NCBI RefSeq assembly: GCF_900107455.1
Contig: NZ_FNQB01000006.1
Coordinates: forward strand, 186,001 to 250,000
Length of the DNA stretch: 64,000 nt
Direction: 5' to 3'
Origin: Asanoa ishikariensis
GTDB taxonomy: Bacteria; Actinomycetota; Actinomycetes; Mycobacteriales; Micromonosporaceae
Shown here: piece after piece, positions 1 through 64,000 of the stretch
Position numbering within the stretch: the stretch's first letter is position 1
Layout: the number at the start of each line of letters is the position of its first letter
Notes under the pieces: model-generated
What the model saw: the letters and a program-made list of their open reading frames with translations, nothing else
Database searches by the model: none
What the model was told of the DNA's origin: nothing
Translations under genes and position numbers: made by a program

Positions 1-891
1 GTGCACTACGACTCGATGCTGGCCAAGCTGATGGCGTGGGCGCCGACCCGGGCCGACGCGGGCCGGCTGCTCTCCGGCGCCCTCGCCCGCGCCGAGATCC
101 ACGGCGTGACGACCAACCGCGACCTGCTCGTGCGTACGCTGCGGCACCCGTCCTTCCGGGCCGGTGACATCGACACGGCGTTCCTGCAGCAGCACCCCGA
201 GGTGTTCGCGCCGCTGCTCTCCTCGGTCGACGCGGTGCGGGTGTCCTGCCTGGCCGCGGCCCTGGCCGGCGCCGCCGCCCGGCATGCCGACGCGTCGGTG
301 CTCGGCTCCCTCCCGTCCGGGTGGCGCAACGTCCCGTCCAGGTCGCAGACCACCGTGTACGACGGCCCGGCCGGCCCGGTCGAGGTCGGCTACCGATTGG
401 ACCGCGCGGGCGACCTGGTCAACTGGTGGGTCCGCGCGGTCGACCCGGACGACCCGGACCTCGGCGGGCTCGGCCAGCCGCCGGCCACCGACGACCACCC
501 ACCGGCGCAGGTCGTCTCGGCCGAGGCGGACGCGGTCGCCCTCGACGTCAACGGAATCCGGCTCATGTTCACCGTGCGCCGCATCGGCGAGGTGTCCTAC
601 GTCGACAGTCCGGAGGGCTCGGTCGCCCTCCAGGAGCTGCCCCGGTTCCCGCTGCCGTCGGCCCAGCTAGCCGAGGGCTCGCTGGTCGCGCCGCTGCCCG
701 GGCACGTCAGCCGGGTCATGGTGGTGCCCGGCCAGCGGGTCCGCCCCGGCGAGCTGCTGATGACGCTCGAGGCCATGAAGCTCGAGCACCCCGTGTACGC
801 CCCGTCCGCCGGCTACGTCTCCGCGTTGCCGGTCGGCCCCGGCTCGCAGGTGGAGACCGGTGCCGTACTGGCGGTTCTCAGTCCCGAGTAA
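1..891 (+). CDS. Acyl-CoA carboxylase alpha subunit, C-terminal part (5' end outside window)
   Basis: This is the last 296 residues of a biotin-dependent acyl-CoA carboxylase alpha chain. The first residues (HYDSMLAKLMAW) match the end of a biotin carboxylase domain, so the reading frame certainly begins before the window and the GTG at base 1 is internal. A linker domain follows, then a biotinyl carrier domain over about the last 75 residues with the biotin motif EAMKLEHP; the biotinylated lysine is encoded at 778-780. The subunit carboxylates enzyme-bound biotin and passes CO2 to a partner beta subunit acting on an acyl-CoA. The following gene is an acyl-CoA dehydrogenase 27 nt away behind a GGAGG ribosome site. 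This recalls the mycobacterial accA1-fadE19 order linked to branched-chain (leucine) catabolism; that substrate is inferred. Confidence 0.9.
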   Translation: MHYDSMLAKLMAWAPTRADAGRLLSGALARAEIHGVTTNRDLLVRTLRHPSFRAGDIDTAFLQQHPEVFAPLLSSVDAVRVSCLAAALAGAAARHADASVLGSLPSGWRNVPSRSQTTVYDGPAGPVEVGYRLDRAGDLVNWWVRAVDPDDPDLGGLGQPPATDDHPPAQVVSAEADAVALDVNGIRLMFTVRRIGEVSYVDSPEGSVALQELPRFPLPSAQLAEGSLVAPLPGHVSRVMVVPGQRVRPGELLMTLEAMKLEHPVYAPSAGYVSALPVGPGSQVETGAVLAVLSPE

Positions 892-918
892 ACGAGAGAG
901 AGTCGGAGGCCACCCCTC

Positions 919-2076
919 ATGAACTTCGACCTGACCCCAGAGCAGAGCGACCTGCGCGACGCCGTGTCGGCCCTCGGCCGCCGCTACGGCCACGAGTACT
1001 TCATCAGCAAGGCCAAGGCCGGCGAGCACACCACCGAGCTGTGGGCCGAGGCCGGCAAGCTCGGCTATCTCGGCGTCAGCATCCCGGAGGAGTACGGCGG
1101 CGGTGGCGGCGGCATCACCGACCTGACCATCGTCTGCGAGGAGCTGTCGGCGACCGGCTCGCCGCTGCTGCTGCTCGTGGTGTCGCCGGCGATCATCGCC
1201 ACGATCCTGGCCAAGCACGGCACCGAGGCGCAGCGCACCGAGTTCCTGCCGAGGCTCGCGGACGGCACGCTGCTCATCGCGTTCGCGATCACCGAACCCG
1301 AGGCCGGCTCCAACTTCCACCGGCTCGGCACGGTGGCCCGCCGCGACGGCGACGAGTGGGTGCTCAACGGCCGCAAGTGCTTCATCTCGGGTGTCGACCA
1401 CGCCGACTACGTGATGGTCGTGGCGCGCACCGAGGACGCGGCGACCGGACGGCTCGTACCGGCGCTGTTCCTGGTGCCCACCGACGCCGCGGGCCTGACG
1501 AAGTCCAAGCTGGACATGGAGATCGTCTCGCCGGAGAAGCAGTGGCTGCTCTACCTCGACGACGTCCGGCTGCCAGCTTCCGCCCTGGTCGGTGCCGGCG
1601 ACGCGGGCCTACCGGCGCTGTTCTCGGGTCTCAACCCGGAGCGGATCACGGTCGCCGCGATGAGCGCCGGCACCGGCCGGTACGCGTTGGACCGGGCGTC
1701 CCGCTACACCGCCTCCCGGCAGGTCTGGGGCCGTCCGATCGGGACGCACCAGGGTGTGGCACATCCGCTGGCGCACGCGGCGATCCAGGTCGAGCTCGCC
1801 CGGTTGATGGTCTACAAGGCGGCCGCGCTCTACGACGCGGGCCGGGACCTGGAGGCGGGAGTGGCGGCCAACATGGCCAAGTACGCGACCGCGGACGCTG
1901 CGGCACTCGCCGTCGACACAGCGATCCAGGTGCACGGCGGCAACGGCATGACCACCGAGTACGGCGTCGCCACACTGCTCGGCGCGGTGCGCGCGGGCCG
2001 GATCGCGCCGGTCAGCCGCGAGATGATCCTCAACTTCGTTTCGCAACACGTACTCGGTCAGGAGAAGTCGTACTGA
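919..2076 (+). CDS. Acyl-CoA dehydrogenase
   Basis: A 385-residue FAD-dependent acyl-CoA dehydrogenase of normal family length. It carries the N-terminal helical segment (FDLTPEQSDLRDAV), the flavin/substrate motif AFAITEPEAGSN, the mid beta-domain (NGRKCFISG) and the C-terminal helical segment with QVHGGNGMTTEYG. It would oxidise an acyl-CoA to the enoyl-CoA and pass electrons to ETF. The start is an ATG 9 nt after CGGAGG (904-909). The usual C-terminal catalytic glutamate motif (EGTS-like) is replaced by RIAPVSRE, so the base may lie elsewhere, as in isovaleryl-type enzymes, or the substrate is unusual. It is probably in one operon with the preceding carboxylase subunit. Confidence 0.92.
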   Translation: MNFDLTPEQSDLRDAVSALGRRYGHEYFISKAKAGEHTTELWAEAGKLGYLGVSIPEEYGGGGGGITDLTIVCEELSATGSPLLLLVVSPAIIATILAKHGTEAQRTEFLPRLADGTLLIAFAITEPEAGSNFHRLGTVARRDGDEWVLNGRKCFISGVDHADYVMVVARTEDAATGRLVPALFLVPTDAAGLTKSKLDMEIVSPEKQWLLYLDDVRLPASALVGAGDAGLPALFSGLNPERITVAAMSAGTGRYALDRASRYTASRQVWGRPIGTHQGVAHPLAHAAIQVELARLMVYKAAALYDAGRDLEAGVAANMAKYATADAAALAVDTAIQVHGGNGMTTEYGVATLLGAVRAGRIAPVSREMILNFVSQHVLGQEKSY

Positions 2077-2120
2077 TCGATCGTTGATCATCATGCGGAG
2101 AAATGCTTGGATCTTCAAAT

Positions 2121-2543
2121 ATGAGGCTTCCTCGCTCTCCGGCCGGCTGGACCATGGCCGTCTTCGGCGTGCTCGCGATCATCATGGGCGTGGTCGGCCT
2201 GGTCAGCCCGGACACCCTGTTGAAGAGCCTCGGTTTCGAGGTGCTCGGTTCGCGGCCGTCGGGCGACTACACGAAGACGTTCATGGCGGCCTCGTCCATG
2301 GCGTCGTTCAACATGGGCGTCTACTACCTGGTCGCCGTCGCCACGGAATGGCGGCCGTTCTACCTCTTCACGGTGTGGTTCCGGCTCGTGACCTTCACGG
2401 TTTTCACCATCCTGGTGCTCACCGACGCGGCTCCGGCGCGCTTTTTCGGCGTAGCGGCGTGGGAGGGACTCGGAGCAATAGCTACGGGTGTCGCATTGTG
2501 GTTCGAACGAAAGCGGGGGACTTCGGTACCTTCTAACCCGTGA
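2121..2543 (+). CDS. Small four-helix integral membrane protein
   Basis: A protein of about 140 residues with four hydrophobic segments (starting near WTMAVFGVLAIIMG, SFNMGVYYLVAV, FYLFTVWFRLVTF and WEGLGAIATGVALWF), so a polytopic membrane protein with no recognisable catalytic motif. An in-frame ATG at 2103 would add six residues, but its GGAG lies only 2 nt upstream; the ATG at 2121 has a weak GGA at better spacing. Neither start is certain. The stop overlaps the GTG of the next gene (2540-2543), so it may be coupled to the kinase gene. Function is unknown. Confidence 0.7.
   Translation: MRLPRSPAGWTMAVFGVLAIIMGVVGLVSPDTLLKSLGFEVLGSRPSGDYTKTFMAASSMASFNMGVYYLVAVATEWRPFYLFTVWFRLVTFTVFTILVLTDAAPARFFGVAAWEGLGAIATGVALWFERKRGTSVPSNP
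2527..2532 (+). promoter_or_regulatory. -10 element for the protein kinase gene (leaderless type)
   Basis: TACCTT lies 7 nt before the GTG at 2540 and fits the actinobacterial TANNNT -10 consensus. Transcription from it would begin at or next to the start codon. No convincing -35 is seen. Confidence 0.35.
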
Positions 2544-4045
2544 ACGGCACATCACCTGGAGCACTCCCGCTGCCGGTGGTGCCTGGCCTGACCGACTTGT
2601 CGGTGTTCGCCCGAGGTGGTTACGCCACCGTCTACCGGGCGACACAGGCGTCGGTTGGGCGCGAGGTGGCCGTCAAGGTCGAAAACCGCACTCTCGACAC
2701 CGAACGCGACCAGCGCCGCTTCCTCCGCGAGGCGCGCGCCGCCGGCCGGATGTCGTCGCACCCGCACGTCGTGGATCTGTTCGACGCGGGCGTCACCGAG
2801 TCCCGGCACCCGTACCTGATCATGGAACTCTGCGACGGCTCGTACCTCGAACGGATGAAGAGCTCGCCGCTGTCCGCCGCCGAGTCCCGCGACGTCGGCG
2901 TCAAGATCGCGGACGCGCTGGCCGACGCGCACCAACTCGGTGTGCTCCACCGCGACGTGAAGCCGGCCAACATCCTCTACTCGCGGTTCAACGAGCCGGC
3001 GCTGGCCGACTTCGGCCTGGCGGTGCTGGCCGAGGTCCGCGACTCGTCGGTGACGCTAGAGGTGCTGACTCCCGCGTACGCCGCGCCCGAGATGTTCCGG
3101 CACAGCGAGCCGTCGCCGGCGGTCGACGTCTACGCCCTCTGCGCGACGCTCTACGCGATCATGCGCGGGAAGCCGCCACGTTGGCGCGACGACCGGGACC
3201 CGAGCCTGCTCACGCTGATGGAGATGTTCACCGAGCAGATCCCCGACCTGCCGGGCGTGCCGCCGGGCTATCTCGAGCTGCTGCGCCGCGGCATGGCCAA
3301 CGACCCGGCCGCCCGGCCTTCGGCTGAGGAGCTGCGTGACCTGCTGGCCGGCCTGTCAATGGACAGCTTCGGCCCGGCCCGGCCGGTGTCGGGCGCACCG
3401 GCCTCCGGCGCACCGGTCTCCGGCGGCCCGTCCGTCTACACCTCTCGTTCCTACACCCCGCCGGCGTCGCCGCAGCCCGGCGACTCCGGCGACGACCACC
3501 CGACGGTCAGCGGCAACCCTCGCCGCAGCCGGCGCCGCTGGTGGCTCGGCGGTCTCGGGATGGTCGCCCTGCTGGTGATCGGCGGCCTGACCACCTGGTA
3601 CGCGGCCGGCCTGCCGGACGACGACCCGGTCGACCCGAGCAAGCCCGCGCCCACGTCGAGCGTGCGACTGGACGGCCAGGCGCTGCGCGGCTGTGTCGTG
3701 CCGCTGCCCGCCGGCGGCAAGTGCCCCGGCGACCTGGAGTGCTACGCCGACGACGTCGAGCGGGTGCCGTGCGGCGGCCCGCACACGTGGGAGGTGTTCG
3801 CCGTCGGCCAGGTGCCGACGTCGGTGACCACTGTGGACCGGAAGTCGTTGCGTGCGGAACCGGCGGTTCGCGAGGTCTGCGGTCGGTCCACCTTCGCCTC
3901 GGTGACGCTGCTGATGAGCACCCAGGGCTGGACGCTGGACGTGCTGCCACCGGACGCGGCCGCGTTGGCCAGCGGCGACCGCACCTACCGCTGCCTGGCC
4001 GGCCGCGGCCCGGACGCGTTGAAAACCCCGACCCTCAGCCGCTGA
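2540..4045 (+). CDS. Transmembrane serine/threonine protein kinase
   Basis: A 501-residue receptor-type Hanks kinase. The kinase domain spans about residues 20-275: glycine loop ARGGYATVYRA, Lys46 in VAVKV, catalytic HRDVKPAN with Asp139, DFG at 157-159 and APE at 182-184, so it should be active. A Pro/Ser/Gly linker leads to one membrane helix near 334-355. The outer 145 residues contain several cysteines and a CGGPHTWEVF stretch resembling the septum-formation-type extracellular domain, possibly a ligand sensor; this likeness is inferred. The GTG start overlaps the previous stop (GTGA). The gene ends 26 nt from the convergent cyclase gene. Confidence 0.92.
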   Translation: MNGTSPGALPLPVVPGLTDLSVFARGGYATVYRATQASVGREVAVKVENRTLDTERDQRRFLREARAAGRMSSHPHVVDLFDAGVTESRHPYLIMELCDGSYLERMKSSPLSAAESRDVGVKIADALADAHQLGVLHRDVKPANILYSRFNEPALADFGLAVLAEVRDSSVTLEVLTPAYAAPEMFRHSEPSPAVDVYALCATLYAIMRGKPPRWRDDRDPSLLTLMEMFTEQIPDLPGVPPGYLELLRRGMANDPAARPSAEELRDLLAGLSMDSFGPARPVSGAPASGAPVSGGPSVYTSRSYTPPASPQPGDSGDDHPTVSGNPRRSRRRWWLGGLGMVALLVIGGLTTWYAAGLPDDDPVDPSKPAPTSSVRLDGQALRGCVVPLPAGGKCPGDLECYADDVERVPCGGPHTWEVFAVGQVPTSVTTVDRKSLRAEPAVREVCGRSTFASVTLLMSTQGWTLDVLPPDAAALASGDRTYRCLAGRGPDALKTPTLSR

Positions 4046-4071
4046 CCGAATGCCACGCTTGCCGGACCCCG

Positions 4072-7000
4072 TCAGTCGGAGAGCTCGGCCTGCAACGCCT
4101 TAGCCCGCGCCCGCTCGCTCGTCTGCTCCGTGGAGAACGACAGGTCGACGGCCCGCTCGGCGGCAGCCCGCGACTCGGCGACCCGGCCCGCCGCGGCCAG
4201 CGACCGGGCCAGCACCTCGGCCCCGATGACCCGCGAGCGCACATCCTCGGCCGGCACCGCCGCGGCCCGCTGTGCCCAGTCGAGCGCCTGCTCGCACCGC
4301 CCCGCGGCCAGCAGCGCCGACGCGTAGGTGGCCAGTGCCTGCTGCCGCGAGAACAGCAGTGACGGTGCACCGCTGGCCGAGGCGATCGGTGCCAGCAGGC
4401 CGACCGCGGTGGTCGTGTCGCCGGCCAGGCGGCGGGCCGCCGAGAGCAGCACCCGGGGGCCGACCTGAGCCGGCGCCAGCGGGTTGTGGGGCTCGACCGC
4501 CGTGATCACGGCGCGTGCGTCGGCCTCGGCCGCGTCGACGTCGCCGCGGTCCAGCGCGACGAAGCCGCGCAACGTGCCGGCCATGCCCATCAAGAGCGGA
4601 TGCCCGAGCCGATTCGCGTAGGAGAGGGCGTCGGTGAGCAGGTCCGCGGCGTGCTGTGGCTCCCCCAGCCCGCGAGCCACCACGCCGCGCACGACGAGGG
4701 CGAAGCCGCGGCCCCAGTCGTCCGACGCGGCCGCGAAGTCGCGATAGGCCCGGCGGGCCTCACGGTCGGCCTCGGCCAGGTCGCCGAGCTCCGCGGCGGC
4801 GAACGCCTCGACCGCGCGCAGCGTGCCGACCGCCCACGACTCGCCGACTCGCTCGCCGAACGGCAGGAAGATCCGGGCGAGCCGGCGGGCCTCCGACAGC
4901 CGACCGGCGAGCAGCCGGGCATAGGCCGTGGTGCCGCGCAGCCAGGCTCGGCCGACCGGGTCGCCGAGCCGGGCGAACAGCCGAGCGGCGCGGGCCAGCA
5001 CCGCGTCGGCGCCGGCGAAGTCGCCCCGGGTGGTGGTGACCCAGGCGAGGTTCTGGAGTGACCAGGCCTGCCCGCGCTCGTCTCCGGCGGCGACGTTGAC
5101 CTGGTAGGCGGCCGCGAACCGGCTGCTCGCCTGGGCCAGCTTGCCCTGGAGGAAGTCGGCCATGCCGAGCCGGCGCATCGCCTCGGCGCGCGGGCCGGGC
5201 AGGTTGGCATCGGTGGCGACCTGGAGCGCGTCGCGCCACATCACCTGCGCCCGGGGGAAGTCACCGAGCGATCGGTGGGCCCGGCCGGCGAGCAGCAGCG
5301 CGCCGGCGCGGGCGCTCGGCTCGGCCGAGTTGGCGGCGATCTTCTCCGCGTACGCGAGTGCGTCGTTGACCCGGCCGGTCTGCTGCAACGCTCGCGCGTG
5401 CACCAGCCGGTCGGCGGTCGGCAGGGCATCACCGGCGAGGACGGCCTCCCGCTCGGCGTATTCCACGGCGGTGGTCGGCTCACCGGCGGCGGCGGCCCGG
5501 CGGGCGGATCGGCTCAGCGCCGCGATGCCCAGCGGGACGACGCTGCGAGCGGCCGCGTCGGGTCGCAGCCCGACACTGTCGGCCAGGACGACGGCGCGCT
5601 CGGAGTGGTGCGCGATGAACAGGTCGCGGTCGCCGTCGGACCAACTGCGCGGGTCGCCGACCGGAGCGTCGACCGACACCGGACGCCGCCCGACCACCAC
5701 GTCGGACGGGGTCTTGCGGGCCGCCCACTCGGCCAGGAACGCGTGCCGCTCGGCGAGGTCGGCCTTGCCGATGCCGGAGTAGGCGGCCTCGTGCATCAGC
5801 GGGGTGCTGAACGCGTAGCCGCTCCGGGTGCGCTGGAGCATGCGGCGCTGCAACAGCTCGTCGACGGCACGTTCGAGCTCGACGGCGACCACCGCGGCCG
5901 GGCGACCGGCCCGGCCCGCGTAGTGCTCACGCAACGCCTCGAGGGTGCCGCGCGGCACCTGGTCGCCGATCACCGCGGCGTCGCGCAGCACGGCGCGTGC
6001 GTCGCCCGGCAACGCGTCGATGCGGGCGGCGAGCACCGCGGCCAGGTCGCGGGAGAGCAGTCGGCTGGTCAGCGAGCCGGGCGCCAGCCGCCAGCGCTTC
6101 TGGCCGGACTCGCCGTCGACACCGACCTTGGTCAGCGCACCGCGCTCGATCAGCAGCGTGACCAGCTCGGCCAGGTAGAACGGGTTGCCCTGTGCGGTGG
6201 CGAGCAGCCCGTCGTTGTCGGGCTGCGGCAGCTTGCCGCCGCTCAGATAGGACGAGAGCAGGCGGGAGGCGTCGGCGCCGCGCAGCGGCGGGAGGTTGAC
6301 CACCTCGGCGTCGGCCAGCCGGGTCAGCGCGCCGGCGGTGCGCACGAGCTCGGGGCGGCCGAGCAGCAGCACCAGCACCGGACCGCTCAGCCGGGACAGC
6401 ATGACCCCGAGGGCCTCGACCGTCTCGGAGGTGGCGTCGTGCAGGTCGTCGACGACGATCAGCAGCGGTGTCTCGGCGGCGAGGCCGCTCAGCAGCGCCG
6501 CGACCGCGCCGGGCACGGCGGCGGGCTCAGCGCCCGGGATGTCGCCCGTCCACTCGCCGGGCACCGGGGAGACGGTGGCCGGCACCTCGCCGTAGCCCAT
6601 CAGGGCGAGCAGCAGTTCGGAGGCGACCGGCGCGGTGTCGGGCAACCGGGCGAGCCGGGCGGTCAGCCGCCGGAGCCGCTCCTCGACCACGGCTCGGCTC
6701 GGCGGAGTGCCGTTGTCGGCGGGCGCGCCGATCGCGGCGCGGACCAGATCGGCCAGGGGCGCCAGCCGGCGGCGCTCGCCGAACGCGGCGCAGCGCACCG
6801 AGAGCACCCGGGCGCCGGTGCGGGTGGCGAACCGGCCGGCGGCGACGTCGAAGCCGGCGGCCAACCGCTCGGCCTCGCTGGCGAACCGGGTCTTGCCGAT
6901 GCCGGCCTCGGCGGTCATCAACATGACGGTGGGCTGGCTCTGGTCGACGACCTCGGATAGCCGGCCGGCTATCCGGCCGAGCTCGGCCTCGCGGCCGACG

Positions 7001-7689
7001 AACGGCGCCTCGTCGCCGAGACCGGACCGGGTGCCGGGGGCATCGTGCAGGCCGAGCAGCTCGACCGCCTGGACCGGGTCGCGCTTGCCCTTGAGCCGCA
7101 GCGGGCGCAACTGCCGCCAGGACGCGACCCGGCGGGTGGCCTCGAAGGTGCTGGCACCGGCGTAGACGGCGCCGACCGCGGCGGCGTCGGCGAGGCGGGC
7201 GGCGGTGTTGACCGTGTCGCCGATGACCGTGTATTCGATCGCGGCCTGGATGCCGGCGACCACGGCGCCGGTGTTGAGCCCGACCCGCAGGCCGAGGGGT
7301 GCGCCGCCGCCGCGCTCGTCGTCGAGCACCCGGCGGACCGCGCGCTGCATCGACAGGGCCGCTCGGACCGCGCGCTCGGCGTCGTCTTCGTGCGCGACCG
7401 GTGCGCCGAAGACCGCCATGATGCCGTCGCCGGTGAGCTTGTCGACGTGGCCGCCGAAGGTCTTCACCGCGCCGGCGAGCGCCGCCAGCACGCGGTCGGT
7501 CACCGCGCCGACCCGCTCCGGGTCGACATTTTCGGACCAGGAGGTGAAATCAGACAGGTCGCCGAACAGGACGGTAACCACCCGGCGCTCGGCAGCGGGC
7601 AGCCCCGCCGCCGCAGGAAGGGCAGCGCCGCAGTTGTGGCAGAAGCGGGCGCCGGGGACGGCGACCGTGCCGCACACAAGACATGTCAC
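4072..7689 (-). CDS. Zinc-ribbon / class III nucleotidyl cyclase / AAA ATPase / TPR protein
   Basis: A 1205-residue multidomain signalling protein. Residues 3-20 form a CxxC...CxxC zinc ribbon. A class III cyclase domain (about 34-212) has metal aspartates Asp44 and Asp88, purine-selecting Lys84 and Asp158, and transition-state Asn161 and Arg165, a complete set for adenylate cyclase. An AAA/NACHT-like ATPase follows with Walker A EAGIGKT (261-267). The C-terminal half is Ala/Leu-rich helical repeats of TPR type. Some actinobacterial cyclases share this build. The GTG start overlaps the stop of the MBL gene by four bases (7686-7689), so translation is probably coupled. A longer frame extends upstream antisense to the MBL gene; I reject it because the zinc ribbon begins right at this GTG. 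The activating signal is unknown. Confidence 0.88.
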   Translation of the reverse strand: MTCLVCGTVAVPGARFCHNCGAALPAAAGLPAAERRVVTVLFGDLSDFTSWSENVDPERVGAVTDRVLAALAGAVKTFGGHVDKLTGDGIMAVFGAPVAHEDDAERAVRAALSMQRAVRRVLDDERGGGAPLGLRVGLNTGAVVAGIQAAIEYTVIGDTVNTAARLADAAAVGAVYAGASTFEATRRVASWRQLRPLRLKGKRDPVQAVELLGLHDAPGTRSGLGDEAPFVGREAELGRIAGRLSEVVDQSQPTVMLMTAEAGIGKTRFASEAERLAAGFDVAAGRFATRTGARVLSVRCAAFGERRRLAPLADLVRAAIGAPADNGTPPSRAVVEERLRRLTARLARLPDTAPVASELLLALMGYGEVPATVSPVPGEWTGDIPGAEPAAVPGAVAALLSGLAAETPLLIVVDDLHDATSETVEALGVMLSRLSGPVLVLLLGRPELVRTAGALTRLADAEVVNLPPLRGADASRLLSSYLSGGKLPQPDNDGLLATAQGNPFYLAELVTLLIERGALTKVGVDGESGQKRWRLAPGSLTSRLLSRDLAAVLAARIDALPGDARAVLRDAAVIGDQVPRGTLEALREHYAGRAGRPAAVVAVELERAVDELLQRRMLQRTRSGYAFSTPLMHEAAYSGIGKADLAERHAFLAEWAARKTPSDVVVGRRPVSVDAPVGDPRSWSDGDRDLFIAHHSERAVVLADSVGLRPDAAARSVVPLGIAALSRSARRAAAAGEPTTAVEYAEREAVLAGDALPTADRLVHARALQQTGRVNDALAYAEKIAANSAEPSARAGALLLAGRAHRSLGDFPRAQVMWRDALQVATDANLPGPRAEAMRRLGMADFLQGKLAQASSRFAAAYQVNVAAGDERGQAWSLQNLAWVTTTRGDFAGADAVLARAARLFARLGDPVGRAWLRGTTAYARLLAGRLSEARRLARIFLPFGERVGESWAVGTLRAVEAFAAAELGDLAEADREARRAYRDFAAASDDWGRGFALVVRGVVARGLGEPQHAADLLTDALSYANRLGHPLLMGMAGTLRGFVALDRGDVDAAEADARAVITAVEPHNPLAPAQVGPRVLLSAARRLAGDTTTAVGLLAPIASASGAPSLLFSRQQALATYASALLAAGRCEQALDWAQRAAAVPAEDVRSRVIGAEVLARSLAAAGRVAESRAAAERAVDLSFSTEQTSERARAKALQAELSD

Positions 7690-8477
7690 GGTCCATCCAA
7701 CCCCTGTGACCCCCGTCGCGATTCCCCGGATGGCACACCGAGATATGCGAGTTGGGCCCGGACCGACCAGGCGGCGGCCGGCCAGAGGCTGGGATCGACG
7801 TCGGCATAGACGGTGGAAACGACCTCGTCGGCGGTTTTGGCGCCATTTGCAACGGCCTGCCGCACCTGGTCGAGCCGCGCCCGTCGGTGGGCCAGATAGA
7901 ACCGTGCGGCGACGGCGCAGTCGGCCAGCGCCGGGCCGTGTCCGGGCAGGGCGAGCTGGCCGGGATAGGCCGTCAGCAGCTCGAGGCTGGCCAGGTAGGC
8001 GCCGAGGTCTCCGTCGGGATGGGCGACCACCGTGGTGCCCCGGCCGAGGATGGTGTCGCCGGTGAAGACCGCCCGCTCGCCGCCGGCCGCGGCCACGAAA
8101 CAGACCGAGTCGGCCGTGTGGCCGGGGGTGGGCAGCGCGGTGATCGCAACGCCGGCCAGCTCGTGCTCGCCCAGGTCGCGGAGCACTTTCGCGCCGGTGA
8201 GCTGGGCGAACCTCTCGAGCCCCTCGACGTGGTCGGGGTGGCCGTGGGTGGCCAGCACGGTGCCGATCGGACCGTGCTCGGCGACCGCCCGCAGGTGCCC
8301 CTCGTCGAGCGGGCCCGGATCGACGACCACGGCGGGAGCGCCGGGCGTGGCCCGCAGGACCCAGGTGTTGGTGCCGTCGAGCGTCATCGGACCGGGGTTG
8401 GGCGCCCGGACGAGGGTGGTCCACTCCGGCAGGCGTTCCGCCAGGGCCGCCGCCGGAGTGGTCACGTGGGCCGTCAT
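7686..8477 (-). CDS. MBL-fold metallo-hydrolase
   Basis: A 263-residue metallo-beta-lactamase-fold hydrolase. The metal motif is THGHPDH (HxHxDH), with further conserved pieces GTNTWVL, LPTPGHTADS and LPGHGP, and a C-terminal winged-helix-like segment (LAHRRARLDQV, then AQLAYLGV) typical of the lactamase_B / LACTB2 group. It probably hydrolyses an ester or thioester or acts as a nuclease; the substrate cannot be told. It lies 55 nt after the RidA gene on the same strand and overlaps the cyclase start. It corresponds in position to mycobacterial Rv3677c, next to the RidA gene Rv3678c. The ATG start is supported by a leaderless-type -10 seven bases upstream. Confidence 0.88.
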   Translation of the reverse strand: MTAHVTTPAAALAERLPEWTTLVRAPNPGPMTLDGTNTWVLRATPGAPAVVVDPGPLDEGHLRAVAEHGPIGTVLATHGHPDHVEGLERFAQLTGAKVLRDLGEHELAGVAITALPTPGHTADSVCFVAAAGGERAVFTGDTILGRGTTVVAHPDGDLGAYLASLELLTAYPGQLALPGHGPALADCAVAARFYLAHRRARLDQVRQAVANGAKTADEVVSTVYADVDPSLWPAAAWSVRAQLAYLGVPSGESRRGSQGLDGP

Positions 8478-8484
8478 GGGTGCG

Positions 8485-8490
8485 ATCGTA
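8485..8490 (-). promoter_or_regulatory. -10 element for the MBL hydrolase gene (leaderless type)
   Basis: On the minus strand TACGAT lies 7 nt before the ATG at 8477. It would give the MBL-cyclase pair its own promoter inside the RidA-MBL gap. Confidence 0.35.
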
Positions 8491-8532
8491 CGACTGAGCT
8501 GTGACAGAAGATTTATGTCTTCCTGTCCAAGA

Positions 8533-8994
8533 TCAGGCGGTTGCGATCTCGACGATCGCTTCGACCTCGACCGGGGCGTTCAGCGGAAGCTCGGCGACAC
8601 CGACCGCGCTGCGGGCGTGCCGACCGGCCTCACCGAAGACCTCGCCGAACAGCTCCGACGCGCCGTTGACGACGGTGGGCTGGCCGGTGAAGCCGGGTGC
8701 CGAGGCGACGAAGCCGACCACCTTGACCACCTTGACGACGTATTCGAGGCCGACCAGGGAGTCGATCGCCGCGAGCACGTTGAGGGCGCACTGCCGGGTC
8801 AGGTCACGGGCCTGCTCCGCGGTGACCTCGGCGCCGACCTTGCCGGTCGCGAGCAGCTCGCCACCGGAGATCGGGAGCTGACCGGAGACGTAGACATAAG
8901 CGCCGGACTGTACGGCCGGCACGTACGCGGCGACCGGCGGAACAACCTCGGGCAGCGTGAGGCCGAGCTCGGCCAGCCGCTCGTGCGGAGTCAT
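8533..8994 (-). CDS. RidA/YjgF family protein (enamine/imine deaminase type)
   Basis: A 153-residue RidA-superfamily protein. The family hydrolyses reactive enamine/imine intermediates such as 2-aminoacrylate. Family marks seen are YVYVSGQLPI near the N terminus, QCALNVLAAIDS in the middle and the C-terminal ARSAVGVAELPLNAPVEVEA, which includes the arginine and glutamate expected in the active pocket. It is longer than classical RidA (about 128 aa), like the Rv3678c group. The start codon overlaps the stop of the DUF4177 gene upstream (ATGA at 8991-8994), so the two are cotranslated. Confidence 0.9.
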   Translation of the reverse strand: MTPHERLAELGLTLPEVVPPVAAYVPAVQSGAYVYVSGQLPISGGELLATGKVGAEVTAEQARDLTRQCALNVLAAIDSLVGLEYVVKVVKVVGFVASAPGFTGQPTVVNGASELFGEVFGEAGRHARSAVGVAELPLNAPVEVEAIVEIATA

Positions 8995-9146
8995 GCCTTC
9001 GGCCGCTTCAGATAGGCGACCAACTGCTCCGGGTTGGGGCCCGGGATCACGGAGACCAGCTCCCAGCCGTCGTCACCCCAGTTGTCCAGAATCTGCTTGG
9101 TCGCGTGGACCAACAGCGGCACGGTCGCGTACTCCCATTTCTGCAT
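8991..9146 (-). CDS. DUF4177 small protein
   Basis: A 51-residue protein (MQKWEYATVPLLVHATKQIL...) with the DUF4177 pattern: KWEY near the N terminus and GDDGWELVSV in the middle, then a short basic tail. Function is unknown. It heads the minus-strand group DUF4177-RidA-MBL-cyclase and overlaps RidA by ATGA. A gene of this size and position also precedes RidA in mycobacteria. The ATG is supported by a -10 element 7 nt upstream. A longer frame exists upstream but lies antisense to the proline-rich protein and has no support. Confidence 0.8.
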   Translation of the reverse strand: MQKWEYATVPLLVHATKQILDNWGDDGWELVSVIPGPNPEQLVAYLKRPKA

Positions 9147-9153
9147 GCGGCCG

Positions 9154-9159
9154 AGGTTA
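9154..9159 (-). promoter_or_regulatory. -10 element for the DUF4177-RidA operon (leaderless type)
   Basis: On the minus strand TAACCT lies 7 nt before the ATG at 9146, placing transcription start at or next to the start codon. Confidence 0.35.
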
Positions 9160-9244
9160 CCGGTGGCGATCAGAGCGGGCCGAGGTCGGCTACCCTGCTC
9201 GGCGACGGCTCGACCGCAACCGGACGAGAGCTTGTGGGGAGACC

Positions 9245-10210
9245 ATGACCGTGCCGCCCGACGGTGCCGAAAGCCGGCCAGCCGACGCCGCCCCGTCAGG
9301 CGACGAAGGCGACGGACGCCCACCCGTCCCGCCGCCACCGCCGCCGCAGGCGACACCCGCTCCGCCGCCTCCCTCCGGACCGCATTCCGGGCCACCCACA
9401 CCCGTCCCGGCCCCGGCCCCCGCTCCCCCGCCAGCGGCACCCCAGGACCCGCCAACGCCGCCGCCCGGCGAGCCGTCGACGACCGAGCCCGAGCCTGCCC
9501 GGACCCAGGAGCTACCGCCCGGCCCACCAGCCCCGCTTGTCGCACCCCGGCCGATCAGCGCGCCGCCGGCGCCCGAGCCGCCGCAGCCCCCGCTGTGGAC
9601 TCCGCCGCCGTGGATGCCCCCTGCGCCGCCCACCGTGCCGCCCGGCACACAGGAATGGGCGACGCAAGCGCCGCCCTGGGCCACTCCGGTTCCGGCCCCT
9701 GCCCAGGCGGATTCCACCGTGGGTTGGGCCGCCGTACCCCCTCATCCGGCGCCGGCACCCGCCAAGCGCCGGAGCCGCGGACCGCTGGTGGCGGCGATCG
9801 TGCTGGCCGTCGTCCTGCTCTGTGGCGGTGGCGGAGGCCTGGCCGCCTTCCTGCTGCTCCGGGACACGGAGACCGGCGAGGGCGCGGCCGAACCGGTGGC
9901 GGCGGTGGAGGGCTTCCTCGACGCCGTCTACGTCGACCAGAACGCGGCTGCGACCACCGGGCTGCTCTGCGGTGAGGCCCGGAACCAGAGCGCCGTCCAG
10001 GACAAGATCGACGAGGTGCAGCGGTACGCCCGGACGTACCCGAGCCCGCGCTACCGCTGGGACCCGCCGAAGGTGGAACAGCAGGACGCCGACAAGGCGA
10101 TCGTCTCGACCAAGTTGACCGTGTTGACCGCCGACGACCGCAGTGCCGAGCAGCAACTCCGCTTCACGCTGGTCCACAAGACCGGCTGGTGGGTCTGCGA
10201 CGTCGGCTGA
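9245..10210 (+). CDS. Proline-rich single-pass membrane protein
   Basis: A 321-residue protein. Residues 1 to about 175 are very rich in Pro/Ala and presumably disordered and cytoplasmic. A membrane helix follows near 179-205 (VAAIVLAVVLLC... to AAFLLL). The C-terminal part of about 115 residues is exported and looks like the small alpha/beta domain of DUF4878/Rv0361-type proteins (VAAVEGFLDAVYV ... KTGWWVCDVG). The start is the ATG at 9245, preceded by GGGGAGA (9237-9243). A longer in-frame extension to 8957 runs antisense into the RidA operon and is not credible. It lies between the divergent RidA operon and the Get3-like pair; a role in the envelope is only inferred. Confidence 0.8.
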   Translation: MTVPPDGAESRPADAAPSGDEGDGRPPVPPPPPPQATPAPPPPSGPHSGPPTPVPAPAPAPPPAAPQDPPTPPPGEPSTTEPEPARTQELPPGPPAPLVAPRPISAPPAPEPPQPPLWTPPPWMPPAPPTVPPGTQEWATQAPPWATPVPAPAQADSTVGWAAVPPHPAPAPAKRRSRGPLVAAIVLAVVLLCGGGGGLAAFLLLRDTETGEGAAEPVAAVEGFLDAVYVDQNAAATTGLLCGEARNQSAVQDKIDEVQRYARTYPSPRYRWDPPKVEQQDADKAIVSTKLTVLTADDRSAEQQLRFTLVHKTGWWVCDVG

Positions 10211-10214
10211 CATC

Positions 10215-10220
10215 TACCCT
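10215..10220 (+). promoter_or_regulatory. -10 element for the first Get3-like ATPase gene (leaderless type)
   Basis: TACCCT lies 6 nt before the GTG at 10227 and directly after the stop codon of the preceding gene. Confidence 0.35.
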
Positions 10221-10226
10221 TGGGTC

Positions 10227-11207
10227 GTGACCAGACCCGCCGCGACCAGCCGACGTGCCGATCTGTGGCCGGCGCGACTGCACGTCGTGACCGGCAAGGG
10301 TGGCACCGGCAAGACCACGGTGGCCGCCGCGCTCGCCCTGGCGCTGGCCGCCGGCGGGCGCCGGACGCTGCTGGTCGAGGTCGAGGGGCGGCAGGGCGTC
10401 GCGCAGCTTTTCGGCACCCCGCCGCTGCCCTACGAGGAGCGCCGGATCACCGCCGCGGCCGGCGGGGGCGAGGTGCGGGTGCTGGCCATCGACGCCGAGG
10501 AAGCCCTGCTCGAATACCTCGAGATGTTCTACCGGCTGGGTGCCGCCGGCCGGGCGCTGCGCCGGCTGGGCGCGATCGACTTCGCCACCACCGTCGCGCC
10601 GGGCGTGCGTGACGTGCTGCTCACCGGCAAGGTCAAGGAGGCCACGACCCGGACCTCGGGCGGGCATCGGGTGTACGACGCGGTCGTGCTCGACGCCCCG
10701 CCGACCGGGCGGATCGGCCGGTTCCTCAACGTCACGGCGGAGACGGCCAAGCTGGCCAAGGTCGGGCCGATCAAGACGCAGAGCGACGGCGTCCAGGCAC
10801 TGCTCCGCTCGCCGATGACCGCTGTGCATGTGGTCACACTCCTGGAAGAGATGCCGGTGCAGGAGACGGTCGATGCGATCGAGGAGCTGACCCGGCTGCG
10901 CATCCCGGTCGGGCACGTGATCGTCAACGAGGCGCAGGTCCCGCTGGCCTCCGTCGGCAAGGTCACTCAGGCCGAGCTCAAGCGCGGTTTGAGCGCTGCC
11001 GGGCTGCCGACCGACCGGGCCACGGTCACCGGCCTGTACACCGAGGTGAAGAATTACCTGACCCGCCAGGAGCTGGAAGACTCGCTCCGCACCGACCTCG
11101 CCGAGCTCGGTCGGCCGGTGCTGGAGCTGCCTTTGTTGAGCGGCGGAGTCGACCGGGAGGGGCTCGACCTTCTCGCCGCCGCTCTGCTTGCTGGTCCGAC
11201 CCCATAA
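10227..11207 (+). CDS. Get3/ArsA-like ATPase, first subunit (BagA/Rv3679-like)
   Basis: A 326-residue P-loop ATPase of the ArsA/Get3 group. The deviant Walker A KGGTGKTT is at residues 24-31, including the signature lysine (Lys24) that reaches across the dimer. The switch II-like motif is VVLDAPPTGRIGRFL. The next gene is a second ArsA-like ATPase, and the pair sits beside RidA/MBL on one side and whiB/PBP on the other, the same order as mycobacterial Rv3679-Rv3680, which form a complex. There is no arsenic gene nearby, so arsenite export is unlikely. The GTG start is chosen because the P-loop begins 23 residues later and a -10 lies 6 nt upstream. Confidence 0.85.
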   Translation: MTRPAATSRRADLWPARLHVVTGKGGTGKTTVAAALALALAAGGRRTLLVEVEGRQGVAQLFGTPPLPYEERRITAAAGGGEVRVLAIDAEEALLEYLEMFYRLGAAGRALRRLGAIDFATTVAPGVRDVLLTGKVKEATTRTSGGHRVYDAVVLDAPPTGRIGRFLNVTAETAKLAKVGPIKTQSDGVQALLRSPMTAVHVVTLLEEMPVQETVDAIEELTRLRIPVGHVIVNEAQVPLASVGKVTQAELKRGLSAAGLPTDRATVTGLYTEVKNYLTRQELEDSLRTDLAELGRPVLELPLLSGGVDREGLDLLAAALLAGPTP

Positions 11208-11210
11208 ACT
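11205..11210 (+). promoter_or_regulatory. -10 element for the second Get3-like ATPase gene (leaderless type)
   Basis: TAAACT lies 7 nt before the GTG at 11218 and overlaps the stop codon of the first ATPase gene. The second subunit may therefore have its own promoter as well as read-through. Confidence 0.35.
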
Positions 11211-11217
11211 CGGTCAT

Positions 11218-12363
11218 GTGTCTTCGGATCTACACCCGCCACGGCTGGACGTCGACCGGATCCTGAGTGATCCGGGCGTCCGCATCGTGGTCTGCTGCGG
11301 TTCGGGTGGGGTCGGCAAGACCACGACGGCCGCGGCGCTCGCTCTGCGGGCCGCCGAGGAGCACGGCCGGCGCACCGTGGTGTTGACCATCGACCCCGCC
11401 CGCCGCCTGGCCCAGTCGCTCGGCCTCACCGAGCTCGACAACACCCCTCGGCCCGTCAAGGACGTCGGCGAGGGCAGCGCGGGCTCGCTGCACGCGATGA
11501 TGCTCGACATGAAGCGCACCTTCGACGAGGTGGTGCTCACGCACACCGACCCGGCGAAGGCGGCGGAGATCTTCGCCAACCCCTTCTACCAGGCGATGAG
11601 CTCGACCTTCTCCGGCACGCAGGAATACATGGCGATGGAGAAGCTGGCCCATCTGCACGCGCAGGGTGAGTGGGACCTGATCGTGGTCGACACCCCGCCG
11701 TCGCGCTCCGCGCTGGACTTCCTCGACGCGCCGGCCCGGCTGGGCCGGTTTCTCGACGGCAAGATGCTGCGGCTGCTGCTGGCACCGGCCCGCGCCGGCG
11801 GACGCAGCGTGTTCGGCCTGGTGACGGCGTCGTTCGGGGTGTTCTCCCGAGTCGTACAGAAGGTGCTCGGGGCGCAGCTTTTGACTGATTTGTCAGGCTT
11901 TGTCGCCGCACTCGACTCGATGTTCGGCGGCTTCCGGCAGCGCGCCGAGCAGACCTTCCAGATCCTTCAGGCTCCCGAGACCGCGTTCCTCGTGGTCGCG
12001 ACGCCCGAGCCGGACGCGATCCGCGAGGCGTCCTACTTCGCCCGCCGGCTCGGCGAGGAGCGGATGCCGCTGGCCGGCCTGGTGGTCAACCGCGTGCACC
12101 GGACCCAGGTGCCGCAACTGGGCGCCGAGACGAGCCTGGCCGCCGCGGCGGGGCTGACCGAGGCGGGCGAGCAGGCGCCCACGGCCGACGCGTTGCGGAT
12201 CCACGCCGCGCTGGCCGCGCTGGCCGACCGCGAACGGACCGTGACCGCCGGTTTCGCACAGGAGTTTCCGCACGTGCCCACGGTCGCCGTGACGGCACAG
12301 CCCGCCGATGTGCACGACATCGACGGGCTGCGGACGATCGGCTCGGCTATCAGCCAGCCGTGA
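11218..12363 (+). CDS. Get3/ArsA-like ATPase, second subunit (BagB/Rv3680-like)
   Basis: A 381-residue partner of the preceding ATPase. The P-loop reads CGSGGVGKTTTA (27-38): the catalytic lysine is present but the signature lysine of the deviant Walker A is replaced by Ser29, unlike the first subunit. Switch II is VVDTPPSRSALDFLDAP. A hydrophobic/methionine-containing middle section (LLAPARAGGRSVFGLV, FGVFSRVVQKVLGAQL) could form the client groove seen in Get3 proteins; this is inferred. It begins 10 nt after the first subunit and its 3' end overlaps the convergent whiB gene by 14 nt. By analogy with mycobacteria the two would form a heteromer tied to stress and lipid/glycerol tolerance. Confidence 0.85.
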   Translation: MSSDLHPPRLDVDRILSDPGVRIVVCCGSGGVGKTTTAAALALRAAEEHGRRTVVLTIDPARRLAQSLGLTELDNTPRPVKDVGEGSAGSLHAMMLDMKRTFDEVVLTHTDPAKAAEIFANPFYQAMSSTFSGTQEYMAMEKLAHLHAQGEWDLIVVDTPPSRSALDFLDAPARLGRFLDGKMLRLLLAPARAGGRSVFGLVTASFGVFSRVVQKVLGAQLLTDLSGFVAALDSMFGGFRQRAEQTFQILQAPETAFLVVATPEPDAIREASYFARRLGEERMPLAGLVVNRVHRTQVPQLGAETSLAAAAGLTEAGEQAPTADALRIHAALAALADRERTVTAGFAQEFPHVPTVAVTAQPADVHDIDGLRTIGSAISQP

Positions 12364-12646
12364 CCAGAGACTTGTCCTTGTTGCGCAACGCGGCCTCGAA
12401 CATCTTGCGCCAGCTCGCCACCTGCGGATGACGCCGCAGGAGCGCCCGGCGCTCGCGCTCGGTCATGCCGCCCCAGACACCGAACTCGATGCGGTTGTCC
12501 AGCGCGTCGGCCAGGCACTCATATCGCACCGGGCAGCTTCGGCAGATCCGCTTCGCGACGTTCTGCTCGGCGCCCTGTACGAAAAGCGCGTCCGGGTCCC
12601 CGTTCTGGCATGCCGCCAAAGTCGGCCAGTCTGTAATCATGCCCAT
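12350..12646 (-). CDS. WhiB-family iron-sulfur transcription factor (WhiB4-like)
   Basis: A 98-residue WhiB-like protein. The four cluster ligands are Cys14, Cys35, Cys38 and Cys44 (C...CxxCxxxxxC), followed by the GVWGG turn (56-60) and a basic C-terminal segment (ERERRALLRRHP) for DNA contact. The position between the Get3-like pair and a ponA2-like PBP matches mycobacterial whiB4, a redox-responsive regulator; the orthology is inferred from context. The start at 12646 has GGGGGA about 10 nt upstream; a second ATG two codons in is possible. Longer in-frame extensions lack WhiB similarity. Confidence 0.9.
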   Translation of the reverse strand: MGMITDWPTLAACQNGDPDALFVQGAEQNVAKRICRSCPVRYECLADALDNRIEFGVWGGMTERERRALLRRHPQVASWRKMFEAALRNKDKSLVTAG

Positions 12647-12855
12647 CAGTCCACGTCCCCCCTTGCAGTCCGCTGCCGAACTCTCCACACCGGTCGGACG
12701 TCCGACCTCGAGTCGGCAGGTGTTGCCCCCGGTCACCCACCGTTCCGTTCCCCCCGGGAGACGGCGGATGGTGCGCGATCCTCGCCGAACCATCATGCTC
12801 CGTAGTCGTCTGATTACGCAACGTTGTCAGATAAATACATCACAACCGGGACACT

Positions 12856-12885
12856 CTTCGCCTACCCCATATGGAGTGGGTGAAG
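12856..12885 (+). promoter_or_regulatory. 30-base near-palindrome with CCATATGG core
   Basis: The left arm CTTCGCCTACCCCAT pairs with the right arm ATGGAGTGGGTGAAG. Of 15 pairs, 12 are Watson-Crick, two would be G-U if transcribed rightward, and one is a C-A mismatch. It could be a regulator operator in the whiB/PBP gap or a hairpin in a rightward transcript. No T-run follows, so it is not a standard terminator. Confidence 0.4.
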
Positions 12886-13117
12886 ATGCCCCGTACGCGG
12901 AAAATCTTGGTTGGATTCGGTCAAATGCCAACACGAACCACAGCAGTCCGGCAGAATCCTCGATGCCGGAGCGCACCGGCTGCCGGAGCGTGCGCATAAC
13001 ACAACAACGACACCGGCTTCCGAAGGACGTGCTCATTGGCGCGTCGGATTTCACCTTGTCGACGGTCTGCGCCGTTGAGGCCCCATACGCGGGACGCGAG
13101 ATTGTTGTGCGTTCCCG

Positions 13118-13123
13118 TACCCT
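13118..13123 (+). promoter_or_regulatory. -10 element for the PBP gene (leaderless type)
   Basis: TACCCT lies 6 nt before the GTG at 13130. Confidence 0.35.
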
Positions 13124-13129
13124 GGCGGC

Positions 13130-15616
13130 GTGAGTGAGCCGAGTGCGCAGGCTGGGAAGCCCCGTAAAAAAAGCTGGATGCGGCGACGTGATCACAACAT
13201 CTTCGCCAACGCCGCATCGCTGATCATCTGTGGCGTGCTCGCAGGCGTGGTGGTCGCCGCTGCCGCGTTCCCCGCGGTCGCCATGTCGGGCCTGGCCGCC
13301 AAGGCGGGTGTCGAGACCTTCGACAAGCTGCCCACCGAGCTGACGCTCAAGCGCCCACCGCAGATCAGTTACATCTATGCCAGCAACGGCAAGACGCCGC
13401 TGGCCACGATGTACGACGAGAACCGGCGCGACGTCGACCTCAAAGACATCGCCAAGGTGATGCAGCAGGCCATGATCGCCGCCGAGGACCACGACTTCTA
13501 CAAGCACAACGGCGTCGACATCAAGGGCATCGGCCGCGCGTTCGTCGCCAACAACCAGGCGGGCGAGACCCAGCAGGGTGCTTCGACGCTCACCATGCAG
13601 TACGTCCGGCTCGCCATCGCGTACTCCGCGACCGACCCGCAGGACGTGGTCGCCGCGACCGAGGACACGCCGCAGCGCAAGATCCGCGAGATGCGCTACG
13701 CCATCCAGATCGACAAGGAACTGGGCAAGGACGAGATCCTCGAGCGTTACCTCAACACCGCGCCGTTCGGCAACGGCGCCTACGGGGTCTACGCCGCGAG
13801 CCAGGTCTACTTCGCCAAGCTGCCCAAGGACCTCACGGTCGACGAGGCCGCCATGCTCGCCGGCATGGTCAAGGCGCCGTCGGACTACGACCCGACGACC
13901 TCCGACGGCTACGGCCAGGCGGTGGCCCGCCGCAACTACGTCATCGACAACATGCTCGAGATCGGCGCGATCAACGCCGACCAGCGCGATAAGGCCAAGG
14001 CGGTCAAGCTGACCGTCAAGGGCAAGCGCGCGCCGAACGGTTGCGTGGCCACCACCAAGAACAGCTGGGGCTTCTTCTGCGACTTCTTCTACCGCTGGTG
14101 GATGGACCAGGAGGCGTTCGGCGCGACGACGTACGACCGTGAGCGGCGGCTGAAGAGCGGCGGCTACAAGATCGTCACGTCGCTCGACGCGGGCGTGCAG
14201 GACGCCGCCAAGAAAAACGTCGAGCAGTACTACAAGACCGCCAAGAACCACCCCAACGCGCTGATGGTCGCGGCGATCGAGCCGGGCACCGGCTACGTGC
14301 GGGCGCTGGCGGTCAACCGCAACTACAAGCTGGACCCGACGGACAAGCCGCAGAACGGCATGTCCACGAACCCGGCCAAGAAGAAGCGCAAGATCCGGGG
14401 CACCTATCCCAACACCACCAACCCGCTGGTCAGCGGCGGCGGTGACATCACGGGTTACCAGGCAGGCTCGACGTTCAAGATCTTCACGTTGGTCGCGGCG
14501 CTCGAAAAGGGCTTTCCGCTGAGCTACACGATCAACGCAAAAGAGAAGTACACGTCGAAATACATCGTGGAATACAACGGCCCGAGCGCCTGCCCCGGCA
14601 CCAACAAATACTGTCCGGAGAACGCCAACAAGAGCATGGCCGGCGTGCAGAACATGTGGACCGGTTTCGGCAGGTCGGTCAACACCTTCTTCGTCCCGCT
14701 GGAGGAGCAGGCCGGCGCGGCCAATGTGGTCGACGCCGCCAAGCGGATGGGCATCAAGTTCCGCTCCAAGAGCGACGCGGTGATCGCCAACAACAAGGAG
14801 GGCGCCGACCAGTGGGGCGCCTTCACCCTCGGCGTCTCCTCCACCACGCCGCTCGACCTCGCCAACTCGTACGCGACGCTGGCCGCCGACGGGAAATACT
14901 GCGAGCCCAACCCGGTGCAGGAGATCATCGCCCCGGACGGCGCCAAGCTCGATGTCGCCGCCTCGCGCTGCAAGAAGGTGATCGACACGCAGGTCGCCCG
15001 CGCGGCCGTCGATGCCGCGCGTTGCCCGGTCGGCGACCACTCGAACACGTCCAAGTGCACGAGCGGCACCGCGACCAACGTGCGCGGCGACGTGGGCTTC
15101 CCGGTGGCCGGCAAGTCCGGCACGACCGACAGCGAGAAGACGGCCTCCCTGGTCACGATGACCAAGCAGCTCTCCGTGGCGGGCATCCTGGCCGATCCCG
15201 ACTGGGCCGAGACCAACCACGACATGGAGCACGGCATCGTCAACCCGGCGGTCTACGAGACGCTGCGTGACGGCATGAAGGCGATGAAGGCGACCCGCAA
15301 GGACTTCACCGCGCCGAACAACAGCAAGATGATCTTTGGTGATCAGCGCAGCATCCCCAACGTCGAGTGCACCTCGGTCGAGTCCGCCCGGGCGAAGATT
15401 CGTGGGGCCGGCTTCATCGTCGATGTCAACGACACCCCGATCGACTCCCGCTGCGCCGCCGGCCAGGCGGCCGGCACGTCGCCGGACGGCAAGACGATCA
15501 AGGGCGGCGTCGTGATCATCCAGATCAGCAACGGCAAGGGCGCCGGTGGCCCCGGCGGCGGCGGTCCGGGCGGCGGCGGTCCTGGCCGACCACCCGGCCG
15601 CGGCCCAGGAGGCTGA
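13130..15616 (+). CDS. Class A penicillin-binding protein with PASTA domain (PonA2-like)
   Basis: An 828-residue bifunctional peptidoglycan synthase. A short basic cytoplasmic tail and one membrane helix (about 28-52) precede a GT51 glycosyltransferase domain with EDHDFYKHNG (119-128) and QGASTLTMQ (149-157). The transpeptidase domain has the SxxK nucleophile Ser447-Lys450 (STFK), an SVN motif soon after, and KSGTT from Lys662 in place of the usual KTG. A single PASTA-like domain (about 740-805) comes before a Gly/Pro-rich tail. It polymerises and crosslinks cell-wall glycan outside the membrane. The whiB neighbour and PASTA domain match mycobacterial ponA2. A strong terminator follows at 15653. 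Confidence 0.93.
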   Translation: MSEPSAQAGKPRKKSWMRRRDHNIFANAASLIICGVLAGVVVAAAAFPAVAMSGLAAKAGVETFDKLPTELTLKRPPQISYIYASNGKTPLATMYDENRRDVDLKDIAKVMQQAMIAAEDHDFYKHNGVDIKGIGRAFVANNQAGETQQGASTLTMQYVRLAIAYSATDPQDVVAATEDTPQRKIREMRYAIQIDKELGKDEILERYLNTAPFGNGAYGVYAASQVYFAKLPKDLTVDEAAMLAGMVKAPSDYDPTTSDGYGQAVARRNYVIDNMLEIGAINADQRDKAKAVKLTVKGKRAPNGCVATTKNSWGFFCDFFYRWWMDQEAFGATTYDRERRLKSGGYKIVTSLDAGVQDAAKKNVEQYYKTAKNHPNALMVAAIEPGTGYVRALAVNRNYKLDPTDKPQNGMSTNPAKKKRKIRGTYPNTTNPLVSGGGDITGYQAGSTFKIFTLVAALEKGFPLSYTINAKEKYTSKYIVEYNGPSACPGTNKYCPENANKSMAGVQNMWTGFGRSVNTFFVPLEEQAGAANVVDAAKRMGIKFRSKSDAVIANNKEGADQWGAFTLGVSSTTPLDLANSYATLAADGKYCEPNPVQEIIAPDGAKLDVAASRCKKVIDTQVARAAVDAARCPVGDHSNTSKCTSGTATNVRGDVGFPVAGKSGTTDSEKTASLVTMTKQLSVAGILADPDWAETNHDMEHGIVNPAVYETLRDGMKAMKATRKDFTAPNNSKMIFGDQRSIPNVECTSVESARAKIRGAGFIVDVNDTPIDSRCAAGQAAGTSPDGKTIKGGVVIIQISNGKGAGGPGGGGPGGGGPGRPPGRGPGG

Positions 15617-15652
15617 CACCACGCGGCCCAAGAGGCCGCACCGCAAACTCAA

Positions 15653-15683
15653 GGGCCCGCCGGCATTGTCCGGCGGGCCCTTT
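15653..15683 (+). terminator. Rho-independent terminator of the PBP gene
   Basis: A perfect 11-bp stem, GGGCCCGCCGG (15653-15663) with CCGGCGGGCCC (15670-15680), has a 6-nt loop and is followed by TTT. A smaller hairpin (GCGGCC/GGCCGC, 15623-15639) lies just before it. Confidence 0.8.
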
Positions 15684-15741
15684 GCCGTGGCCCTGTCCCG
15701 TGGCTCAGCGTGGCGCGCCGGCCAGGCCCGGGTGCGCGCGG

Positions 15742-15998
15742 AGAGTGCCCAGGTACCGGCGCCGTGGCCGCTCTTGGCGTGCGGAAAGCGGCCGGGTACC
15801 GGAGTCGTGGCTGCTCATCGCATGAGAAAGCGGCCGAGCACCCGCGCCGGGGCCGCTCATCGCGTGCAGAAAGCGGCCAGGTACCGGCGTCGTGGCCGCC
15901 CGTCGCGTGCAGAAAGCAGCCCAGCATCGGTGTCGTGGCCGGTCTTCGGACGCGGAAAGCGGCCGGGAACCGGAGTCGTGGCTGCTCATCGCGTGCGG
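15742..15998. repeat. 43-bp imperfect tandem repeat, six copies
   Basis: Six contiguous units start at 15742, 15785, 15827, 15870, 15913 and 15956, each 43 bp (the second is 42). Most begin AAAGCGGCC and share the cores GGTACCGG and GTCGTGGC-GCTCATCGCGTGC with scattered substitutions. The period is not a multiple of three, and frames crossing it do not look coding. The array fills the gap between the PBP terminator and the GGDEF gene. There are no spacers, so it is not a CRISPR array. The rest of 15617-16214 shows no gene. Confidence 0.85.
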
Positions 15999-16214
15999 CC
16001 GGACGCCATGTGACCCGGCGGGTGTGTCGGCATGATCCACGAGATGGGCGCTGGGCGCCCACGTGGTGAGAACGCTCACCGGCCATCCGGGATCGACCGG
16101 TTTGTCCTGGAGCCGCTGCGGGCAGGCAGCAATGATCCAGCTACAGTCGGTAGGCTGCCGAAGATTCTTCTTCTTCGCCGCAGCGCCGAGAACAGCACTC
16201 ACCGGAAAGTTGCC

Positions 16215-17645
16215 GTGCGACTGGATCACGAACGCATCGTCAGCGACGTGACGGCGCGCCTGACCCGGGCCTCGTCCGCCGAAGAAGCTTGCCGGGTGTC
16301 AGTCAACGCCCTGCACGCCCACACGGGGGCGATGGCGGCTGCCCTGCTACCCGTACGCCGTCATCTGCGGTGTGTCGCCGCTGCCGGCGCCTGGCAGGTT
16401 TTCACCGCTGTGCAACCGGGGCGCGGTGTGTCCGGCCGCGCCTTCCGCACCGGCCAGACGCAGACCGTCGTCGCGGTGCAGGACGACCCCGACTACATCC
16501 CGGTCGGCGCGCCCGGCACTGCGCTGGAAGTCTGCGCGCCGCTGCTGGACACCGACGGCGCCCCGATCGGCGTGCTCAACGTCGAATGGCAGGACCCCAC
16601 CGACGTCGAGGTCGCCCGCAAGCTGGTCGACGAGGTCGCCGCCTGCCTCGGCGACCGGATCACCCGCCTCGGCGGGCCGCCGCCCGAGAAGCGCACCGAG
16701 AAGCTGCTGCGGCACGCCGGCGCGCTTACCTCCGCGTCCACCGAGTGGGAGCTGATGGCGGCCGCCAACGACGCCGCCCGCGACATGTCGGGCCTGTCCG
16801 CGGCCGTGCTCGTCGTCGACGACGGCCAGCGGATGCGGGTCGGCATGCCCACCGTGCTCCCGGACGAGTTCGAGTCGAAGCTCCGCGACGTGATGACGGC
16901 GCTCCCCGAGTCGGCGCTGCTCGACCTGGTCAACCTCGCGCACAGGCACGGCTCTTCGTACACGCTCGGCGAGGCGGACCACTGCGTACCGCACGCGTAC
17001 CGCCCGCTGGTCGACGCCGGCGTGGCAACCCTGATCATGGTGCCGGTCGGCCCGCCCGACTCTGGCGGCGTCATGCTGATCGCCGACGAGCGCAGCCTCG
17101 AGCCGGACCCGTCGATGGTCAACCTGATGGAGCTGCTGGCCGCGCAGGCCTGGTCCTGCCTCGACCGCTTGCGCACCCTGAGCAAGCTCCGCGAACTGGC
17201 GAGCTCCGACCCGCTGACCGGGTTGCGGCACCAGGGCCCGTTCGGCGAGCGGATCCGCGGTGCCGTGCCGGGCCGCACCGCCCTGCTGGCGATCGACATC
17301 GACCAGTTCAAGGTCATCAACGACACGTACGGCCATCAGGAGGGCGACGCGGTCCTGGTCGCCGTGGCCGGCGCGCTGAAGGACGCCCTGCGCCACGCGG
17401 ACGAGCTCTTCCGCCTCGGCGGCGACGAGTTCGTGGCGGTCCTGGAGGTGCGCCACCCCAACGAGGCGATGATGATCGCCGACCGGCTGACGGCGGCGGC
17501 CCGGGCGATCGGCCGCACGGTGAGCATCGGGGTGGCGTTGGTCGAGGAAGACGAGCCGCCGGAGCGGGCTTTGCGGCGGGCGGACGCGGCGCTGTACGAG
17601 GTCAAGCGCAACGGCCGTGACGGCGCCCGGCTGGCCGGCTCCTGA
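16215..17645 (+). CDS. GAF-domain diguanylate cyclase (GGDEF)
   Basis: A protein of about 476 residues. The N-terminal third looks like a GAF sensor ([18 protein letters not shown] ... [19 protein letters not shown]), followed by a second sensor-like region and a C-terminal GGDEF domain. The GGDEF signature is intact at 402-406. An RHAD motif lies five residues upstream and fits the RxxD product-inhibition site. [19 protein letters not shown] is the usual metal/substrate segment. It should make cyclic di-GMP under feedback control; the signal is unknown. No membrane helix is seen. The start is taken as the GTG after GGAAAG (16204-16209); the frame is open back to 16032, so an earlier start cannot be excluded. 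A strong bidirectional hairpin follows. Confidence 0.85.
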
Positions 17646-17653
17646 CAGCAAAG

Positions 17654-17685
17654 AGGGCACATTCGAAAAATCGAATGTGCCCTCA
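17654..17685. terminator. Bidirectional terminator between GGDEF gene and tRNA-Pro
   Basis: A perfect 14-bp stem, GAGGGCACATTCGA (17654-17667) with TCGAATGTGCCCTC (17672-17685), has loop AAAA. On the minus strand it is followed by TTTGC, so it probably ends the tRNA-Pro transcript as well as the GGDEF transcript. Confidence 0.8.
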
Positions 17686-17692
17686 CACCTGG

Positions 17693-17766
<74 letters not shown>

Positions 17767-17823
17767 AGGCGTGCCGGGCAATACTAGCCCACCGCCCACC
17801 CGGGTCAAATTCGGTATGCCGCC

Positions 17824-18717
17824 TCAGCGAGGGATGAGCGTGAGCAGCGTCGCCTCGGGGCGGCAGGCGAACCGAATCGGGGCGGTCGGGTGCGTGCCGA
17901 GCCCGGCGGAGACGTGCAGCCAGGCGCTGCTGTCGGGCCAGTGGTGCAGGCCCTTGGCCATCGAGCGGGGCAGGCCGCAGTTGGTCACCAACGCGCCGAC
18001 GAACGGCACGCAGACCTGACCGCCGTGGGTGTGCCCGGCGAGCATCAGGTCGAACCCGTCCCGGGCCATGTCGTCGAGCACCCGCGGCTCGGGCGTGTGG
18101 GTCAGGGCCAGCCGCAGGTCGGCGGCGGGCGAGGCCGGCCCGGCCACCGAGGCGTAGTCATCGCGCTCCACGTGTGGGTCGTCGACCCCGACAGCCTCGA
18201 TCAGGCGGCCGCCGGCCTTGATCGTGGTGCGCGCGTTGTTGAGATCGGCCCAGCCGGCGCCGACCAGCACGTCCCGCAGCTCCTCGGTCGGAAGCTCGAC
18301 GCCCTGGACGTACTCCCGGTCCTTCTCGAAGTAGCTGAACGGGTTCTTGAACACCGGCCCGCGGTAGTCGTTGGACCCGAAGACGAACGCGCCCGGCACG
18401 TCGAGCAAGGGCTGAAGGGCACGCATCACACCGGGTACGGCGTCCGGGTTGGCCATGTTGTCGCCCGTGACGACCACCAGGTCGGGGTCGGTGCCGGCGA
18501 GCGCGGCCACCCAATGCTGCTTGCGCCGCTGCTCCGGCATCATGTGCAGGTCCGAGAGATGCAGGATCCGCAGCGGCTCGGCGTCGGTGGCCAGCACCGG
18601 CACGTCGTACCGCCGGAGGGTGAACAGGTTCCGCTCCACCAGCGCGGCGTAGGCGAACGTCGCCGCCCCAGCCATCGCCGTGCCGGCCGCCAGCCGGTAT
18701 ACCGTGCGCTTTCGCAT
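17824..18717 (-). CDS. Membrane-anchored metallophosphoesterase
   Basis: A 297-residue calcineurin-like phosphoesterase. An N-terminal hydrophobic segment ([18 protein letters not shown]) acts as anchor or signal. Metal motifs are LSDLHMMP (DxH), VVTGDN (GDxx), FGSNDYRG (a variant of GNHD) and AGHTHGGQ (GHxH). It resembles the YkuE / Rv3683 group found next to ponA2 in mycobacteria and probably acts on an envelope phosphoester. The ATG start has a -10 element 7 nt upstream that overlaps the divergent promoter of the YqeY gene. Confidence 0.9.
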
Positions 18718-18724
18718 GGGACCC

Positions 18725-18734
18725 AGGGTAGTTT
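18725..18734. promoter_or_regulatory. Overlapping back-to-back -10 elements (phosphoesterase and YqeY genes)
   Basis: On the minus strand TACCCT (18730-18725) lies 7 nt before the phosphoesterase ATG. On the plus strand TAGTTT (18729-18734) lies 8 nt before the YqeY ATG at 18743. The two share the bases at 18729-18730, so polymerase could not occupy both at once. Confidence 0.4.
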
Positions 18735-18742
18735 GTGGCCTC

Positions 18743-19198
18743 ATGGGCACGCTGAAGGACGTCCTGACCACCGACATGCGAGCTGCGCTCAAGGCCCGCG
18801 ACGAGATGACCACGTCGACGCTGCGAATGGCGCTGGCCGCGATCGGCACTGCCGAGGTGGCCGGCAAGGAGAAGCGCGAGCTCAGCGACGACGAGGTCCT
18901 GGCCGTACTCACCCGTGAGGCGAAGAAGCGCCGCGAGGCGGCGACCGCGTTCGCCGACGCGGGGCGGACGGAGCAGGCGGCGAAGGAAACCGCCGAGGGC
19001 GAGGTCATCGACCGGTACCTGCCCAAGCAGCTCTCCGACGAAGATCTCGCGGGGTTGGTGTCCGAGGCGCTCTCGTCAGGGTCGTTCACCGGCAAGGGCC
19101 AGATGGGTCCGGCCATGAAGGCCGCCCAGGCGGCCGTGGCCGGGCGCGCGGAAGGCGGCCGGGTAGCGGCCGAGGTCCGCCGCCAACTCGGCGTCTAA
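18743..19198 (+). CDS. GatB/YqeY domain protein
   Basis: A 151-residue protein of the GatB/YqeY family, related to the tail domain of the GatB amidotransferase subunit that contacts tRNA. Typical features are the N-terminal helix MRAALKARDEMTTSTLRMAL, the middle KRREAATAFADAGR and EVIDRYLPKQLSDEDL, and the C-terminal GQMGPAMKAA with RAEGGRVAAEVRRQL. The exact role is unknown. The start is the ATG 8 nt after a TAGTTT -10. An open extension upstream overlaps the divergent phosphoesterase and is unlikely. A 30-bp tandem array begins 3 nt after its stop. Confidence 0.88.
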   Translation: MGTLKDVLTTDMRAALKARDEMTTSTLRMALAAIGTAEVAGKEKRELSDDEVLAVLTREAKKRREAATAFADAGRTEQAAKETAEGEVIDRYLPKQLSDEDLAGLVSEALSSGSFTGKGQMGPAMKAAQAAVAGRAEGGRVAAEVRRQLGV

Positions 19199-19200
19199 CT

Positions 19201-19350
19201 GGTTGCCGCAACGCCCCCAAAGCCACGCGGCGGTTGCCGCAACGACCGGAGCCAACCCGGCGGTTGCCGCAACGACCGGAGCCAACCCGGCGGTTGCCGC
19301 AACGACCGGAGCCAACCCGGCGGTTGCCGCAACGACCGGAGCCAACGTCA
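19201..19350. repeat. 30-bp tandem repeat carrying GTTGCCGCAAC, about five copies
   Basis: Exact 30-bp units occupy 19231-19260, 19261-19290 and 19291-19320. A first diverged unit is at 19201-19230 and a last unit that differs in its final few bases is at 19321-19350. Each unit begins with GGTTGCCGCAAC, an 11-bp interrupted palindrome also found elsewhere in the window. The array sits between the convergent YqeY and asd genes; it may be transcribed from both sides and has no sign of coding. Confidence 0.9.
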
Positions 19351-19439
19351 TAGTTGGCAACGGCCGGCGGCCGCCGCCGCATCAACCAGCGCGCGGCACC
19401 GCCTGGGCTCGCGGCCCAGCAGCGGCCCCGCGCCTACGA

Positions 19440-20516
19440 CTACTTCGCAGTCAGCTCCGCCGCGACCAGTTCCGCGATCTGGGCCGTGTTCAGGGCCGCA
19501 CCCTTACGCAGGTTGTCGCCGGTGACGAACAGGTCCAGCGCACGCGGGTCGTCCATCGCGCGCCGGATGCGGCCGACCCACGCCGGGTCGGTGCCCACCG
19601 CGTCGATCGGCATCGGGAACTCGCCCGCTGCCGGGTCGTCGACCAGGATCACGCTGGGTGCGTTGCGCAGCGCCTCGCGGGCGCCGTCCGCCGTCACCTC
19701 GCTGCCGAAGACCGCGTGCACCGCGACCGAGTGGCCGGTCACGACCGGCACGCGGACGCAGGTCGCCGAGACCTTCAGGTCGGGCAGACCCAGGATCTTG
19801 CGTGACTCGTTGCGGAGCTTCAGCTCCTCGGACGACCAACCCGCGTCCTTCAGCGAGCCCGCCCACGGCACCACGTTGAGCGCCAGCGGTGCCGGGAACG
19901 GGCCGAGGTCGTCGCCGATCGCCTGGCGTACGTTGCCGGAGCGGGAGCCCAGCACCCGGTCCCCCGCGATCTTCGTGAGTTGGTCGTGCAGCGTGTCGAC
20001 GCCGACCTGCCCGGCGCCGGACACCGCCTGGTAGGAGGCCAGCACGAGCTCGCGCAGGCCGTATTCACGGTGCAGCGGAGCGATCGCCACGATCATCGTC
20101 AGGGTCGTGCAGTTGGCGTTGGCGATGATGCCCTTCGGCCGGTTGCGGATCTGTTCGGGGTTGATCTCCGGGACCACCAGCGGCACGTCGCGGTCCATCC
20201 GGAACGCGGCCGAGTTGTCGACCGCGACGGCGCCCAGGGCGGCCGCCCGCGGCGCCCACTCCGCCGACACCTCGTCGGGCACATCGAACATCGCCACATC
20301 GACGCCGGCCAACGTGTCCTCGGAAAGCTCCTGGACGGTCAGCTCTTCGCCTCGGCAGTAGACCTTCTTGCCGGCCGACCGGGGCGAGGACAGCAGGCGG
20401 ATCTCGCCCCAGACGTTCTTGCGCGCCGACAACAGCTCGCACATCACCGTGCCGACGGCTCCGGTCGCGCCGACGACCGCCAGGGATGGCAGGCCGGAGC
20501 GCGACACCGGGCTCAC
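19440..20516 (-). CDS. asd: Aspartate-semialdehyde dehydrogenase
   Basis: A 358-residue enzyme reducing aspartyl phosphate to aspartate semialdehyde with NADPH, the branch step to lysine/DAP, threonine and methionine. The Rossmann motif is VVGATGAVG (14-22), the catalytic cysteine Cys136 lies in ANANCTT, and the RVPVVTGHS segment carries the catalytic histidine. Length is normal. The GTG start overlaps the lysC stop (20513-20516), so the two are translationally coupled. The order lysC-asd is the standard actinobacterial pair. Confidence 0.96.
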
Positions 20517-21046
20517 CTTCCGGTCCCCGCGTAGACGACGGCCTCTTCGGTGCCGCCCAGATCGAACGCGTCGTGCACAGCACGGACGGCTTCGTCGAGA
20601 TCGGTGTCGCGGCAGACCACCGAGACCCGGATCTCCGAGGTGGAGATCATTTCGATGTTGACGCCGGCCTCGGCGAGCGCGGCGAAGAACTTGGCCGCGA
20701 CTCCCGGGTGCGAGCGCATGCCGGCGCCGATCAGCGACACCTTGCCGACGTGGTCGTCGAAGAGCAGCGTCTCGAAGCCGATCTCGGCCTGCACCCGGTT
20801 GAGGGCGCCCATCGCCACCGGGCCGTCGGCCCGCGGCAGCGTGAACGAGATGTCGGTGCGGCCGCTCTGGTGCGCGCCGGCCTGGCCCGTCGAGATGTTC
20901 TGCACGATCATGTCGATGTTGATCTCAGCACCGGCCACGGTTTCGAAGATCTTGGCGGCCGCGCCGGGTTCGTCCGGGACCGAGACAATCGTGATCTTGG
21001 CCTCGCTCCGGTCATGGGCGACGCCGGTGATCAGTGCCTGCTCCAC
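20513..21046 (-). CDS. Internal in-frame start: aspartate kinase beta subunit
   Basis: Within lysC, at codon 250, a GTG (21046) is preceded by a perfect GGAGGA (21059-21054) with a 7-nt gap. It would give a 177-residue protein ([18 protein letters not shown]...) made only of the two ACT regulatory domains. The Corynebacterium glutamicum aspartokinase beta chain starts at the same place in its alpha chain, so an alpha2-beta2 enzyme is likely. The start is seen in the sequence; production of the chain is inferred. Confidence 0.75.
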
Positions 21047-21793
21047 GGGAAGATCCTCCATCGATCCGGTGACGATAGTGCCGGTGTTCTGGCCGTAGGA
21101 CGAGCGGACGTGGATCGGCACCTTGAACCGCCTGGCGTATTCGACACAGCGCAGCATCAGCACCTTGGCGCCACAGGCGGCCAGGTCCAGCATCTCCTCG
21201 TACGTGATCTGCTTGATGAGCCGCGCCCGAGGCACGATACGCGGGTCGGCCGTAAAGACGCCGTCAACGTCGGTGTAGATCTCGCACACGTCGGCGGACA
21301 GCGCGGCGGCCAGCGCGACGGCGGTCGTGTCGGACCCGCCCCGGCCCAGCGTCGTGATGTCCTTCGTGTCCTGCGAGACACCTTGGAAACCGGCCACGAT
21401 CGCGATCGCGCCCTCGTCGAGCGCGCCGCGCAACCGACCCGGCGTGACGTCGATGATGCGCGCCCGGCCGTGCACCGACGTGGTCAGCACGCCGGCCTGC
21501 GACCCGGTGTAGGACCGCGCCTCGTAGCCCAGGTTCTGGATCGCCATCGCGAGCAGCGCCATCGAGATGCGCTCGCCGGCGGTCAACAGCATGTCGAGCT
21601 CGCGTCCGGCCGGCAGCGGGCTGACCTGGTGGGCCAGGTCGAGCAGCTCGTCGGTCGTGTCGCCCATCGCGGACACCACGACGACCACGTCGTTGCCCGC
21701 CTTGCGCGCGTCGACGATGCGCTCGGCCACCCGCTTGATCCGCTCCGCGTCGGCGACCGACGAGCCGCCGTACTTCTGCACTACAAGCGCCAC
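20513..21793 (-). CDS. lysC: Aspartate kinase, alpha subunit
   Basis: A 426-residue aspartokinase making aspartyl phosphate from aspartate and ATP. The N-terminal kinase motif is KYGGSSV, followed by [23 protein letters not shown] and the [11 protein letters not shown] segment. Two ACT domains at the C terminus are the expected site of lysine/threonine feedback control. GGGAG lies 9 nt before the GTG start. Frames extending upstream show no similarity. An internal start for a separate beta chain is clear and listed separately. The stop overlaps the asd start. Confidence 0.95.
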
Positions 21794-22048
21794 CGCGGAA
21801 TGCTCCCGTCTCACATGCCCGCGCCCCGCAGCACCAGGGTGGCGCCGCACGGGGCAAACGTGCCAGCGCCGCCGGGTTGGCCGCCGGCGGCGCGATTATC
21901 CCCCGTCAGGGTACCGGCGGCCAGGGTGTGAGGGGAGTCGCGATCCCACCATCTGACGGACCGTCACGCACCGTTCACGATCAGAAGTTCCACCCGGGCG
22001 AAGACACGCCGACACACATGGACGGCTCTACATGCCAAGACCACCACA

Positions 22049-22846
22049 ATGAACCCCGTGTGGGCGTACGGGGTGAGCCCGCGCCGGTGGTTCGCCGGCG
22101 CGCTGGCCGCCGTGCTCGTGCTCACGGGCTGTGGCGGCGATCCGGCCCCGAAGCCCACCGACCCGGCACCCACCGGGACCCAGCCGCCGAAAGCCGAGGC
22201 GCGGGACCAACTCGCCGCCCTCGCCGCCGCCGCGCAGGACCGCACCCTGACCGCGATCTACACCTACCGCGCCGACGGCCGGGAGCGCAGCGTCTCGCTG
22301 ACGATCTCGCCCGACGGGAGCTGGCGGGTCGACGTGCCGGACCTGGCGCTCGGCGGCACGGTCGACATCTCGATCGTGCGCAACGAGATCGGCCTGTTCC
22401 AGTGCGCGTTGCCCTCGGCCGACGAGTCGCTGACGCCCAACTGCGTGAAGGTGGGCGGCCCGGACGCCGACGTGCCCAACTCGATCGACCCCAAGGTGCA
22501 GCGCGCGCTGGTCACCGTCCGCCACGTGCTGACCGACCCGGGCGCCCCGCTGTCGGTGTCGGCGGCGCCGCCCGTGGCCGGCGCTAAGGGCACCTGCTTC
22601 GCGGTGGAGACCACCACGGCCTCGGTCAGCGCCGCCCTGGACGTCGGTTTCTACTGCTACGACGCCGACGGCACCCTGACCGCGGCCCGGCTCGGCTACG
22701 GCGAGCTGGTGCTGGCCGGGCCGACCGGCCCCGCACCGGCGAGCGTCGCCATGCCGGGCCCGGTCACCGACGGCAAGCCGCTGGGCATGGAGGCACCGCC
22801 GAGCCCCACGCCGACGGTCACCGGCAGTGCGCAACCAGGCACTTAA
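22049..22846 (+). CDS. Secreted lipoprotein, unknown function
   Basis: A 265-residue lipoprotein. The signal peptide runs through LAAVLVLTG to the lipobox cysteine in LTGCGG; a Pro/Thr-rich linker follows, then a globular domain of about 200 residues with four cysteines (QCALPS, NCVKVG, TCFAVE, FYCYDADG) likely forming disulfides, and a Pro/Thr tail. The pattern resembles actinobacterial cell-surface lipoproteins of the LppX-like/DUF general type, but I do not recognise the family. It lies between the divergent lysC and the downstream leuA. A short GAGAC/GTCTC hairpin just after its stop is a weak terminator. Confidence 0.82.
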   Translation: MNPVWAYGVSPRRWFAGALAAVLVLTGCGGDPAPKPTDPAPTGTQPPKAEARDQLAALAAAAQDRTLTAIYTYRADGRERSVSLTISPDGSWRVDVPDLALGGTVDISIVRNEIGLFQCALPSADESLTPNCVKVGGPDADVPNSIDPKVQRALVTVRHVLTDPGAPLSVSAAPPVAGAKGTCFAVETTTASVSAALDVGFYCYDADGTLTAARLGYGELVLAGPTGPAPASVAMPGPVTDGKPLGMEAPPSPTPTVTGSAQPGT

Positions 22847-22877
22847 CGAGACCTTCGTCTCAGAGTCCGGACGGTCC

Positions 22878-22908
22878 TTGGCAAAAGCGCCGCAGGGTCA
22901 CGTAGGGT
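22878..22908 (+). promoter_or_regulatory. Candidate promoter of the leuA leader
   Basis: TTGGCA (22878-22883) and TAGGGT (22903-22908) lie 19 nt apart and put the transcript start a few bases before the ATG of the leader peptide at 22919. The spacing is longer than ideal. Confidence 0.4.
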
Positions 22909-22947
22909 GATCGTTGTCATGTGGCATCGGCAGCTCCTGCTTCCTTG

Positions 22948-24818
<1,871 letters not shown>

Positions 24819-24836
24819 CCGGCGATCCCGGAAAGA

Positions 24837-24874
24837 CCGGAGCCCGGCACCCGAACATGGGTGCCGGGCTCCGG
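24837..24874. terminator. Shared terminator of leuA and the MFS gene
   Basis: A perfect 16-bp stem, CCGGAGCCCGGCACCC (24837-24852) with GGGTGCCGGGCTCCGG (24859-24874), has loop GAACAT and lies between two convergent genes. Confidence 0.8.
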
Positions 24875-24876
24875 GC

Positions 24877-26358
24877 TTAGGGGGTTTCGTCGGTGCGCAC
24901 CGGGTGCACCGAGTGGTTGGCGGTCGTCATGACGGTCACCGCGCGGTGCCACATGGCCGCGACCACGCCACCGCAGAACACCAGGGCCAGGGCGGCGCCG
25001 ACCACCATCAGCCCGGCGCACCAGAGCATCGCGGAGCGGAACGAGGAGGTCAGGTCGGCCGGCACCTGGTACGACTCGCCGGTCAGGCCGACCAGCAACG
25101 GCAACGCGGCGATGGCGATCAGCGCCCCAGCCCGGGCGGCGGCGTTGTTGACCCCGCTGGCGATCCCCGAATGTTCCATGCTGACCGCGCCGAGCACGGC
25201 GGTGGTCAACGGAGCCACCAGGGTGACCAGGCCGAGGCCGAAGAGCAGCACGCCGGGCAGCACGTCGGTGAGGTAGTTGGTGTCCGGCCCGATCCGGCGC
25301 AGCAGGATTATCCCGACCGCGGCGACCACCGGACCGATGGTGAGCTGCCAGCGCGGGCTGATCCGCGTCGCGAGCTCTCCGGAACGCGCCGACAACAGCA
25401 ACATCAGCACCGTCGCGGGCAGCGTGGCCACGCCGGTCTGGAACGCGTCGTACCCGGCGACGTTCTGCAACATGACGGCGAGGAAGAAGCCCTCCCCGCT
25501 CAGCGCGCCGTAGACCGCCACCGTGTAGAGGTTGAGCACCGTGAAGACCCGGCTGCGGAACAGCGACGGCGGGGTCATGGCCGCGTCGCCTTTCCGCCGC
25601 TCGACCAGCACGAAGGCCACCGCGCTCACGACCCCGATGGCGATCGCACCGACCACCAGGGGCGCGCCCCACCCGTCGTCCGGCGCCTCGATCAGCGCGA
25701 ACGTGATGCCGGCGAGAGCGAGCGCGGCCAGCACGGCGCCGGTCACGTCGAACCTGGTGTTCTCCTTGGGCGCGCGGCTCTCCGGCACCCATTTGGCCGA
25801 GGCGAGGATCGCCAGGATGCCGAGCGGCACGTTGATCAGGAACGCCCAGCGCCAGGAGAGCGCGTCGATCAGGTAGCCGCCGACGAACGGGCCGAGCGCG
25901 GTGGAGATGCCGGAGAAGCCCGACCACAAGCCGATCGCCCGGCCCCGGTCCTCGGAGCGGAACGACGCCTGGATGATCGCCAGCGAGCCCGGTGTCAGCA
26001 GGGCCGCGCCGGCGCCCTGGAGGAACCGGGCGCCGATCAGCATGCCGATGGTCGGCGACAGCGCGCACAGCACCGACGCCACGGTGAACCAGACGACGCC
26101 GATCAGGTAGATCTTGCGGCGGCCGAGGCGGTCTCCCAACGAGCCGCCGAGCAGCACGAACGCGGCCAGGGTGAGCAGGTAGCCATTGATGGTCCATTGC
26201 AGACCCGCGATGCTCGAGTGCAGGTCGGCACCGATGTGCGGCAGGGCCACGTTGACGATCGTGCCGTCGAGAAACGCCATGCCGGACGCGAGGATGGTGG
26301 AGAAGAGCACGCCCCGACCGGCTGCCGACTTCAGTTCCAGGGGTGAGGGCGCGGTCAT
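24877..26358 (-). CDS. MFS multidrug exporter, DHA2 (14-helix) family
   Basis: A 493-residue major facilitator. The first helix has the DHA2 motif FLDGTIVNVALP, motif A is GSLGDRLGRRK, and the hydrophobicity fits 14 membrane helices. It would export drugs or other small amphipathic compounds by proton antiport (EmrB/QacA-like); the substrate is unknown. The start is the ATG of MTAPSPLELK, twelve codons into a longer open frame whose extra residues are polar and unlikely. No regulator gene is adjacent. Confidence 0.9.
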   Translation of the reverse strand: MTAPSPLELKSAAGRGVLFSTILASGMAFLDGTIVNVALPHIGADLHSSIAGLQWTINGYLLTLAAFVLLGGSLGDRLGRRKIYLIGVVWFTVASVLCALSPTIGMLIGARFLQGAGAALLTPGSLAIIQASFRSEDRGRAIGLWSGFSGISTALGPFVGGYLIDALSWRWAFLINVPLGILAILASAKWVPESRAPKENTRFDVTGAVLAALALAGITFALIEAPDDGWGAPLVVGAIAIGVVSAVAFVLVERRKGDAAMTPPSLFRSRVFTVLNLYTVAVYGALSGEGFFLAVMLQNVAGYDAFQTGVATLPATVLMLLLSARSGELATRISPRWQLTIGPVVAAVGIILLRRIGPDTNYLTDVLPGVLLFGLGLVTLVAPLTTAVLGAVSMEHSGIASGVNNAAARAGALIAIAALPLLVGLTGESYQVPADLTSSFRSAMLWCAGLMVVGAALALVFCGGVVAAMWHRAVTVMTTANHSVHPVRTDETP

Positions 26359-26455
26359 GTGCCCAATCTGCCCCGCGCGGTCACGGACCACCACTGACTC
26401 GCCGAAGGAACCGGGGGTTCTGGCCTGGGTGGCGGTCGGGGCGCACGATTAGCAC

Positions 26456-27106
26456 GTGCGTACCCCCCGCATCCTCCTCAATGTCCTGACCGCCGCCGTC
26501 GTCCTCACCTTTGCCGCCGGTTGCGTCCCGGTTGAACCCGGTTCGGCCGGTCCACGAGCCACCGAAACCGGTCCAGCGGCCACCGAATCCACCCGGTTGC
26601 TCGACCAGTTGACCGTGGCGCGGGCGGCCTCGATGAAGGGCTACAGCCGTGACCGGTTCCCGCACTGGCGAAAGGCCGGCAAGAACTGTGACGTCCGCGA
26701 CACGGTGCTGAGTCGCGACGGCACGGGCGTCGAGGTGAGCGGATGCAATGTGGTCGGCGGGCGCTGGGACAGCGTCTACGACAACCGCACGCTGACGGAC
26801 CCGTCCGACATCGACATCGACCATATGGTGCCGCTGGCGAACGCCTGGCGCTCAGGCGCCGACGAGTGGGAGGACAAGGCGCGGGGCGATTTCGCCAACG
26901 ACCTGACCCGCCCTCAACTGCTGGCGGTTTCGCTCAACAGCAATCGGGCAAAGGGTGACCAGGATCCGTCGCAGTGGAAGCCCAGCAACCGCGACTTCTG
27001 GTGCGAATACGCGCAAGACTGGATCGCCGTCAAGCACTACTGGAAGCTGACGGTGACCACCGCGGAAAAGGCCGCGCTAGCCGACATGCTGGAGACCTGC
27101 CCATGA
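26456..27106 (+). CDS. Lipoprotein with HNH-type nuclease domain (DUF1524-like)
   Basis: A 216-residue exported protein. A signal peptide ends at lipobox cysteine Cys23 (FAAGC). The mature part has the DUF1524/HNH-type motif DIDHMVPLANAWRSGA, then NDLTRPQLLAVSLNSNRAKGDQDPSQW, the layout of secreted actinobacterial HNH endonucleases, with four further cysteines (KNCDV, SGCN, FWCEY, ETCP) able to form disulfides. It probably cleaves nucleic acid outside the membrane. Its stop overlaps the start of a small gene (ATGA), so the two are coupled. Confidence 0.85.
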   Translation: MRTPRILLNVLTAAVVLTFAAGCVPVEPGSAGPRATETGPAATESTRLLDQLTVARAASMKGYSRDRFPHWRKAGKNCDVRDTVLSRDGTGVEVSGCNVVGGRWDSVYDNRTLTDPSDIDIDHMVPLANAWRSGADEWEDKARGDFANDLTRPQLLAVSLNSNRAKGDQDPSQWKPSNRDFWCEYAQDWIAVKHYWKLTVTTAEKAALADMLETCP

Positions 27107-27360
27107 CGGAACCGACAGCGAAGCAATCCGACCTGACCGCCGGCCCCGGCGGCGTAATGACCGAAGAGGTCGGCGTAGTAACCGGCGACCTCACCCTGCG
27201 CACGGAGTTCGCCGGCGGCAACGTCGTGCTAAAGGTCCAGTACAAGGACGCCGACGAGTGGTACGCCGTCACGGGCGGCAAGGCCGGTCTGAAAGACCCG
27301 GCCGACCTGGACGCCGTCCACACGATCGCCCTCGCCCTGCTCAACCGTCCGGCGGGTTGA
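27103..27360 (+). CDS. Small acidic protein coupled to the HNH lipoprotein
   Basis: An 85-residue soluble protein without signal peptide (MTEPTAKQSDLTAGPGG ... NVVLKVQYKDADEWYAVTG ... IALALLNRPAG). It starts inside the stop codon of the nuclease gene. Acidic residues and a beta-rich centre are visible, but I know no family. A cytoplasmic inhibitor of the nuclease is one possibility, with no direct evidence. A GTTGCCGCAAC motif lies 5 nt after its stop. Confidence 0.7.
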   Translation: MTEPTAKQSDLTAGPGGVMTEEVGVVTGDLTLRTEFAGGNVVLKVQYKDADEWYAVTGGKAGLKDPADLDAVHTIALALLNRPAG

Positions 27361-27472
27361 GGCTGTTGCCGCAACCCGCCGCGTACCTGGCAGCGCAGCG
27401 AAGCGGAGCGGTCCCCGGCGGGAGCGACGGTCGTGCCGCCGACGAGCCCGGGACCGCGTCCGCTCTTGACCT

Positions 27473-28564
27473 TTAAGCGGCCTGGCCGCGACCGGCGACT
27501 TCCTCGTTGTCAGCGACGGGGAAGTGGCACGCGGTGGCGTGGTCCGGTGAGTCACCCTCGCGGACGACCAGCGGCGGCTCGGTCGTCGCGCAGATCTCCT
27601 GCGCCTTCCAGCAGCGGGTGCGGAACCGGCAGCCGGACGGCGGGTCGATCGGGCTCGGCACGTCGCCGGTGAGCAGCACGCGCTCGCGCTGGTTGGACTC
27701 GCGCCGGCGCGGGTTGGGCACCGGCACCGCCGACATCAGCGCCACGGTGTACGGGTGGCGCGGGTTGGCGTAGAGCGACTCGCGGTCGGCGACCTCGACG
27801 ATCTTGCCGAGGTACATGACCGCGACCCGGTCCGAGATGTGCCGCACCACGGACAGGTCGTGCGCGATGACCACGTAGGTCAGGCCGAGCTCTTCCTGCA
27901 GGTCTTCGAGCAGGTTGACGACCTGGGCCTGGATCGACACGTCGAGCGCGGAGACCGGCTCGTCCGCCACAATCAGCTTCGGCTTGAGCGCGAGCGTGCG
28001 GGCGATGCCGATGCGCTGCCGCTGACCGCCGGAGAACTCGTGCGGGTAGCGGTTGTAGTGCTCCGGGTTGAGGCCCACCAGCTTGAGCAGGTCCTGCACC
28101 GCGCGCTTGACGCCGTGCTCGGTCTTGACGCCCTGGATGTGGAACGGCGCACCGACGATCGCGCCGACCGTGTGCCGCGGGTTCAAGGACGAGAACGGGT
28201 CCTGGAAGATCATCTGCATGTCGCGGCGGAAGGGCCGCATGGCGCCGGTCTTCAGGTGCGTGATGTCGGAGCCGTCGAAGGTGATCTTTCCGGCGGTCGG
28301 CTCGGCCAGCCGGGTGATCAGCCGGCCGGTCGTGCTCTTGCCACAACCGGACTCGCCGACCAGGCCCAGGGTCTCGCCCTTGTAGACCTCGAAGTCGATG
28401 CCGTCGACGGCCTTGACCGCCGCGACCTGACGCTTCAAGAGGCCCTTGGTGATCGGGAAGTGCTTCTGCAGCCCGGTCACCGAGAGCAGCGCCTCTTTGT
28501 TCGGAGTCTGCGCGGCGCTGGGAGTCTGCGCGGCGACGCCTTCCCGGGCGATGCTCTCCGTCAT
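27473..28564 (-). CDS. Oligopeptide ABC transporter ATP-binding protein (OppF-like)
   Basis: A 363-residue ABC ATPase. Walker A is GESGCGKST, the Q-loop region [14 protein letters not shown], the signature [12 protein letters not shown] and Walker [13 protein letters not shown]. The C-terminal peptide-transporter extension ([16 protein letters not shown]) has cysteines typical of OppD/OppF. It powers peptide uptake with the OppD-like partner, whose stop overlaps this start (ATGA, 28561-28564). It is the last gene of a five-gene operon. Confidence 0.93.
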
Positions 28565-29601
28565 GATCCTGCCTCCAACTTCGGGCGGACCTGCTCCTGC
28601 CAGATCCGCTTGCGCTCCGCCACCGGCAGGTGGCAGCGCACCAGGTGGCCCCGGCCGGACTCGACCAGCTCCGGGACCTCCGTCGTACCCCGACCGCCGG
28701 TCTGCGGCTCGTAGGTGCAGCGCGGATGGAACGCGCAGCCCGACGGCACGTTGATCAGCGAGGGCGGGGTGCCCTTGATCGGCATGAGCCGGTTCGTGAC
28801 GCCCCGGTCGAGCCGCGGCATCGAGCCGAGCAGACCCCAGGTGTACGGGTGCTCCGGCTCTTCGAAGATGGTCACGGCCGAGCCGTACTCGATGCACTTG
28901 CCGCCGTACATGACCAGCACGTCGTCGGCGAGCTCGGCGACCACACCCAGGTCGTGAGTGATGATGATCAGCGCGGAGTTGAACTCCTGCTGCAGGTCAC
29001 GCATCAGGTCGAGGATCTGCGCCTGCACGGTCACGTCGAGGGCCGTGGTCGGCTCGTCGGCGATCAGCAGCTCCGGGTCGCAGGACAGCGCCATCGCGAT
29101 CATCGCGCGCTGCCGCATGCCGCCCGAGAACTGGTGCGGGTAGTCGTCGACCCGGCGGTCCGGCTGCGGGATGCCGACGCGGCCGAGCAGGTCGATCGCG
29201 TGCTTCTTGGCGACCGACTTCGACACGTTGTTGTGCACCCGGTAGGCCTCAACGATCTGATGGCCGACCGTGTAGTACGGGTGCATCGCGGACAGCGGGT
29301 CCTGGAAGATCATCGCCATCCGGCGGCCGCGCATCTTGCGCACGTGCTCCGGGTCGGCGCCGACGATGTCGGTGCCGTCGAGCAGGATCTGGCCGGACAC
29401 CCGGGCGTTGCGCTTGTTGTGCAAGCCCAGGATGCCGAGGCTGGTCACCGACTTGCCGGAGCCCGACTCGCCGACGATGCCCAGCGTCTTGCCGCGCTGC
29501 AGCGAGAAGTTCAGGCCGTCGACGGACTTGACCAGGCCGTCGTCGGTCGGGAAGTGGATGCGCAGGTCCCGCACATCGAGGAAGGCATCTGGAGCAGGCA
29601 T
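28561..29601 (-). CDS. Oligopeptide ABC transporter ATP-binding protein (OppD-like)
   Basis: A 346-residue ABC ATPase with Walker [24 protein letters not shown], signature [15 protein letters not shown], Walker [13 protein letters not shown] and the OppD C-terminal segment [17 protein letters not shown]. It pairs with the OppF-like subunit. The start shares one base with the permease stop upstream, so translation is coupled. Confidence 0.93.
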
Positions 29602-30614
29602 CAGGCCAGCCTCACCCTCGGGTCGATGACCGCGTACACCACGTCCACGATCAGGTTTGCGATGACGACGAAGCCCGCGGAGAAGATGACGAAACCCATC
29701 ACCTTGGGCATGTCGCTGGCCGTAATGGCGTCGATGGCGTACTTGCCGATGCCCGGCAGCGAGAACGTGCTCTCGGTGAGCACCGCGCCGCCCAGCAGCA
29801 GGCCGACATCGAGGCCGAAGATCGTGGCGATCGGAGTGAGCGCCGCGCGCAGGCCGTGTTTGGTGACCACCGTCCGCTCGCGCAGGCCCTTGGCCCGCGC
29901 GGTGCGTATGTAGTCCTCACCCATGGTCTCGAGCATGCCGGCCCGGGTGAGCCGGGCGTAGGCCGCGGAGAACAGCAGAGCCAGCGTGATCCAGGGCAAC
30001 AACAGGTCGTACGCCCAGTCCAGCGGATTTTGTTCGATCGGCGTGTACGAGCCGCCGCGTGCGGTCCAGCCCAGTCCGTAGCTGAAGATGACCAGCGAGA
30101 CGAGGCCGGTCCAGAAGATCGGGAGCGACACGCCGCCGAGGGCGAAGCCCATCGCGGCCCGGTCGAAGATGCTGCCGCGCTTCAGCGCCGACAGGACACC
30201 CGTCGAGACACCGAGGATGACCCAGATGATCGCCGCGCCGAAGGCGAGGGACGCGGTGACCGGGAGCCGGTCGAGGATGTCCGGCAGCACCGGGTTGCGG
30301 CCGATGAACGAGTAGCCGAGGCACGGTGCCGGGCAGTGGTACGTGGAGCCGCCGAAGATGAAGTCTCGGCCGGCGAAGATGGCATGCAGCCAGTCCCAGT
30401 ACTGCTTGAAGAAGTTGTCAGTGAGGCCCAGCGCCTTGGCGGCCTCGGCGACAGCTTCCGGGCTGGCGGTCCGGCCCACGTACCGGGACGCCAGGTCTTC
30501 GGCGGTGCCGCCGGCCCAACGCGGCACCAGGTAGAAGATGCCGAAGGTGATCATGCTGACGATGAGCAACGTCAGCACGGCGCCGAACAGGCGCCGGATG
30601 ATGTACGCGATCAC
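29601..30614 (-). CDS. Oligopeptide ABC transporter permease (OppB-like)
   Basis: A 337-residue inner-membrane permease with about six helices. The N terminus IAYIIRRLFGAVLTLLIVSMITFGIFYLVP is typical of OppB/DppB, and the coupling (EAA) region is EDYIRTARAKGLRERTVVTKHGLRAALTPI. The GTG start is preceded by GGAG at 9 nt. It is separated from the binding-protein gene by a 19-bp hairpin that may set a lower expression level. Confidence 0.92.
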   Translation of the reverse strand: MIAYIIRRLFGAVLTLLIVSMITFGIFYLVPRWAGGTAEDLASRYVGRTASPEAVAEAAKALGLTDNFFKQYWDWLHAIFAGRDFIFGGSTYHCPAPCLGYSFIGRNPVLPDILDRLPVTASLAFGAAIIWVILGVSTGVLSALKRGSIFDRAAMGFALGGVSLPIFWTGLVSLVIFSYGLGWTARGGSYTPIEQNPLDWAYDLLLPWITLALLFSAAYARLTRAGMLETMGEDYIRTARAKGLRERTVVTKHGLRAALTPIATIFGLDVGLLLGGAVLTESTFSLPGIGKYAIDAITASDMPKVMGFVIFSAGFVVIANLIVDVVYAVIDPRVRLA

Positions 30615-30627
30615 GGGGTTCGGCTCC

Positions 30628-30669
30628 GGTGGTCGGCCCGACCCGGTTGCCCGGGTCGGGCCGACCACC
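30628..30669 (-). promoter_or_regulatory. 19-bp hairpin between binding-protein and permease genes
   Basis: A perfect 19-bp inverted repeat (30628-30646 with 30651-30669, loop TTGC) lies in the only large gap of the operon. No T-run follows in the direction of transcription, so it looks like a stabilising or partial-termination structure. It would keep the binding protein in excess over the membrane parts. Confidence 0.65.
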
Positions 30670-30728
30670 GCTCGCCTTCACCTACCTCACTTGGGGTGCT
30701 TGCTAACCAAGAGGTGTAGCGGGACGGA

Positions 30729-32486
30729 TTACTGAACGCCCATCGACAGGTAGTCGTACTGGCCGTAGGCGTCGTTCACGAAGACGTTGGTGGTGTTCTT
30801 GCTACGCACCGTGACCTGCTTGGCCCAAACGCCCGGCAGGATCACCGCCTCCTCCATGACCCGCTTGTCGACGGCGCCCCAGAGAGCGTCCCGCTTGGCG
30901 GTGTCGGTCTCCGTAACCGCCTGGTCAATCATGCTGTTGACCTCGGGGATGTTGACGCTCAGGTTGGACGAGCCACCGGTCTCCCGGATGACCCGGCCGT
31001 CGACGATCTGCGACAGGAAGCCGAAGCCGTCGTTCCAGTCCGCCGCCCAGCTGTTGACCATCAGGCCAAGGTTGTTCTGGTTGCGGTAGCTCGGCTTGCC
31101 CGCGTACAGCGCGAAGTAGTCACCGGTCGGGAACGGCTTCAGCGTGAGCTTGATGCCGACCCGGGCGAGGGACTGCTGCAGCGCCTCGGCGGTCGCCTTC
31201 TCCTTCGGACGCTCGGCCCGGTAGGCGATGTTCGTCTCGAAGCCGTTCGGCGAGCCACAGGCCTGAAGAGCGGCCTTGGCCTTGTCGACGTCACCCTTGT
31301 TGTCCGCGCCGGCCGACCACACGTCGAGCTTCTGGAAGCCCGGGAGCTGCGGCGGGAGCAGACCAGTGGCGATCTCGCCGCCGGACTGGGGGCCGCCGTA
31401 CGCCGTCTGGTAGGTGGTGCGGTCCGCGGCGTACTCGACGGCCTTGCGGCACTCGATGTTCTCGAGGGCCGGGACCTTCGGGTTGATCGAGACGTAGTTC
31501 AGGCGCGCGCTGAGCGGGTTGTCCGCGCGCTCCTTGATGGTCGGGTCACCGAGCACGCGGCTGAGGGCCGCGGGCTGCACACCGGTGCCGGCGATGTCGA
31601 CGTCGAGCGAACCATCGATGATCTGGTTGTCGATGTCGTCAGCCTGCAGGCCGATCTGGACCTCGTACTTGTCCGGCAGAGCCTTGCGGTTCGGGTCGGT
31701 CGACTGGTCCCACTGGTCGTTGCGGACCAGGGTGAAGCCCTTACCGGCCGAGTAGCTCTCGAACTTGTACGGGCCCGAGGAGACCACGTGCTCCTTGTAC
31801 TTCGCACCGGTGTCCTTGCCGGCCGGAACCGGGGCGGTCGCCGGGATCTGGGCGAAGTAGTCGAAGCCACCGAACGGCTTGTTCAGGTGGAAGACGATGG
31901 TCTGGTCGTCCGGCGTGTCGATCGCCGGGTTGTCCTGACCCTTGCTCGAGTAAGGGCCCTTGTAGCCCTTGAGGTCGAGGAAGTCGTTGAAGTACGTCGG
32001 CCCGTTGACCAGGGTCGGCTTCTCCAGCGAGCGCGACACACCGTATTCCACGTCCTTCGACGTGATCGGGGTGCCGTCCTCGAACTTCAGACCCTGACGC
32101 AGCTTGTACGTCCAGGTCTTCCCACCGTCGGTGGGCACGCCCAGGCCCTCGGCGAGGTCACCGGTGAGCTCGCTGCTGGTCTTGCCCGGGCCGACCTTGA
32201 ACATGGTCAGCGAACGGGTGTAGAGCCGCGCGAGGTTCCAGGACAGGCCGTAGTAGGTGTCGCCGGGGTCGACCGAGTCCCAGTCCGACGAGATCGCCAT
32301 CTTCAGCGTTCCGCCCTTCTTGTCAGAAGGGTTGAACACCTTGCCGTTGGCGGCGTCGAACGCAGCAGTGGCGGTGCCGCCGGTGCTGCTGTCGGTGTTG
32401 GAATCAGTGCCCCCGCCGCCACAGGCGGCGAGAGCGAGGGCGGCTGCGACGCCAACGGCGACGCCAGTCACCATCCTTCTCTTCAT
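30729..32486 (-). CDS. Peptide-binding lipoprotein of the ABC transporter (OppA/DppA-like)
   Basis: A 585-residue SBP_bac_5 extracellular binding protein. The signal peptide ends at the lipobox LAACGGGG (Cys22). Family segments include GGTLKMAISSDWDSVDPGDTYYG, LRQGLKFEDGTPITSKDVEYG and the late NSWAADWNDGFGFLSQ. It captures peptides outside the membrane and delivers them to the permeases. It lies between the OppC-like and OppB-like permease genes. A hairpin follows its stop. Confidence 0.93.
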   Translation of the reverse strand: MKRRMVTGVAVGVAAALALAACGGGGTDSNTDSSTGGTATAAFDAANGKVFNPSDKKGGTLKMAISSDWDSVDPGDTYYGLSWNLARLYTRSLTMFKVGPGKTSSELTGDLAEGLGVPTDGGKTWTYKLRQGLKFEDGTPITSKDVEYGVSRSLEKPTLVNGPTYFNDFLDLKGYKGPYSSKGQDNPAIDTPDDQTIVFHLNKPFGGFDYFAQIPATAPVPAGKDTGAKYKEHVVSSGPYKFESYSAGKGFTLVRNDQWDQSTDPNRKALPDKYEVQIGLQADDIDNQIIDGSLDVDIAGTGVQPAALSRVLGDPTIKERADNPLSARLNYVSINPKVPALENIECRKAVEYAADRTTYQTAYGGPQSGGEIATGLLPPQLPGFQKLDVWSAGADNKGDVDKAKAALQACGSPNGFETNIAYRAERPKEKATAEALQQSLARVGIKLTLKPFPTGDYFALYAGKPSYRNQNNLGLMVNSWAADWNDGFGFLSQIVDGRVIRETGGSSNLSVNIPEVNSMIDQAVTETDTAKRDALWGAVDKRVMEEAVILPGVWAKQVTVRSKNTTNVFVNDAYGQYDYLSMGVQ

Positions 32487-32542
32487 TCAGTGCTCCCCTT
32501 TGTTTGAGAGGTGGTGGGGCTTCGGGTGGAACCGTTTTGAGC

Positions 32543-33547
32543 TCATCGCGTCTTTGGGTCAAGCGCGTCGCGGAGTCCGTCGCCGAAGAGGTTGAAGGCG
32601 AGCACGGTAATGAAGATCGCCAGGCCCGGCCAGAACATGTAGTGCGGGATCGTGTAGTAGTGCACGGCGTCGCTGAGCATGCCGCCCCAGGTCGCCGTCG
32701 GCGGCCGGATGCCGACGCCCAGGTAGGACAGGCCGGCCTCGAACAGGATGTTCGTCGGGATGAGCAGCGTCGCGTAGATCAGGATCGGCGCCACCAGGTT
32801 CGGCAGCAGCTCCTTGCGCAGGATGTAGCCGCTGCGCGCACCGAGACTGCGGGACGCGTCGACGAACTCACGCTCACGCAACGAGAGCGTCTGGCCCCGC
32901 ACGATGCGGGCCATGTAGCCCCAGTTGAAGAAGCCGATGATGAAGATCAGCAGCACTATTCGCAGCGTGTCGCCGGAGAGCCCGAACGCCTTGTCCGGGA
33001 TGACACCGGCCAGCGCGATCGCGAACACCAGGATCGGGAACGCCAGGAACAGGTCCATCGCGCGACTGATCAGCCAGTCGACCCACCCGCCGAGGTAACC
33101 GGCGATGAGGCCGAGCGTCGCGCCGATGACCACCGAGAGCAGGGTCGCCAGGAACGCGATCAGCAACGAGATGCGGGCGCCGTAGAGGACCCGGCTGAAG
33201 ATGTCGCGGCCGAAGGGCGGCTCGACACCCATCAGGTGCTTGGAGTCGAACGCTCCCCACGGGAACTTCGACAGGGGCGCCTGGGTCGCCGGGTCCATCG
33301 CGTCCTGGTGGAACGAGTTGGGGTCATAGCCCCACGCGTTCACGATGAGTGGCGCGAAGATGGCGACGAGGATCAGAAGGATGATCACGATGCCGCCGGC
33401 CATAGCGGCTTTGTCCCGCTTGAGCCGGCGCCAGGCGATCTGGCCTAGGGAACGTCCTTCGATGGCCTTCTGGGAGCCCTCGGCTTCAGCCGGCGGCTCT
33501 CCGACAGGGACCTGATCGGAAATGGACGCGTCGGGGCCAACGACCAT
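32543..33547 (-). CDS. Oligopeptide ABC transporter permease (OppC-like)
   Basis: A 334-residue permease and first gene of the operon. A soluble N-terminal stretch (about 50 residues) precedes the first helix (AAMAGGIVIILLILVAIFAPLIV); the DFFG-like GRDIFSRVLYGARISLLIAFLATLLSV and the EAA segment REFVDASRSLGARSGYILRKELLPN are typical of OppC/DppC. I start it at the ATG of MVVGPDASIS; a longer open frame upstream has no similarity. Operon order is oppC-oppA-oppB-oppD-oppF. Confidence 0.9.
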   Translation of the reverse strand: MVVGPDASISDQVPVGEPPAEAEGSQKAIEGRSLGQIAWRRLKRDKAAMAGGIVIILLILVAIFAPLIVNAWGYDPNSFHQDAMDPATQAPLSKFPWGAFDSKHLMGVEPPFGRDIFSRVLYGARISLLIAFLATLLSVVIGATLGLIAGYLGGWVDWLISRAMDLFLAFPILVFAIALAGVIPDKAFGLSGDTLRIVLLIFIIGFFNWGYMARIVRGQTLSLREREFVDASRSLGARSGYILRKELLPNLVAPILIYATLLIPTNILFEAGLSYLGVGIRPPTATWGGMLSDAVHYYTIPHYMFWPGLAIFITVLAFNLFGDGLRDALDPKTR

Positions 33548-34028
33548 CAGCTGCCCGGTCCTTTCCCCGGCCGCCGCGCGCAGGTGACCGTGCGACCCGC
33601 AGGACGGACCGGCCCCCGCCGCGTCGACAACCGATCGGTTGGCGCGTACGTGGAGAGTTCGTGATGACCGCCCGACTGGGGTGAGCCGAACGGGCGCGCG
33701 AACGACAGCGACGTCGTGCCGCTGCGTACCGAACAATTTCTCGCGTCGTCGCTCAGCGTCAAGGGCGGGGGAGGGGCGTAACCAACTTCAGGCCTGCCCG
33801 TAATGACAATGTGACCTGCCAACTCGGAACCTCGGGTAATCGGGGGATGACGCTGTGCCCGGACGTGAAAACGTCTTCGGTGTGACGGTCATGCTGGCAC
33901 ACGGTTCGGCCAGTGTCATATTGACCCCTGGTCTCGAACCGGACAGCTTGCCCCGATATGCCCGATGCGTGGGCATTCGATGTGTCTAAGTTGCAGTAAT
34001 TTGCGGCTTCCCGCTGGTGGGAAGTGAC
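33548..34028. other. Intergenic region upstream of the opp operon
   Basis: A 481-nt gap between recR and the peptide-transport operon on the same strand. No credible gene is seen; short open frames here have poor codon use. It should contain the opp promoter. A weak candidate on the minus strand is TTGACG near 33765 with an A/T-rich AAATTG stretch about 18 nt on; I could not settle a transcription start. Confidence 0.5.
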
Positions 34029-34622
34029 TCAGACCGCACGCCTGCCCTCGAAAGCGCGGCCCAATGTGATCTCGTCGGCGTACTCCAGGTCGCCACCGAC
34101 CGGAAGCCCGCTGGCCAGCCGCGTTACGGCAATGCCCATCGGCTTGACCAGGAGGGCGATGTAGGTCGCCGTTGCTTCACCCTCGGTATTCGGATCGGTC
34201 GCCAGGATCAACTCCTTGACCTCCCCCGACCCGAGCCGGCTCATCAGCTCACGAACCCGCAGGTTGTCCGGGCCGATGCCCTCGAGCGGGTTGATCGCGC
34301 CGCCGAGCACGTGGTACCTGCCGCGGAACTCACCCGTCCGCTCGACCGCGACGACGTCTTTCGGCTCTTCGACGACGCACAGGTATTCGTTGGAGCGCCG
34401 CGGATCGCGACAGATCCGGCACTGCTCCGACTCGGCCACGTTGAAACAGGTGGTGCAGAAGCGCACCTGGTCCTTGACCCGGTTGAGCACCGTGGCCAGC
34501 CGGGTGACGTCGGCCGGGTCGGCCGAGAGAATGTGGAACGCGATCCGCTGGGCGCTCTTCGGCCCGACACCGGGTAGGCGGCCCAACTCGTCGATCAGAT
34601 CCTGGATCGCGCCTTCATACAC
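34029..34622 (-). CDS. recR: Recombination mediator RecR
   Basis: A 197-residue recombination protein that works with RecF/RecO to load RecA. It shows the helix-hairpin-helix [20 protein letters not shown], a four-cysteine zinc finger ([19 protein letters not shown]), the Toprim domain beginning [13 protein letters not shown] and the C-terminal Walker-B-like [12 protein letters not shown]. Length is normal. It is third in dnaX-ybaB-recR. Confidence 0.96.
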
Positions 34623-34648
34623 TGCTCGGCTTCCTTAGCCTTGGTCTC

Positions 34649-34981
34649 TTAAAACCCGGGCAGGCCGAGGCCGCCCATGCCGCCGCTGACCGGGCCCATC
34701 TTCTCCTCGGTCAGAGCACGCACGGCCTCGCTGCCGTTGCGCAGCGCCGCGACCACCAGGTCCTCGAGCGTCTCGACATCGTCCGCGTCGACCGCCTTGG
34801 GGTCGATCTTGACGCTCAGCACCTCGCCGGTGCCGCTCAGGGTCGCCGTGACCAGGCCACCGCCGGCGGTGCCGGTCACCTCCGCCTCAGCGAGTTCGGC
34901 CTGCGCGTCGGCGATCTGCTGCTGCATCTTCTGCGCTTGCTTCATGAGCTGCTGCAGGTTGGGCTGTCCACCGGGGCGCAC
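34649..34981 (-). CDS. YbaB/EbfC family nucleoid-associated protein
   Basis: A 110-residue small DNA-binding protein. The N-terminal coiled helix (LQQLMKQAQKMQQQIADAQAELAEAEV), the beta core GGGLVTATLSGTGEVLSVKIDP and the Gly/Met-rich tail are typical. The family forms dimers binding DNA near the nucleoid. It sits in the conserved dnaX-ybaB-recR order, 26 nt before recR. The start is GTG. Confidence 0.92.
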   Translation of the reverse strand: MRPGGQPNLQQLMKQAQKMQQQIADAQAELAEAEVTGTAGGGLVTATLSGTGEVLSVKIDPKAVDADDVETLEDLVVAALRNGSEAVRALTEEKMGPVSGGMGGLGLPGF

Positions 34982-35075
34982 GGGAGACTCCTTCGTCGAG
35001 ACCGTCGGTCCCTTTAGAGACTAGTGGGGCGATCGGGTCCGCCGCTGGCGAGGTGCGTTCCCCATCGAGTCGCGC

Positions 35076-38000
35076 CTACTTGAGATCGATCTCGCCGATC
35101 CGCTCGACGCCCAGAGCCTCGTGGAGAAGGGCAAATGCCTGTTGCTCACTGCTCTGCCGCGCGATCTTCTCGTCGATCACCTCGTCGGTCGGCTCGTCTC
35201 CGGGGTCGAAGCCCTCGAAACTTGCCTTGCCTGGGGAGGTCTTGGCTGAGGCCGCCTTGCCCGGGTTGTCGTAGTCCGGGTCGAAGGGTGGTTCGCCCGC
35301 CCAGTCGGCTTCCGCTGCCTTGGTCTGCGGCGTCGGGGGTGCCGTTGCCGTCTTGCCTCGGCCCGCCGCTGCTCGGGCCGCTGCCCGGGCGGCGGCCGCG
35401 GCGATACCGCCACCGCCGGCTGGGGCGGGGCGGGCCTGTGCCGGGGCGGCTGCGGTCGCGACGGCGACCGGAGTGGCTACCGCGACCGGTGCGGTCTGTG
35501 GGGCGATAGCCGCGCTGAAGGCGGGAACCGCCGCCTCGGGCCAGTCGGAATCGGCGGAGTCACTGTCGCCGTCGGACTGCAGGCCGCCTGGTAGGGCGGT
35601 TTCCGGCCAGTCCTCTTCCTCGTCCGCGGCCGGTGGCGGGGTGGCTGCTGTCGGCCGCCCTTGTCCACGCCGGTCGGCGTTCGGTTGCCCACCTGCCCGG
35701 TCGCGGTCGGGTGCCGGGCTCGCGGGTGCTGGCCGGCCGGAGTCACGTCGGTCGGCGCTCGCCTGGTCGCCGCCTTCGCCGCGGTTCGGCGTCGCCATGG
35801 TGGAGTCCACGGACGCCGGTTCGGCTTGGGCTGCGGCGCTCATCGACGCGCGCGTGCCATCGCCATCGCTCGCGGCCTGCGGAGCAGCGCTCGCGATCCG
35901 GTCCTGTCCGCCGTCGTCTTGGCCGGGCTCGGCCGAGTTAGGTCCCCGGTCGACGCCATCACGGTGGACTGTCGCGACAGGGGTGGGCCTGGTAGCTAGG
36001 TCGGCCGGGTGGTCTTCGTCGGATGAGCGGTCGCCGGAGGCGCCGCTCTCGCTCCGACCGCTCGACGAACGCTCGCGCGCTCCGCGTTCCTGGCCAGGCG
36101 CACGGCCACCGGCTGCCGAAGAGCTGCCGGTCGAGTCGCGCCCGCCGGCCGGGCGGGCAGGCGCCGGACCCGCGCCCTGGCCACCGGCACGCTCGTCGCC
36201 AGCCAACTCGCAGCGGATCTGCCAGCGACTGCCGAGCACCTCGTAGATCGCGTCCGACACCGGCTCGGGATTTTCGGCCAGCGTGCGGGCGTGGAAGGCG
36301 TGGCGGAAGGTCAGCACCAGCGTGTCGCCGTCGATGTCGCGGACGGTCGCCTCGCTGGCCAGCGCCGCGATCCTCTTGTTGTCGATCCGAACCATGGTGA
36401 CGATCTCGTCCCAGACCCGGCGCACACCGGCCGCGTCGAGCGCACCGGGCGCGGCGACCTCCGGAATCACCGGCTCCGGCGTAGCGGGGTCGGCCATCAC
36501 CGCCTGCGGCGGCACCCGGCGCGGGGGCTCGTCGTGGCCGTTGCTCGTGGGTTCGTCGGCCCAGGCATCGGCAGCGGCACCGTCGGTCCCCTGGACCGAT
36601 GACTGTGCGGGGCGGTTGCCCGCTACCCGGGAATCGGGAGCCGGCGAGTCGCCGTCACCGGGCACCGTCTCGTCGTCGGCCACGATCTCGGTGCGGCGCG
36701 GCTCACCGTCGACGCGGTTCACCGCCGCACGGGCAGCATCCGCGCCCGACCGCGCCGCGTCCGCGCCACCGCCGGCAACGGCGTCAGCTCCGGCAACGGC
36801 GTCATCGCCCGCAGCCGGCAAAGGGGCACCGCCCGCCGCAGCACCATGAGCGTCAGGCCACGCCGTATCCGCGTCACCGCCGGCGACCCGAGCAGAGCCA
36901 CCGCCGGCAACCGCGCCACCGCCTGTCGCGGCGCGAGCCGCAGCAGCACCACCCGCGCCCGACCGCGCGGCGTCCGCGGCATCGGCAACCGCGGCGCGAG
37001 CGGCAGCCGCAGCGCCACTTGCCGCAGCGCGAGCCGCGGCCGCTCCACGGCTCGCGGCCGCGCGGGCCGCGGCGACGCCTCCGCCCGCGGGCAGGTCGCC
37101 GCCCGCGGAAGCCTGACCAGCGTCGTCACGGTTGGTCGCGGGAGCTCCGTTCCGGGTGGCCGGTGCCGCATCGCCCGCACCGCCCGGCTGCCGGGTCGCG
37201 CCCCGGCCGGCGAGCGCAGCCGGACCCGAATAGTCGTCGCGGGGCTCTTCGGACGCGAAGCCCTGGTCGCCCGCCATGGCCAGCCGGTGCTCCATGCGCT
37301 CGAGTCGCTGAAGCAGGTTGCTCTCGGACCGGTCCGCGGTCGGCAGCAGCATCCGCGCCGTGATCAGTTCGAGCAGCAGGCGGGGCGCGGTGGTGCCGCG
37401 CATTTCGATCAGGCCGTTGTGCACGATGTCGGCGCACCGGGACAGTGTCGCCGGGCCGAGCCGTTGGGCCTGGGCGTTCATCCGTTCGAGCTGGTCGACC
37501 GGGCCGTCGATCAGGCCCTTGGCCGCGGCCTCCGGGACCTGCTGCATGACGATCAGGTCGCGCAGCCGCTCCAGCAGGTCGGACGCGAACCGGCGCGGAT
37601 CGTGGCCGGCCTCGGCGACCCGGTCGATCGTGGCGTAGGCGGCCGCGCCGTCGCTGGCGGCCAGCGCGTCGCACATCTCGTCGATCAGCGCAGCGTCGGT
37701 CACGCCGAGCAGGGCCACCGCCCGCGCGTAGCTGACGCCCTCCGGACCCGCACCGGCGATGAGCTGGTCGAGCACCGACAGGGTGTCGCGGGCACTGCCG
37801 CCGCCGGCCCGGACCACCAGCGGGAACACCGGAGGCTCGACCTTCACCTTTTCGGCCTCGGCGAGCTGCTCGAGATAGGGCCGCAAAATTCCTGGCGGAA
37901 TCAGCCGGAAGGGGTAATGGTGCGTGCGCGACTTGATCGTGCCGAGGACCTTGTCGGGCTCGGTCGTCGCGAAGATGAACTTGACGTAGTCGGGCGGCTC

Positions 38001-38435
38001 TTCGACCAACTTGAGCAGCGCGTTGAAGCCCTGCGTCGACACCATGTGCGCCTCGTCGATCACGTAGATCTTGAAGCGGCTGGAGGCCGGGGCGAAGAAG
38101 GCGCGCTCGCGCAGCTCACGGGCGTCGTCGACGCCGCCGTGGCTGGCCGCGTCGATCTCGATCACGTCGATCGAGCCGGAGCCGTCGGGCGCGAGCGCAC
38201 GGCACGACTCACAAACCCCACAGGGCTCAGGCGTGGGACCGCGCTCGCAGTTGAGTGAGCGGGCGAGGATGCGCGCGCTGGAGGTCTTGCCGCAGCCCCG
38301 TGGGCCGGAGAACAGGTAGGCATGGTGAAGCCGACCGCTGCGCAAGGCCTGCGACAACGGCTCGGTCACATGTTCCTGGCCGATCACCTCGGCGAATGTC
38401 CGCGGCCGGTACTTGCGGTAGAGCGCGAGCGCCAC
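35076..38435 (-). CDS. dnaX: DNA polymerase III subunit gamma/tau
   Basis: A 1119-residue clamp-loader subunit. The AAA+ core has Walker A GPRGCGKT (44-51), zinc-binding cysteines 63, 72, 75 and 78, and Walker B DEAH (127-130), followed by domain III to about residue 380. The rest is a very long Ala/Gly/Asp-rich linker (about 390-720 and 780-1040) around a tau-like domain (RRVWDEIVTMVRIDNKRIAALASEATV). The Escherichia coli tau is 643 residues, so the linker is greatly expanded. The start is the GTG after GGGAGGGA; the TTG four codons upstream is not preferred. Confidence 0.95.
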   Translation of the reverse strand: MALALYRKYRPRTFAEVIGQEHVTEPLSQALRSGRLHHAYLFSGPRGCGKTSSARILARSLNCERGPTPEPCGVCESCRALAPDGSGSIDVIEIDAASHGGVDDARELRERAFFAPASSRFKIYVIDEAHMVSTQGFNALLKLVEEPPDYVKFIFATTEPDKVLGTIKSRTHHYPFRLIPPGILRPYLEQLAEAEKVKVEPPVFPLVVRAGGGSARDTLSVLDQLIAGAGPEGVSYARAVALLGVTDAALIDEMCDALAASDGAAAYATIDRVAEAGHDPRRFASDLLERLRDLIVMQQVPEAAAKGLIDGPVDQLERMNAQAQRLGPATLSRCADIVHNGLIEMRGTTAPRLLLELITARMLLPTADRSESNLLQRLERMEHRLAMAGDQGFASEEPRDDYSGPAALAGRGATRQPGGAGDAAPATRNGAPATNRDDAGQASAGGDLPAGGGVAAARAAASRGAAAARAAASGAAAAARAAVADAADAARSGAGGAAAARAATGGGAVAGGGSARVAGGDADTAWPDAHGAAAGGAPLPAAGDDAVAGADAVAGGGADAARSGADAARAAVNRVDGEPRRTEIVADDETVPGDGDSPAPDSRVAGNRPAQSSVQGTDGAAADAWADEPTSNGHDEPPRRVPPQAVMADPATPEPVIPEVAAPGALDAAGVRRVWDEIVTMVRIDNKRIAALASEATVRDIDGDTLVLTFRHAFHARTLAENPEPVSDAIYEVLGSRWQIRCELAGDERAGGQGAGPAPARPAGGRDSTGSSSAAGGRAPGQERGARERSSSGRSESGASGDRSSDEDHPADLATRPTPVATVHRDGVDRGPNSAEPGQDDGGQDRIASAAPQAASDGDGTRASMSAAAQAEPASVDSTMATPNRGEGGDQASADRRDSGRPAPASPAPDRDRAGGQPNADRRGQGRPTAATPPPAADEEEDWPETALPGGLQSDGDSDSADSDWPEAAVPAFSAAIAPQTAPVAVATPVAVATAAAPAQARPAPAGGGGIAAAAARAAARAAAGRGKTATAPPTPQTKAAEADWAGEPPFDPDYDNPGKAASAKTSPGKASFEGFDPGDEPTDEVIDEKIARQSSEQQAFALLHEALGVERIGEIDLK

Positions 38436-38690
38436 AGTCCCTCCCAACGGCGTCTAGCCTCTCACGCCGTACCGACAGGTCGCCCGCCCCATAACGGTGA
38501 TCCGGGCGCCACCAACTGGGTTGGCAACGCCCGGAACATCGCACGAGGTAGCCGGCGCAGTTGGGGGGTGAGGGGCCTGCGCCGACTTCGCACACACTGG
38601 CACACGCACGACATGGACGGGACGCTCCGGTTGCGTCGTATTTAGGTCATGGCGCATACTCGCCAGCGCTTGACCTGGGGGAAGTAACAC

Positions 38691-39674
38691 GTGACCGACA
38701 GCTCACCGCTCGCCGCACTCGGCCTGCGACCCATCGAAGAAGCGACCTACCGCGAATTGGTCGCCCGCCCCGCCGCGACCACCGAAGAGCTCGCCGCGGC
38801 GCTCGACACGAGCCTGCCCGAGGCGGATGCCGCTCTGGCCAGCCTGCACGGCCTGGGCCTGGCAGCCCGCTCCGGCGGCCGATATATCGCCAGCTCTCCA
38901 GCCTTCGCCCTTGGCCCGCTGGTCACCGCGCGTCGCGACCAGCTCCGGCGGGCGGAACTCGAGCTCGCCAACCTGGCCGCCCGCTACCGCGCGACGGCCG
39001 CCGACCGCGCCGCCGGAGACCTGGTCGAGGTGGTCAGCGGGATCGACGTGATCAGCCAGCGGTTCGAGCAACTACAGGCGACGGCGACCGACGAGGTGCA
39101 GGCGCTGGTCACCACCACCACGCTCGCGGTGAGCCGGGCCGACAACGCGGCCGAGACCGACGGCCTGCGCCGCGGTGTCCGCTATCGCGTCGTCGTGGAG
39201 CGGGCGGTGCTGGAAGAGGACGGCGGCGCCGCCGACGCGGTGACCGCGCTGGCGGCCGGAGAAGAGGTACGCGTCGCCGACCACGTGCCGATCAAGCTCG
39301 TGATCGCGGACCGGGCGATCGGCGTTTTGCCCATGGCCGACGAGACCAATCTCCCCACGGCGATCGTGGTGCATCGCAGCGGCCTGCTCGACGCGTTGCA
39401 GGCACTCTTCGACGCGGTGTGGGACCGCGCGTGGCCACTCTCGCTCGGCCCCGACGGCGGGCTGGACGAGCAATCCGAAGAAGGCCGGCTCTTCCCTCTG
39501 GACCGCCAGGTGCTCGCTCTCCTGCTGACCGGGCTGACCGACCGCGCCATCGCCTCGCAGCTCGGCATGTCGATGCGGACAGTGCAGCGCCGCGTCCAGC
39601 GAATGATGGAGCTCGCCGGCGTGCGCACCCGCATGCAACTCGGCTGGTACGCCGCACAGTCGGAGTGGACCTAG
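38691..39674 (+). CDS. TrmB-like / LuxR-type helix-turn-helix regulator
   Basis: A 327-residue transcription regulator. The N terminus (about 1-75) resembles a TrmB winged helix (LGLRPIEEATYRELVARPAATTEELAAAL). A central region (about 85-250) probably binds ligand. The C-terminal LuxR-type HTH (about 265-325) reads LDRQVLALLLTGLTDRAIASQLGMSMRTVQRRVQRMMELAGV. The build is common in actinobacteria near specialised metabolism, but no such cluster is present here and targets are unknown. GGGGGAAG lies before the GTG start. It diverges from dnaX across 255 nt. Confidence 0.85.
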   Translation: MTDSSPLAALGLRPIEEATYRELVARPAATTEELAAALDTSLPEADAALASLHGLGLAARSGGRYIASSPAFALGPLVTARRDQLRRAELELANLAARYRATAADRAAGDLVEVVSGIDVISQRFEQLQATATDEVQALVTTTTLAVSRADNAAETDGLRRGVRYRVVVERAVLEEDGGAADAVTALAAGEEVRVADHVPIKLVIADRAIGVLPMADETNLPTAIVVHRSGLLDALQALFDAVWDRAWPLSLGPDGGLDEQSEEGRLFPLDRQVLALLLTGLTDRAIASQLGMSMRTVQRRVQRMMELAGVRTRMQLGWYAAQSEWT

Positions 39675-39687
39675 GCCGGAGACAGAA

Positions 39688-39777
39688 AGGCCCCTCGTGC
39701 ACCCGTCAGAGCCCGCTTATCCTTGCTGCCTTCCGGCCCTGGGGAGGTTCACAGGTTGTACGCCGCACGAGGGGTGC
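39688..39777 (-). ncRNA. ffs: Signal recognition particle RNA (4.5S type)
   Basis: Read on the minus strand, the terminal helix pairs GCACGAGGGG with CCCCTCGTGC. The SRP core CCAGGGCCGGAAGGCAGCAAGG contains the GGAA tetraloop and the symmetric loop bound by Ffh. Length is about 90 nt, the short bacterial form. A TACGCT -10 (39787-39782) lies just upstream. Exact ends are approximate. Location near dnaX and tRNA-Ser is usual. Confidence 0.92.
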
Positions 39778-39856
39778 CCCTAGCGTACCCGGGCCGACCC
39801 GTCGCCGGGCTCGGGGTGGCCTGGATCGCCCGCAGCGGACCTGTATCCTGTGCGAC

Positions 39857-39941
39857 GGAGGATTCGCCTAGAGGCCTAGGGCGCACGCTTGGAAAGCGTG
39901 TTGGGTTTACACCCTCACGAGTTCGAATCTCGTATCCTCCG
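39857..39941 (+). tRNA. tRNA-Ser (GGA)
   Basis: An 85-nt tRNA with a long variable arm. The acceptor stem is GGAGGAT/ATCCTCC with discriminator G, and the anticodon stem CACGC/GCGTG holds loop TTGGAAA, giving GGA. No CCA is encoded. No integrase lies nearby. Confidence 0.95.
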
Positions 39942-40031
39942 CTCACTCTCACCATCTGTTGATGCACCTCGGGGCTGGTCTCGCGACCGGCCCTGATTGC
40001 TATTTAGGGCACCCCGTGGGGAGATCACTTT

Positions 40032-40721
40032 GTGAGCGTGAGTCGACGGCAAGAGGTGCTGGTGGCGCTGGCAGACGCCGCGCTCGCGGTCGAGCGCCCG
40101 CACCCGGTGCGGGTCGCGATCGACGGCTGCTCGGCCGCCGGCAAGACGACGCTGTCGGACGAGCTCGCGGCGACGCTCCGCGAACGGACCACGCGCGAGG
40201 TGATCCGGGTCAGCATCGACCATTTCAAGCGGGCCGTCGCGCTTCGGACCCGTTTTCCACAGGACTCCCCCGAGAGCTACTACCTGGACTCCTGGGACAA
40301 CGACGCGATCCGCGACAAGCTCCTGGCGCCGCTGGGCCCGGGCGGCAGCCGGAGCTATCGCCACGAGCTGATGGACTTCGCCGGGCTCACGGCGGTCGAC
40401 GGGCAGGACCGCACCGCGACGGCCGACGCCGTCCTGATCGCGGACGGCTGTTTCCTGCAGCGCCCGGAGCTCGACGCGCACTGGGATCTGCGGATCTTCA
40501 TCGACATCCCGCTCGACGAGGTGCTGCGCCGGGGCATCGCCCGCGACCAGACGTGGATGTCGTCGGCTGCCGAGGCCGAGCGGAGATATCGGACGAAGTA
40601 CATCGCCGGTGAGAGCCGCTATCTCGACGAGGTGCGGCCGCGAGACCGTGCACAGCTTGTTGTAGACAACCGCGACTTCGAGGCGCCCCGACTGACCGTT
40701 GGAACAAACCCCAGCGCATAA
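40032..40721 (+). CDS. Uridine-kinase-like P-loop NTPase
   Basis: A 229-residue kinase-fold protein. The Walker A is GCSAAGKT (32-39) and SIDHFKRAVALR follows, as in uridine kinase/phosphoribulokinase-like proteins. A lid-like ARDQTWMSSAAEAERRYRTKYIAGE segment is near the C terminus. It probably phosphorylates a nucleoside or other small alcohol, but key substrate residues cannot be assigned. The GTG start has GGGGAG upstream. No operon partner. Confidence 0.82.
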   Translation: MSVSRRQEVLVALADAALAVERPHPVRVAIDGCSAAGKTTLSDELAATLRERTTREVIRVSIDHFKRAVALRTRFPQDSPESYYLDSWDNDAIRDKLLAPLGPGGSRSYRHELMDFAGLTAVDGQDRTATADAVLIADGCFLQRPELDAHWDLRIFIDIPLDEVLRRGIARDQTWMSSAAEAERRYRTKYIAGESRYLDEVRPRDRAQLVVDNRDFEAPRLTVGTNPSA

Positions 40722-40756
40722 GGCCAGGTCAGCGCACACCCGCTCGTACACACGTT

Positions 40757-40789
40757 CTATCCACACGCTGTGGATAAACCTGTGGATAA
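40757..40789. promoter_or_regulatory. Cluster of three DnaA-box-like sites
   Basis: CTATCCACA (40757-40765, plus strand) and two TGTGGATAA sequences (40769-40777 and 40781-40789; TTATCCACA on the minus strand) lie within 33 bp. The first two form an 8-bp inverted repeat TATCCACA/TGTGGATA with a 3-bp spacer. They lie just upstream of the secreted-protein gene. Confidence 0.55.
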
Positions 40790-40817
40790 CGACTACGTTG
40801 TGTGCTTGGGAGGTCAC

Positions 40818-41360
40818 ATGAAGCCACGGTTCATCCCTCTGGTCGTCGTTGCGCTTGCGCTCTTCGCGCTCCTTGCCGGCTATTCGACCCAGCGAGGCAG
40901 TTCTCCCGCCTATGCCAGCGCGACCACGACGGCGACCCGCTCCGACGTGGTCGACTTCGACGGCGTCCGCGGCGTGCGGCTCGGCCAGAGCGACACCGAG
41001 CTCGCCCAGCAGGGTGCGGTGGCCAGACCTCAGGCCGCCTGCGGCCCGGTGCTCACCGGCGTGCACGAGGCGAGCCCCGTCTTCGCCAATGGTGAGCTCG
41101 TGCTGATGTGGGTCAACCCGCCGCTCACCACGCCCGAGGGCGTCGGCGTCGGCACGTCGGTCGCGGCCACCAAGGCGGCGTATCCGCAGGCGACGACCAT
41201 GAACGCGCCGGCCGGCAGCTATCAGTTCGACGGGCTGATGGTGACCAGCGGCGATCGCGCCTATCTCTTCATGCACGACGGGCAGACCGTGCGGAAGGCC
41301 GTCGTCGGCTACACCGACGACGTGCAACGGCTCTTCACCCACGGCGTCGGCAACTGCTGA
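40818..41360 (+). CDS. Exported protein of unknown function
   Basis: A 180-residue protein. The N terminus (KPRFIPLVVVALALFALLAG) is a signal peptide or anchor, with a likely cleavage near AYASA. The remainder is a small domain that begins VDFDGVRGVRLGQSDTELAQQG, like the short repeats that read 'GV.LG.S.aev' in actinobacterial exported proteins, and has two cysteines. The start is the ATG after GGGAGG (40808-40813); a longer frame begins within the DnaA-box cluster and is rejected. Function unknown. Confidence 0.8.
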   Translation: MKPRFIPLVVVALALFALLAGYSTQRGSSPAYASATTTATRSDVVDFDGVRGVRLGQSDTELAQQGAVARPQAACGPVLTGVHEASPVFANGELVLMWVNPPLTTPEGVGVGTSVAATKAAYPQATTMNAPAGSYQFDGLMVTSGDRAYLFMHDGQTVRKAVVGYTDDVQRLFTHGVGNC

Positions 41361-41546
41361 CGCCAACTGGCCCGGCACGCCGAGTGCCTGCTCCACCCGG
41401 TCGAGCAGGCGTGGCGTCGCGCGCCGGAGGCCGTTTTCCACTCTGGACAGATGGCTCTTGTCGCACGGCACCAGCGCGGCCAGGTCGGCGAGGCTGAAGC
41501 CCCGCGCCAGCCGCAGCTCGCGGAGTCGACCACCTAACGTCGGCAT
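41361..41546 (-). pseudogene. Truncated XRE-type helix-turn-helix regulator (5' fragment)
   Basis: From an ATG at 41546 the minus strand encodes MPTLGGRLRELRLARGFSLA followed by DLAALVPCDKSHLSRVENGL and a further stretch of about 20 residues, a full Cro/C1-type HTH. After about residue 60 the frame runs antisense into the end of the exported-protein gene and then the kinase gene, where nothing looks like a regulator. Proteins starting this way are normally a few hundred residues long. I read it as the front end of a lost gene; a very short functional HTH protein is the alternative, but no stop codon closes the frame nearby. Confidence 0.5.
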
Positions 41547-41723
41547 TCCCACCACCCCCGTGAGTCGAATGTGTCGTCGGGGTCAATGTTGAACGGTGGG
41601 TCTGACGATTCAGCGGTTGCGCGGGTTGCCTGCCGGATCTGTCAACGCCGGCAAACCCGGTTTCCACGAAACGGTCCGCACGCCCGCACTAACGTGACGA
41701 CTGGAGCCGCCGGAGGGAGAGCC

Positions 41724-42188
41724 ATGACCGACCAGGCTGCACCCGCGAAGAACCCGTCCAGCCCGTTCGCCTCGGCCCGCGGCGACCACGTCGCCGTCCG
41801 CGTCCCCGACTACGCCGAGGCCAAGCGCTGGTACACGGAGAAGCTCGACTTTCGCGTCGTCGCCGAATGGTCCTGGGCCGGCCTGCAGCTCGCCTACCTC
41901 GCACCACCGAACGACGACAACTTCCGCGTCGAGCTCTTCGGCGGCGGCAACCCCGATCCGGGCACCTACTACACCAACGTGATCGACAGCCTCGAACGTC
42001 CGGGCTACCACCACTTCTGCCTGCGGGTCGACGACGTCGACGAGGTGTTGGCCGAGCTCGACCGCCGCGGCGTCACCATCTTCGGCCGGCCCTTCGACCT
42101 CAAAGAGATCAACAGCCGGCTGGCCCTGATCGGCGACCCGTGGGGCAACATGATCGAACTGTCCGCGCCACTGGCCAGCGCCGACTGA
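41724..42188 (+). CDS. VOC-family (glyoxalase/bleomycin-resistance fold) protein
   Basis: A 154-residue vicinal-oxygen-chelate protein. Paired beta-alpha-beta modules show DHVAVRVPDYAEAKRWYTEKL and YHHFCLRVDDVDEVLAELDRRG, with GDPWGNMIELS at the end. Histidines and glutamates in these places are the usual metal ligands. The reaction is not predictable (isomerase, dioxygenase or binding protein). GGAGGGAGA precedes the ATG. Upstream frame extension is unlikely. Confidence 0.88.
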   Translation: MTDQAAPAKNPSSPFASARGDHVAVRVPDYAEAKRWYTEKLDFRVVAEWSWAGLQLAYLAPPNDDNFRVELFGGGNPDPGTYYTNVIDSLERPGYHHFCLRVDDVDEVLAELDRRGVTIFGRPFDLKEINSRLALIGDPWGNMIELSAPLASAD

Positions 42189-42196
42189 GAGAAAGC

Positions 42197-42225
42197 GACG
42201 CCGGGCCCACGAGGGACCCGGCGTC
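42197..42225 (-). terminator. Terminator downstream of tRNA-Ser(CGA)
   Basis: A 9-bp stem, GACGCCGGG (42197-42205) with CCCGGCGTC (42217-42225), is followed on the minus strand by GCTTTCTCTC. It may also end the VOC gene transcript. Confidence 0.65.
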
Positions 42226-42230
42226 AACGG

Positions 42231-42317
42231 CGGTGGCGGCGGGATTTGAACCCGCGGAGGGCGTAAACCCTCACACGCTTTCGAGGCGTGCTCCTTAGGC
42301 CACTCGGACACGCCACC
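42231..42317 (-). tRNA. tRNA-Ser (CGA)
   Basis: An 87-nt tRNA with a long variable arm on the minus strand. The acceptor stem is GGTGGCG/CGCCACC with discriminator G, and the anticodon stem CACGC/GCGTG holds loop CTCGAAA, giving CGA. The T arm is GGGTTCAAATCCC. No CCA is encoded. Confidence 0.95.
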
Positions 42318-42410
42318 GCCGAGAAGATTACCCGACCCCGGGAGCGCCCGGCTCGGCGGCACCGCCCTCCCCGCCGGCCAGCACAAACCCGACCTGGCAG
42401 GATCGCCCGC

Positions 42411-43118
42411 ATGAGTATTCACATCGGGGCGGAGCCCGGCGACATCGCGGAACGCGTCCTCATGCCCGGCGACCCGCTCCGGGCGAAGTGGATCGCCGAG
42501 ACGTACCTCGACGACGCCAAGTGCTACACCCAGGTGCGCGGCATGCTCGGCTACACCGGCCGCTGGCACGGCGTAGAGGTCTCGGTGCAGGGCTCCGGCA
42601 TGGGCATGCCGTCCGCGTCGATCTACACGCACGAGCTGATCAACGACTACGGGGTCAAGACGCTGATCCGCGTGGGCTCCTGTGGCGCCCTCGCCGAGGA
42701 GCTCCAGCTCCGGGACGTCATCGCGGCCAGCGGGGCGTCGACCGACTCCAACATGAACCGGGCCCGGTTCGACGGACTGATCGACTACGCCCCGGTCGCC
42801 GACTTCGGCCTCCTGCGCACCGCGGTCGAGAAGGCCGAGCAGCGCGGCATCCCGATGACGGTCGGTCCGATCCTGGCCGCCGACGCGTTCTACACCGACC
42901 GCCCGGACCTCTACGACTCCCTCGCCGACTACGGCGTGCTCGCGGTCGAGATGGAGTCCGCGGCGCTCTACACGATCGCCGCCCGCTTCAAGGCCCGCGC
43001 GTTGACCCTGCTCACGGTCTCCGACCACATCAAGCGCGGCGAGAAGACCACGTCGCAGGAGCGCGAGCAGACCTTCGGCCAGATGGTGGAGATCGCCTTG
43101 GACACCGCGATCGCGTGA
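42411..43118 (+). CDS. deoD: Purine-nucleoside phosphorylase, DeoD type
   Basis: A 235-residue hexameric-type phosphorylase converting purine (deoxy)nucleosides and phosphate to base and (deoxy)ribose-1-phosphate. Features are the N-terminal [26 protein letters not shown], the phosphate/ribose segment [18 protein letters not shown], and [13 protein letters not shown] carrying the ribose-binding glutamate. The Asp in SDHIKRGEK near the end is the catalytic acid. Length is typical. The start is the ATG after CAGGATCG. It stands alone. Confidence 0.95.
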
Positions 43119-43139
43119 CGTGAGCCACAACTAAATGTA

Positions 43140-43155
43140 CGACCGGTCGGTCGGT
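43140..43155. promoter_or_regulatory. Likely TetR operator
   Basis: The 10-bp palindrome CGACCGGTCG (43140-43149) continues into a second GGTCGGTT repeat. It sits 15-20 nt before the -10 of the TetR gene, where binding would block polymerase, consistent with self-repression. Confidence 0.5.
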
Positions 43156-43163
43156 TACCCGAG

Positions 43164-43169
43164 TACGGT
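43164..43169 (+). promoter_or_regulatory. -10 element of the TetR-thioesterase operon (leaderless type)
   Basis: TACGGT lies 6 nt before the GTG at 43176. Confidence 0.4.
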
Positions 43170-43175
43170 GATCGA

Positions 43176-43814
43176 GTGACCATCGACGGCCGGATCGCCC
43201 GCGGCGACCGCACCCGAGCGGCCGTGCTCGACCGCGCGGTCGCCCGGGCCACCGCCGACGGGCTGGACGGGCTCTCCCTCGGCCAGCTCGCCACCGACCT
43301 GGGCGTGAGCAAGTCGGGCCTGTTCGCACACTGGCGCTCCAAGGAAGAGCTCCAGCTCGCCACCGTCGAACGGGCCCAGGAGCAGTTCCTCGAGCAGGTG
43401 ATCCGCCCGGCGTTGACCGCGCCGCGCGGCGTTCGCCGGCTCTGGGCCCTGCACGACCGGCGGATCGCGTTCTACGAGACCGATCTGCTTCCGGGTGGCT
43501 GCTTCTTCGCCAAGGTGCAGTTCGAGTTCAGCGTGCGGCCCGGCGTGGTCCGCGACCGCCTCGCGACCACGTTCGCTCTCTGGTCCGACTTCGTCGACAA
43601 CCTCGCCCAACTCGCCGTCCGCGAGGGGGACCTGCGCGCCGAAACCGACACCCGGCAACTGGCGTACGAGCTCGAGTCATTCGCGTTGACCGCGGTCATG
43701 CAGTCCCGGCTGCTCTCCCCCGAGATCGCCTACCGATATGCGCGCCGCGCGGCCCACGACCGCCTGCGCACCCTCGCCACCGATCCCGACCTGCTACCGG
43801 AGGACCCGGCATGA
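43176..43814 (+). CDS. TetR-family transcription regulator
   Basis: A 212-residue TetR protein. The N-terminal HTH reads TRAAVLDRAVARATADGLDG then LSLGQLATDLGVSKSGLFAH followed by WRSKEELQ. The C-terminal ligand domain includes YETDLLPGGCFFAKVQFEFSVRPG, the form of the TetR_C_16/YxaF-like group. A palindromic operator and leaderless -10 precede it. Its stop overlaps the thioesterase start (ATGA), so it likely controls that gene and itself; a fatty acyl-CoA ligand is plausible. Confidence 0.92.
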   Translation: MTIDGRIARGDRTRAAVLDRAVARATADGLDGLSLGQLATDLGVSKSGLFAHWRSKEELQLATVERAQEQFLEQVIRPALTAPRGVRRLWALHDRRIAFYETDLLPGGCFFAKVQFEFSVRPGVVRDRLATTFALWSDFVDNLAQLAVREGDLRAETDTRQLAYELESFALTAVMQSRLLSPEIAYRYARRAAHDRLRTLATDPDLLPEDPA

Positions 43815-44272
43815 CCACCACCACCATCGAGTACGGGCACGCCGAGCGGGTCCGCATCCACTACGACGACCTCGACTCCATGGGGATCGTGCACAACTCG
43901 CGGTACGCGCTGCTCCTGGAGCGCGCCCTGACGGCGTACTGGGAAGAACGCGGTTTCGGCATTGTCGACGGACGGCCGACCGCACCGGACGTGTTCCACG
44001 CGGTCGCCGAGTTCGCGATCCAGTACAAGGCGCCCATCCGCGGCACCGGCGACGTTCTGATCCACTTCTGGCTCGACGCGTTCGGCACGTCCAGCGGCGT
44101 CTACGGCTTCCGGGTCACCTCGGTGGACGGCGCGATTGTGCACGCCGAGGGACGGCGCTCGATCGTGCGCCTCGATCCGGCGACGATGCGCCCGACCCCG
44201 TGGACGCCGGCCGCCCGGGCCGTTGCGGCACCGTTGCTCAAGCCCTCAGCCAGGTCGGAAGAAGCGGCGTAA
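43811..44272 (+). CDS. Acyl-CoA thioesterase, 4HBT/YbgC-like hotdog fold
   Basis: A 153-residue hotdog-fold thioesterase. The active-site stretch YDDLDSMGIVHNSRY (conserved Asp and HNxRY) and the central FAIQYKAPIRGTGDVL strands fit the YbgC/4-hydroxybenzoyl-CoA thioesterase group. It hydrolyses an acyl-CoA; the substrate is unknown. It is coupled to the TetR gene and its last 27 bases overlap the convergent tadA gene. Confidence 0.9.
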   Translation: MTTTTIEYGHAERVRIHYDDLDSMGIVHNSRYALLLERALTAYWEERGFGIVDGRPTAPDVFHAVAEFAIQYKAPIRGTGDVLIHFWLDAFGTSSGVYGFRVTSVDGAIVHAEGRRSIVRLDPATMRPTPWTPAARAVAAPLLKPSARSEEAA

Positions 44273-44716
44273 GAGGTCGGCGGCCTCGGTCGCGAGCACC
44301 CCGCCGTAGACCTCCGGCCGGTGCGTCAACCGCCGGTCCCGCACGACGTCCCACAGCGAGCCGACCGCGCCGGTCTTCGGCTCCCAGGCACCGAACACGA
44401 CGGTGGACACCCGCGCCAGCACCAGTGCGCCCGCGCACATCGTGCACGGCTCGAGCGTGACGACCAGCGTGCACCCGTCCAACCGCCACCCGCCGAGGGC
44501 CGCCGCCGCGCGCCGCATGGCGACGATCTCCGCGTGTGCCGTCGGGTCGCCGGTCAGTTCCCGCTCGTTGTGCCCCACCGCGATTTCCTTGCCAGCCGCG
44601 TCGAGCAGCACCGCGCCGACCGGGACGTCGGCGGCGTCGGTCACCGCGGCCTCGGCCGCGACCGCCAGCGCCCGCCGCATCCACTCCTCGTGGCGGTCGC
44701 GCCGTGGCGCCGTCAC
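44246..44716 (-). CDS. tadA: tRNA adenosine(34) deaminase
   Basis: A 156-residue zinc deaminase converting A34 to inosine in tRNA-Arg. The catalytic motif HAE is at 61-63 and PCTMC at 90-94 (zinc ligands His61, Cys91, Cys94; proton shuttle Glu63). The GTG start overlaps the stop of the partner gene upstream (44713-44716). A longer frame upstream is antisense/other-frame sequence. The 3' end overlaps the thioesterase gene. Confidence 0.94.
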   Translation of the reverse strand: MTAPRRDRHEEWMRRALAVAAEAAVTDAADVPVGAVLLDAAGKEIAVGHNERELTGDPTAHAEIVAMRRAAAALGGWRLDGCTLVVTLEPCTMCAGALVLARVSTVVFGAWEPKTGAVGSLWDVVRDRRLTHRPEVYGGVLATEAADLLRRFFRPG

Positions 44717-45222
44717 GCCTCCCGCAGCTCCTCGACCTCGTCGCCGCAGCCGACCGTCTGGCAGACCTCGGCGGTGACGTCGGCGGGGAGGAGCCCCTCG
44801 CGGGTGCACAGCTCCAGCAGCCGACGGGCCGACACACCCAGGTCGGCCAGCAGGTCGGCCTCACCGACGGGGTCGGCGTCGGGATCCGCGGCGGGCTTGT
44901 CGGGGTCGGCGGTCTGCTCGACCACGTCGTCGATCTCGATCGCCGGCGCCTTGAGGTCTCCGACGAGCAGGTATCCCAGTCGTGACTCCTCGGCGAAGGC
45001 CGAGTCGGAGCCGAAGATCCGCAGGTCTTCGCCCTCGTCGAGGCGCATGACGACCAGATAGGTGTCGTCGGACTCGACGAACAGCAGCGAGATGGCCGCG
45101 TCCAGGTCGACGTCACGAAGTCGGTCGGCGACCTCTTCGATGTCGCCGACGCCGTTCAGGTTGACCTCGGCAGCGGTCCAGCCGGCCGAACCGCGGACCG
45201 CGGCTCCAGCGAAGTACGACAC
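44713..45222 (-). CDS. tRNA adenosine deaminase-associated protein
   Basis: A protein of about 169 residues of the actinobacterial family found directly upstream of tadA. It begins SYFAGAAVRGSAGWTAAEVN, has a central acidic region (VEQTADPDKPAADPDADPVGEADLL) and ends with a helical segment (LLELCTREGLLPADVTAEVCQTVG). Its function is not known to me beyond the association. The GTG at 45222 with GGGGG 8 nt upstream is preferred; a TTG at 45237 would add five residues. Confidence 0.85.
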   Translation of the reverse strand: MSYFAGAAVRGSAGWTAAEVNLNGVGDIEEVADRLRDVDLDAAISLLFVESDDTYLVVMRLDEGEDLRIFGSDSAFAEESRLGYLLVGDLKAPAIEIDDVVEQTADPDKPAADPDADPVGEADLLADLGVSARRLLELCTREGLLPADVTAEVCQTVGCGDEVEELREA

Positions 45223-45344
45223 GGCGTATGCCCCCAATTACCCCGGTGGCGCGCGGCCCCGCCGTGCACCGGCATTCCATTACGACGTGACGGTAGTCGG
45301 TCGGACCGGCGCTAGCCCGGCCAACGCCCCGAAGGAGGTACTGG

Positions 45345-45512
45345 TCAGCTCGCCAGCCGGCGCCGGGAGGCGATCAACTCGCGCAGCCGGTCACCCTGAG
45401 CCCGTCGAGGCTGGCTGCGCTCGCGCACCGACTTCGCTCCTGCGAGCTCAGCCAGTAGCTGCATCCGGCGGCGGCTGCGCTCAGGGTCCAGCCGCTGCAC
45501 TTTCCAAGCCAT
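45345..45512 (-). CDS. Possible small basic protein
   Basis: A 55-residue frame (MAWKVQRLDPERSRRRMQLL...) rich in Arg, Leu and Glu and strongly helical, with 13 arginines. Codon third positions are G/C-biased like real genes here, but the sequence is short and repetitive (GAGCGCAGCC recurs), so it could be chance. No ribosome site stands out and no family is recognised. Confidence 0.35.
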   Translation of the reverse strand: MAWKVQRLDPERSRRRMQLLAELAGAKSVRERSQPRRAQGDRLRELIASRRRLAS

Positions 45513-45627
45513 GGCGGCAGCGTCTCCGATGCTCGAGCGGTTAGTCAAGGCCGGTCGCACTGTGCACGCAATCCCCTACGCAGCGCGGCTTTTCGGCCAC
45601 CACGGGTCGCGGTGCGAACACGGCAGG

Positions 45628-45996
45628 TCACCACAATGGCCAGTCGCCGCGGGTCAGCCAGGTCACACCGACGACCACCGCCGCGATGCTCCAGCCGAGC
45701 GCGGTGGCGGCCGCGATACCCGCGGCCACACCACGGTCACCGACCTTGGCCAGCACCAACGCCACCAGCCAGCCGATCCCGCCGGCGAGCAGGGTCCAGT
45801 AGACGTAGCCGTTGACGGTCGAGTCGACCACGCCGAAGGCCAGCAACCAGACCGCGCCCGCGCCCGCACCGGCGGCCACGGCGCCACCCCGCACGGCATG
45901 CGGTTCGCGATAGGTGGGACGGGTTCGCGTCGAGGGGAACAAACCCGATGGCGGTGTACGCGGAGCGCCCGCGGGCGGCATCGCCTGTTGCGTCAT
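45628..45996 (-). CDS. Small three-helix membrane protein
   Basis: A 122-residue protein. A Pro/Arg-rich N terminus (about 35 residues) precedes three hydrophobic helices (near AVAAGAGAGAVWLLAFGVV, VYWTLLAGGIGWLVALVLA and GIAAATALGWSIAAVVVGVTW). It is probably an integral membrane protein of unknown function. It lies between the small basic frame and the exported beta-propeller gene on the same strand. Confidence 0.72.
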   Translation of the reverse strand: MTQQAMPPAGAPRTPPSGLFPSTRTRPTYREPHAVRGGAVAAGAGAGAVWLLAFGVVDSTVNGYVYWTLLAGGIGWLVALVLAKVGDRGVAAGIAAATALGWSIAAVVVGVTWLTRGDWPLW

Positions 45997-46046
45997 CGGA
46001 ACCCCCTCTCGAACCCGTACCCACCCTACCGAGCGCCGTCGGGCCC

Positions 46047-47195
46047 TCAGCCGAACTGCGCGAGCCGGGCCCGGGAGGCGCCGCGGATCGTGGTGAACGC
46101 CCCACCGGCGACCACCTTGTGCAGGCTGTTACTGGCGGCCATCGTGTGCACCCCGCTCGACCCGTTGCCGTCGGCGGCCCAGGGCAGCAGCGCGCCGCCG
46201 GCCTCGTTCGCCGCGGCCAACTTGATGCGGCGGGTGTTGCCGTCGGTGCACGAGCCCTTGTCGCCGGTACGGGCCGACTTGCACACGTTGTCGTAGTGGC
46301 CGCCGATGTAGACGACCTTGTCGAGCACCGCGACCGCCTGGGCGTCTCCGTCCATGGTCAGGGTCCAGCGTCCGGCACCCGAGGTGGTGAACGCACCGAG
46401 CCGGCCGCCGGGCCCGCCCATCGCGGCGTAGATGCCCGAGGCACCGACCGCGACCGCGTGCACGACCTCGCTGGCCCGCGAGGTGAAGCCGGTGTCGACC
46501 GCGCCGGAGGTGGTCAGCGCGGCGAGGTGCCGCGTGCCGGACCCACCGCCGATCGAGCCGAACTGGCCGCCGACGTAGATCCGCCGACCAGACACGACGA
46601 CCGACTCGACGGTGTCGTCGGCCCGCGGACGCCAACCCGCGATCGGTGCGCCCGTGTTGGGGTCGAACGCGGCGAGGCGGTGGATCGCCTGGCCGTTGAG
46701 GCTGGTCATCGTGCCACCGGCGTAGAGGCGGCCGTTGCCGACGGCGAGCGAGTACGGCATGCCGGTCAGCGACTGCTTGAAGGAGTTGTGCACCGCGCCG
46801 TTGCCGGCGTCGAGGCGTGCCAGGCCGTCCCGGCCGGTGCCGCTGATCGAGGTGAACGCGCCGCCGACGAACACGGCGCGACCCGACACGGCGATCGCCC
46901 GGACCGTGCTGTCCGCGGCGGGGGCCCAACCGAGCAGCGCACCCGTGCGGGCGTTGACCGCCGCCAGCCGGTTCCGCGTGACCGTTCGGCCGCCGGCCGT
47001 CACGCTGGTGAAGTCGCCGCCCACGTAGAGGGTGTCCCCGGCGTACGCCGTGGCCAGCACCGTCCCGTTGAACGTCGGCAAGGGATCCGGCGTCGCCTTG
47101 ACGATGGCGGCCAGCGCGGGCGAACCCGGCGACAACAAAGCCGCGGTGGCCGCGACGGAAGCTATGAGACCGGCAAGTTTGCCCCTAAATGTCAC
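46047..47195 (-). CDS. Exported beta-propeller-like repeat protein
   Basis: A 382-residue secreted protein. The signal peptide ends near SPALA. The mature chain is built of about seven repeats of roughly 45-50 residues with the recurring phrases YVGGDFTSV, FVGGAFTSI, YAGGTMTSL, YVGGQFGSI, YIGGHYDNV and VAGGAFTTI, each followed by LAA/ARL-type strands. This is the delta-60/galactose-oxidase-like propeller pattern. It lacks catalytic motifs I can name and may bind sugars or proteins at the cell surface. The GTG start has a TACGGT -10 six bases upstream. Confidence 0.82.
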   Translation of the reverse strand: MTFRGKLAGLIASVAATAALLSPGSPALAAIVKATPDPLPTFNGTVLATAYAGDTLYVGGDFTSVTAGGRTVTRNRLAAVNARTGALLGWAPAADSTVRAIAVSGRAVFVGGAFTSISGTGRDGLARLDAGNGAVHNSFKQSLTGMPYSLAVGNGRLYAGGTMTSLNGQAIHRLAAFDPNTGAPIAGWRPRADDTVESVVVSGRRIYVGGQFGSIGGGSGTRHLAALTTSGAVDTGFTSRASEVVHAVAVGASGIYAAMGGPGGRLGAFTTSGAGRWTLTMDGDAQAVAVLDKVVYIGGHYDNVCKSARTGDKGSCTDGNTRRIKLAAANEAGGALLPWAADGNGSSGVHTMAASNSLHKVVAGGAFTTIRGASRARLAQFG

Positions 47196-47201
47196 GCGGA
47201 C

Positions 47202-47207
47202 ACCGTA
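47202..47207 (-). promoter_or_regulatory. -10 element of the beta-propeller gene (leaderless type)
   Basis: On the minus strand TACGGT lies 6 nt before the GTG at 47195. Confidence 0.35.
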
Positions 47208-47305
47208 TATGGGCGATTCGGTGTAAACGGCGCGCGAAACGCGAACGGCGTCGCCCCGCCGGCATCACGCGCCGCACCGGGTCGAGGTGTGCGAAAGTCG
47301 CTCGC

Positions 47306-48325
47306 GTGGACATCGCGGTGATCGGGTTGGGTCTCATCGGCGGGTCGGCGCTGCGCGCGCTGGCCGCTCACGGGCATCGCGTGCTCGGATACGACGCCGA
47401 CCCGGCCACCCGGGCAACCGCCCGCACCGCCGCGGCGCGGGCACCGCAGAACGCCCGCTGGCAGGTCACGGGGACGATCCGGGACACCGTCGCGGCTGCC
47501 GACCTGGTGCTCGTCGCCGTGCCGTTGCCAGCGTTGCCCCGGGTGTTCGACGAGATCGCCGCCACGGGCTACACCGGGCTGGTCACCGACGTCACCTCGG
47601 TCAAGACCCCCGTGCGGATGCTGGTGGAGCAGCGGCTGCAGGCGCGACACCAGCGGCTGTCGGGCTTCGTCGGCGGCCATCCGATGGCCGGCAAGGAGAG
47701 CTCCGGGTTCGGCGCGGCCGACGCCGACCTCTTCCAGGACTGCGCCTGGGTGCTCTGCTTCGAGCCCGGCCAAACGTCACTGGGCGACTGGCTGGACCTG
47801 GCCGAGCTCGTCATCGGGCTCGGTGCCCGGGTGGTGCCGACCACGGCCGAGGAGCACGACCGGGCCGTGGCCGCCATCAGCCACGTACCCCATCTGCTGG
47901 CCACCGCCCTCGCCGCCAGCGCGGCCGACCCGCTCGCCGGCGCCCTGGCCGCGGGGTCGTTCCGCGACGGCACCCGCGTTGCGGCAACCCGGCCGGAGCT
48001 GATCGCCGCGATGTGCGGTGGCAACGCCCCCGCGGTCGCGCCGACGTTGGACGGCATCATCGCCGCGCTGCAGGAAGCGCGGGCCGCGTTGGACGCGCCC
48101 GACCCGATCACCGCGCTGTTGCCCTGGCTCGCGCCGGGTCACGCGATGCGCGCCGGCTGGCCTCCGCCGCTGGCCGCGCCGTTGGACATCCCCGCCCGCC
48201 CCGACGCCCTCCTGCGGCTCGGCCGGGCCGGCGGCTGGGTGCGGGCTGTCGCCGCCGACCGGTCGACGGTCAGCGTGGTCAGACCCGCTCCCCGCGGTCC
48301 AGGCGGATTACTCGACGATCTGTGA
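47306..48325 (+). CDS. tyrA: Prephenate dehydrogenase
   Basis: A 339-residue NAD(P)-dependent enzyme of tyrosine synthesis, converting prephenate to 4-hydroxyphenylpyruvate. The Rossmann motif is VIGLGLIGGS near the N terminus; VTDVTSVKTPV, GGHPMAGKESSGFGAADADLF and TAEEHDRAVAAISHVPHLLATAL are conserved family segments. No ACT domain is present. The start is the GTG of VDIAVIG. A GTTGCGGCAAC motif falls within the gene (47978). Its last 47 bases overlap the convergent mtnA gene. Confidence 0.94.
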   Translation: MDIAVIGLGLIGGSALRALAAHGHRVLGYDADPATRATARTAAARAPQNARWQVTGTIRDTVAAADLVLVAVPLPALPRVFDEIAATGYTGLVTDVTSVKTPVRMLVEQRLQARHQRLSGFVGGHPMAGKESSGFGAADADLFQDCAWVLCFEPGQTSLGDWLDLAELVIGLGARVVPTTAEEHDRAVAAISHVPHLLATALAASAADPLAGALAAGSFRDGTRVAATRPELIAAMCGGNAPAVAPTLDGIIAALQEARAALDAPDPITALLPWLAPGHAMRAGWPPPLAAPLDIPARPDALLRLGRAGGWVRAVAADRSTVSVVRPAPRGPGGLLDDL

Positions 48326-49241
48326 CGATCGCGGTCACCAGGTCGCACGGCGTCACGTCGAACGCCGGGTTCACCGCCGGCACGCCAGTGATCACCTCGG
48401 CGCCGTCGCGGTCCTCGATCTCCACGTCGGCGCCGGTCGGGGTGTCCACGTCGACGGTCGACTCCGGCGCGACCACCACGAACGGAATGCCGGCCCGCCG
48501 GGCGCCCAACGCGTGCGCGTAGGTGCCGACCTTGTTGACGGTGTCACCGTTGCCGCAGATCCGGTCGGCGCCCAGCACCACGACGTCCACCTGGCCACGC
48601 GCCATCAGGAACGGCCCTGCGCCGTCGACCGCGACCCGGAAGTCGATGCCGAGCTGGTCGAGCTCCCACGCGGTCAACCTGGCCCCTTGCAGCAGGGGCC
48701 GCGTCTCGCTGGCGATCACGGGACCGAGCCCGCCCCGGCGGTGCAACTCGGCCACGACGCCCAGGGCCGTGCCGCCGACGACCGCCGCGAGGGCACCGGT
48801 GTTGCAGTGGGTCAACACCTTTGGTGCCGCGCCGCAGAGCTCGGTCAACAGGTCCGCGCCGCGGGTCGCCATCGCCGCCGACGCCGCGATCTCCTCGTCG
48901 CGCAACGCGTCGGCCTCGGCGAGCACCGCGTCGAAGCCCTGCGGCAGCCGCGCCGCCGCCCGTCGCGCCCCGCGGGCCAGGTTGACTGCCGTCGGCCGCG
49001 CCGTCGTCACCAGGCGCACGGCGGCCGCGAGCGCGTCCGCGTCGCCACCGTGTTGCTTGGCCGCCAGCGCCACGCCGTAGCCGCCGGCCACCCCCAGCGC
49101 CGGTGCGCCGCGGACCGCGAGCGAGTGGATCGCGTCGACCAGTTCCTCGACGGTCCCGATCCGCCGTACCTCCAGCCGGCCAGGCAGTTTGGTCTGGTCG
49201 ATGAGCTCGATGGCCCCGTCCACCCAGTCGATCGTTCGCAT
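48279..49241 (-). CDS. mtnA: Methylthioribose-1-phosphate isomerase
   Basis: A 320-residue aldose-ketose isomerase of the methionine salvage pathway. It shows RGAPALGVAGGYG, the catalytic-cysteine segment LTHCNTGALA and GADRICGNGDTVNKVGTY with the catalytic aspartate. The paralogous eIF2B-like/ribose-1,5-bisphosphate isomerases are an alternative, but these motifs favour MtnA. No other salvage gene is nearby. Its ATG has a TAGCGT -10 seven bases upstream, back to back with the PHP gene promoter. Confidence 0.92.
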   Translation of the reverse strand: MRTIDWVDGAIELIDQTKLPGRLEVRRIGTVEELVDAIHSLAVRGAPALGVAGGYGVALAAKQHGGDADALAAAVRLVTTARPTAVNLARGARRAAARLPQGFDAVLAEADALRDEEIAASAAMATRGADLLTELCGAAPKVLTHCNTGALAAVVGGTALGVVAELHRRGGLGPVIASETRPLLQGARLTAWELDQLGIDFRVAVDGAGPFLMARGQVDVVVLGADRICGNGDTVNKVGTYAHALGARRAGIPFVVVAPESTVDVDTPTGADVEIEDRDGAEVITGVPAVNPAFDVTPCDLVTAIVTDRRVIRLDRGERV

Positions 49242-49248
49242 GACGCCA

Positions 49249-49254
49249 ACGCTA
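49249..49254 (-). promoter_or_regulatory. -10 element of mtnA (leaderless type)
   Basis: On the minus strand TAGCGT lies 7 nt before the ATG at 49241. Confidence 0.35.
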
Positions 49255-49285
49255 ACCGGGGTCGGTGCCGGGGCGCTTTGCCCAG

Positions 49286-49291
49286 TAGGTT
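49286..49291 (+). promoter_or_regulatory. -10 element of the PHP gene (leaderless type)
   Basis: TAGGTT lies 6 nt before the GTG at 49298. Confidence 0.35.
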
Positions 49292-49297
49292 CGGAGC

Positions 49298-50374
49298 GTG
49301 ACGACCGCGCGTGACCCTGTCGCCGATCTCCGGCGCATCGCGTTCCTGCTCGAACGGGCCAACGAGGCGACCTATCGCGTACGCGCGTTCCGCTCGGCGG
49401 CCAAGACACTCAGCGGGCTGCCGGCCGGCGAGGTCGCCCAGCGCGCCGCGGCCGGCACGCTCACCGAACTGTCCGGCGTCGGCGACGTGACCGCCCGTTG
49501 CGTCATCGAGTCGCTGGCCGGCGAGGAGCCGGTCTACCTGCGCCGCCTCAACGCGACCGAGGGTGTCGATCTCGACGACGCGGCCGCGGCGTTGCGCTCG
49601 GCGCTGCGCGGCGACTGCCATACCCACTCCGACTGGTCCGACGGCGGCTCGCCGATCGAGGAGATGGCGCTCGCGGCGGTCGAGCTAGGTCACGAGTACG
49701 TCGTGCTGACCGACCACTCCCCCTCGCTGAAGGTGGCGCGGGGTCTGACGGCCGATCGGCTGAAGCGACAGCTCGACTACGTGGCCGCGGTCAACGAGGC
49801 GTTGCCGGAGGGCTTCCGGATCCTCACCGGCATCGAGGTCGACATCCTCGCCGACGGCTCGCTCGACCAGGAGGACGAGTTGCTCGCCCGGCTCGACGTG
49901 GTCGTCGGCTCGCTGCACAGCGGGCTGCGTGACGAGAGCGCCAAGATGACCCGCCGGATGCTCCGCGCCGTCGAGAACCCGCACCTGGACGTGCTCGGCC
50001 ACTGCACCGGCCGGATGGTCGCCAACCGGCCCGCGGGTGCCGAGGGTCCCGGCGACCGCGGCCACCGCAAGCGGCTGCGCCCGCCGTCGGACTTCGACGC
50101 GGCGGCCGTTTTCGCGGCGTGTGCCGAGCACGGCAAGGCCGTCGAGATCAACTCGCGCCCCGAGCGGCAGGACCCGCCCAAGCGCCTGATGCGGCAGGCG
50201 CTCGAAGCAGGCTGCGTCTTCACCATCAGCACCGACGCGCACGCGCCAGGACAACTCGACTGGCAACGCTTCGGCTGCGAACGCGCCGCCCTGTGCGGCG
50301 TGCCGGCCGACCGCGTGGTCAACACCTGGCCAGCCACCCAACTCGTGGACTGGGCCGCCGGCCACGAGCGCTAG
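49298..50374 (+). CDS. PHP-domain phosphoesterase with helix-hairpin-helix N terminus
   Basis: A 358-residue protein. The first 100 residues contain a DNA polymerase X-like helical segment with the hairpin LTELSGVGDVTARCV. A PHP metallophosphoesterase domain follows: CHTHSDWSDGG, LTDHSPSLKVARGL, GIEVDIL, GSLHSG, and STDAHAPGQ. It looks like the C-terminal part of bacterial PolX without the polymerase palm. It may be a 3'-phosphatase/exonuclease in DNA repair or a histidinol-phosphatase-like enzyme; the hairpin favours DNA. Confidence 0.87.
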   Translation: MTTARDPVADLRRIAFLLERANEATYRVRAFRSAAKTLSGLPAGEVAQRAAAGTLTELSGVGDVTARCVIESLAGEEPVYLRRLNATEGVDLDDAAAALRSALRGDCHTHSDWSDGGSPIEEMALAAVELGHEYVVLTDHSPSLKVARGLTADRLKRQLDYVAAVNEALPEGFRILTGIEVDILADGSLDQEDELLARLDVVVGSLHSGLRDESAKMTRRMLRAVENPHLDVLGHCTGRMVANRPAGAEGPGDRGHRKRLRPPSDFDAAAVFAACAEHGKAVEINSRPERQDPPKRLMRQALEAGCVFTISTDAHAPGQLDWQRFGCERAALCGVPADRVVNTWPATQLVDWAAGHER

Positions 50375-50377
50375 GCC

Positions 50378-51361
50378 CTAGGCGCGCTCGGCGGCTAGCT
50401 CGGCTTCCGGAGCGACCGCGGCGGGCCGGGGTCGCTTGCGGCTGGCGATCAGGCCCTGCGCGACCGCGACGCCGACCAGCACGATCAGCGCGCCGACCGG
50501 CTGGTGCCAGGTGATGTGCTCGTCGAGGGCCAGCACGCCGAGCACGACCGCGAAGATCGGGATCAGGTAGGTGACCATCGACGCGGTGGTCGCGCCGACG
50601 ATTTGGATGTTGCGCATGTTGAGCACGAAGGCGAGGCCCGTGCCGACCGCGCCGAGCGCCAGGATGCTGGCGATCGCCTTGCCCGACAGGTCGCCGAGCG
50701 GGGTCGGTGCACCGACCGTCAACGGCGCGACGATGGCCAGCGCGACTGTCGCCGTGATCAGTTGCCCGGCCGCCAGCGCGAGCCCGGACTCGCCGCTGTC
50801 ACTGATGAACCGCTTCGTGTAGGGGATCGCCACCGCGTAGCAGGCCGCCGCGGCGATGCACATGAGCTGGCCGGTGAACTGCGCGCCGCCCAGACCCTCC
50901 CAGACGCCGAGCACGACCAGCACACCCAGGAACCCGATCACAAGCCCGACCGCCCGGTTGACGGTCATCCGCTCGGTGCGGAACAGGTAGACCGCGAGCG
51001 GCAGCACGAGCAGGGCGGTCGTGGCGTTCCAGATGCCGGCGAGGGACGACGAGACGCGCTCCTCGCCGTAGCCGAAGAGGGTGAACGGCATCGCCGTGCC
51101 CACCACTCCCGTGACCGTCAGGTGCCCCCACAGACGCAGGTCGCGGGGCAACCGGTCGCGGGTCGCGGCAATCACGACGAGCAGGGTCAGTACGCCGGCG
51201 AGCACCCGGCCGAGCGTCACGTAGAGCGGATGTAGCTCGGCCACCCCGACCTTGATGAACAGGAAACTCGATCCCCAGATCACGCCGAGGAGCAGGAAAC
51301 CCGGAAGCCAGCCGCGGGGGTCGGCCTTGTCAGGAGTGGTCGCGGTGTTCACCCATGACAC
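50378..51361 (-). CDS. EamA/DMT-family transporter
   Basis: A 327-residue drug/metabolite transporter with ten predicted helices in two EamA halves (LLGVIWGSSFLFIKVGVAEL at the start; AAACYAVAIPYTKRF starting the second half) and a polar tail. It would export amino acids or metabolites; the substrate is unknown. A GTG at 51361 has AGGG close upstream; GTG 51352 is an alternative start. It converges with the PHP gene 3 nt away. Confidence 0.9.
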   Translation of the reverse strand: MSWVNTATTPDKADPRGWLPGFLLLGVIWGSSFLFIKVGVAELHPLYVTLGRVLAGVLTLLVVIAATRDRLPRDLRLWGHLTVTGVVGTAMPFTLFGYGEERVSSSLAGIWNATTALLVLPLAVYLFRTERMTVNRAVGLVIGFLGVLVVLGVWEGLGGAQFTGQLMCIAAAACYAVAIPYTKRFISDSGESGLALAAGQLITATVALAIVAPLTVGAPTPLGDLSGKAIASILALGAVGTGLAFVLNMRNIQIVGATTASMVTYLIPIFAVVLGVLALDEHITWHQPVGALIVLVGVAVAQGLIASRKRPRPAAVAPEAELAAERA

Positions 51362-51462
51362 TCTGCCCTATGGGTACGACAAGAATCGCGCGCTTTTCGG
51401 ACCTGTCCCTCGACTCGTCCCTACCGGCCGCCCGCACGCCGAAAATCGTCTGACCGGTGCCG

Positions 51463-51468
51463 TAGGGT
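51463..51468 (+). promoter_or_regulatory. -10 element of the DUF885 gene (leaderless type)
   Basis: TAGGGT lies 7 nt before the GTG at 51476. Confidence 0.35.
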
Positions 51469-51475
51469 CGAACGC

Positions 51476-53146
51476 GTGGGACGAATCGATGACCTCGCTA
51501 ACCGTTACGTCGATGAGTGGGCGCCGCTCAACCCAGCCGGCGCCACCTTTGTCGGCATCAAGGGCTTCGACGACAAATTCGAAGACCTGTCGCCCGACGG
51601 CTTCGCGGCCGGCGCCGACCTGACCAGGCGCACGCTGAGCGACCTGGTGACCATCGAGCCCGGCACCGAGTCCGAGCGGGTCGCCAAAGAGGCGATGCAG
51701 GAACGGCTCGGCCTGGAGCTGGCGCGCTACGACGCCGGAGAGGTCACCAGCGAGATCAACGTCATCTCCAGCGCCCTGCACGGGCTGCGTGGTGCGTTCG
51801 ACCTCATGCCCACCGAGGGCGCCGACGCGGTCGGCAACATCGCGGCGCGGCTCAACGCCTTCCCGCGCGCGGTCGAGCAGCTACAGGTGACGCTGCGCGA
51901 GGCCGCCGCACAGGGCCACGTCAGCTCCCGCCACCAGATGATCGAGGTCGCCAAGCAGTGCGACATCTGGACCGACCCGGCGCGCGACAACTTCTTCCAC
52001 GCCCTCGCCGACCGGCTCGACGCCGACGGCGCGCTGCGCTCCACGCTGAGCCAGGGCGCGGCCGCCTCCACCGCGGCGACCCAGGCGTTCGGCGTGTTCC
52101 TGCGCGACGAGCTCGCCCCGCTCGGCCGCGACAAGCAGGCCGCCGGTCGTGAGCGCTACCAGCTCGCCTCGCAATACTTCCTCGGTGCCCAGGTCGACCT
52201 CGACGAGACCTACGCCTGGGGCTTCGAGGAGCTGGCTCGCCTGGAGGGCGAGATGCGCAAGGTGGCCGCCCAGATCGTCGGCTCCGGCGCGACGATCGAC
52301 GACGCGGTGCGCGCACTCGACGCCGACCCGGCCCGGCGCATCCATGGCAAGGAGGCCTTCCGCGACTGGATGCAGAGCCTGGCCGACAAGGCGATCGCCG
52401 AGCTGCACGGCACCCACTTCGACATCCCGGAGCAGGTCCGCCGCATCGAGTGCATGCTGGCGCCGACCAGCGACGGCGGCATCTACTACACCGGCCCGAG
52501 CGAAGACTTCAGCCGCCCTGGCCGCATGTGGTGGGCCGTGCCGGGCGGCCAGACCGATTTCTCCACGTGGAAAGAGGTCACGACCGTCTACCACGAGGGC
52601 GTCCCGGGCCACCACCTCCAGGTCGCGCAGACCGCGGTGCGCACCGAGCTGCTCAACCGCTACCAGCGCCTGCTGCTGTGGGTCTCCGGCCACGGCGAGG
52701 GCTGGGCGCTCTACGCCGAGCGCCTGATGGACGACCTCGGCTACCTGTCCGACCCGGGCGACCGCCTGGGCATGCTCGACGCGCAGGCCTTCCGCGCCGC
52801 CCGCGTCATCGTCGACATCGGCATGCACCTCGAGCTCGAGATCCCGCGCGACAACCCGTTCGGCTTCCACCCCGGCGAGCGCTGGACCCCGGAGCTGGGC
52901 TGGGAGTTCATGCGGGCCCACTGCCGCGTGCAGGACGACGTGCTCCGCTTCGAGCTCAACCGCTACCTCGGCTGGCCGGGCCAGGCCCCGTCCTACAAGG
53001 TCGGCGAGCGCATCTGGCTCCAGGCTCGCGACGACGCCAAGGCTCGCAAGGGCGCCGACTTCAACCTCAAAGAGTTCCACCGCCAGGCCCTCGACCTAGG
53101 CTCCGTCGGCCTCGACCCGCTCAAGGCCGCGCTGGCGCGCCTCTGA
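51476..53146 (+). CDS. DUF885 family (zinc carboxypeptidase-like) protein
   Basis: A 556-residue soluble protein of the DUF885 family, gluzincin-like metallopeptidases. The metal motif HEGVPGHH is at 373-380, preceded by TTVY and followed by LWVSGHGEGWALYAERLM, which supplies the third-ligand glutamate. C-terminal family segments are MLDAQAFRAARVIVDIGMH and PGQAPSYKVGERIW. No signal peptide is seen, so it acts in the cytoplasm, probably on peptides. It is a single gene. Confidence 0.92.
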   Translation: MGRIDDLANRYVDEWAPLNPAGATFVGIKGFDDKFEDLSPDGFAAGADLTRRTLSDLVTIEPGTESERVAKEAMQERLGLELARYDAGEVTSEINVISSALHGLRGAFDLMPTEGADAVGNIAARLNAFPRAVEQLQVTLREAAAQGHVSSRHQMIEVAKQCDIWTDPARDNFFHALADRLDADGALRSTLSQGAAASTAATQAFGVFLRDELAPLGRDKQAAGRERYQLASQYFLGAQVDLDETYAWGFEELARLEGEMRKVAAQIVGSGATIDDAVRALDADPARRIHGKEAFRDWMQSLADKAIAELHGTHFDIPEQVRRIECMLAPTSDGGIYYTGPSEDFSRPGRMWWAVPGGQTDFSTWKEVTTVYHEGVPGHHLQVAQTAVRTELLNRYQRLLLWVSGHGEGWALYAERLMDDLGYLSDPGDRLGMLDAQAFRAARVIVDIGMHLELEIPRDNPFGFHPGERWTPELGWEFMRAHCRVQDDVLRFELNRYLGWPGQAPSYKVGERIWLQARDDAKARKGADFNLKEFHRQALDLGSVGLDPLKAALARL

Positions 53147-53225
53147 CCGCAGCCGCACGGGAGTGGTCGCGGTGCGGCCGCTCCCGTGCGCTCAGGGCCC
53201 GACAGGCCATAGGCTGCACGGCGTC

Positions 53226-54431
53226 ATGTCCGCATTGACCCGCCCACCAGCCACTCCGACGAACGCCACCGGCCGGCGCATCGCGACCGCCGGCGCCGCC
53301 GTCGCGATCGCCGGCGCCCTGACCAACGCGCTGGGCTACCTCGTGCCCGTCATCGGCGCCCGCCAACTCAGCAGCGCCGACCTCAGTGCCCTGGCCACCA
53401 TGCTCGGCCTGACCGCCATCGCCTCCGTGCCCGGGCTCGGTCTCCAGATCGCGATCGCCGTGCACCGGGCGCGCAACGGCGCCGGCCAGACCGCTCGGAT
53501 CAGCCTGCTGACCTCCCTCGTCTGCGCCGGCACGCTCCTGGTCCTCGCCCCGGTGCTGGTGCGGCTGTTCGACCTGCCGGCCAGCTACACCCTGCTGGCG
53601 GCGCTGGCCACGGTGCCGACCGTGCTCGCGGGCCGTTGGCTCGGCGAACTCCAGGGTGACCAGCGCTTCCTCCGGCTGGCCGCCGGCATGGCGATCCTCG
53701 CGATCGGTCGCTACGCGGGCCTGATCGGCGGCCTGGTCGCCGGCGCGGGTCTCACCGCGTCACTCGTCGCCGGCGCCGTGGGAGCCTGGCTGATCCCGCC
53801 GGCCCTGGCCATCCTCGGCAAGACCGACCAGCCGCACGTCGCCGACGCCATCCGCGCCCGCGAGGTGCTCACCGCCTGTTCGGCGACGCTGGCCATGCTG
53901 GTCGCCTCGTACGCCGACCTCCTGCTCGCCCGGCACCTGCTGACCCCGGACGCCTCCGGCGCGTACTCGGTCGGCACGGTGTTGACCAAGGGTGCGCTCT
54001 GGGCACCGCAGGTGGTCACCGTGCTGGCCCTGCCCCGCCTCGCTCAGGGCAACCGCCGCGCGCTGCGCACCGCGCTCCTGCTGGTCGGTGCCAGCGGCGC
54101 CATCCTGATCGCCGCTTCCGCGGTGGCCGGCGGCTTCGCCTTCGGGTTGGCCGGCGGCGCCGACTACACCCACCTGGGCCGCTACGCACCGGTCTTCGCC
54201 GCGACCGGCGCCCTCTACGCGCTGGTCTTCGTGCTGGTCAACGACCGCGTCGCCACCGCGACCAGATGGGCCTCGGCCCCCGTCTGGGCGGCCTGCGCCA
54301 CGCTGGTCGTGGTCGCCGAGTTCATCGCGCCGCACACCCTCGCCGGCGTCATGTGGAGCGCCCTCGGCGCGGCAGCCCTGGCGATAACCCTGTGCGCGGC
54401 CGGCAACGCGGTCGACAGAATGAAGCGGTGA
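53226..54431 (+). CDS. Polysaccharide/lipid flippase-like membrane protein (MATE/MOP superfamily)
   Basis: A 401-residue membrane protein with about 12 helices and little else. The first helix pair (IATAGAAVAIAGALTNALGYLVPVIGARQLSSADLSALATM) and the pattern throughout match Wzx-like polysaccharide flippases of the MOP superfamily. It probably moves a lipid-linked sugar across the membrane. No glycosyltransferase gene follows, but 37 nt on is a diverged copy of its own C terminus, evidence of a lost paralogue and neighbours. Confidence 0.85.
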   Translation: MSALTRPPATPTNATGRRIATAGAAVAIAGALTNALGYLVPVIGARQLSSADLSALATMLGLTAIASVPGLGLQIAIAVHRARNGAGQTARISLLTSLVCAGTLLVLAPVLVRLFDLPASYTLLAALATVPTVLAGRWLGELQGDQRFLRLAAGMAILAIGRYAGLIGGLVAGAGLTASLVAGAVGAWLIPPALAILGKTDQPHVADAIRAREVLTACSATLAMLVASYADLLLARHLLTPDASGAYSVGTVLTKGALWAPQVVTVLALPRLAQGNRRALRTALLLVGASGAILIAASAVAGGFAFGLAGGADYTHLGRYAPVFAATGALYALVFVLVNDRVATATRWASAPVWAACATLVVVAEFIAPHTLAGVMWSALGAAALAITLCAAGNAVDRMKR

Positions 54432-54468
54432 CCGCCGCGCTGTCACGTGGCGCGCCCCCCACGCCGCC

Positions 54469-54660
54469 GCCCTGGCGATAACCCTGTGCGCGGCCGGCAA
54501 CGTGCTCAACAAAATGACGCGATGACAACCGCGCTTCCGCAAGCCGAGCCTGCGCATCCCGGACGAGGCGTTCCAGGTCGTCAAACTCGGCGCGTACGAG
54601 GAATGGATGACCGGCACCCTCGTCTACGCGGAGCCGTTCTGGGCCCTGCGTAGGCCTACT
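54469..54660 (+). pseudogene. Gene-loss scar: diverged copy of the flippase C terminus plus coding remnant
   Basis: Bases 54469-54535 repeat 54375-54441 (the last codons of the flippase gene and first bases after it) with about eight substitutions. They encode ALAITLCAAGNVLNKMTR then stop, against ALAITLCAAGNAVDRMKR in the intact gene. After it, about 54536-54660 read as a plausible protein stretch (FRKPSLRIPDEAFQVVKLGA then YEEWMTGTLVYAEPFWALRR) without start or stop of its own. Both look like remnants of a duplicated flippase and a following gene after a deletion. Confidence 0.6.
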
Positions 54661-54666
54661 GGACGC

Positions 54667-55476
54667 TCAGGCCTGACACGTCGGGCACCAGTAGGAGTTG
54701 CGCCCCGCCAACCCGGCCCGCGCGATCGCGGTGCCGCAGATCAGGCACGGTTGACCGGTGCGGCGGTAGACGTAGACCTCACCACCGTGCCGGTCCACCC
54801 GCGGCGCCCGACCCATCGCCTCGGGCAGGTGCGCGCTGTGCACAGTGTCGATCCGCCCCCGCGAGACCCCCTCTGCCATCAACCCGCACAGGTCGGTCCA
54901 GAGCGAGGACAGCACAGCGGAGGACAGCGACCGGCCAGGCCGGGTCGGCCCGATGCCGGCCCGGAACAGCACCTCGCTGGCGTACACCAACCCGACCCCC
55001 GCCAAAAGCGACTGGTCGAGCAGCAGCCCCGCGACGGCCGAGGAGCTGCGCCCGATGCGTGCGAGGGCAGCGGCCGGATCGGCGTCGGAACGCAACGGGT
55101 CCGCACCGAGCCGCGACCGCAACGCCGCGACCTCCGGCGGGGTCAACACCGAGCAGTCCGTCGGCCCGCGCAGGTCGAGCCAGTGCCCACCGCCGACCAT
55201 CCGCATCCGCACCTGCCCGACCGGCGGCTCCGGGGCCAACCCGGCCCCGTCGGTCACCGTGCCGTAGAGCCCGAGATGCACGTGCACCGTCGACCCGGAG
55301 TCGTAGTGGTGCAGCAGATGCTTCCCGTGCGCCTCGGTCGAGGTCAGCAGCCTCCCCGACAGCAGCGCGGCCCCGGAAGCGAAGCGGCCCTGCGGGCTGG
55401 TGAGCTCGACCTTGTGCCCGACGAACAACGAGCGATGCCGGGCCGCCAACCGATGGATCGTGTGACCTTCCGGCAT
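54667..55476 (-). CDS. Fpg/Nei-family DNA glycosylase (endonuclease VIII-like)
   Basis: A 269-residue base-excision repair enzyme. The N terminus MPEGHTIHRLA has the catalytic Pro2 and Glu3 and the Nei-like 'GHTIHR' form. GKHLLHHYDSG carries the conserved lysine, LDQSLLAGVGLVYASEVLF is the helix-two-turn-helix, and a C-terminal four-cysteine zinc finger (CLICG ... YWCPTCQ) is present. The sequence fits the Nei2-type actinobacterial group acting on oxidised pyrimidines. It lies alone, next to a lipoprotein gene on the same strand. Confidence 0.92.
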   Translation of the reverse strand: MPEGHTIHRLAARHRSLFVGHKVELTSPQGRFASGAALLSGRLLTSTEAHGKHLLHHYDSGSTVHVHLGLYGTVTDGAGLAPEPPVGQVRMRMVGGGHWLDLRGPTDCSVLTPPEVAALRSRLGADPLRSDADPAAALARIGRSSSAVAGLLLDQSLLAGVGLVYASEVLFRAGIGPTRPGRSLSSAVLSSLWTDLCGLMAEGVSRGRIDTVHSAHLPEAMGRAPRVDRHGGEVYVYRRTGQPCLICGTAIARAGLAGRNSYWCPTCQA

Positions 55477-55483
55477 CCGAACC

Positions 55484-56071
55484 TCAGGGTGCGTCGGGCG
55501 CCGCCTGCTCAGCCGCAGGAGACGGGGAGCCTGTGGTCCCGCCGCTGACCGTAGCCGTCGCCGTGATCGTCTTCTTCGCCACGGGGCCTCCGCCGACGGT
55601 CATCAGCAGATATGTGTGCTTGGCGGTCTCCCCCGGACCCCAGTCGCCGCAGGAGAACGAGAACGACTGCGACCCCGAGGCGTCGAACGTGTCGTAGACG
55701 CCCGGGCCGTCGACCGAGATGGTGACCTTGTCGGTGCCGGTCACCTTCCACTCGACGGTGACCTCGCGGCCGTTGGGCCACTGACCGGACGGGCAATGCG
55801 GCTTCTGCGAGATCCGGAAGTACTGGATCCACGGATCCTTGCGCTGCTCGCCGCCGTTCGAGCCGCCGTTCTCGCCGCCGGCCGGCTCGATGGCCGTCGC
55901 CGAAGGGCTAGGGGTCAGGTCGGCGTCGGTGGGGGTGTCCTCGCCGATCACGTACGACGCGCCGGTGGGCGTCTCGGCTCCGAGGTTGTTGCCGGGTTTC
56001 TCACCGCACCCGGTCAACAGCGTTGCCGCAACGGCGGTGAGCAGCACGAGTGGGGTGCGGAAGGTCCTCAT
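55484..56071 (-). CDS. Lipoprotein of unknown function
   Basis: A 195-residue lipoprotein. The signal peptide ends at the lipobox LLTGC (Cys22). A long Thr/Pro/Gly-rich linker leads to an exported beta-sandwich-like domain of about 90 residues (VTVEWKVTGTDKVTISVDGPGVYDTF ... TYLLMTVGGG) with two cysteines (HCPSG, SCGDW). I do not know the family. The signal-peptide codons contain a GTTGCCGCAAC motif (56022-56032). A TACCGT 8 nt upstream of the ATG could be its -10. Confidence 0.8.
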   Translation of the reverse strand: MRTFRTPLVLLTAVAATLLTGCGEKPGNNLGAETPTGASYVIGEDTPTDADLTPSPSATAIEPAGGENGGSNGGEQRKDPWIQYFRISQKPHCPSGQWPNGREVTVEWKVTGTDKVTISVDGPGVYDTFDASGSQSFSFSCGDWGPGETAKHTYLLMTVGGGPVAKKTITATATVSGGTTGSPSPAAEQAAPDAP

Positions 56072-56158
56072 GGCTTAACACGGTAGGAACCGATCGAGCC
56101 GGGCGAATCCCGCTTTCGTGCCGCTTCACCGTCGCGTTCCCGACGCCACCCGATCCGA

Positions 56159-57403
56159 CTACCGCGGAACCTGGATCCGCCCCTGCACCGCGGCGAGCGC
56201 GATGTCCCGCCGAACCACCGCGTCCGCCAGCGTCACCTGGTCGACCAGCGCGTAAGCCGCGTCCCGGGCGGCGGCCAGGTCCGGGCCGGTAGCGGTCGCC
56301 GAAAGCACCCGACCACCTGCGGAAACAAGCGCACCCGAGGAGGAGCGCGCCGTGCCCGCGTGGACGAAGCCAGGACCTTCAGCGCCAGAGATCACGTCAC
56401 CGGTACGGGCGGACTCCGGGTAACCGGCCGACGCGATGACCACCGTCACCGCGGCACCCGGCCGCCAACGCAACGGAGGCAACGCGGCGAGCGTCCCGGT
56501 GGCCGCCGCCCGAAGCAGGTCGGCCAGCGGCGTCTCCAGCAGGGCGAGCACGACCTGCGACTCCGGGTCGCCGAAGCGGGCGTTGAACTCGATCACCTTC
56601 GGCCCGCCGCTGGTCAACGCCAGTCCGACGTAGAGCAGCCCGGCGAACGGCCGACCACGCCGGCGCAGCTCCGCCAACGTCGGGTGGACGACCTGCTCGA
56701 GCACGTCCGGCACGAGCGACGACGGCGCCCACGGCAGCGGGGCGTACGCACCCATCCCGCCGGTGTTGAGCCCGGTGTCACCCTCGCCGATCCGCTTGAA
56801 GTCCTGCGCCGGCAGCAGCGGAACGGCGGTCTCGCCGTCACACACCACGAACAGCGAGACCTCGGGCCCGGCGAGGTACTCCTCGACCACCACGCGACCG
56901 CAGTCGGCCGCGTGCGCCAGCGCGGCGTCCCGGTCGTCGGTGACCAGGACGCCCTTGCCGGCCGCGAGCCCGTCGTTCTTCACCACGTACGGCGTGCCGA
57001 ACCGATCGAGCGCCGAAGCGACGACGGACAGGTCGCTGGTGGACACCGACGCGGCGGTCGGCACCCCGGCGGCGTCCATGACCTCGTTGGCGAAGGTCTT
57101 CGAGCCCTCGATCTCGGCGGCCGCCGCGGTCGGGCCGAAGCAGGCGATGCCCTTGGCCCGCACCGCGTCGGCGACCCCGGCGACCAACGGCGCCTCCGGA
57201 CCGACCACGACCAGGTCGGCGCCGACCTCGACCGCCAGCGCGGCGACCGCGTCCGGGTTCATCTGGTCGACCGGAAACAGCTCGGCGACCTGGGCGATGC
57301 CCGGGTTGCCGGGTGCCGCGATCAGCGTGACACCCGGCGAAGCCGCAAGACCGATGGCGAGGGCATGCTCACGCCCGCCGTTACCAATGAGAAGAATGCG
57401 CAC
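56159..57403 (-). CDS. purD: Phosphoribosylamine-glycine ligase (GAR synthetase)
   Basis: A 414-residue ATP-grasp enzyme of purine synthesis joining glycine to phosphoribosylamine. The N domain starts MRILLIGNGGREHALA; ATP-grasp parts include GSKTFANEVMDAAGVPTA, VVKNDGLAAGKGVLV, QDFKRIGEGDTGLNTGGMGAY and VIEFNARFGDPE. Length is typical. It starts 11 nt after purA and forms an operon with it. Confidence 0.97.
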   Translation of the reverse strand: MRILLIGNGGREHALAIGLAASPGVTLIAAPGNPGIAQVAELFPVDQMNPDAVAALAVEVGADLVVVGPEAPLVAGVADAVRAKGIACFGPTAAAAEIEGSKTFANEVMDAAGVPTAASVSTSDLSVVASALDRFGTPYVVKNDGLAAGKGVLVTDDRDAALAHAADCGRVVVEEYLAGPEVSLFVVCDGETAVPLLPAQDFKRIGEGDTGLNTGGMGAYAPLPWAPSSLVPDVLEQVVHPTLAELRRRGRPFAGLLYVGLALTSGGPKVIEFNARFGDPESQVVLALLETPLADLLRAAATGTLAALPPLRWRPGAAVTVVIASAGYPESARTGDVISGAEGPGFVHAGTARSSSGALVSAGGRVLSATATGPDLAAARDAAYALVDQVTLADAVVRRDIALAAVQGRIQVPR

Positions 57404-57414
57404 GATGTCGGATC

Positions 57415-58779
<1,365 letters not shown>

Positions 58780-58827
58780 CTAACAACAAACGAACAGATG
58801 CCTGCTTGGGGCGCGAGGAGACCGACC

Positions 58828-59757
58828 GTGTACGACGTGGTGCTGCTGACGCTTGCCGAGGGCGCGGGTGAGGCGTGTTGCGGAGCGGACGCCTGTTCGA
58901 CGGACACCCTGCGGGCGCCGGTTCGGGCGTGTCTGGACGCGCTCGCCGCCGCCGGTGCCCGGGTCGAGACCGTCACCGCCCACTCTGACCAGGACATCGA
59001 CGCCGCGCTGGCGCGCTTCGACGGTCCCGCCCGCGAAGACGGTCTGACCTGGCCCGACAGCGACAGCAAGACCCGGCTGGTGGTGGCGACCGCGACGGAC
59101 GGCCAGTTGCGGCACGTGGTGCGGCGGCTGGTCCGCCGGTACGCGCCACCGCCCAGCCGCCGGCCCGCGGACCTCGCCGGAAACCGGACCGTGCCGGACC
59201 TGCCGGCCCTGGCCGTGCTCCCGATGGGCCCGGCCTCCCGCGACCTCGTCACCCAGCTAGGCCTCCCGCGCGACCCGGCCGAGGTCGCGGCGGTCGCCCT
59301 CGGCGGCACGGTACGGCGGCTGGACCTGCTGCGTACCGATGCCGGCTCGGTCACCCTCGACGGCGCCCTGGTCGGCGGCCGCGGCGAGGGACAGCCCACC
59401 TGGCGCGGCCGGGTCGAGGTCGACGACGCCGTGCTCACCGATGGCGAGGACCAGGTGCTGGCGTGCGCGGTGGGCAACGCCGGCGGGTACGCCGAGCTCG
59501 ACGGGTTGCCGCTGCTGGCCGGCGCCGACCCGACGTCCGGGCAGATCGAGGTCGCGGTAGCCGTCCCGGTGGTCTCCCGGTCGCTGTTCGGCAAGGCCAA
59601 GGTGCGGGTGGAGGTACGCCGCGCCCGCGGCCGCGCCGTCGCCGTGCTGCCGCGCGACGAAGAGGTGCCGTTCGTCGACGACGGCGTGGCCGGCAAGCTG
59701 ACCCGCAAACGATCCTGGTGGATCGAACCCGGCGCCTGGGCCGTTTACACCCACTGA
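58828..59757 (+). CDS. Diacylglycerol-kinase-like protein lacking the GGDGT loop
   Basis: A 309-residue protein with the DAGK/YegS lipid-kinase layout. The middle segment AVLPMGPASRDLVTQLGLPRDPAEVAAVALGGTVRRLDLL corresponds to the family's 'LPlGTaNdfARslGiP' region, and the C-terminal beta-sandwich (GQIEVAVAVPVVSRSLFGKAKVRVEV ... GAWAVYTH) fits too. The nucleotide loop GGDGT expected near residue 95 is instead ATATDGQ. The protein may therefore be inactive or use another chemistry. GAGGAG lies 7 nt before the GTG. It diverges from purA. Family membership is inferred. Confidence 0.7.
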   Translation: MYDVVLLTLAEGAGEACCGADACSTDTLRAPVRACLDALAAAGARVETVTAHSDQDIDAALARFDGPAREDGLTWPDSDSKTRLVVATATDGQLRHVVRRLVRRYAPPPSRRPADLAGNRTVPDLPALAVLPMGPASRDLVTQLGLPRDPAEVAAVALGGTVRRLDLLRTDAGSVTLDGALVGGRGEGQPTWRGRVEVDDAVLTDGEDQVLACAVGNAGGYAELDGLPLLAGADPTSGQIEVAVAVPVVSRSLFGKAKVRVEVRRARGRAVAVLPRDEEVPFVDDGVAGKLTRKRSWWIEPGAWAVYTH

Positions 59758-59835
59758 TCTCCCGGCGGTCGGCCACACACGCGAACGCCCCTTACTCTTG
59801 GTGCTGGTGTGACCGCTGTTGTGGAGGTGACCGGC

Positions 59836-62595
59836 GTGGTTGACGATTCGGACCGGGTCTACCGGCCCAGTGGCAACGGCGCGGCGCAGTGGCCGGGCGC
59901 CGAGCAGCCATGGCCGCCGGCCGAGCCCGACGCCGGGTCTGCCGACCAGGATCCGGCCGAGCCCGGTCCCGGTCCCGTGCACGGCGGTCCGGGGCAAGGC
60001 GGTTCGGTGCACGGCGGTTCGGGGCACGGTGGTTCGGGGCACGGTGGCCCGGTGCACGGCGGTCCGCCGGTGCCTCCGCCACCGCCGCCGATCCGGGTGC
60101 CGGCACCGCCCGCGCCGCCGCCGATCAACCGGCCCGGCATGCCCATGCCCGCGCCGGCGCTGCCGCAGCAGCCCGGGCCCGGCCGCAACGCACACCCGCC
60201 CCGCTCCGGTCCTGGCAACTACCCACAGCCGCCGGTGCCGCCGCACGGCGGGCCGGTCTATTACCCACAACCGCCGGCGCCGCCGCACGGCGGGCCGGTC
60301 CATCGCCCGCAACCGCCGGCGCCCCCGCACGCCGGGCCGGTCCATCAGCCACAACCGCCGGCGCCGCCGCACGCCGGGCCGCCCCACCACCCACAACCGC
60401 CGGCGCCCCCGCACACCGGGCCGCCCCATCACCCACAACCGCCGGCGCCCCCGCACACCGGGCCGCCCCATCACCCACAACCGCCGGCGCCCCCGCACGC
60501 CGGGCCGATTTACCGGCCGCAGCCGCCGGCACCGCCGCACCCGTCGGACTACCCGGGCGCCGGCCCGAACCCGCCCGCACCGCGCCCGCCGGCGATGCCG
60601 GGGCGCCCCCCTGCGACGCCGCCGGCGCCGCCCGGGCAGGCGCCTCAAAGCGCCGCCGTGCCCCTCCAGCGCAACGGTGATGGCCGGGTGGCTGGCACCC
60701 CTTGGTCCCAACCTCCGCAGCGTCCGCCGACGCCGCTGGCCGGTCTGCCGGCTCCAGCGCCCACCAGCCCATCGCCCACGCACGGAAGCGCGTTGCCGCA
60801 ACACCAGGGCAGCCCACCGGCCCACCCCGCCGCGTCGTCGCAACCCGCCGGGGACTCAGCGGACGCCCCCCGGGGATTGCCGCAACACGACGGCGCGCGG
60901 GAAGGGCACGCCAGCGCGTTGCCGCAGCACGACGGCCCGCGGGACCAGCACGCCAGCGCGTTGCCGCAACACCTCGGCGAGTTGCCGCAACACCCAGGTC
61001 CGCCCGGCGAACACTTCTCCGAGCCGCCGCAACCTGGCGGCGGCCGGGAAGAGCAACCGAGCGGGTTGCCGCAACACAGCGGCGGACCTCGGGAGCTACC
61101 CCACGGGTTGCCGCCCCGCGAAGACGGGCAAGCAGAGCAACGCGGCGGGTTGCCGCAACACAGTGGCGCACCCCCGGAGCAACCCCGCGCGCTGCCGCAA
61201 CGCGAAGACGGGCAAGCAGAGCAACCCGGCGGGTCGCCGGAACACGACGACGAGCCAGAAGATCAGCCCAGCGGGTTGCCGCAATACGACGACGAGCCAG
61301 TCGAGCAGTACGGCGCCTTGCGGCAACACGACGACGAGCCAGAAGATCAGCACGGCGTTTTGCCGCAATACAACGACGCGCCGGTCGAGCAGTACAGCGG
61401 CTTACGGCAGTACGACGACGAGCCAATCCAGCAGCACACCGGGTTGCCGCAACACTTGGGCGCTCCCCCGCAACACCCTGGGGCGCCGCGTTCGCCGAAT
61501 GCCTCGGTGCCGCCGCACGTGCTCTCGATGGCCGGCGACCTCGGACCCGGTGAAATCGCTCCTGGGGTCGTCGAGGTGCCGCAACAGGGCGTCTACCGGA
61601 TGCCTACGCCGTCGGCGGCGCCCGCGACTGCCAATCCCCGCGCCGACCGGGCGCCCGACGGTGCCGTGCCGACCGCGGACGACTTCGCCCGTCGCCGGGC
61701 TTTGCGGGCGCCCGACCCGATCGCCACCTCCGGGGTGCGCGCCGTGGTCAACCGCACCTCGATGGGCCTGGTGAAGCTGCCGCCCGGCACCCACGAGCGG
61801 GAGCGCCGTCAGGGCATCGACACGATTCGGCGCAACTTCGGCGGGCTGCGGCAGGTCACCGTTGTCAACCCGAAGGGCGGTGCGGGCAAGACCGTTGCGA
61901 TCCTGCTGCTCGCGATGACCTTTGGGCAGAAGCGCGGCGGGTACGTGCTGGCCTGGGACAACAACGAGACCCAGGGCACCCTGGGCATGCGCGCCCAGCA
62001 GGACTTCCACAACCGCACGGTGCGCGACCTGCTGCGCGACCTGGCGCAGTTCCGCGGGGCGCAGGGCCGGGTCGGCGACCTCTCGCAGTACGTGCGGGCG
62101 CAGGGCGAGGGCATGTTCGACGTGCTCGCCTCGGACGAGTCAGCGACCGCCGGCGAGATGCTGACGGCGGCCGCGTTCGCGCACATCCGCGACGTGGTCA
62201 GCCGGTTCTACAAGTTGATCTTCGTCGACACCGGCAACAACGTGCGTGCGCAGAACTGGCAGGCCGCGATCGACGCGACCGACCAGCTCGTGGTGACGAT
62301 GTCGGCCCGCAACGACTCCGCCGAGACCGCCGCCCGGATGCTCGACCACCTCGAGCAGACCGGCCGGCACCGGCTCGTCCGGCAGGCGGTCACCGTGGTG
62401 TCGATGCCGCCGTCCCGGCGCGAGATCGACCTGCCGCCGATCGAGAGCCACTTCGCCGCGCGCACGCGAGCCGTCCTGCTCGCGCCCTACGAGCGCCTGA
62501 TCGACACCGGCGAGCCGCTCCGGTACGCCGGCCTCAGCCGAGAGACCCGCGACGCTTGGTTGCGGATCGCGGCTGCGGTGGCGGAGGGCCTGTAG
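59836..62595 (+). CDS. EspI-like MinD/ParA-type ATPase with long repeat-rich N terminus
   Basis: A 919-residue protein. Residues 1-660 are low complexity: GGSGH pentapeptide repeats (about 50-77), eight 14-residue proline-rich repeats (129-240), a Pro/Ala linker, then about seventeen 14-residue units with LPQH at their start (320-546). The last 255 residues are a MinD/ParA-like ATPase with deviant Walker A PKGGAGKT (Lys680), LAWDNNETQGTLGMRAQ and LIFVDTGNNVRAQNW. The closest build known to me is mycobacterial EspI of ESX-1, but no ESX genes are here. The GTG at 59836 follows GTGGAGGTG at good spacing; GTG 59809 would add nine residues. One TTA codon occurs (61402). Confidence 0.85.
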   Translation: MVDDSDRVYRPSGNGAAQWPGAEQPWPPAEPDAGSADQDPAEPGPGPVHGGPGQGGSVHGGSGHGGSGHGGPVHGGPPVPPPPPPIRVPAPPAPPPINRPGMPMPAPALPQQPGPGRNAHPPRSGPGNYPQPPVPPHGGPVYYPQPPAPPHGGPVHRPQPPAPPHAGPVHQPQPPAPPHAGPPHHPQPPAPPHTGPPHHPQPPAPPHTGPPHHPQPPAPPHAGPIYRPQPPAPPHPSDYPGAGPNPPAPRPPAMPGRPPATPPAPPGQAPQSAAVPLQRNGDGRVAGTPWSQPPQRPPTPLAGLPAPAPTSPSPTHGSALPQHQGSPPAHPAASSQPAGDSADAPRGLPQHDGAREGHASALPQHDGPRDQHASALPQHLGELPQHPGPPGEHFSEPPQPGGGREEQPSGLPQHSGGPRELPHGLPPREDGQAEQRGGLPQHSGAPPEQPRALPQREDGQAEQPGGSPEHDDEPEDQPSGLPQYDDEPVEQYGALRQHDDEPEDQHGVLPQYNDAPVEQYSGLRQYDDEPIQQHTGLPQHLGAPPQHPGAPRSPNASVPPHVLSMAGDLGPGEIAPGVVEVPQQGVYRMPTPSAAPATANPRADRAPDGAVPTADDFARRRALRAPDPIATSGVRAVVNRTSMGLVKLPPGTHERERRQGIDTIRRNFGGLRQVTVVNPKGGAGKTVAILLLAMTFGQKRGGYVLAWDNNETQGTLGMRAQQDFHNRTVRDLLRDLAQFRGAQGRVGDLSQYVRAQGEGMFDVLASDESATAGEMLTAAAFAHIRDVVSRFYKLIFVDTGNNVRAQNWQAAIDATDQLVVTMSARNDSAETAARMLDHLEQTGRHRLVRQAVTVVSMPPSRREIDLPPIESHFAARTRAVLLAPYERLIDTGEPLRYAGLSRETRDAWLRIAAAVAEGL
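60220..60555 (+). repeat. 42-bp coding repeat, eight copies (proline-rich 14-mers)
   Basis: Eight contiguous in-frame 42-bp units encode variants of PQPPAPPHAGPVHQ. Units are nearly identical in the middle copies and more diverged at both ends, as in an expanding minisatellite. Confidence 0.9.
60793..61473 (+). repeat. 42-bp coding repeat centred on TTGCCGCAA, about seventeen units
   Basis: Units begin at 60793, 60835, 60877, 60919, 60961 (half unit), 60982, 61024, 61066, 61108, 61150, 61192, 61234, 61276, 61318, 61360, 61402 and 61444. Ten carry exact TTGCSGCAA and the rest diverged forms. The encoded 14-mer starts LPQH or LPQY and continues with acidic residues (DDEPEDQ). A 21-bp half-period is visible at 60961-60982 and 61444-61465. 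Confidence 0.9.
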
Positions 62596-62598
62596 ATC

Positions 62599-63024
62599 TC
62601 AGCCGCTGAGGGCGTCGGCGGCCGCGGGGTCGCAGTCGCGGACAAACTGGGCGCACCGGGCGGCCTCGTCCGACTCGCCGATCACGTCGGCGGCCCGGGA
62701 GAGCACGTAGAGGCTGTGCAGGAAGCCGCGGTTGCCCTCGTGCGACCACGGCACCGGCCCGTGGCCCTTCCAGCCGCTGCGCCGGAGCTGGTCCAGGCCC
62801 CGGTGGTAGCCGGTGCGGGCGTAGGCGTACGCGGTGACCGCGCGGCCCTCGTCGAGTGCCCGCTGGGCCAGCTCGGCCCAGGCCGCACTCGAAGTCGGGT
62901 GTGCGGCAGCGGCCTGCTCGTAGGCGGCTTCGCTGCCGTCCTTCGCGGCCGCTTCCAGGGCGGCGGCCGCCGCCTCGTCGACCGGGATCCGGGTCGCCGG
63001 CGGCTCGGGCATCAGGTTCTGCAT
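62599..63024 (-). CDS. DUF3151 family protein
   Basis: A protein of about 141 residues of the actinobacterial DUF3151 family. Conserved runs are AHPTSSAAWAELAQRALDEG, AYAYARTGYHRGLDQLRRSG and WKGHGPVPWSHEGNRGFL, with ARCAQFVRDCDPAAADAL at the end. It has a TPR-like helical look; the function is unknown. The ATG start is chosen; GTG 63030 and TTG 63036 are possible. It converges with the EspI-like gene 3 nt away. Confidence 0.88.
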   Translation of the reverse strand: MQNLMPEPPATRIPVDEAAAAALEAAAKDGSEAAYEQAAAAHPTSSAAWAELAQRALDEGRAVTAYAYARTGYHRGLDQLRRSGWKGHGPVPWSHEGNRGFLHSLYVLSRAADVIGESDEAARCAQFVRDCDPAAADALSG

Positions 63025-63157
63025 CAGCACATTCAACCGTGTGACCGAGGGCCGACGTTGGCTGAACGGCTGAGGCTTTCGTCACGCGTGCGGCGGAAGT
63101 GTGTACCGGCAGTCAGGACTACAAATAGAAATACGGAGCCTCCCCAGGACCCCGGTG

Positions 63158-63184
63158 CGAGAGCCCGGCACTGCCGGGCTCTCG
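63158..63184. promoter_or_regulatory. 12-bp inverted repeat upstream of the LOG-family gene
   Basis: CGAGAGCCCGGC (63158-63169) and GCCGGGCTCTCG (63173-63184) are perfect arms with a 3-nt centre. It lies between two divergent genes and over the place where a -35 of the LOG gene would be, so an operator is more likely than a terminator. Confidence 0.45.
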
Positions 63185-63186
63185 CG

Positions 63187-63192
63187 TACGTT
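63187..63192 (+). promoter_or_regulatory. -10 element of the LOG-family gene (leaderless type)
   Basis: TACGTT lies 7 nt before the GTG at 63200. Confidence 0.35.
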
Positions 63193-63199
63193 GTGGTGC

Positions 63200-64000
63200 G
63201 TGCCGACTCCACCCCCCGCCGACATCGTCGCCCTGCCCGACTCGACGCCTGACGAGATCGAGTCGCGGGCCGAGCTCGACCACCACCTCCGCCGCGGCAG
63301 CCTCGCCGGTCTGACGGTCCAGGGCCTGCGCCTCGACGTCGACCCGATCCCGGAGCTGGCCGACGTCGACCTGACGGACGCGCTGTTCGTCGGCTGCCAG
63401 TTCGAGACGCCGGAGATCGAGGCGGCGTTGGTCCTGCGCGGGGCGCACGTCATACCCGGCTTTCCGAAGCTGCCCTACCCGAGCCACCCGGCGCGGCTCT
63501 ACACCCCCGCCGACCTGTCGGCCGGGTTCGACAACGGTGGGTTCGCCGGCATGTACGACACGGTGGTCTACGACCATTTCCGCGCGGCCGGCGGCGCGAC
63601 GCCGGAGGTCCGCGAGGCACTGGCGCAGCGGCTGCACGACCACGCGATCGACAACGGCCTGGCCGACGTGACGCGGACCTGGATCGCCGAGCACGGTGCC
63701 GACACGGTGGTCGGCGTGATGGGTGGGCACGCGGTGGCACGCGGCTCGGCCGCGTACCGGCTCGCCGCCACCCTCGGCTGGGAGCTCACCCGGGCCGGCC
63801 AGCTCATCGTGACCGGCGGCGGCCCCGGGGTGATGGAGGCCGCGAACCTGGGCTCGTACCTGTCGAGCCGGCCGGCCGAAGACCTGACCAACGCGATCGA
63901 CGAGTTGGCGGCCGCACCGGACTTCCTCGACCACGAACCGTTCACCGCAGTGGCGCTGAAGGTCCGTGAGCGGTTCGCGCCGGCCGGCGACGACTGGCCG
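63200..64000 (+). CDS. LOG-family/TIGR00730-like Rossmann nucleotide-binding protein (3' end outside window)
   Basis: The first 267 residues of a protein that continues past the window. After an N-terminal region of about 170 residues, a Rossmann fold begins VVGVMGGHAVARGSAAYRLAATLGWEL and reaches GGGPGVMEAANLGSYL, the glycine-rich GGGxGxMEA motif of lysine-decarboxylase-like/LOG phosphoribohydrolases. The family releases bases from nucleoside monophosphates, as in cytokinin activation, but this larger form may differ. The start GTG has a leaderless-type -10 and a palindrome upstream. Confidence 0.85.
   Translation, partial: MPTPPPADIVALPDSTPDEIESRAELDHHLRRGSLAGLTVQGLRLDVDPIPELADVDLTDALFVGCQFETPEIEAALVLRGAHVIPGFPKLPYPSHPARLYTPADLSAGFDNGGFAGMYDTVVYDHFRAAGGATPEVREALAQRLHDHAIDNGLADVTRTWIAEHGADTVVGVMGGHAVARGSAAYRLAATLGWELTRAGQLIVTGGGPGVMEAANLGSYLSSRPAEDLTNAIDELAAAPDFLDHEPFTAVALKVRERFAPAGDDWP

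Follow-up and report, generated by a model that had tools for sequence, protein, structure and literature searches.

Among the repeated DNA elements known from bacteria, DUS/USS are words whose exact form is about as numerous as all one-mismatch forms together; they are non-palindromic and reach far higher numbers than the word described here. REP/BIME on the other hand are palindromes, longer than this word and essentially extragenic. The word in question, GTTGCSGCAAC, is an odd palindrome of 11 bp found in genomes of the soil-bacterial genus Asanoa, where it occurs singly, within genes and between them, and in dense arrays. It resembles DUS/USS in that its exact count is comparable with that of all its one-mismatch words, and differs from them in being palindromic and much scarcer. 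Its likeness to REP/BIME lies in the palindrome and in the position of four out of six intergenic arrays between convergent genes.

For the cyanobacterial HIP sequences, a model that combines methylation with biased repair has been proposed, and their one-letter deviations are described as concentrating at the first and last letters (HIP passages of PMC4390886). HIP1 and the alternate HIPs are, as presented there, short, dispersed, over-represented palindromes that vary between close species, which is also true of the Asanoa word (PMC4390886). As far as the dispersed Asanoa sites are concerned, HIP1 comes closest among known phenomena. The Asanoa word differs from HIP1 in that it is 11 bp long and odd, lacks an enriched core, forms dense arrays and, in the richest genome, reaches a density outside arrays of about 12 sites per Mb, a figure estimated with guessed sequence sizes from 55 sites among the 100 of 161 places that were listed.

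For palindromes inside genes, the nearest relatives are the Rickettsia palindromic elements, which are described as units of about 150 bp that encode a conserved peptide (as outlined in PMC10969869). These elements and the Asanoa arrays both place palindromic DNA in frame inside protein-coding genes (PMC10969869), which holds for three Asanoa arrays; however, there is no single long repeated unit in Asanoa, as the arrays have only 11 bp in common and the word is used in all frames. A third parallel is the operator OB of plasmid RK2, TTTAGC[C/G]GCTAAA, which is bound by the ParB-family plasmid protein KorB (operator description in PMC2680271), a CTP-dependent sliding clamp according to the corresponding statement in PMC11790492. 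Like OB, the Asanoa word is an odd palindrome with a GCSGC centre, while arms and length differ (PMC2680271). Among the open-access articles that were listed and compared by title and the beginning of the abstract, none with an account of this word or of such Asanoa repeats was found.

The word in the window and its coding array

The window, a stretch of 64 kb from the genome of A. ishikariensis (G000), contains the inner palindrome TTGCSGCAA 18 times where 0.27 occurrences are expected, and the full word GTTGCSGCAAC 14 times where 0.05 are expected. Six of these 14 words lie in the gene with an ATPase part, five in a non-coding array downstream of yqeY and three are single (Table 1). Tandem repeats are frequent in the window.

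Table 1. Coordinates of the word, its arrays and the array-bearing gene in the window
Feature	Position	Strand	Remarks
Second array, five GTTGCCGCAAC in steps of 30-31 bp, non-coding	19202..19346		between yqeY (+) and convergent ORF 19440-20516 (-)
Single word in spacer without clear CDS	27365..27375		common to A. hainanensis; spacer not kept in G004
Single word in ORF 47189-48325 (+)	47978..47988		GTCGCSGCGAC in G002/G004
Single word close to start of ORF 55484-56071 (-), VAAT reading	56022..56032		GTGGCCGCGAC in G002/G005
ORF, 928 aa	59809..62595	+	Pro/Gln/His low-complexity N-terminal part; C-terminal ParA/MinD-type ATPase domain (weak Pfam matches)
42-bp coding repeat (YPQPPAPPHGGPV type) without palindrome	60221..60540	+	adjoins array upstream
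42-bp coding array, 17 register units, LPQ/LRQ reading	60793..61473	+	10 exact TTGCSGCAA, of which 6 exact GTTGCSGCAAC
G-centred word, LRQ	61318..61326	+	Pro to Arg, 9-bp palindrome intact

The original prediction described the coding array as an in-frame repeat of 17 register units with one half unit, and this description was confirmed for ORF 59809-62595: units start at 60793, 60835, 60877, 60919 and 60961 and, after a half unit of 21 bp, at 60982 and then every 42 bp up to 61444. Diverged units had been placed on the same 42-bp grid, and seven changed words (TCGTCGCAA, CCGCCGCAA, TTGCCGCCC, TCGCCGGAA, CTGCCGCAA, TTGCCGCAG and TTACGGCAG) are indeed in register. If the 42 register columns are compared in blocks of nine, the most conserved block begins at the word, with a score of 0.91 and a mean of 0.70 for the spacer columns; the word register is only just the best, because blocks offset by -1, +1, +2 or +3 reach 0.90.

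The preference for TTG as leucine codon in the array, which had been claimed as well, was confirmed in a comparison limited to this gene and seven CDS stretches of the window, one of which is the ATPase part of the array-bearing gene itself: TTG accounts for 13 of 17 array leucines and for 27 of 268 leucines in these stretches. The corresponding figures for CAA as glutamine codon are 20 of 30 and 4 of 67, but this surplus of CAA is, taken by itself, evidence of moderate strength, because CAA is also frequent at glutamines outside the word in the same ORF.

The earlier label of the gene as EspI-like (ESX-1) was not confirmed by domain searches, in which the whole 928-aa protein is without a Pfam or NCBIfam match and its C-terminal ATPase part matches only AAA_31 (22.0 bits) and CbiA (20.3 bits), both below the cut-off. 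Other Asanoa genomes are referred to here as G001 to G005, G003 being A. hainanensis. In orthologues from G002, G003, G004 and G005 the word array of this gene is missing, and LPQ is missing along with the word in all four. LPQH repeats kept with CTG or CTC codons, which had been named in advance as the outcome that would speak for the protein level, were therefore not seen, since none of the four has either LPQ or the word. In G001, the sole match to the array gene is a paralogue with 40% identity.

Genome counts and the origin of single copies

Counts of the word were obtained for 61 genomes, consisting of six Asanoa genomes, 31 genomes from other genera of the family and 24 from other families of the order, with the reversed word as control. 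The six Asanoa genomes contain 161, 61, 52, 25, 11 and 7 sites, with 3, 4, 7, 8, 7 and 2 sites, respectively, for the control. The richest of them is G001 with 161, the source genome G000 holds 52 (control 7), and the poorest are G004 with 7 and G005 with 11, which are not clearly enriched. Over-representation of the palindrome across the genome, as known from HIP, is thus found to a moderate degree in G001 and G000, and not clearly above control in G004 and G005. In the 31 genomes from other genera, between 0 and 17 sites were counted, the highest values being 17 in G022 (control 18) and 15 in G009 (control 7), and the 24 genomes from other families contain between 0 and 9.

The central position was examined by exchanging S for W. 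GTTGCWGCAAC matches its control in G001 (5 against 5) and stays close to it in G003 (7 against 5), and it is absent from an 890-kb sample of non-array G001 DNA. In G000 (7 against 1) and G002 (15 against 3) it exceeds the reversed control, yet these counts are within or near the range of 2 to 13 found in five other genera. It is therefore only for G001 that the centre is shown to be confined to C or G. The odd palindrome with central S known from operators of the ParB/KorB type is accordingly present in the Asanoa word, clearly so in G001 and less clearly in G000 and G002.

Single copies stand out by their exactness. The 890-kb G001 sample holds 23 exact words, while all 30 one-mismatch variants together amount to 29; the figure of 23 is biased upward, because the regions come partly from contigs known to carry sites. 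Of 29 other palindromes made by permuting the arms, the best has 5 exact against 84 one-mismatch copies in the same sample. No exact word but 19 with one mismatch occur in 861 kb drawn from 78 loci of other Micromonosporaceae around the orthologous gene, so that one-mismatch words are somewhat commoner in G001 over a similar length (29 against 19). The samples of G000 (233 kb, 5 exact against 11 one-mismatch) and G003 (181 kb, 8 against 15) lean towards sites in the same way as that of G001, and those of G002, G004 and G005, at 44-72 kb each, do not suffice for this comparison. Relative to an order-3 Markov expectation, enrichment in the G001 sample rises with the length of the word, from 1.2 for TGCSGCA to 10 for TTGCSGCAA and 27 for GTTGCSGCAAC; the same ratios are 1.35, 0.39 and 0 in the other Micromonosporaceae. 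AACGGWCCGTT also surfaced among the longer words of G001 and is a separate element.

Reading frame does not seem to matter for single sites. Among 41 distinct ones (11 from G000 and 30 from G001), 38 are in clear CDS, where the reading is L(P/R)Q in 22 cases, VAAT in 9 and C(R/G)N in 7. Four single sites can be compared across species, and all of them arose by point substitution within locally gapless alignments. Two synonymous changes in opposite arms separate the site at 47978 from its counterparts, and two synonymous changes also separate the site at 56022 from GTGGCCGCGAC. For one G001 site, a single synonymous change sufficed; another, in a divergent stretch that we take to be TetR-like, needed three changes, two of them within one codon that went from Arg to Gln. 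Once present, single words are kept only slightly better than random 11-mers when G000 is compared with its sister species G003: taking 35 of the 37 non-array sites of G000, 21 have an exact partner in G003 where a fraction of 0.436 is expected (p 0.038), a rate that derives from 21 matched contexts only.

Places, frames and turnover of the arrays

Nine arrays were examined, three in G000 (the window gene, the yqeY spacer and contig C2), five in G001 (three on C13, one each on C24 and C29) and one in G003 (C22). Of the 100 places listed for G001 out of 161, 45 fall into four arrays and 55 lie elsewhere, with the C29 array being additional. This means that G001 has at least five arrays, and further ones may exist. 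The nine arrays are found at unrelated places and have only the 11-bp word in common, while the spacers vary from array to array. In eight of the nine, exact words are at least as numerous as copies with one or two changes, the exception being the window gene, where 10 changed copies stand beside 6 exact ones. In the larger arrays, the word also stands out against the spacers; in the two smallest, with five and four units, this contrast says little because the spacers are alike too.

Three of the nine arrays are coding. That of the window gene is read as LPQ, whereas the C2 array and the second C13 array are read as VAAT. The C2 array is part of an ORF with a 1-phosphofructokinase domain that comprises 410 aa, compared to 306-312 aa in solved fructose-1-phosphate kinases, and the family matches of this ORF stop at residues 264-281, approximately where the array starts. 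The second C13 array is hosted by an ORF of 1876 codons with a ParA match in the last 260 residues, and ParB follows it. Among the six intergenic arrays, four are located between convergent genes (yqeY, C24, C29 and C22) and two between codirectional genes (the first and third on C13), as judged from a basic gene prediction in which the neighbours were named after Pfam families. Some of the first C13 array may be coding.

Arrays turn over between species. The C22 array of G003 occupies an interval of 894 bp that includes a run of N; it is missing in G000, where the flanks abut with a 9-bp overlap. At the place of the C24 array of G001 (about 720 bp), G002 and G004 have word-free stretches of about 165 bp and 155 bp, respectively. 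In the yqeY spacer, G000 has five words and A. hainanensis two, and the tandem repeat found there in G004 is of a quite different kind.

Three of the five G001 arrays are found no more than about 27 kb from dnaA, and sites of the parS type separate the second of them from the third. A centromere restricted to the origin, or a chromosomal parS cluster, was considered and rejected as a general explanation: the C24 array of G001 and the C22 array of G003 are millions of bases away from dnaA when placed on the G002 chromosome, and on the contig of the C2 array in G000, dnaA is 2.8 Mb away (C29 was left out here). A centromere role is therefore not supported as a general explanation. Other sources were rejected as well. 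For phages, just 6 viral contigs were found, each with one word pair within 35 bp; for plasmids, there was one weak match in Sinorhizobium (E 8e-6); and an RNA element was dismissed, with the four array loci searched giving no Rfam match at the gathering threshold.

A candidate recognition word and competing explanations

The exact 11-mer is enriched in coding DNA of all frames as well as between genes, and LPQH is the reading of one of these frames. There is good support for the proposal that the peptide repeat arose as a by-product of a DNA motif, as the word is also arrayed between genes and in the VAAT frame, and its exact form is enriched in part of Asanoa and not in relatives; the evidence supports extending the guess that a DNA word rather than a peptide is concerned beyond ORF 59809-62595. 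That the motif is "spreading", as the original prediction put it, is correct only in part. The word has multiplied in some Asanoa species, both singly and in arrays, but nothing longer than 11 bp was seen to be common to the arrays and the four compared single copies are point substitutions.

In our estimate there is about an even chance that GTTGCSGCAAC serves part of the genus as the recognition site of a putative DNA-binding dimer, with sites being gained by substitution and multiplied in place. The exactness of the word, its dyad symmetry and its occurrence in every reading frame suggest that duplex DNA may be recognised by a dimer. Under such a mechanism, a trans-acting dimeric factor would recognise the dyad, weak selection or drive would favour the substitutions that create new single sites, and arrays would be built by local tandem duplication, with the words being retained while the spacers drift. 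By analogy only, a ParB/KorB-like or other nucleoid-organising binder would be the first candidate, since the layout of the KorB operator matches in its odd palindrome and GCSGC centre. Several points speak against a recognition site: G004 and G005 get by with 7 and 11 sites, respectively, the arrays have no single fixed chromosomal place, and close species differ in their arrays, which is as expected of dispensable DNA. The slight retention of single sites between G000 and G003, the W-centred words above control in G000 and G002, the upward bias of the 23 exact words and the somewhat higher number of one-mismatch words in G001 also count against it.

Alternatively, as a by-product of the HIP1 type, the word would have no function of its own; a methyltransferase acting on part of the palindrome together with mismatch repair would convert near-matches into the full palindrome. 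Such an origin would fit a palindrome that is gained by substitution, occurs in coding DNA in all frames and turns over rapidly between close species, but the enriched core and the outer-letter deviations of HIP are not found here, as the outer letters carry only 2 of the 29 one-mismatch deviations in the G001 sample and there is hardly any enrichment of the cores (0.94 for GCSGC, 1.21 for TGCSGCA). It also leaves the arrays unexplained, and we regard it as quite unlikely. Neutral minisatellites, in which slippage and unequal exchange amplify local units and the TTG and CAA codons are frozen from a founder unit, are rather unlikely in our view, even though the window is rich in tandem repeats, another tandem array sits at the yqeY place of G004, spacers are related within an array and CAA is frequent outside the word in the ATPase gene. 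This explanation does not account for nine unrelated arrays with just an 11-bp word in common, for the T and A letters of the word being the best kept columns in DNA of about 71% G+C, or for the enrichment of dispersed single exact words.

A mobile palindromic element, be it of the Rickettsia, REP/BIME or MITE type, would insert copies, some of them in frame, and could thereby explain why arrays are missing at orthologous places (C22 of G003 compared with G000, C24 of G001 compared with G002 and G004) and why a 1-phosphofructokinase ORF of 410 aa contains an array when solved enzymes have 306-312 aa. Since the nine arrays share nothing longer than 11 bp and single copies arose by substitution, the word is unlike a usual mobile element; constant ends are likewise lacking in the nine arrays, as are Rfam matches at the gathering threshold in four array loci, and we consider insertion improbable. 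It is hardly credible that LPQH repeats are selected at the protein level as part of a disordered ATPase tail. The array is in frame and the neighbouring tail is rich in Pro, Gln and His, but 0 of 4 orthologues have LPQ, the word is non-coding or read as VAAT elsewhere, the codons follow the DNA word, and a central change from Pro to Arg leaves the palindrome intact.

The recognition-word reading can be carried one step further, to a version that we see as possible but doubtful. Here, the word would belong to a cis-acting signal system and be read by a putative chromosomal factor of Asanoa itself, such as a ParB/KorB-like clamp, a nucleoid organiser or a DNA-transfer factor. Mostly synonymous substitutions would have introduced it into genes, and the arrays, some of them inside parA and at most about 27 kb from dnaA, would force repeat tracts into 1-phosphofructokinase, ParA and the ParA-like ATPase.

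These findings describe a protein tandem repeat whose origin can be followed back to a DNA word and not to the peptide, with the non-coding arrays, the arrays in other frames and the single copies serving as internal controls. As six species of one genus carry between 7 and 161 copies, the gain and loss of short words like HIP1 becomes testable in close genomes.

A second palindromic element

The word AACGGWCCGTT (W being A or T) occurs 16 times in a 715 kb sample of the Asanoa genome G001, against 0.1 copies expected, and is a REP-like element separate from GTTGCSGCAAC. Its copies stand in pairs or triplets, most of them 30-50 bp apart and in one pair 114 bp apart, enclosed by a longer palindrome (AAGGAACGGWCCGTTCC...), with the groups lying close to gene ends as judged by eye. 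In the same sample CTGCSGCAG was counted 46 times on both strands together, while GCTGCSGCAGC had no copies; these are raw counts, and avoidance of the latter in G001 is only a thought.

Repeat locations (L-numbers denote loci)
Feature	Position	Strand	Genome or site
AACGGWCCGTT group	L145:14803-14843		G001
AACGGWCCGTT group	L159:19805-19876		G001
AACGGWCCGTT group	L175:14155-14246		G001 (further groups besides)
AACGGWCCGTT group	L129:16034-16107		
AACGGWCCGTT group	L210		G004, yqeY spacer
Tandem repeat, unit about GACCGCGCCGCCC	L210:15780-16250		G004, yqeY spacer
Chromosomal ParA ORF, 1876 codons	L127:8452-14082		G001
1-phosphofructokinase ORF	L011:1239-2468	minus	source genome, contig C2
Tandem repeat, 43/86 bp units	15734-15998		window
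Coding repeat, 15 bp	59970-60066		window, ATPase gene
Coding repeat, 42 bp	60221-60540		window, ATPase gene

Repeat tracts in coding sequence

A repetitive, low-complexity N-terminal extension makes up about 1600 of the 1876 codons of the ParA ORF, which parB directly follows. The 1-phosphofructokinase ORF exceeds solved fructose-1-phosphate kinases by about 100 residues and carries a VAAT repeat tract roughly at the end of the family match. The two tabulated coding repeats of the ATPase gene lack the palindrome GTTGCSGCAAC.

The yqeY spacer

In the spacer beside yqeY of G004, another Asanoa genome, a tandem repeat of about GACCGCGCCGCCC replaces the palindrome array, which makes the spacer look like a hotspot for repeats.
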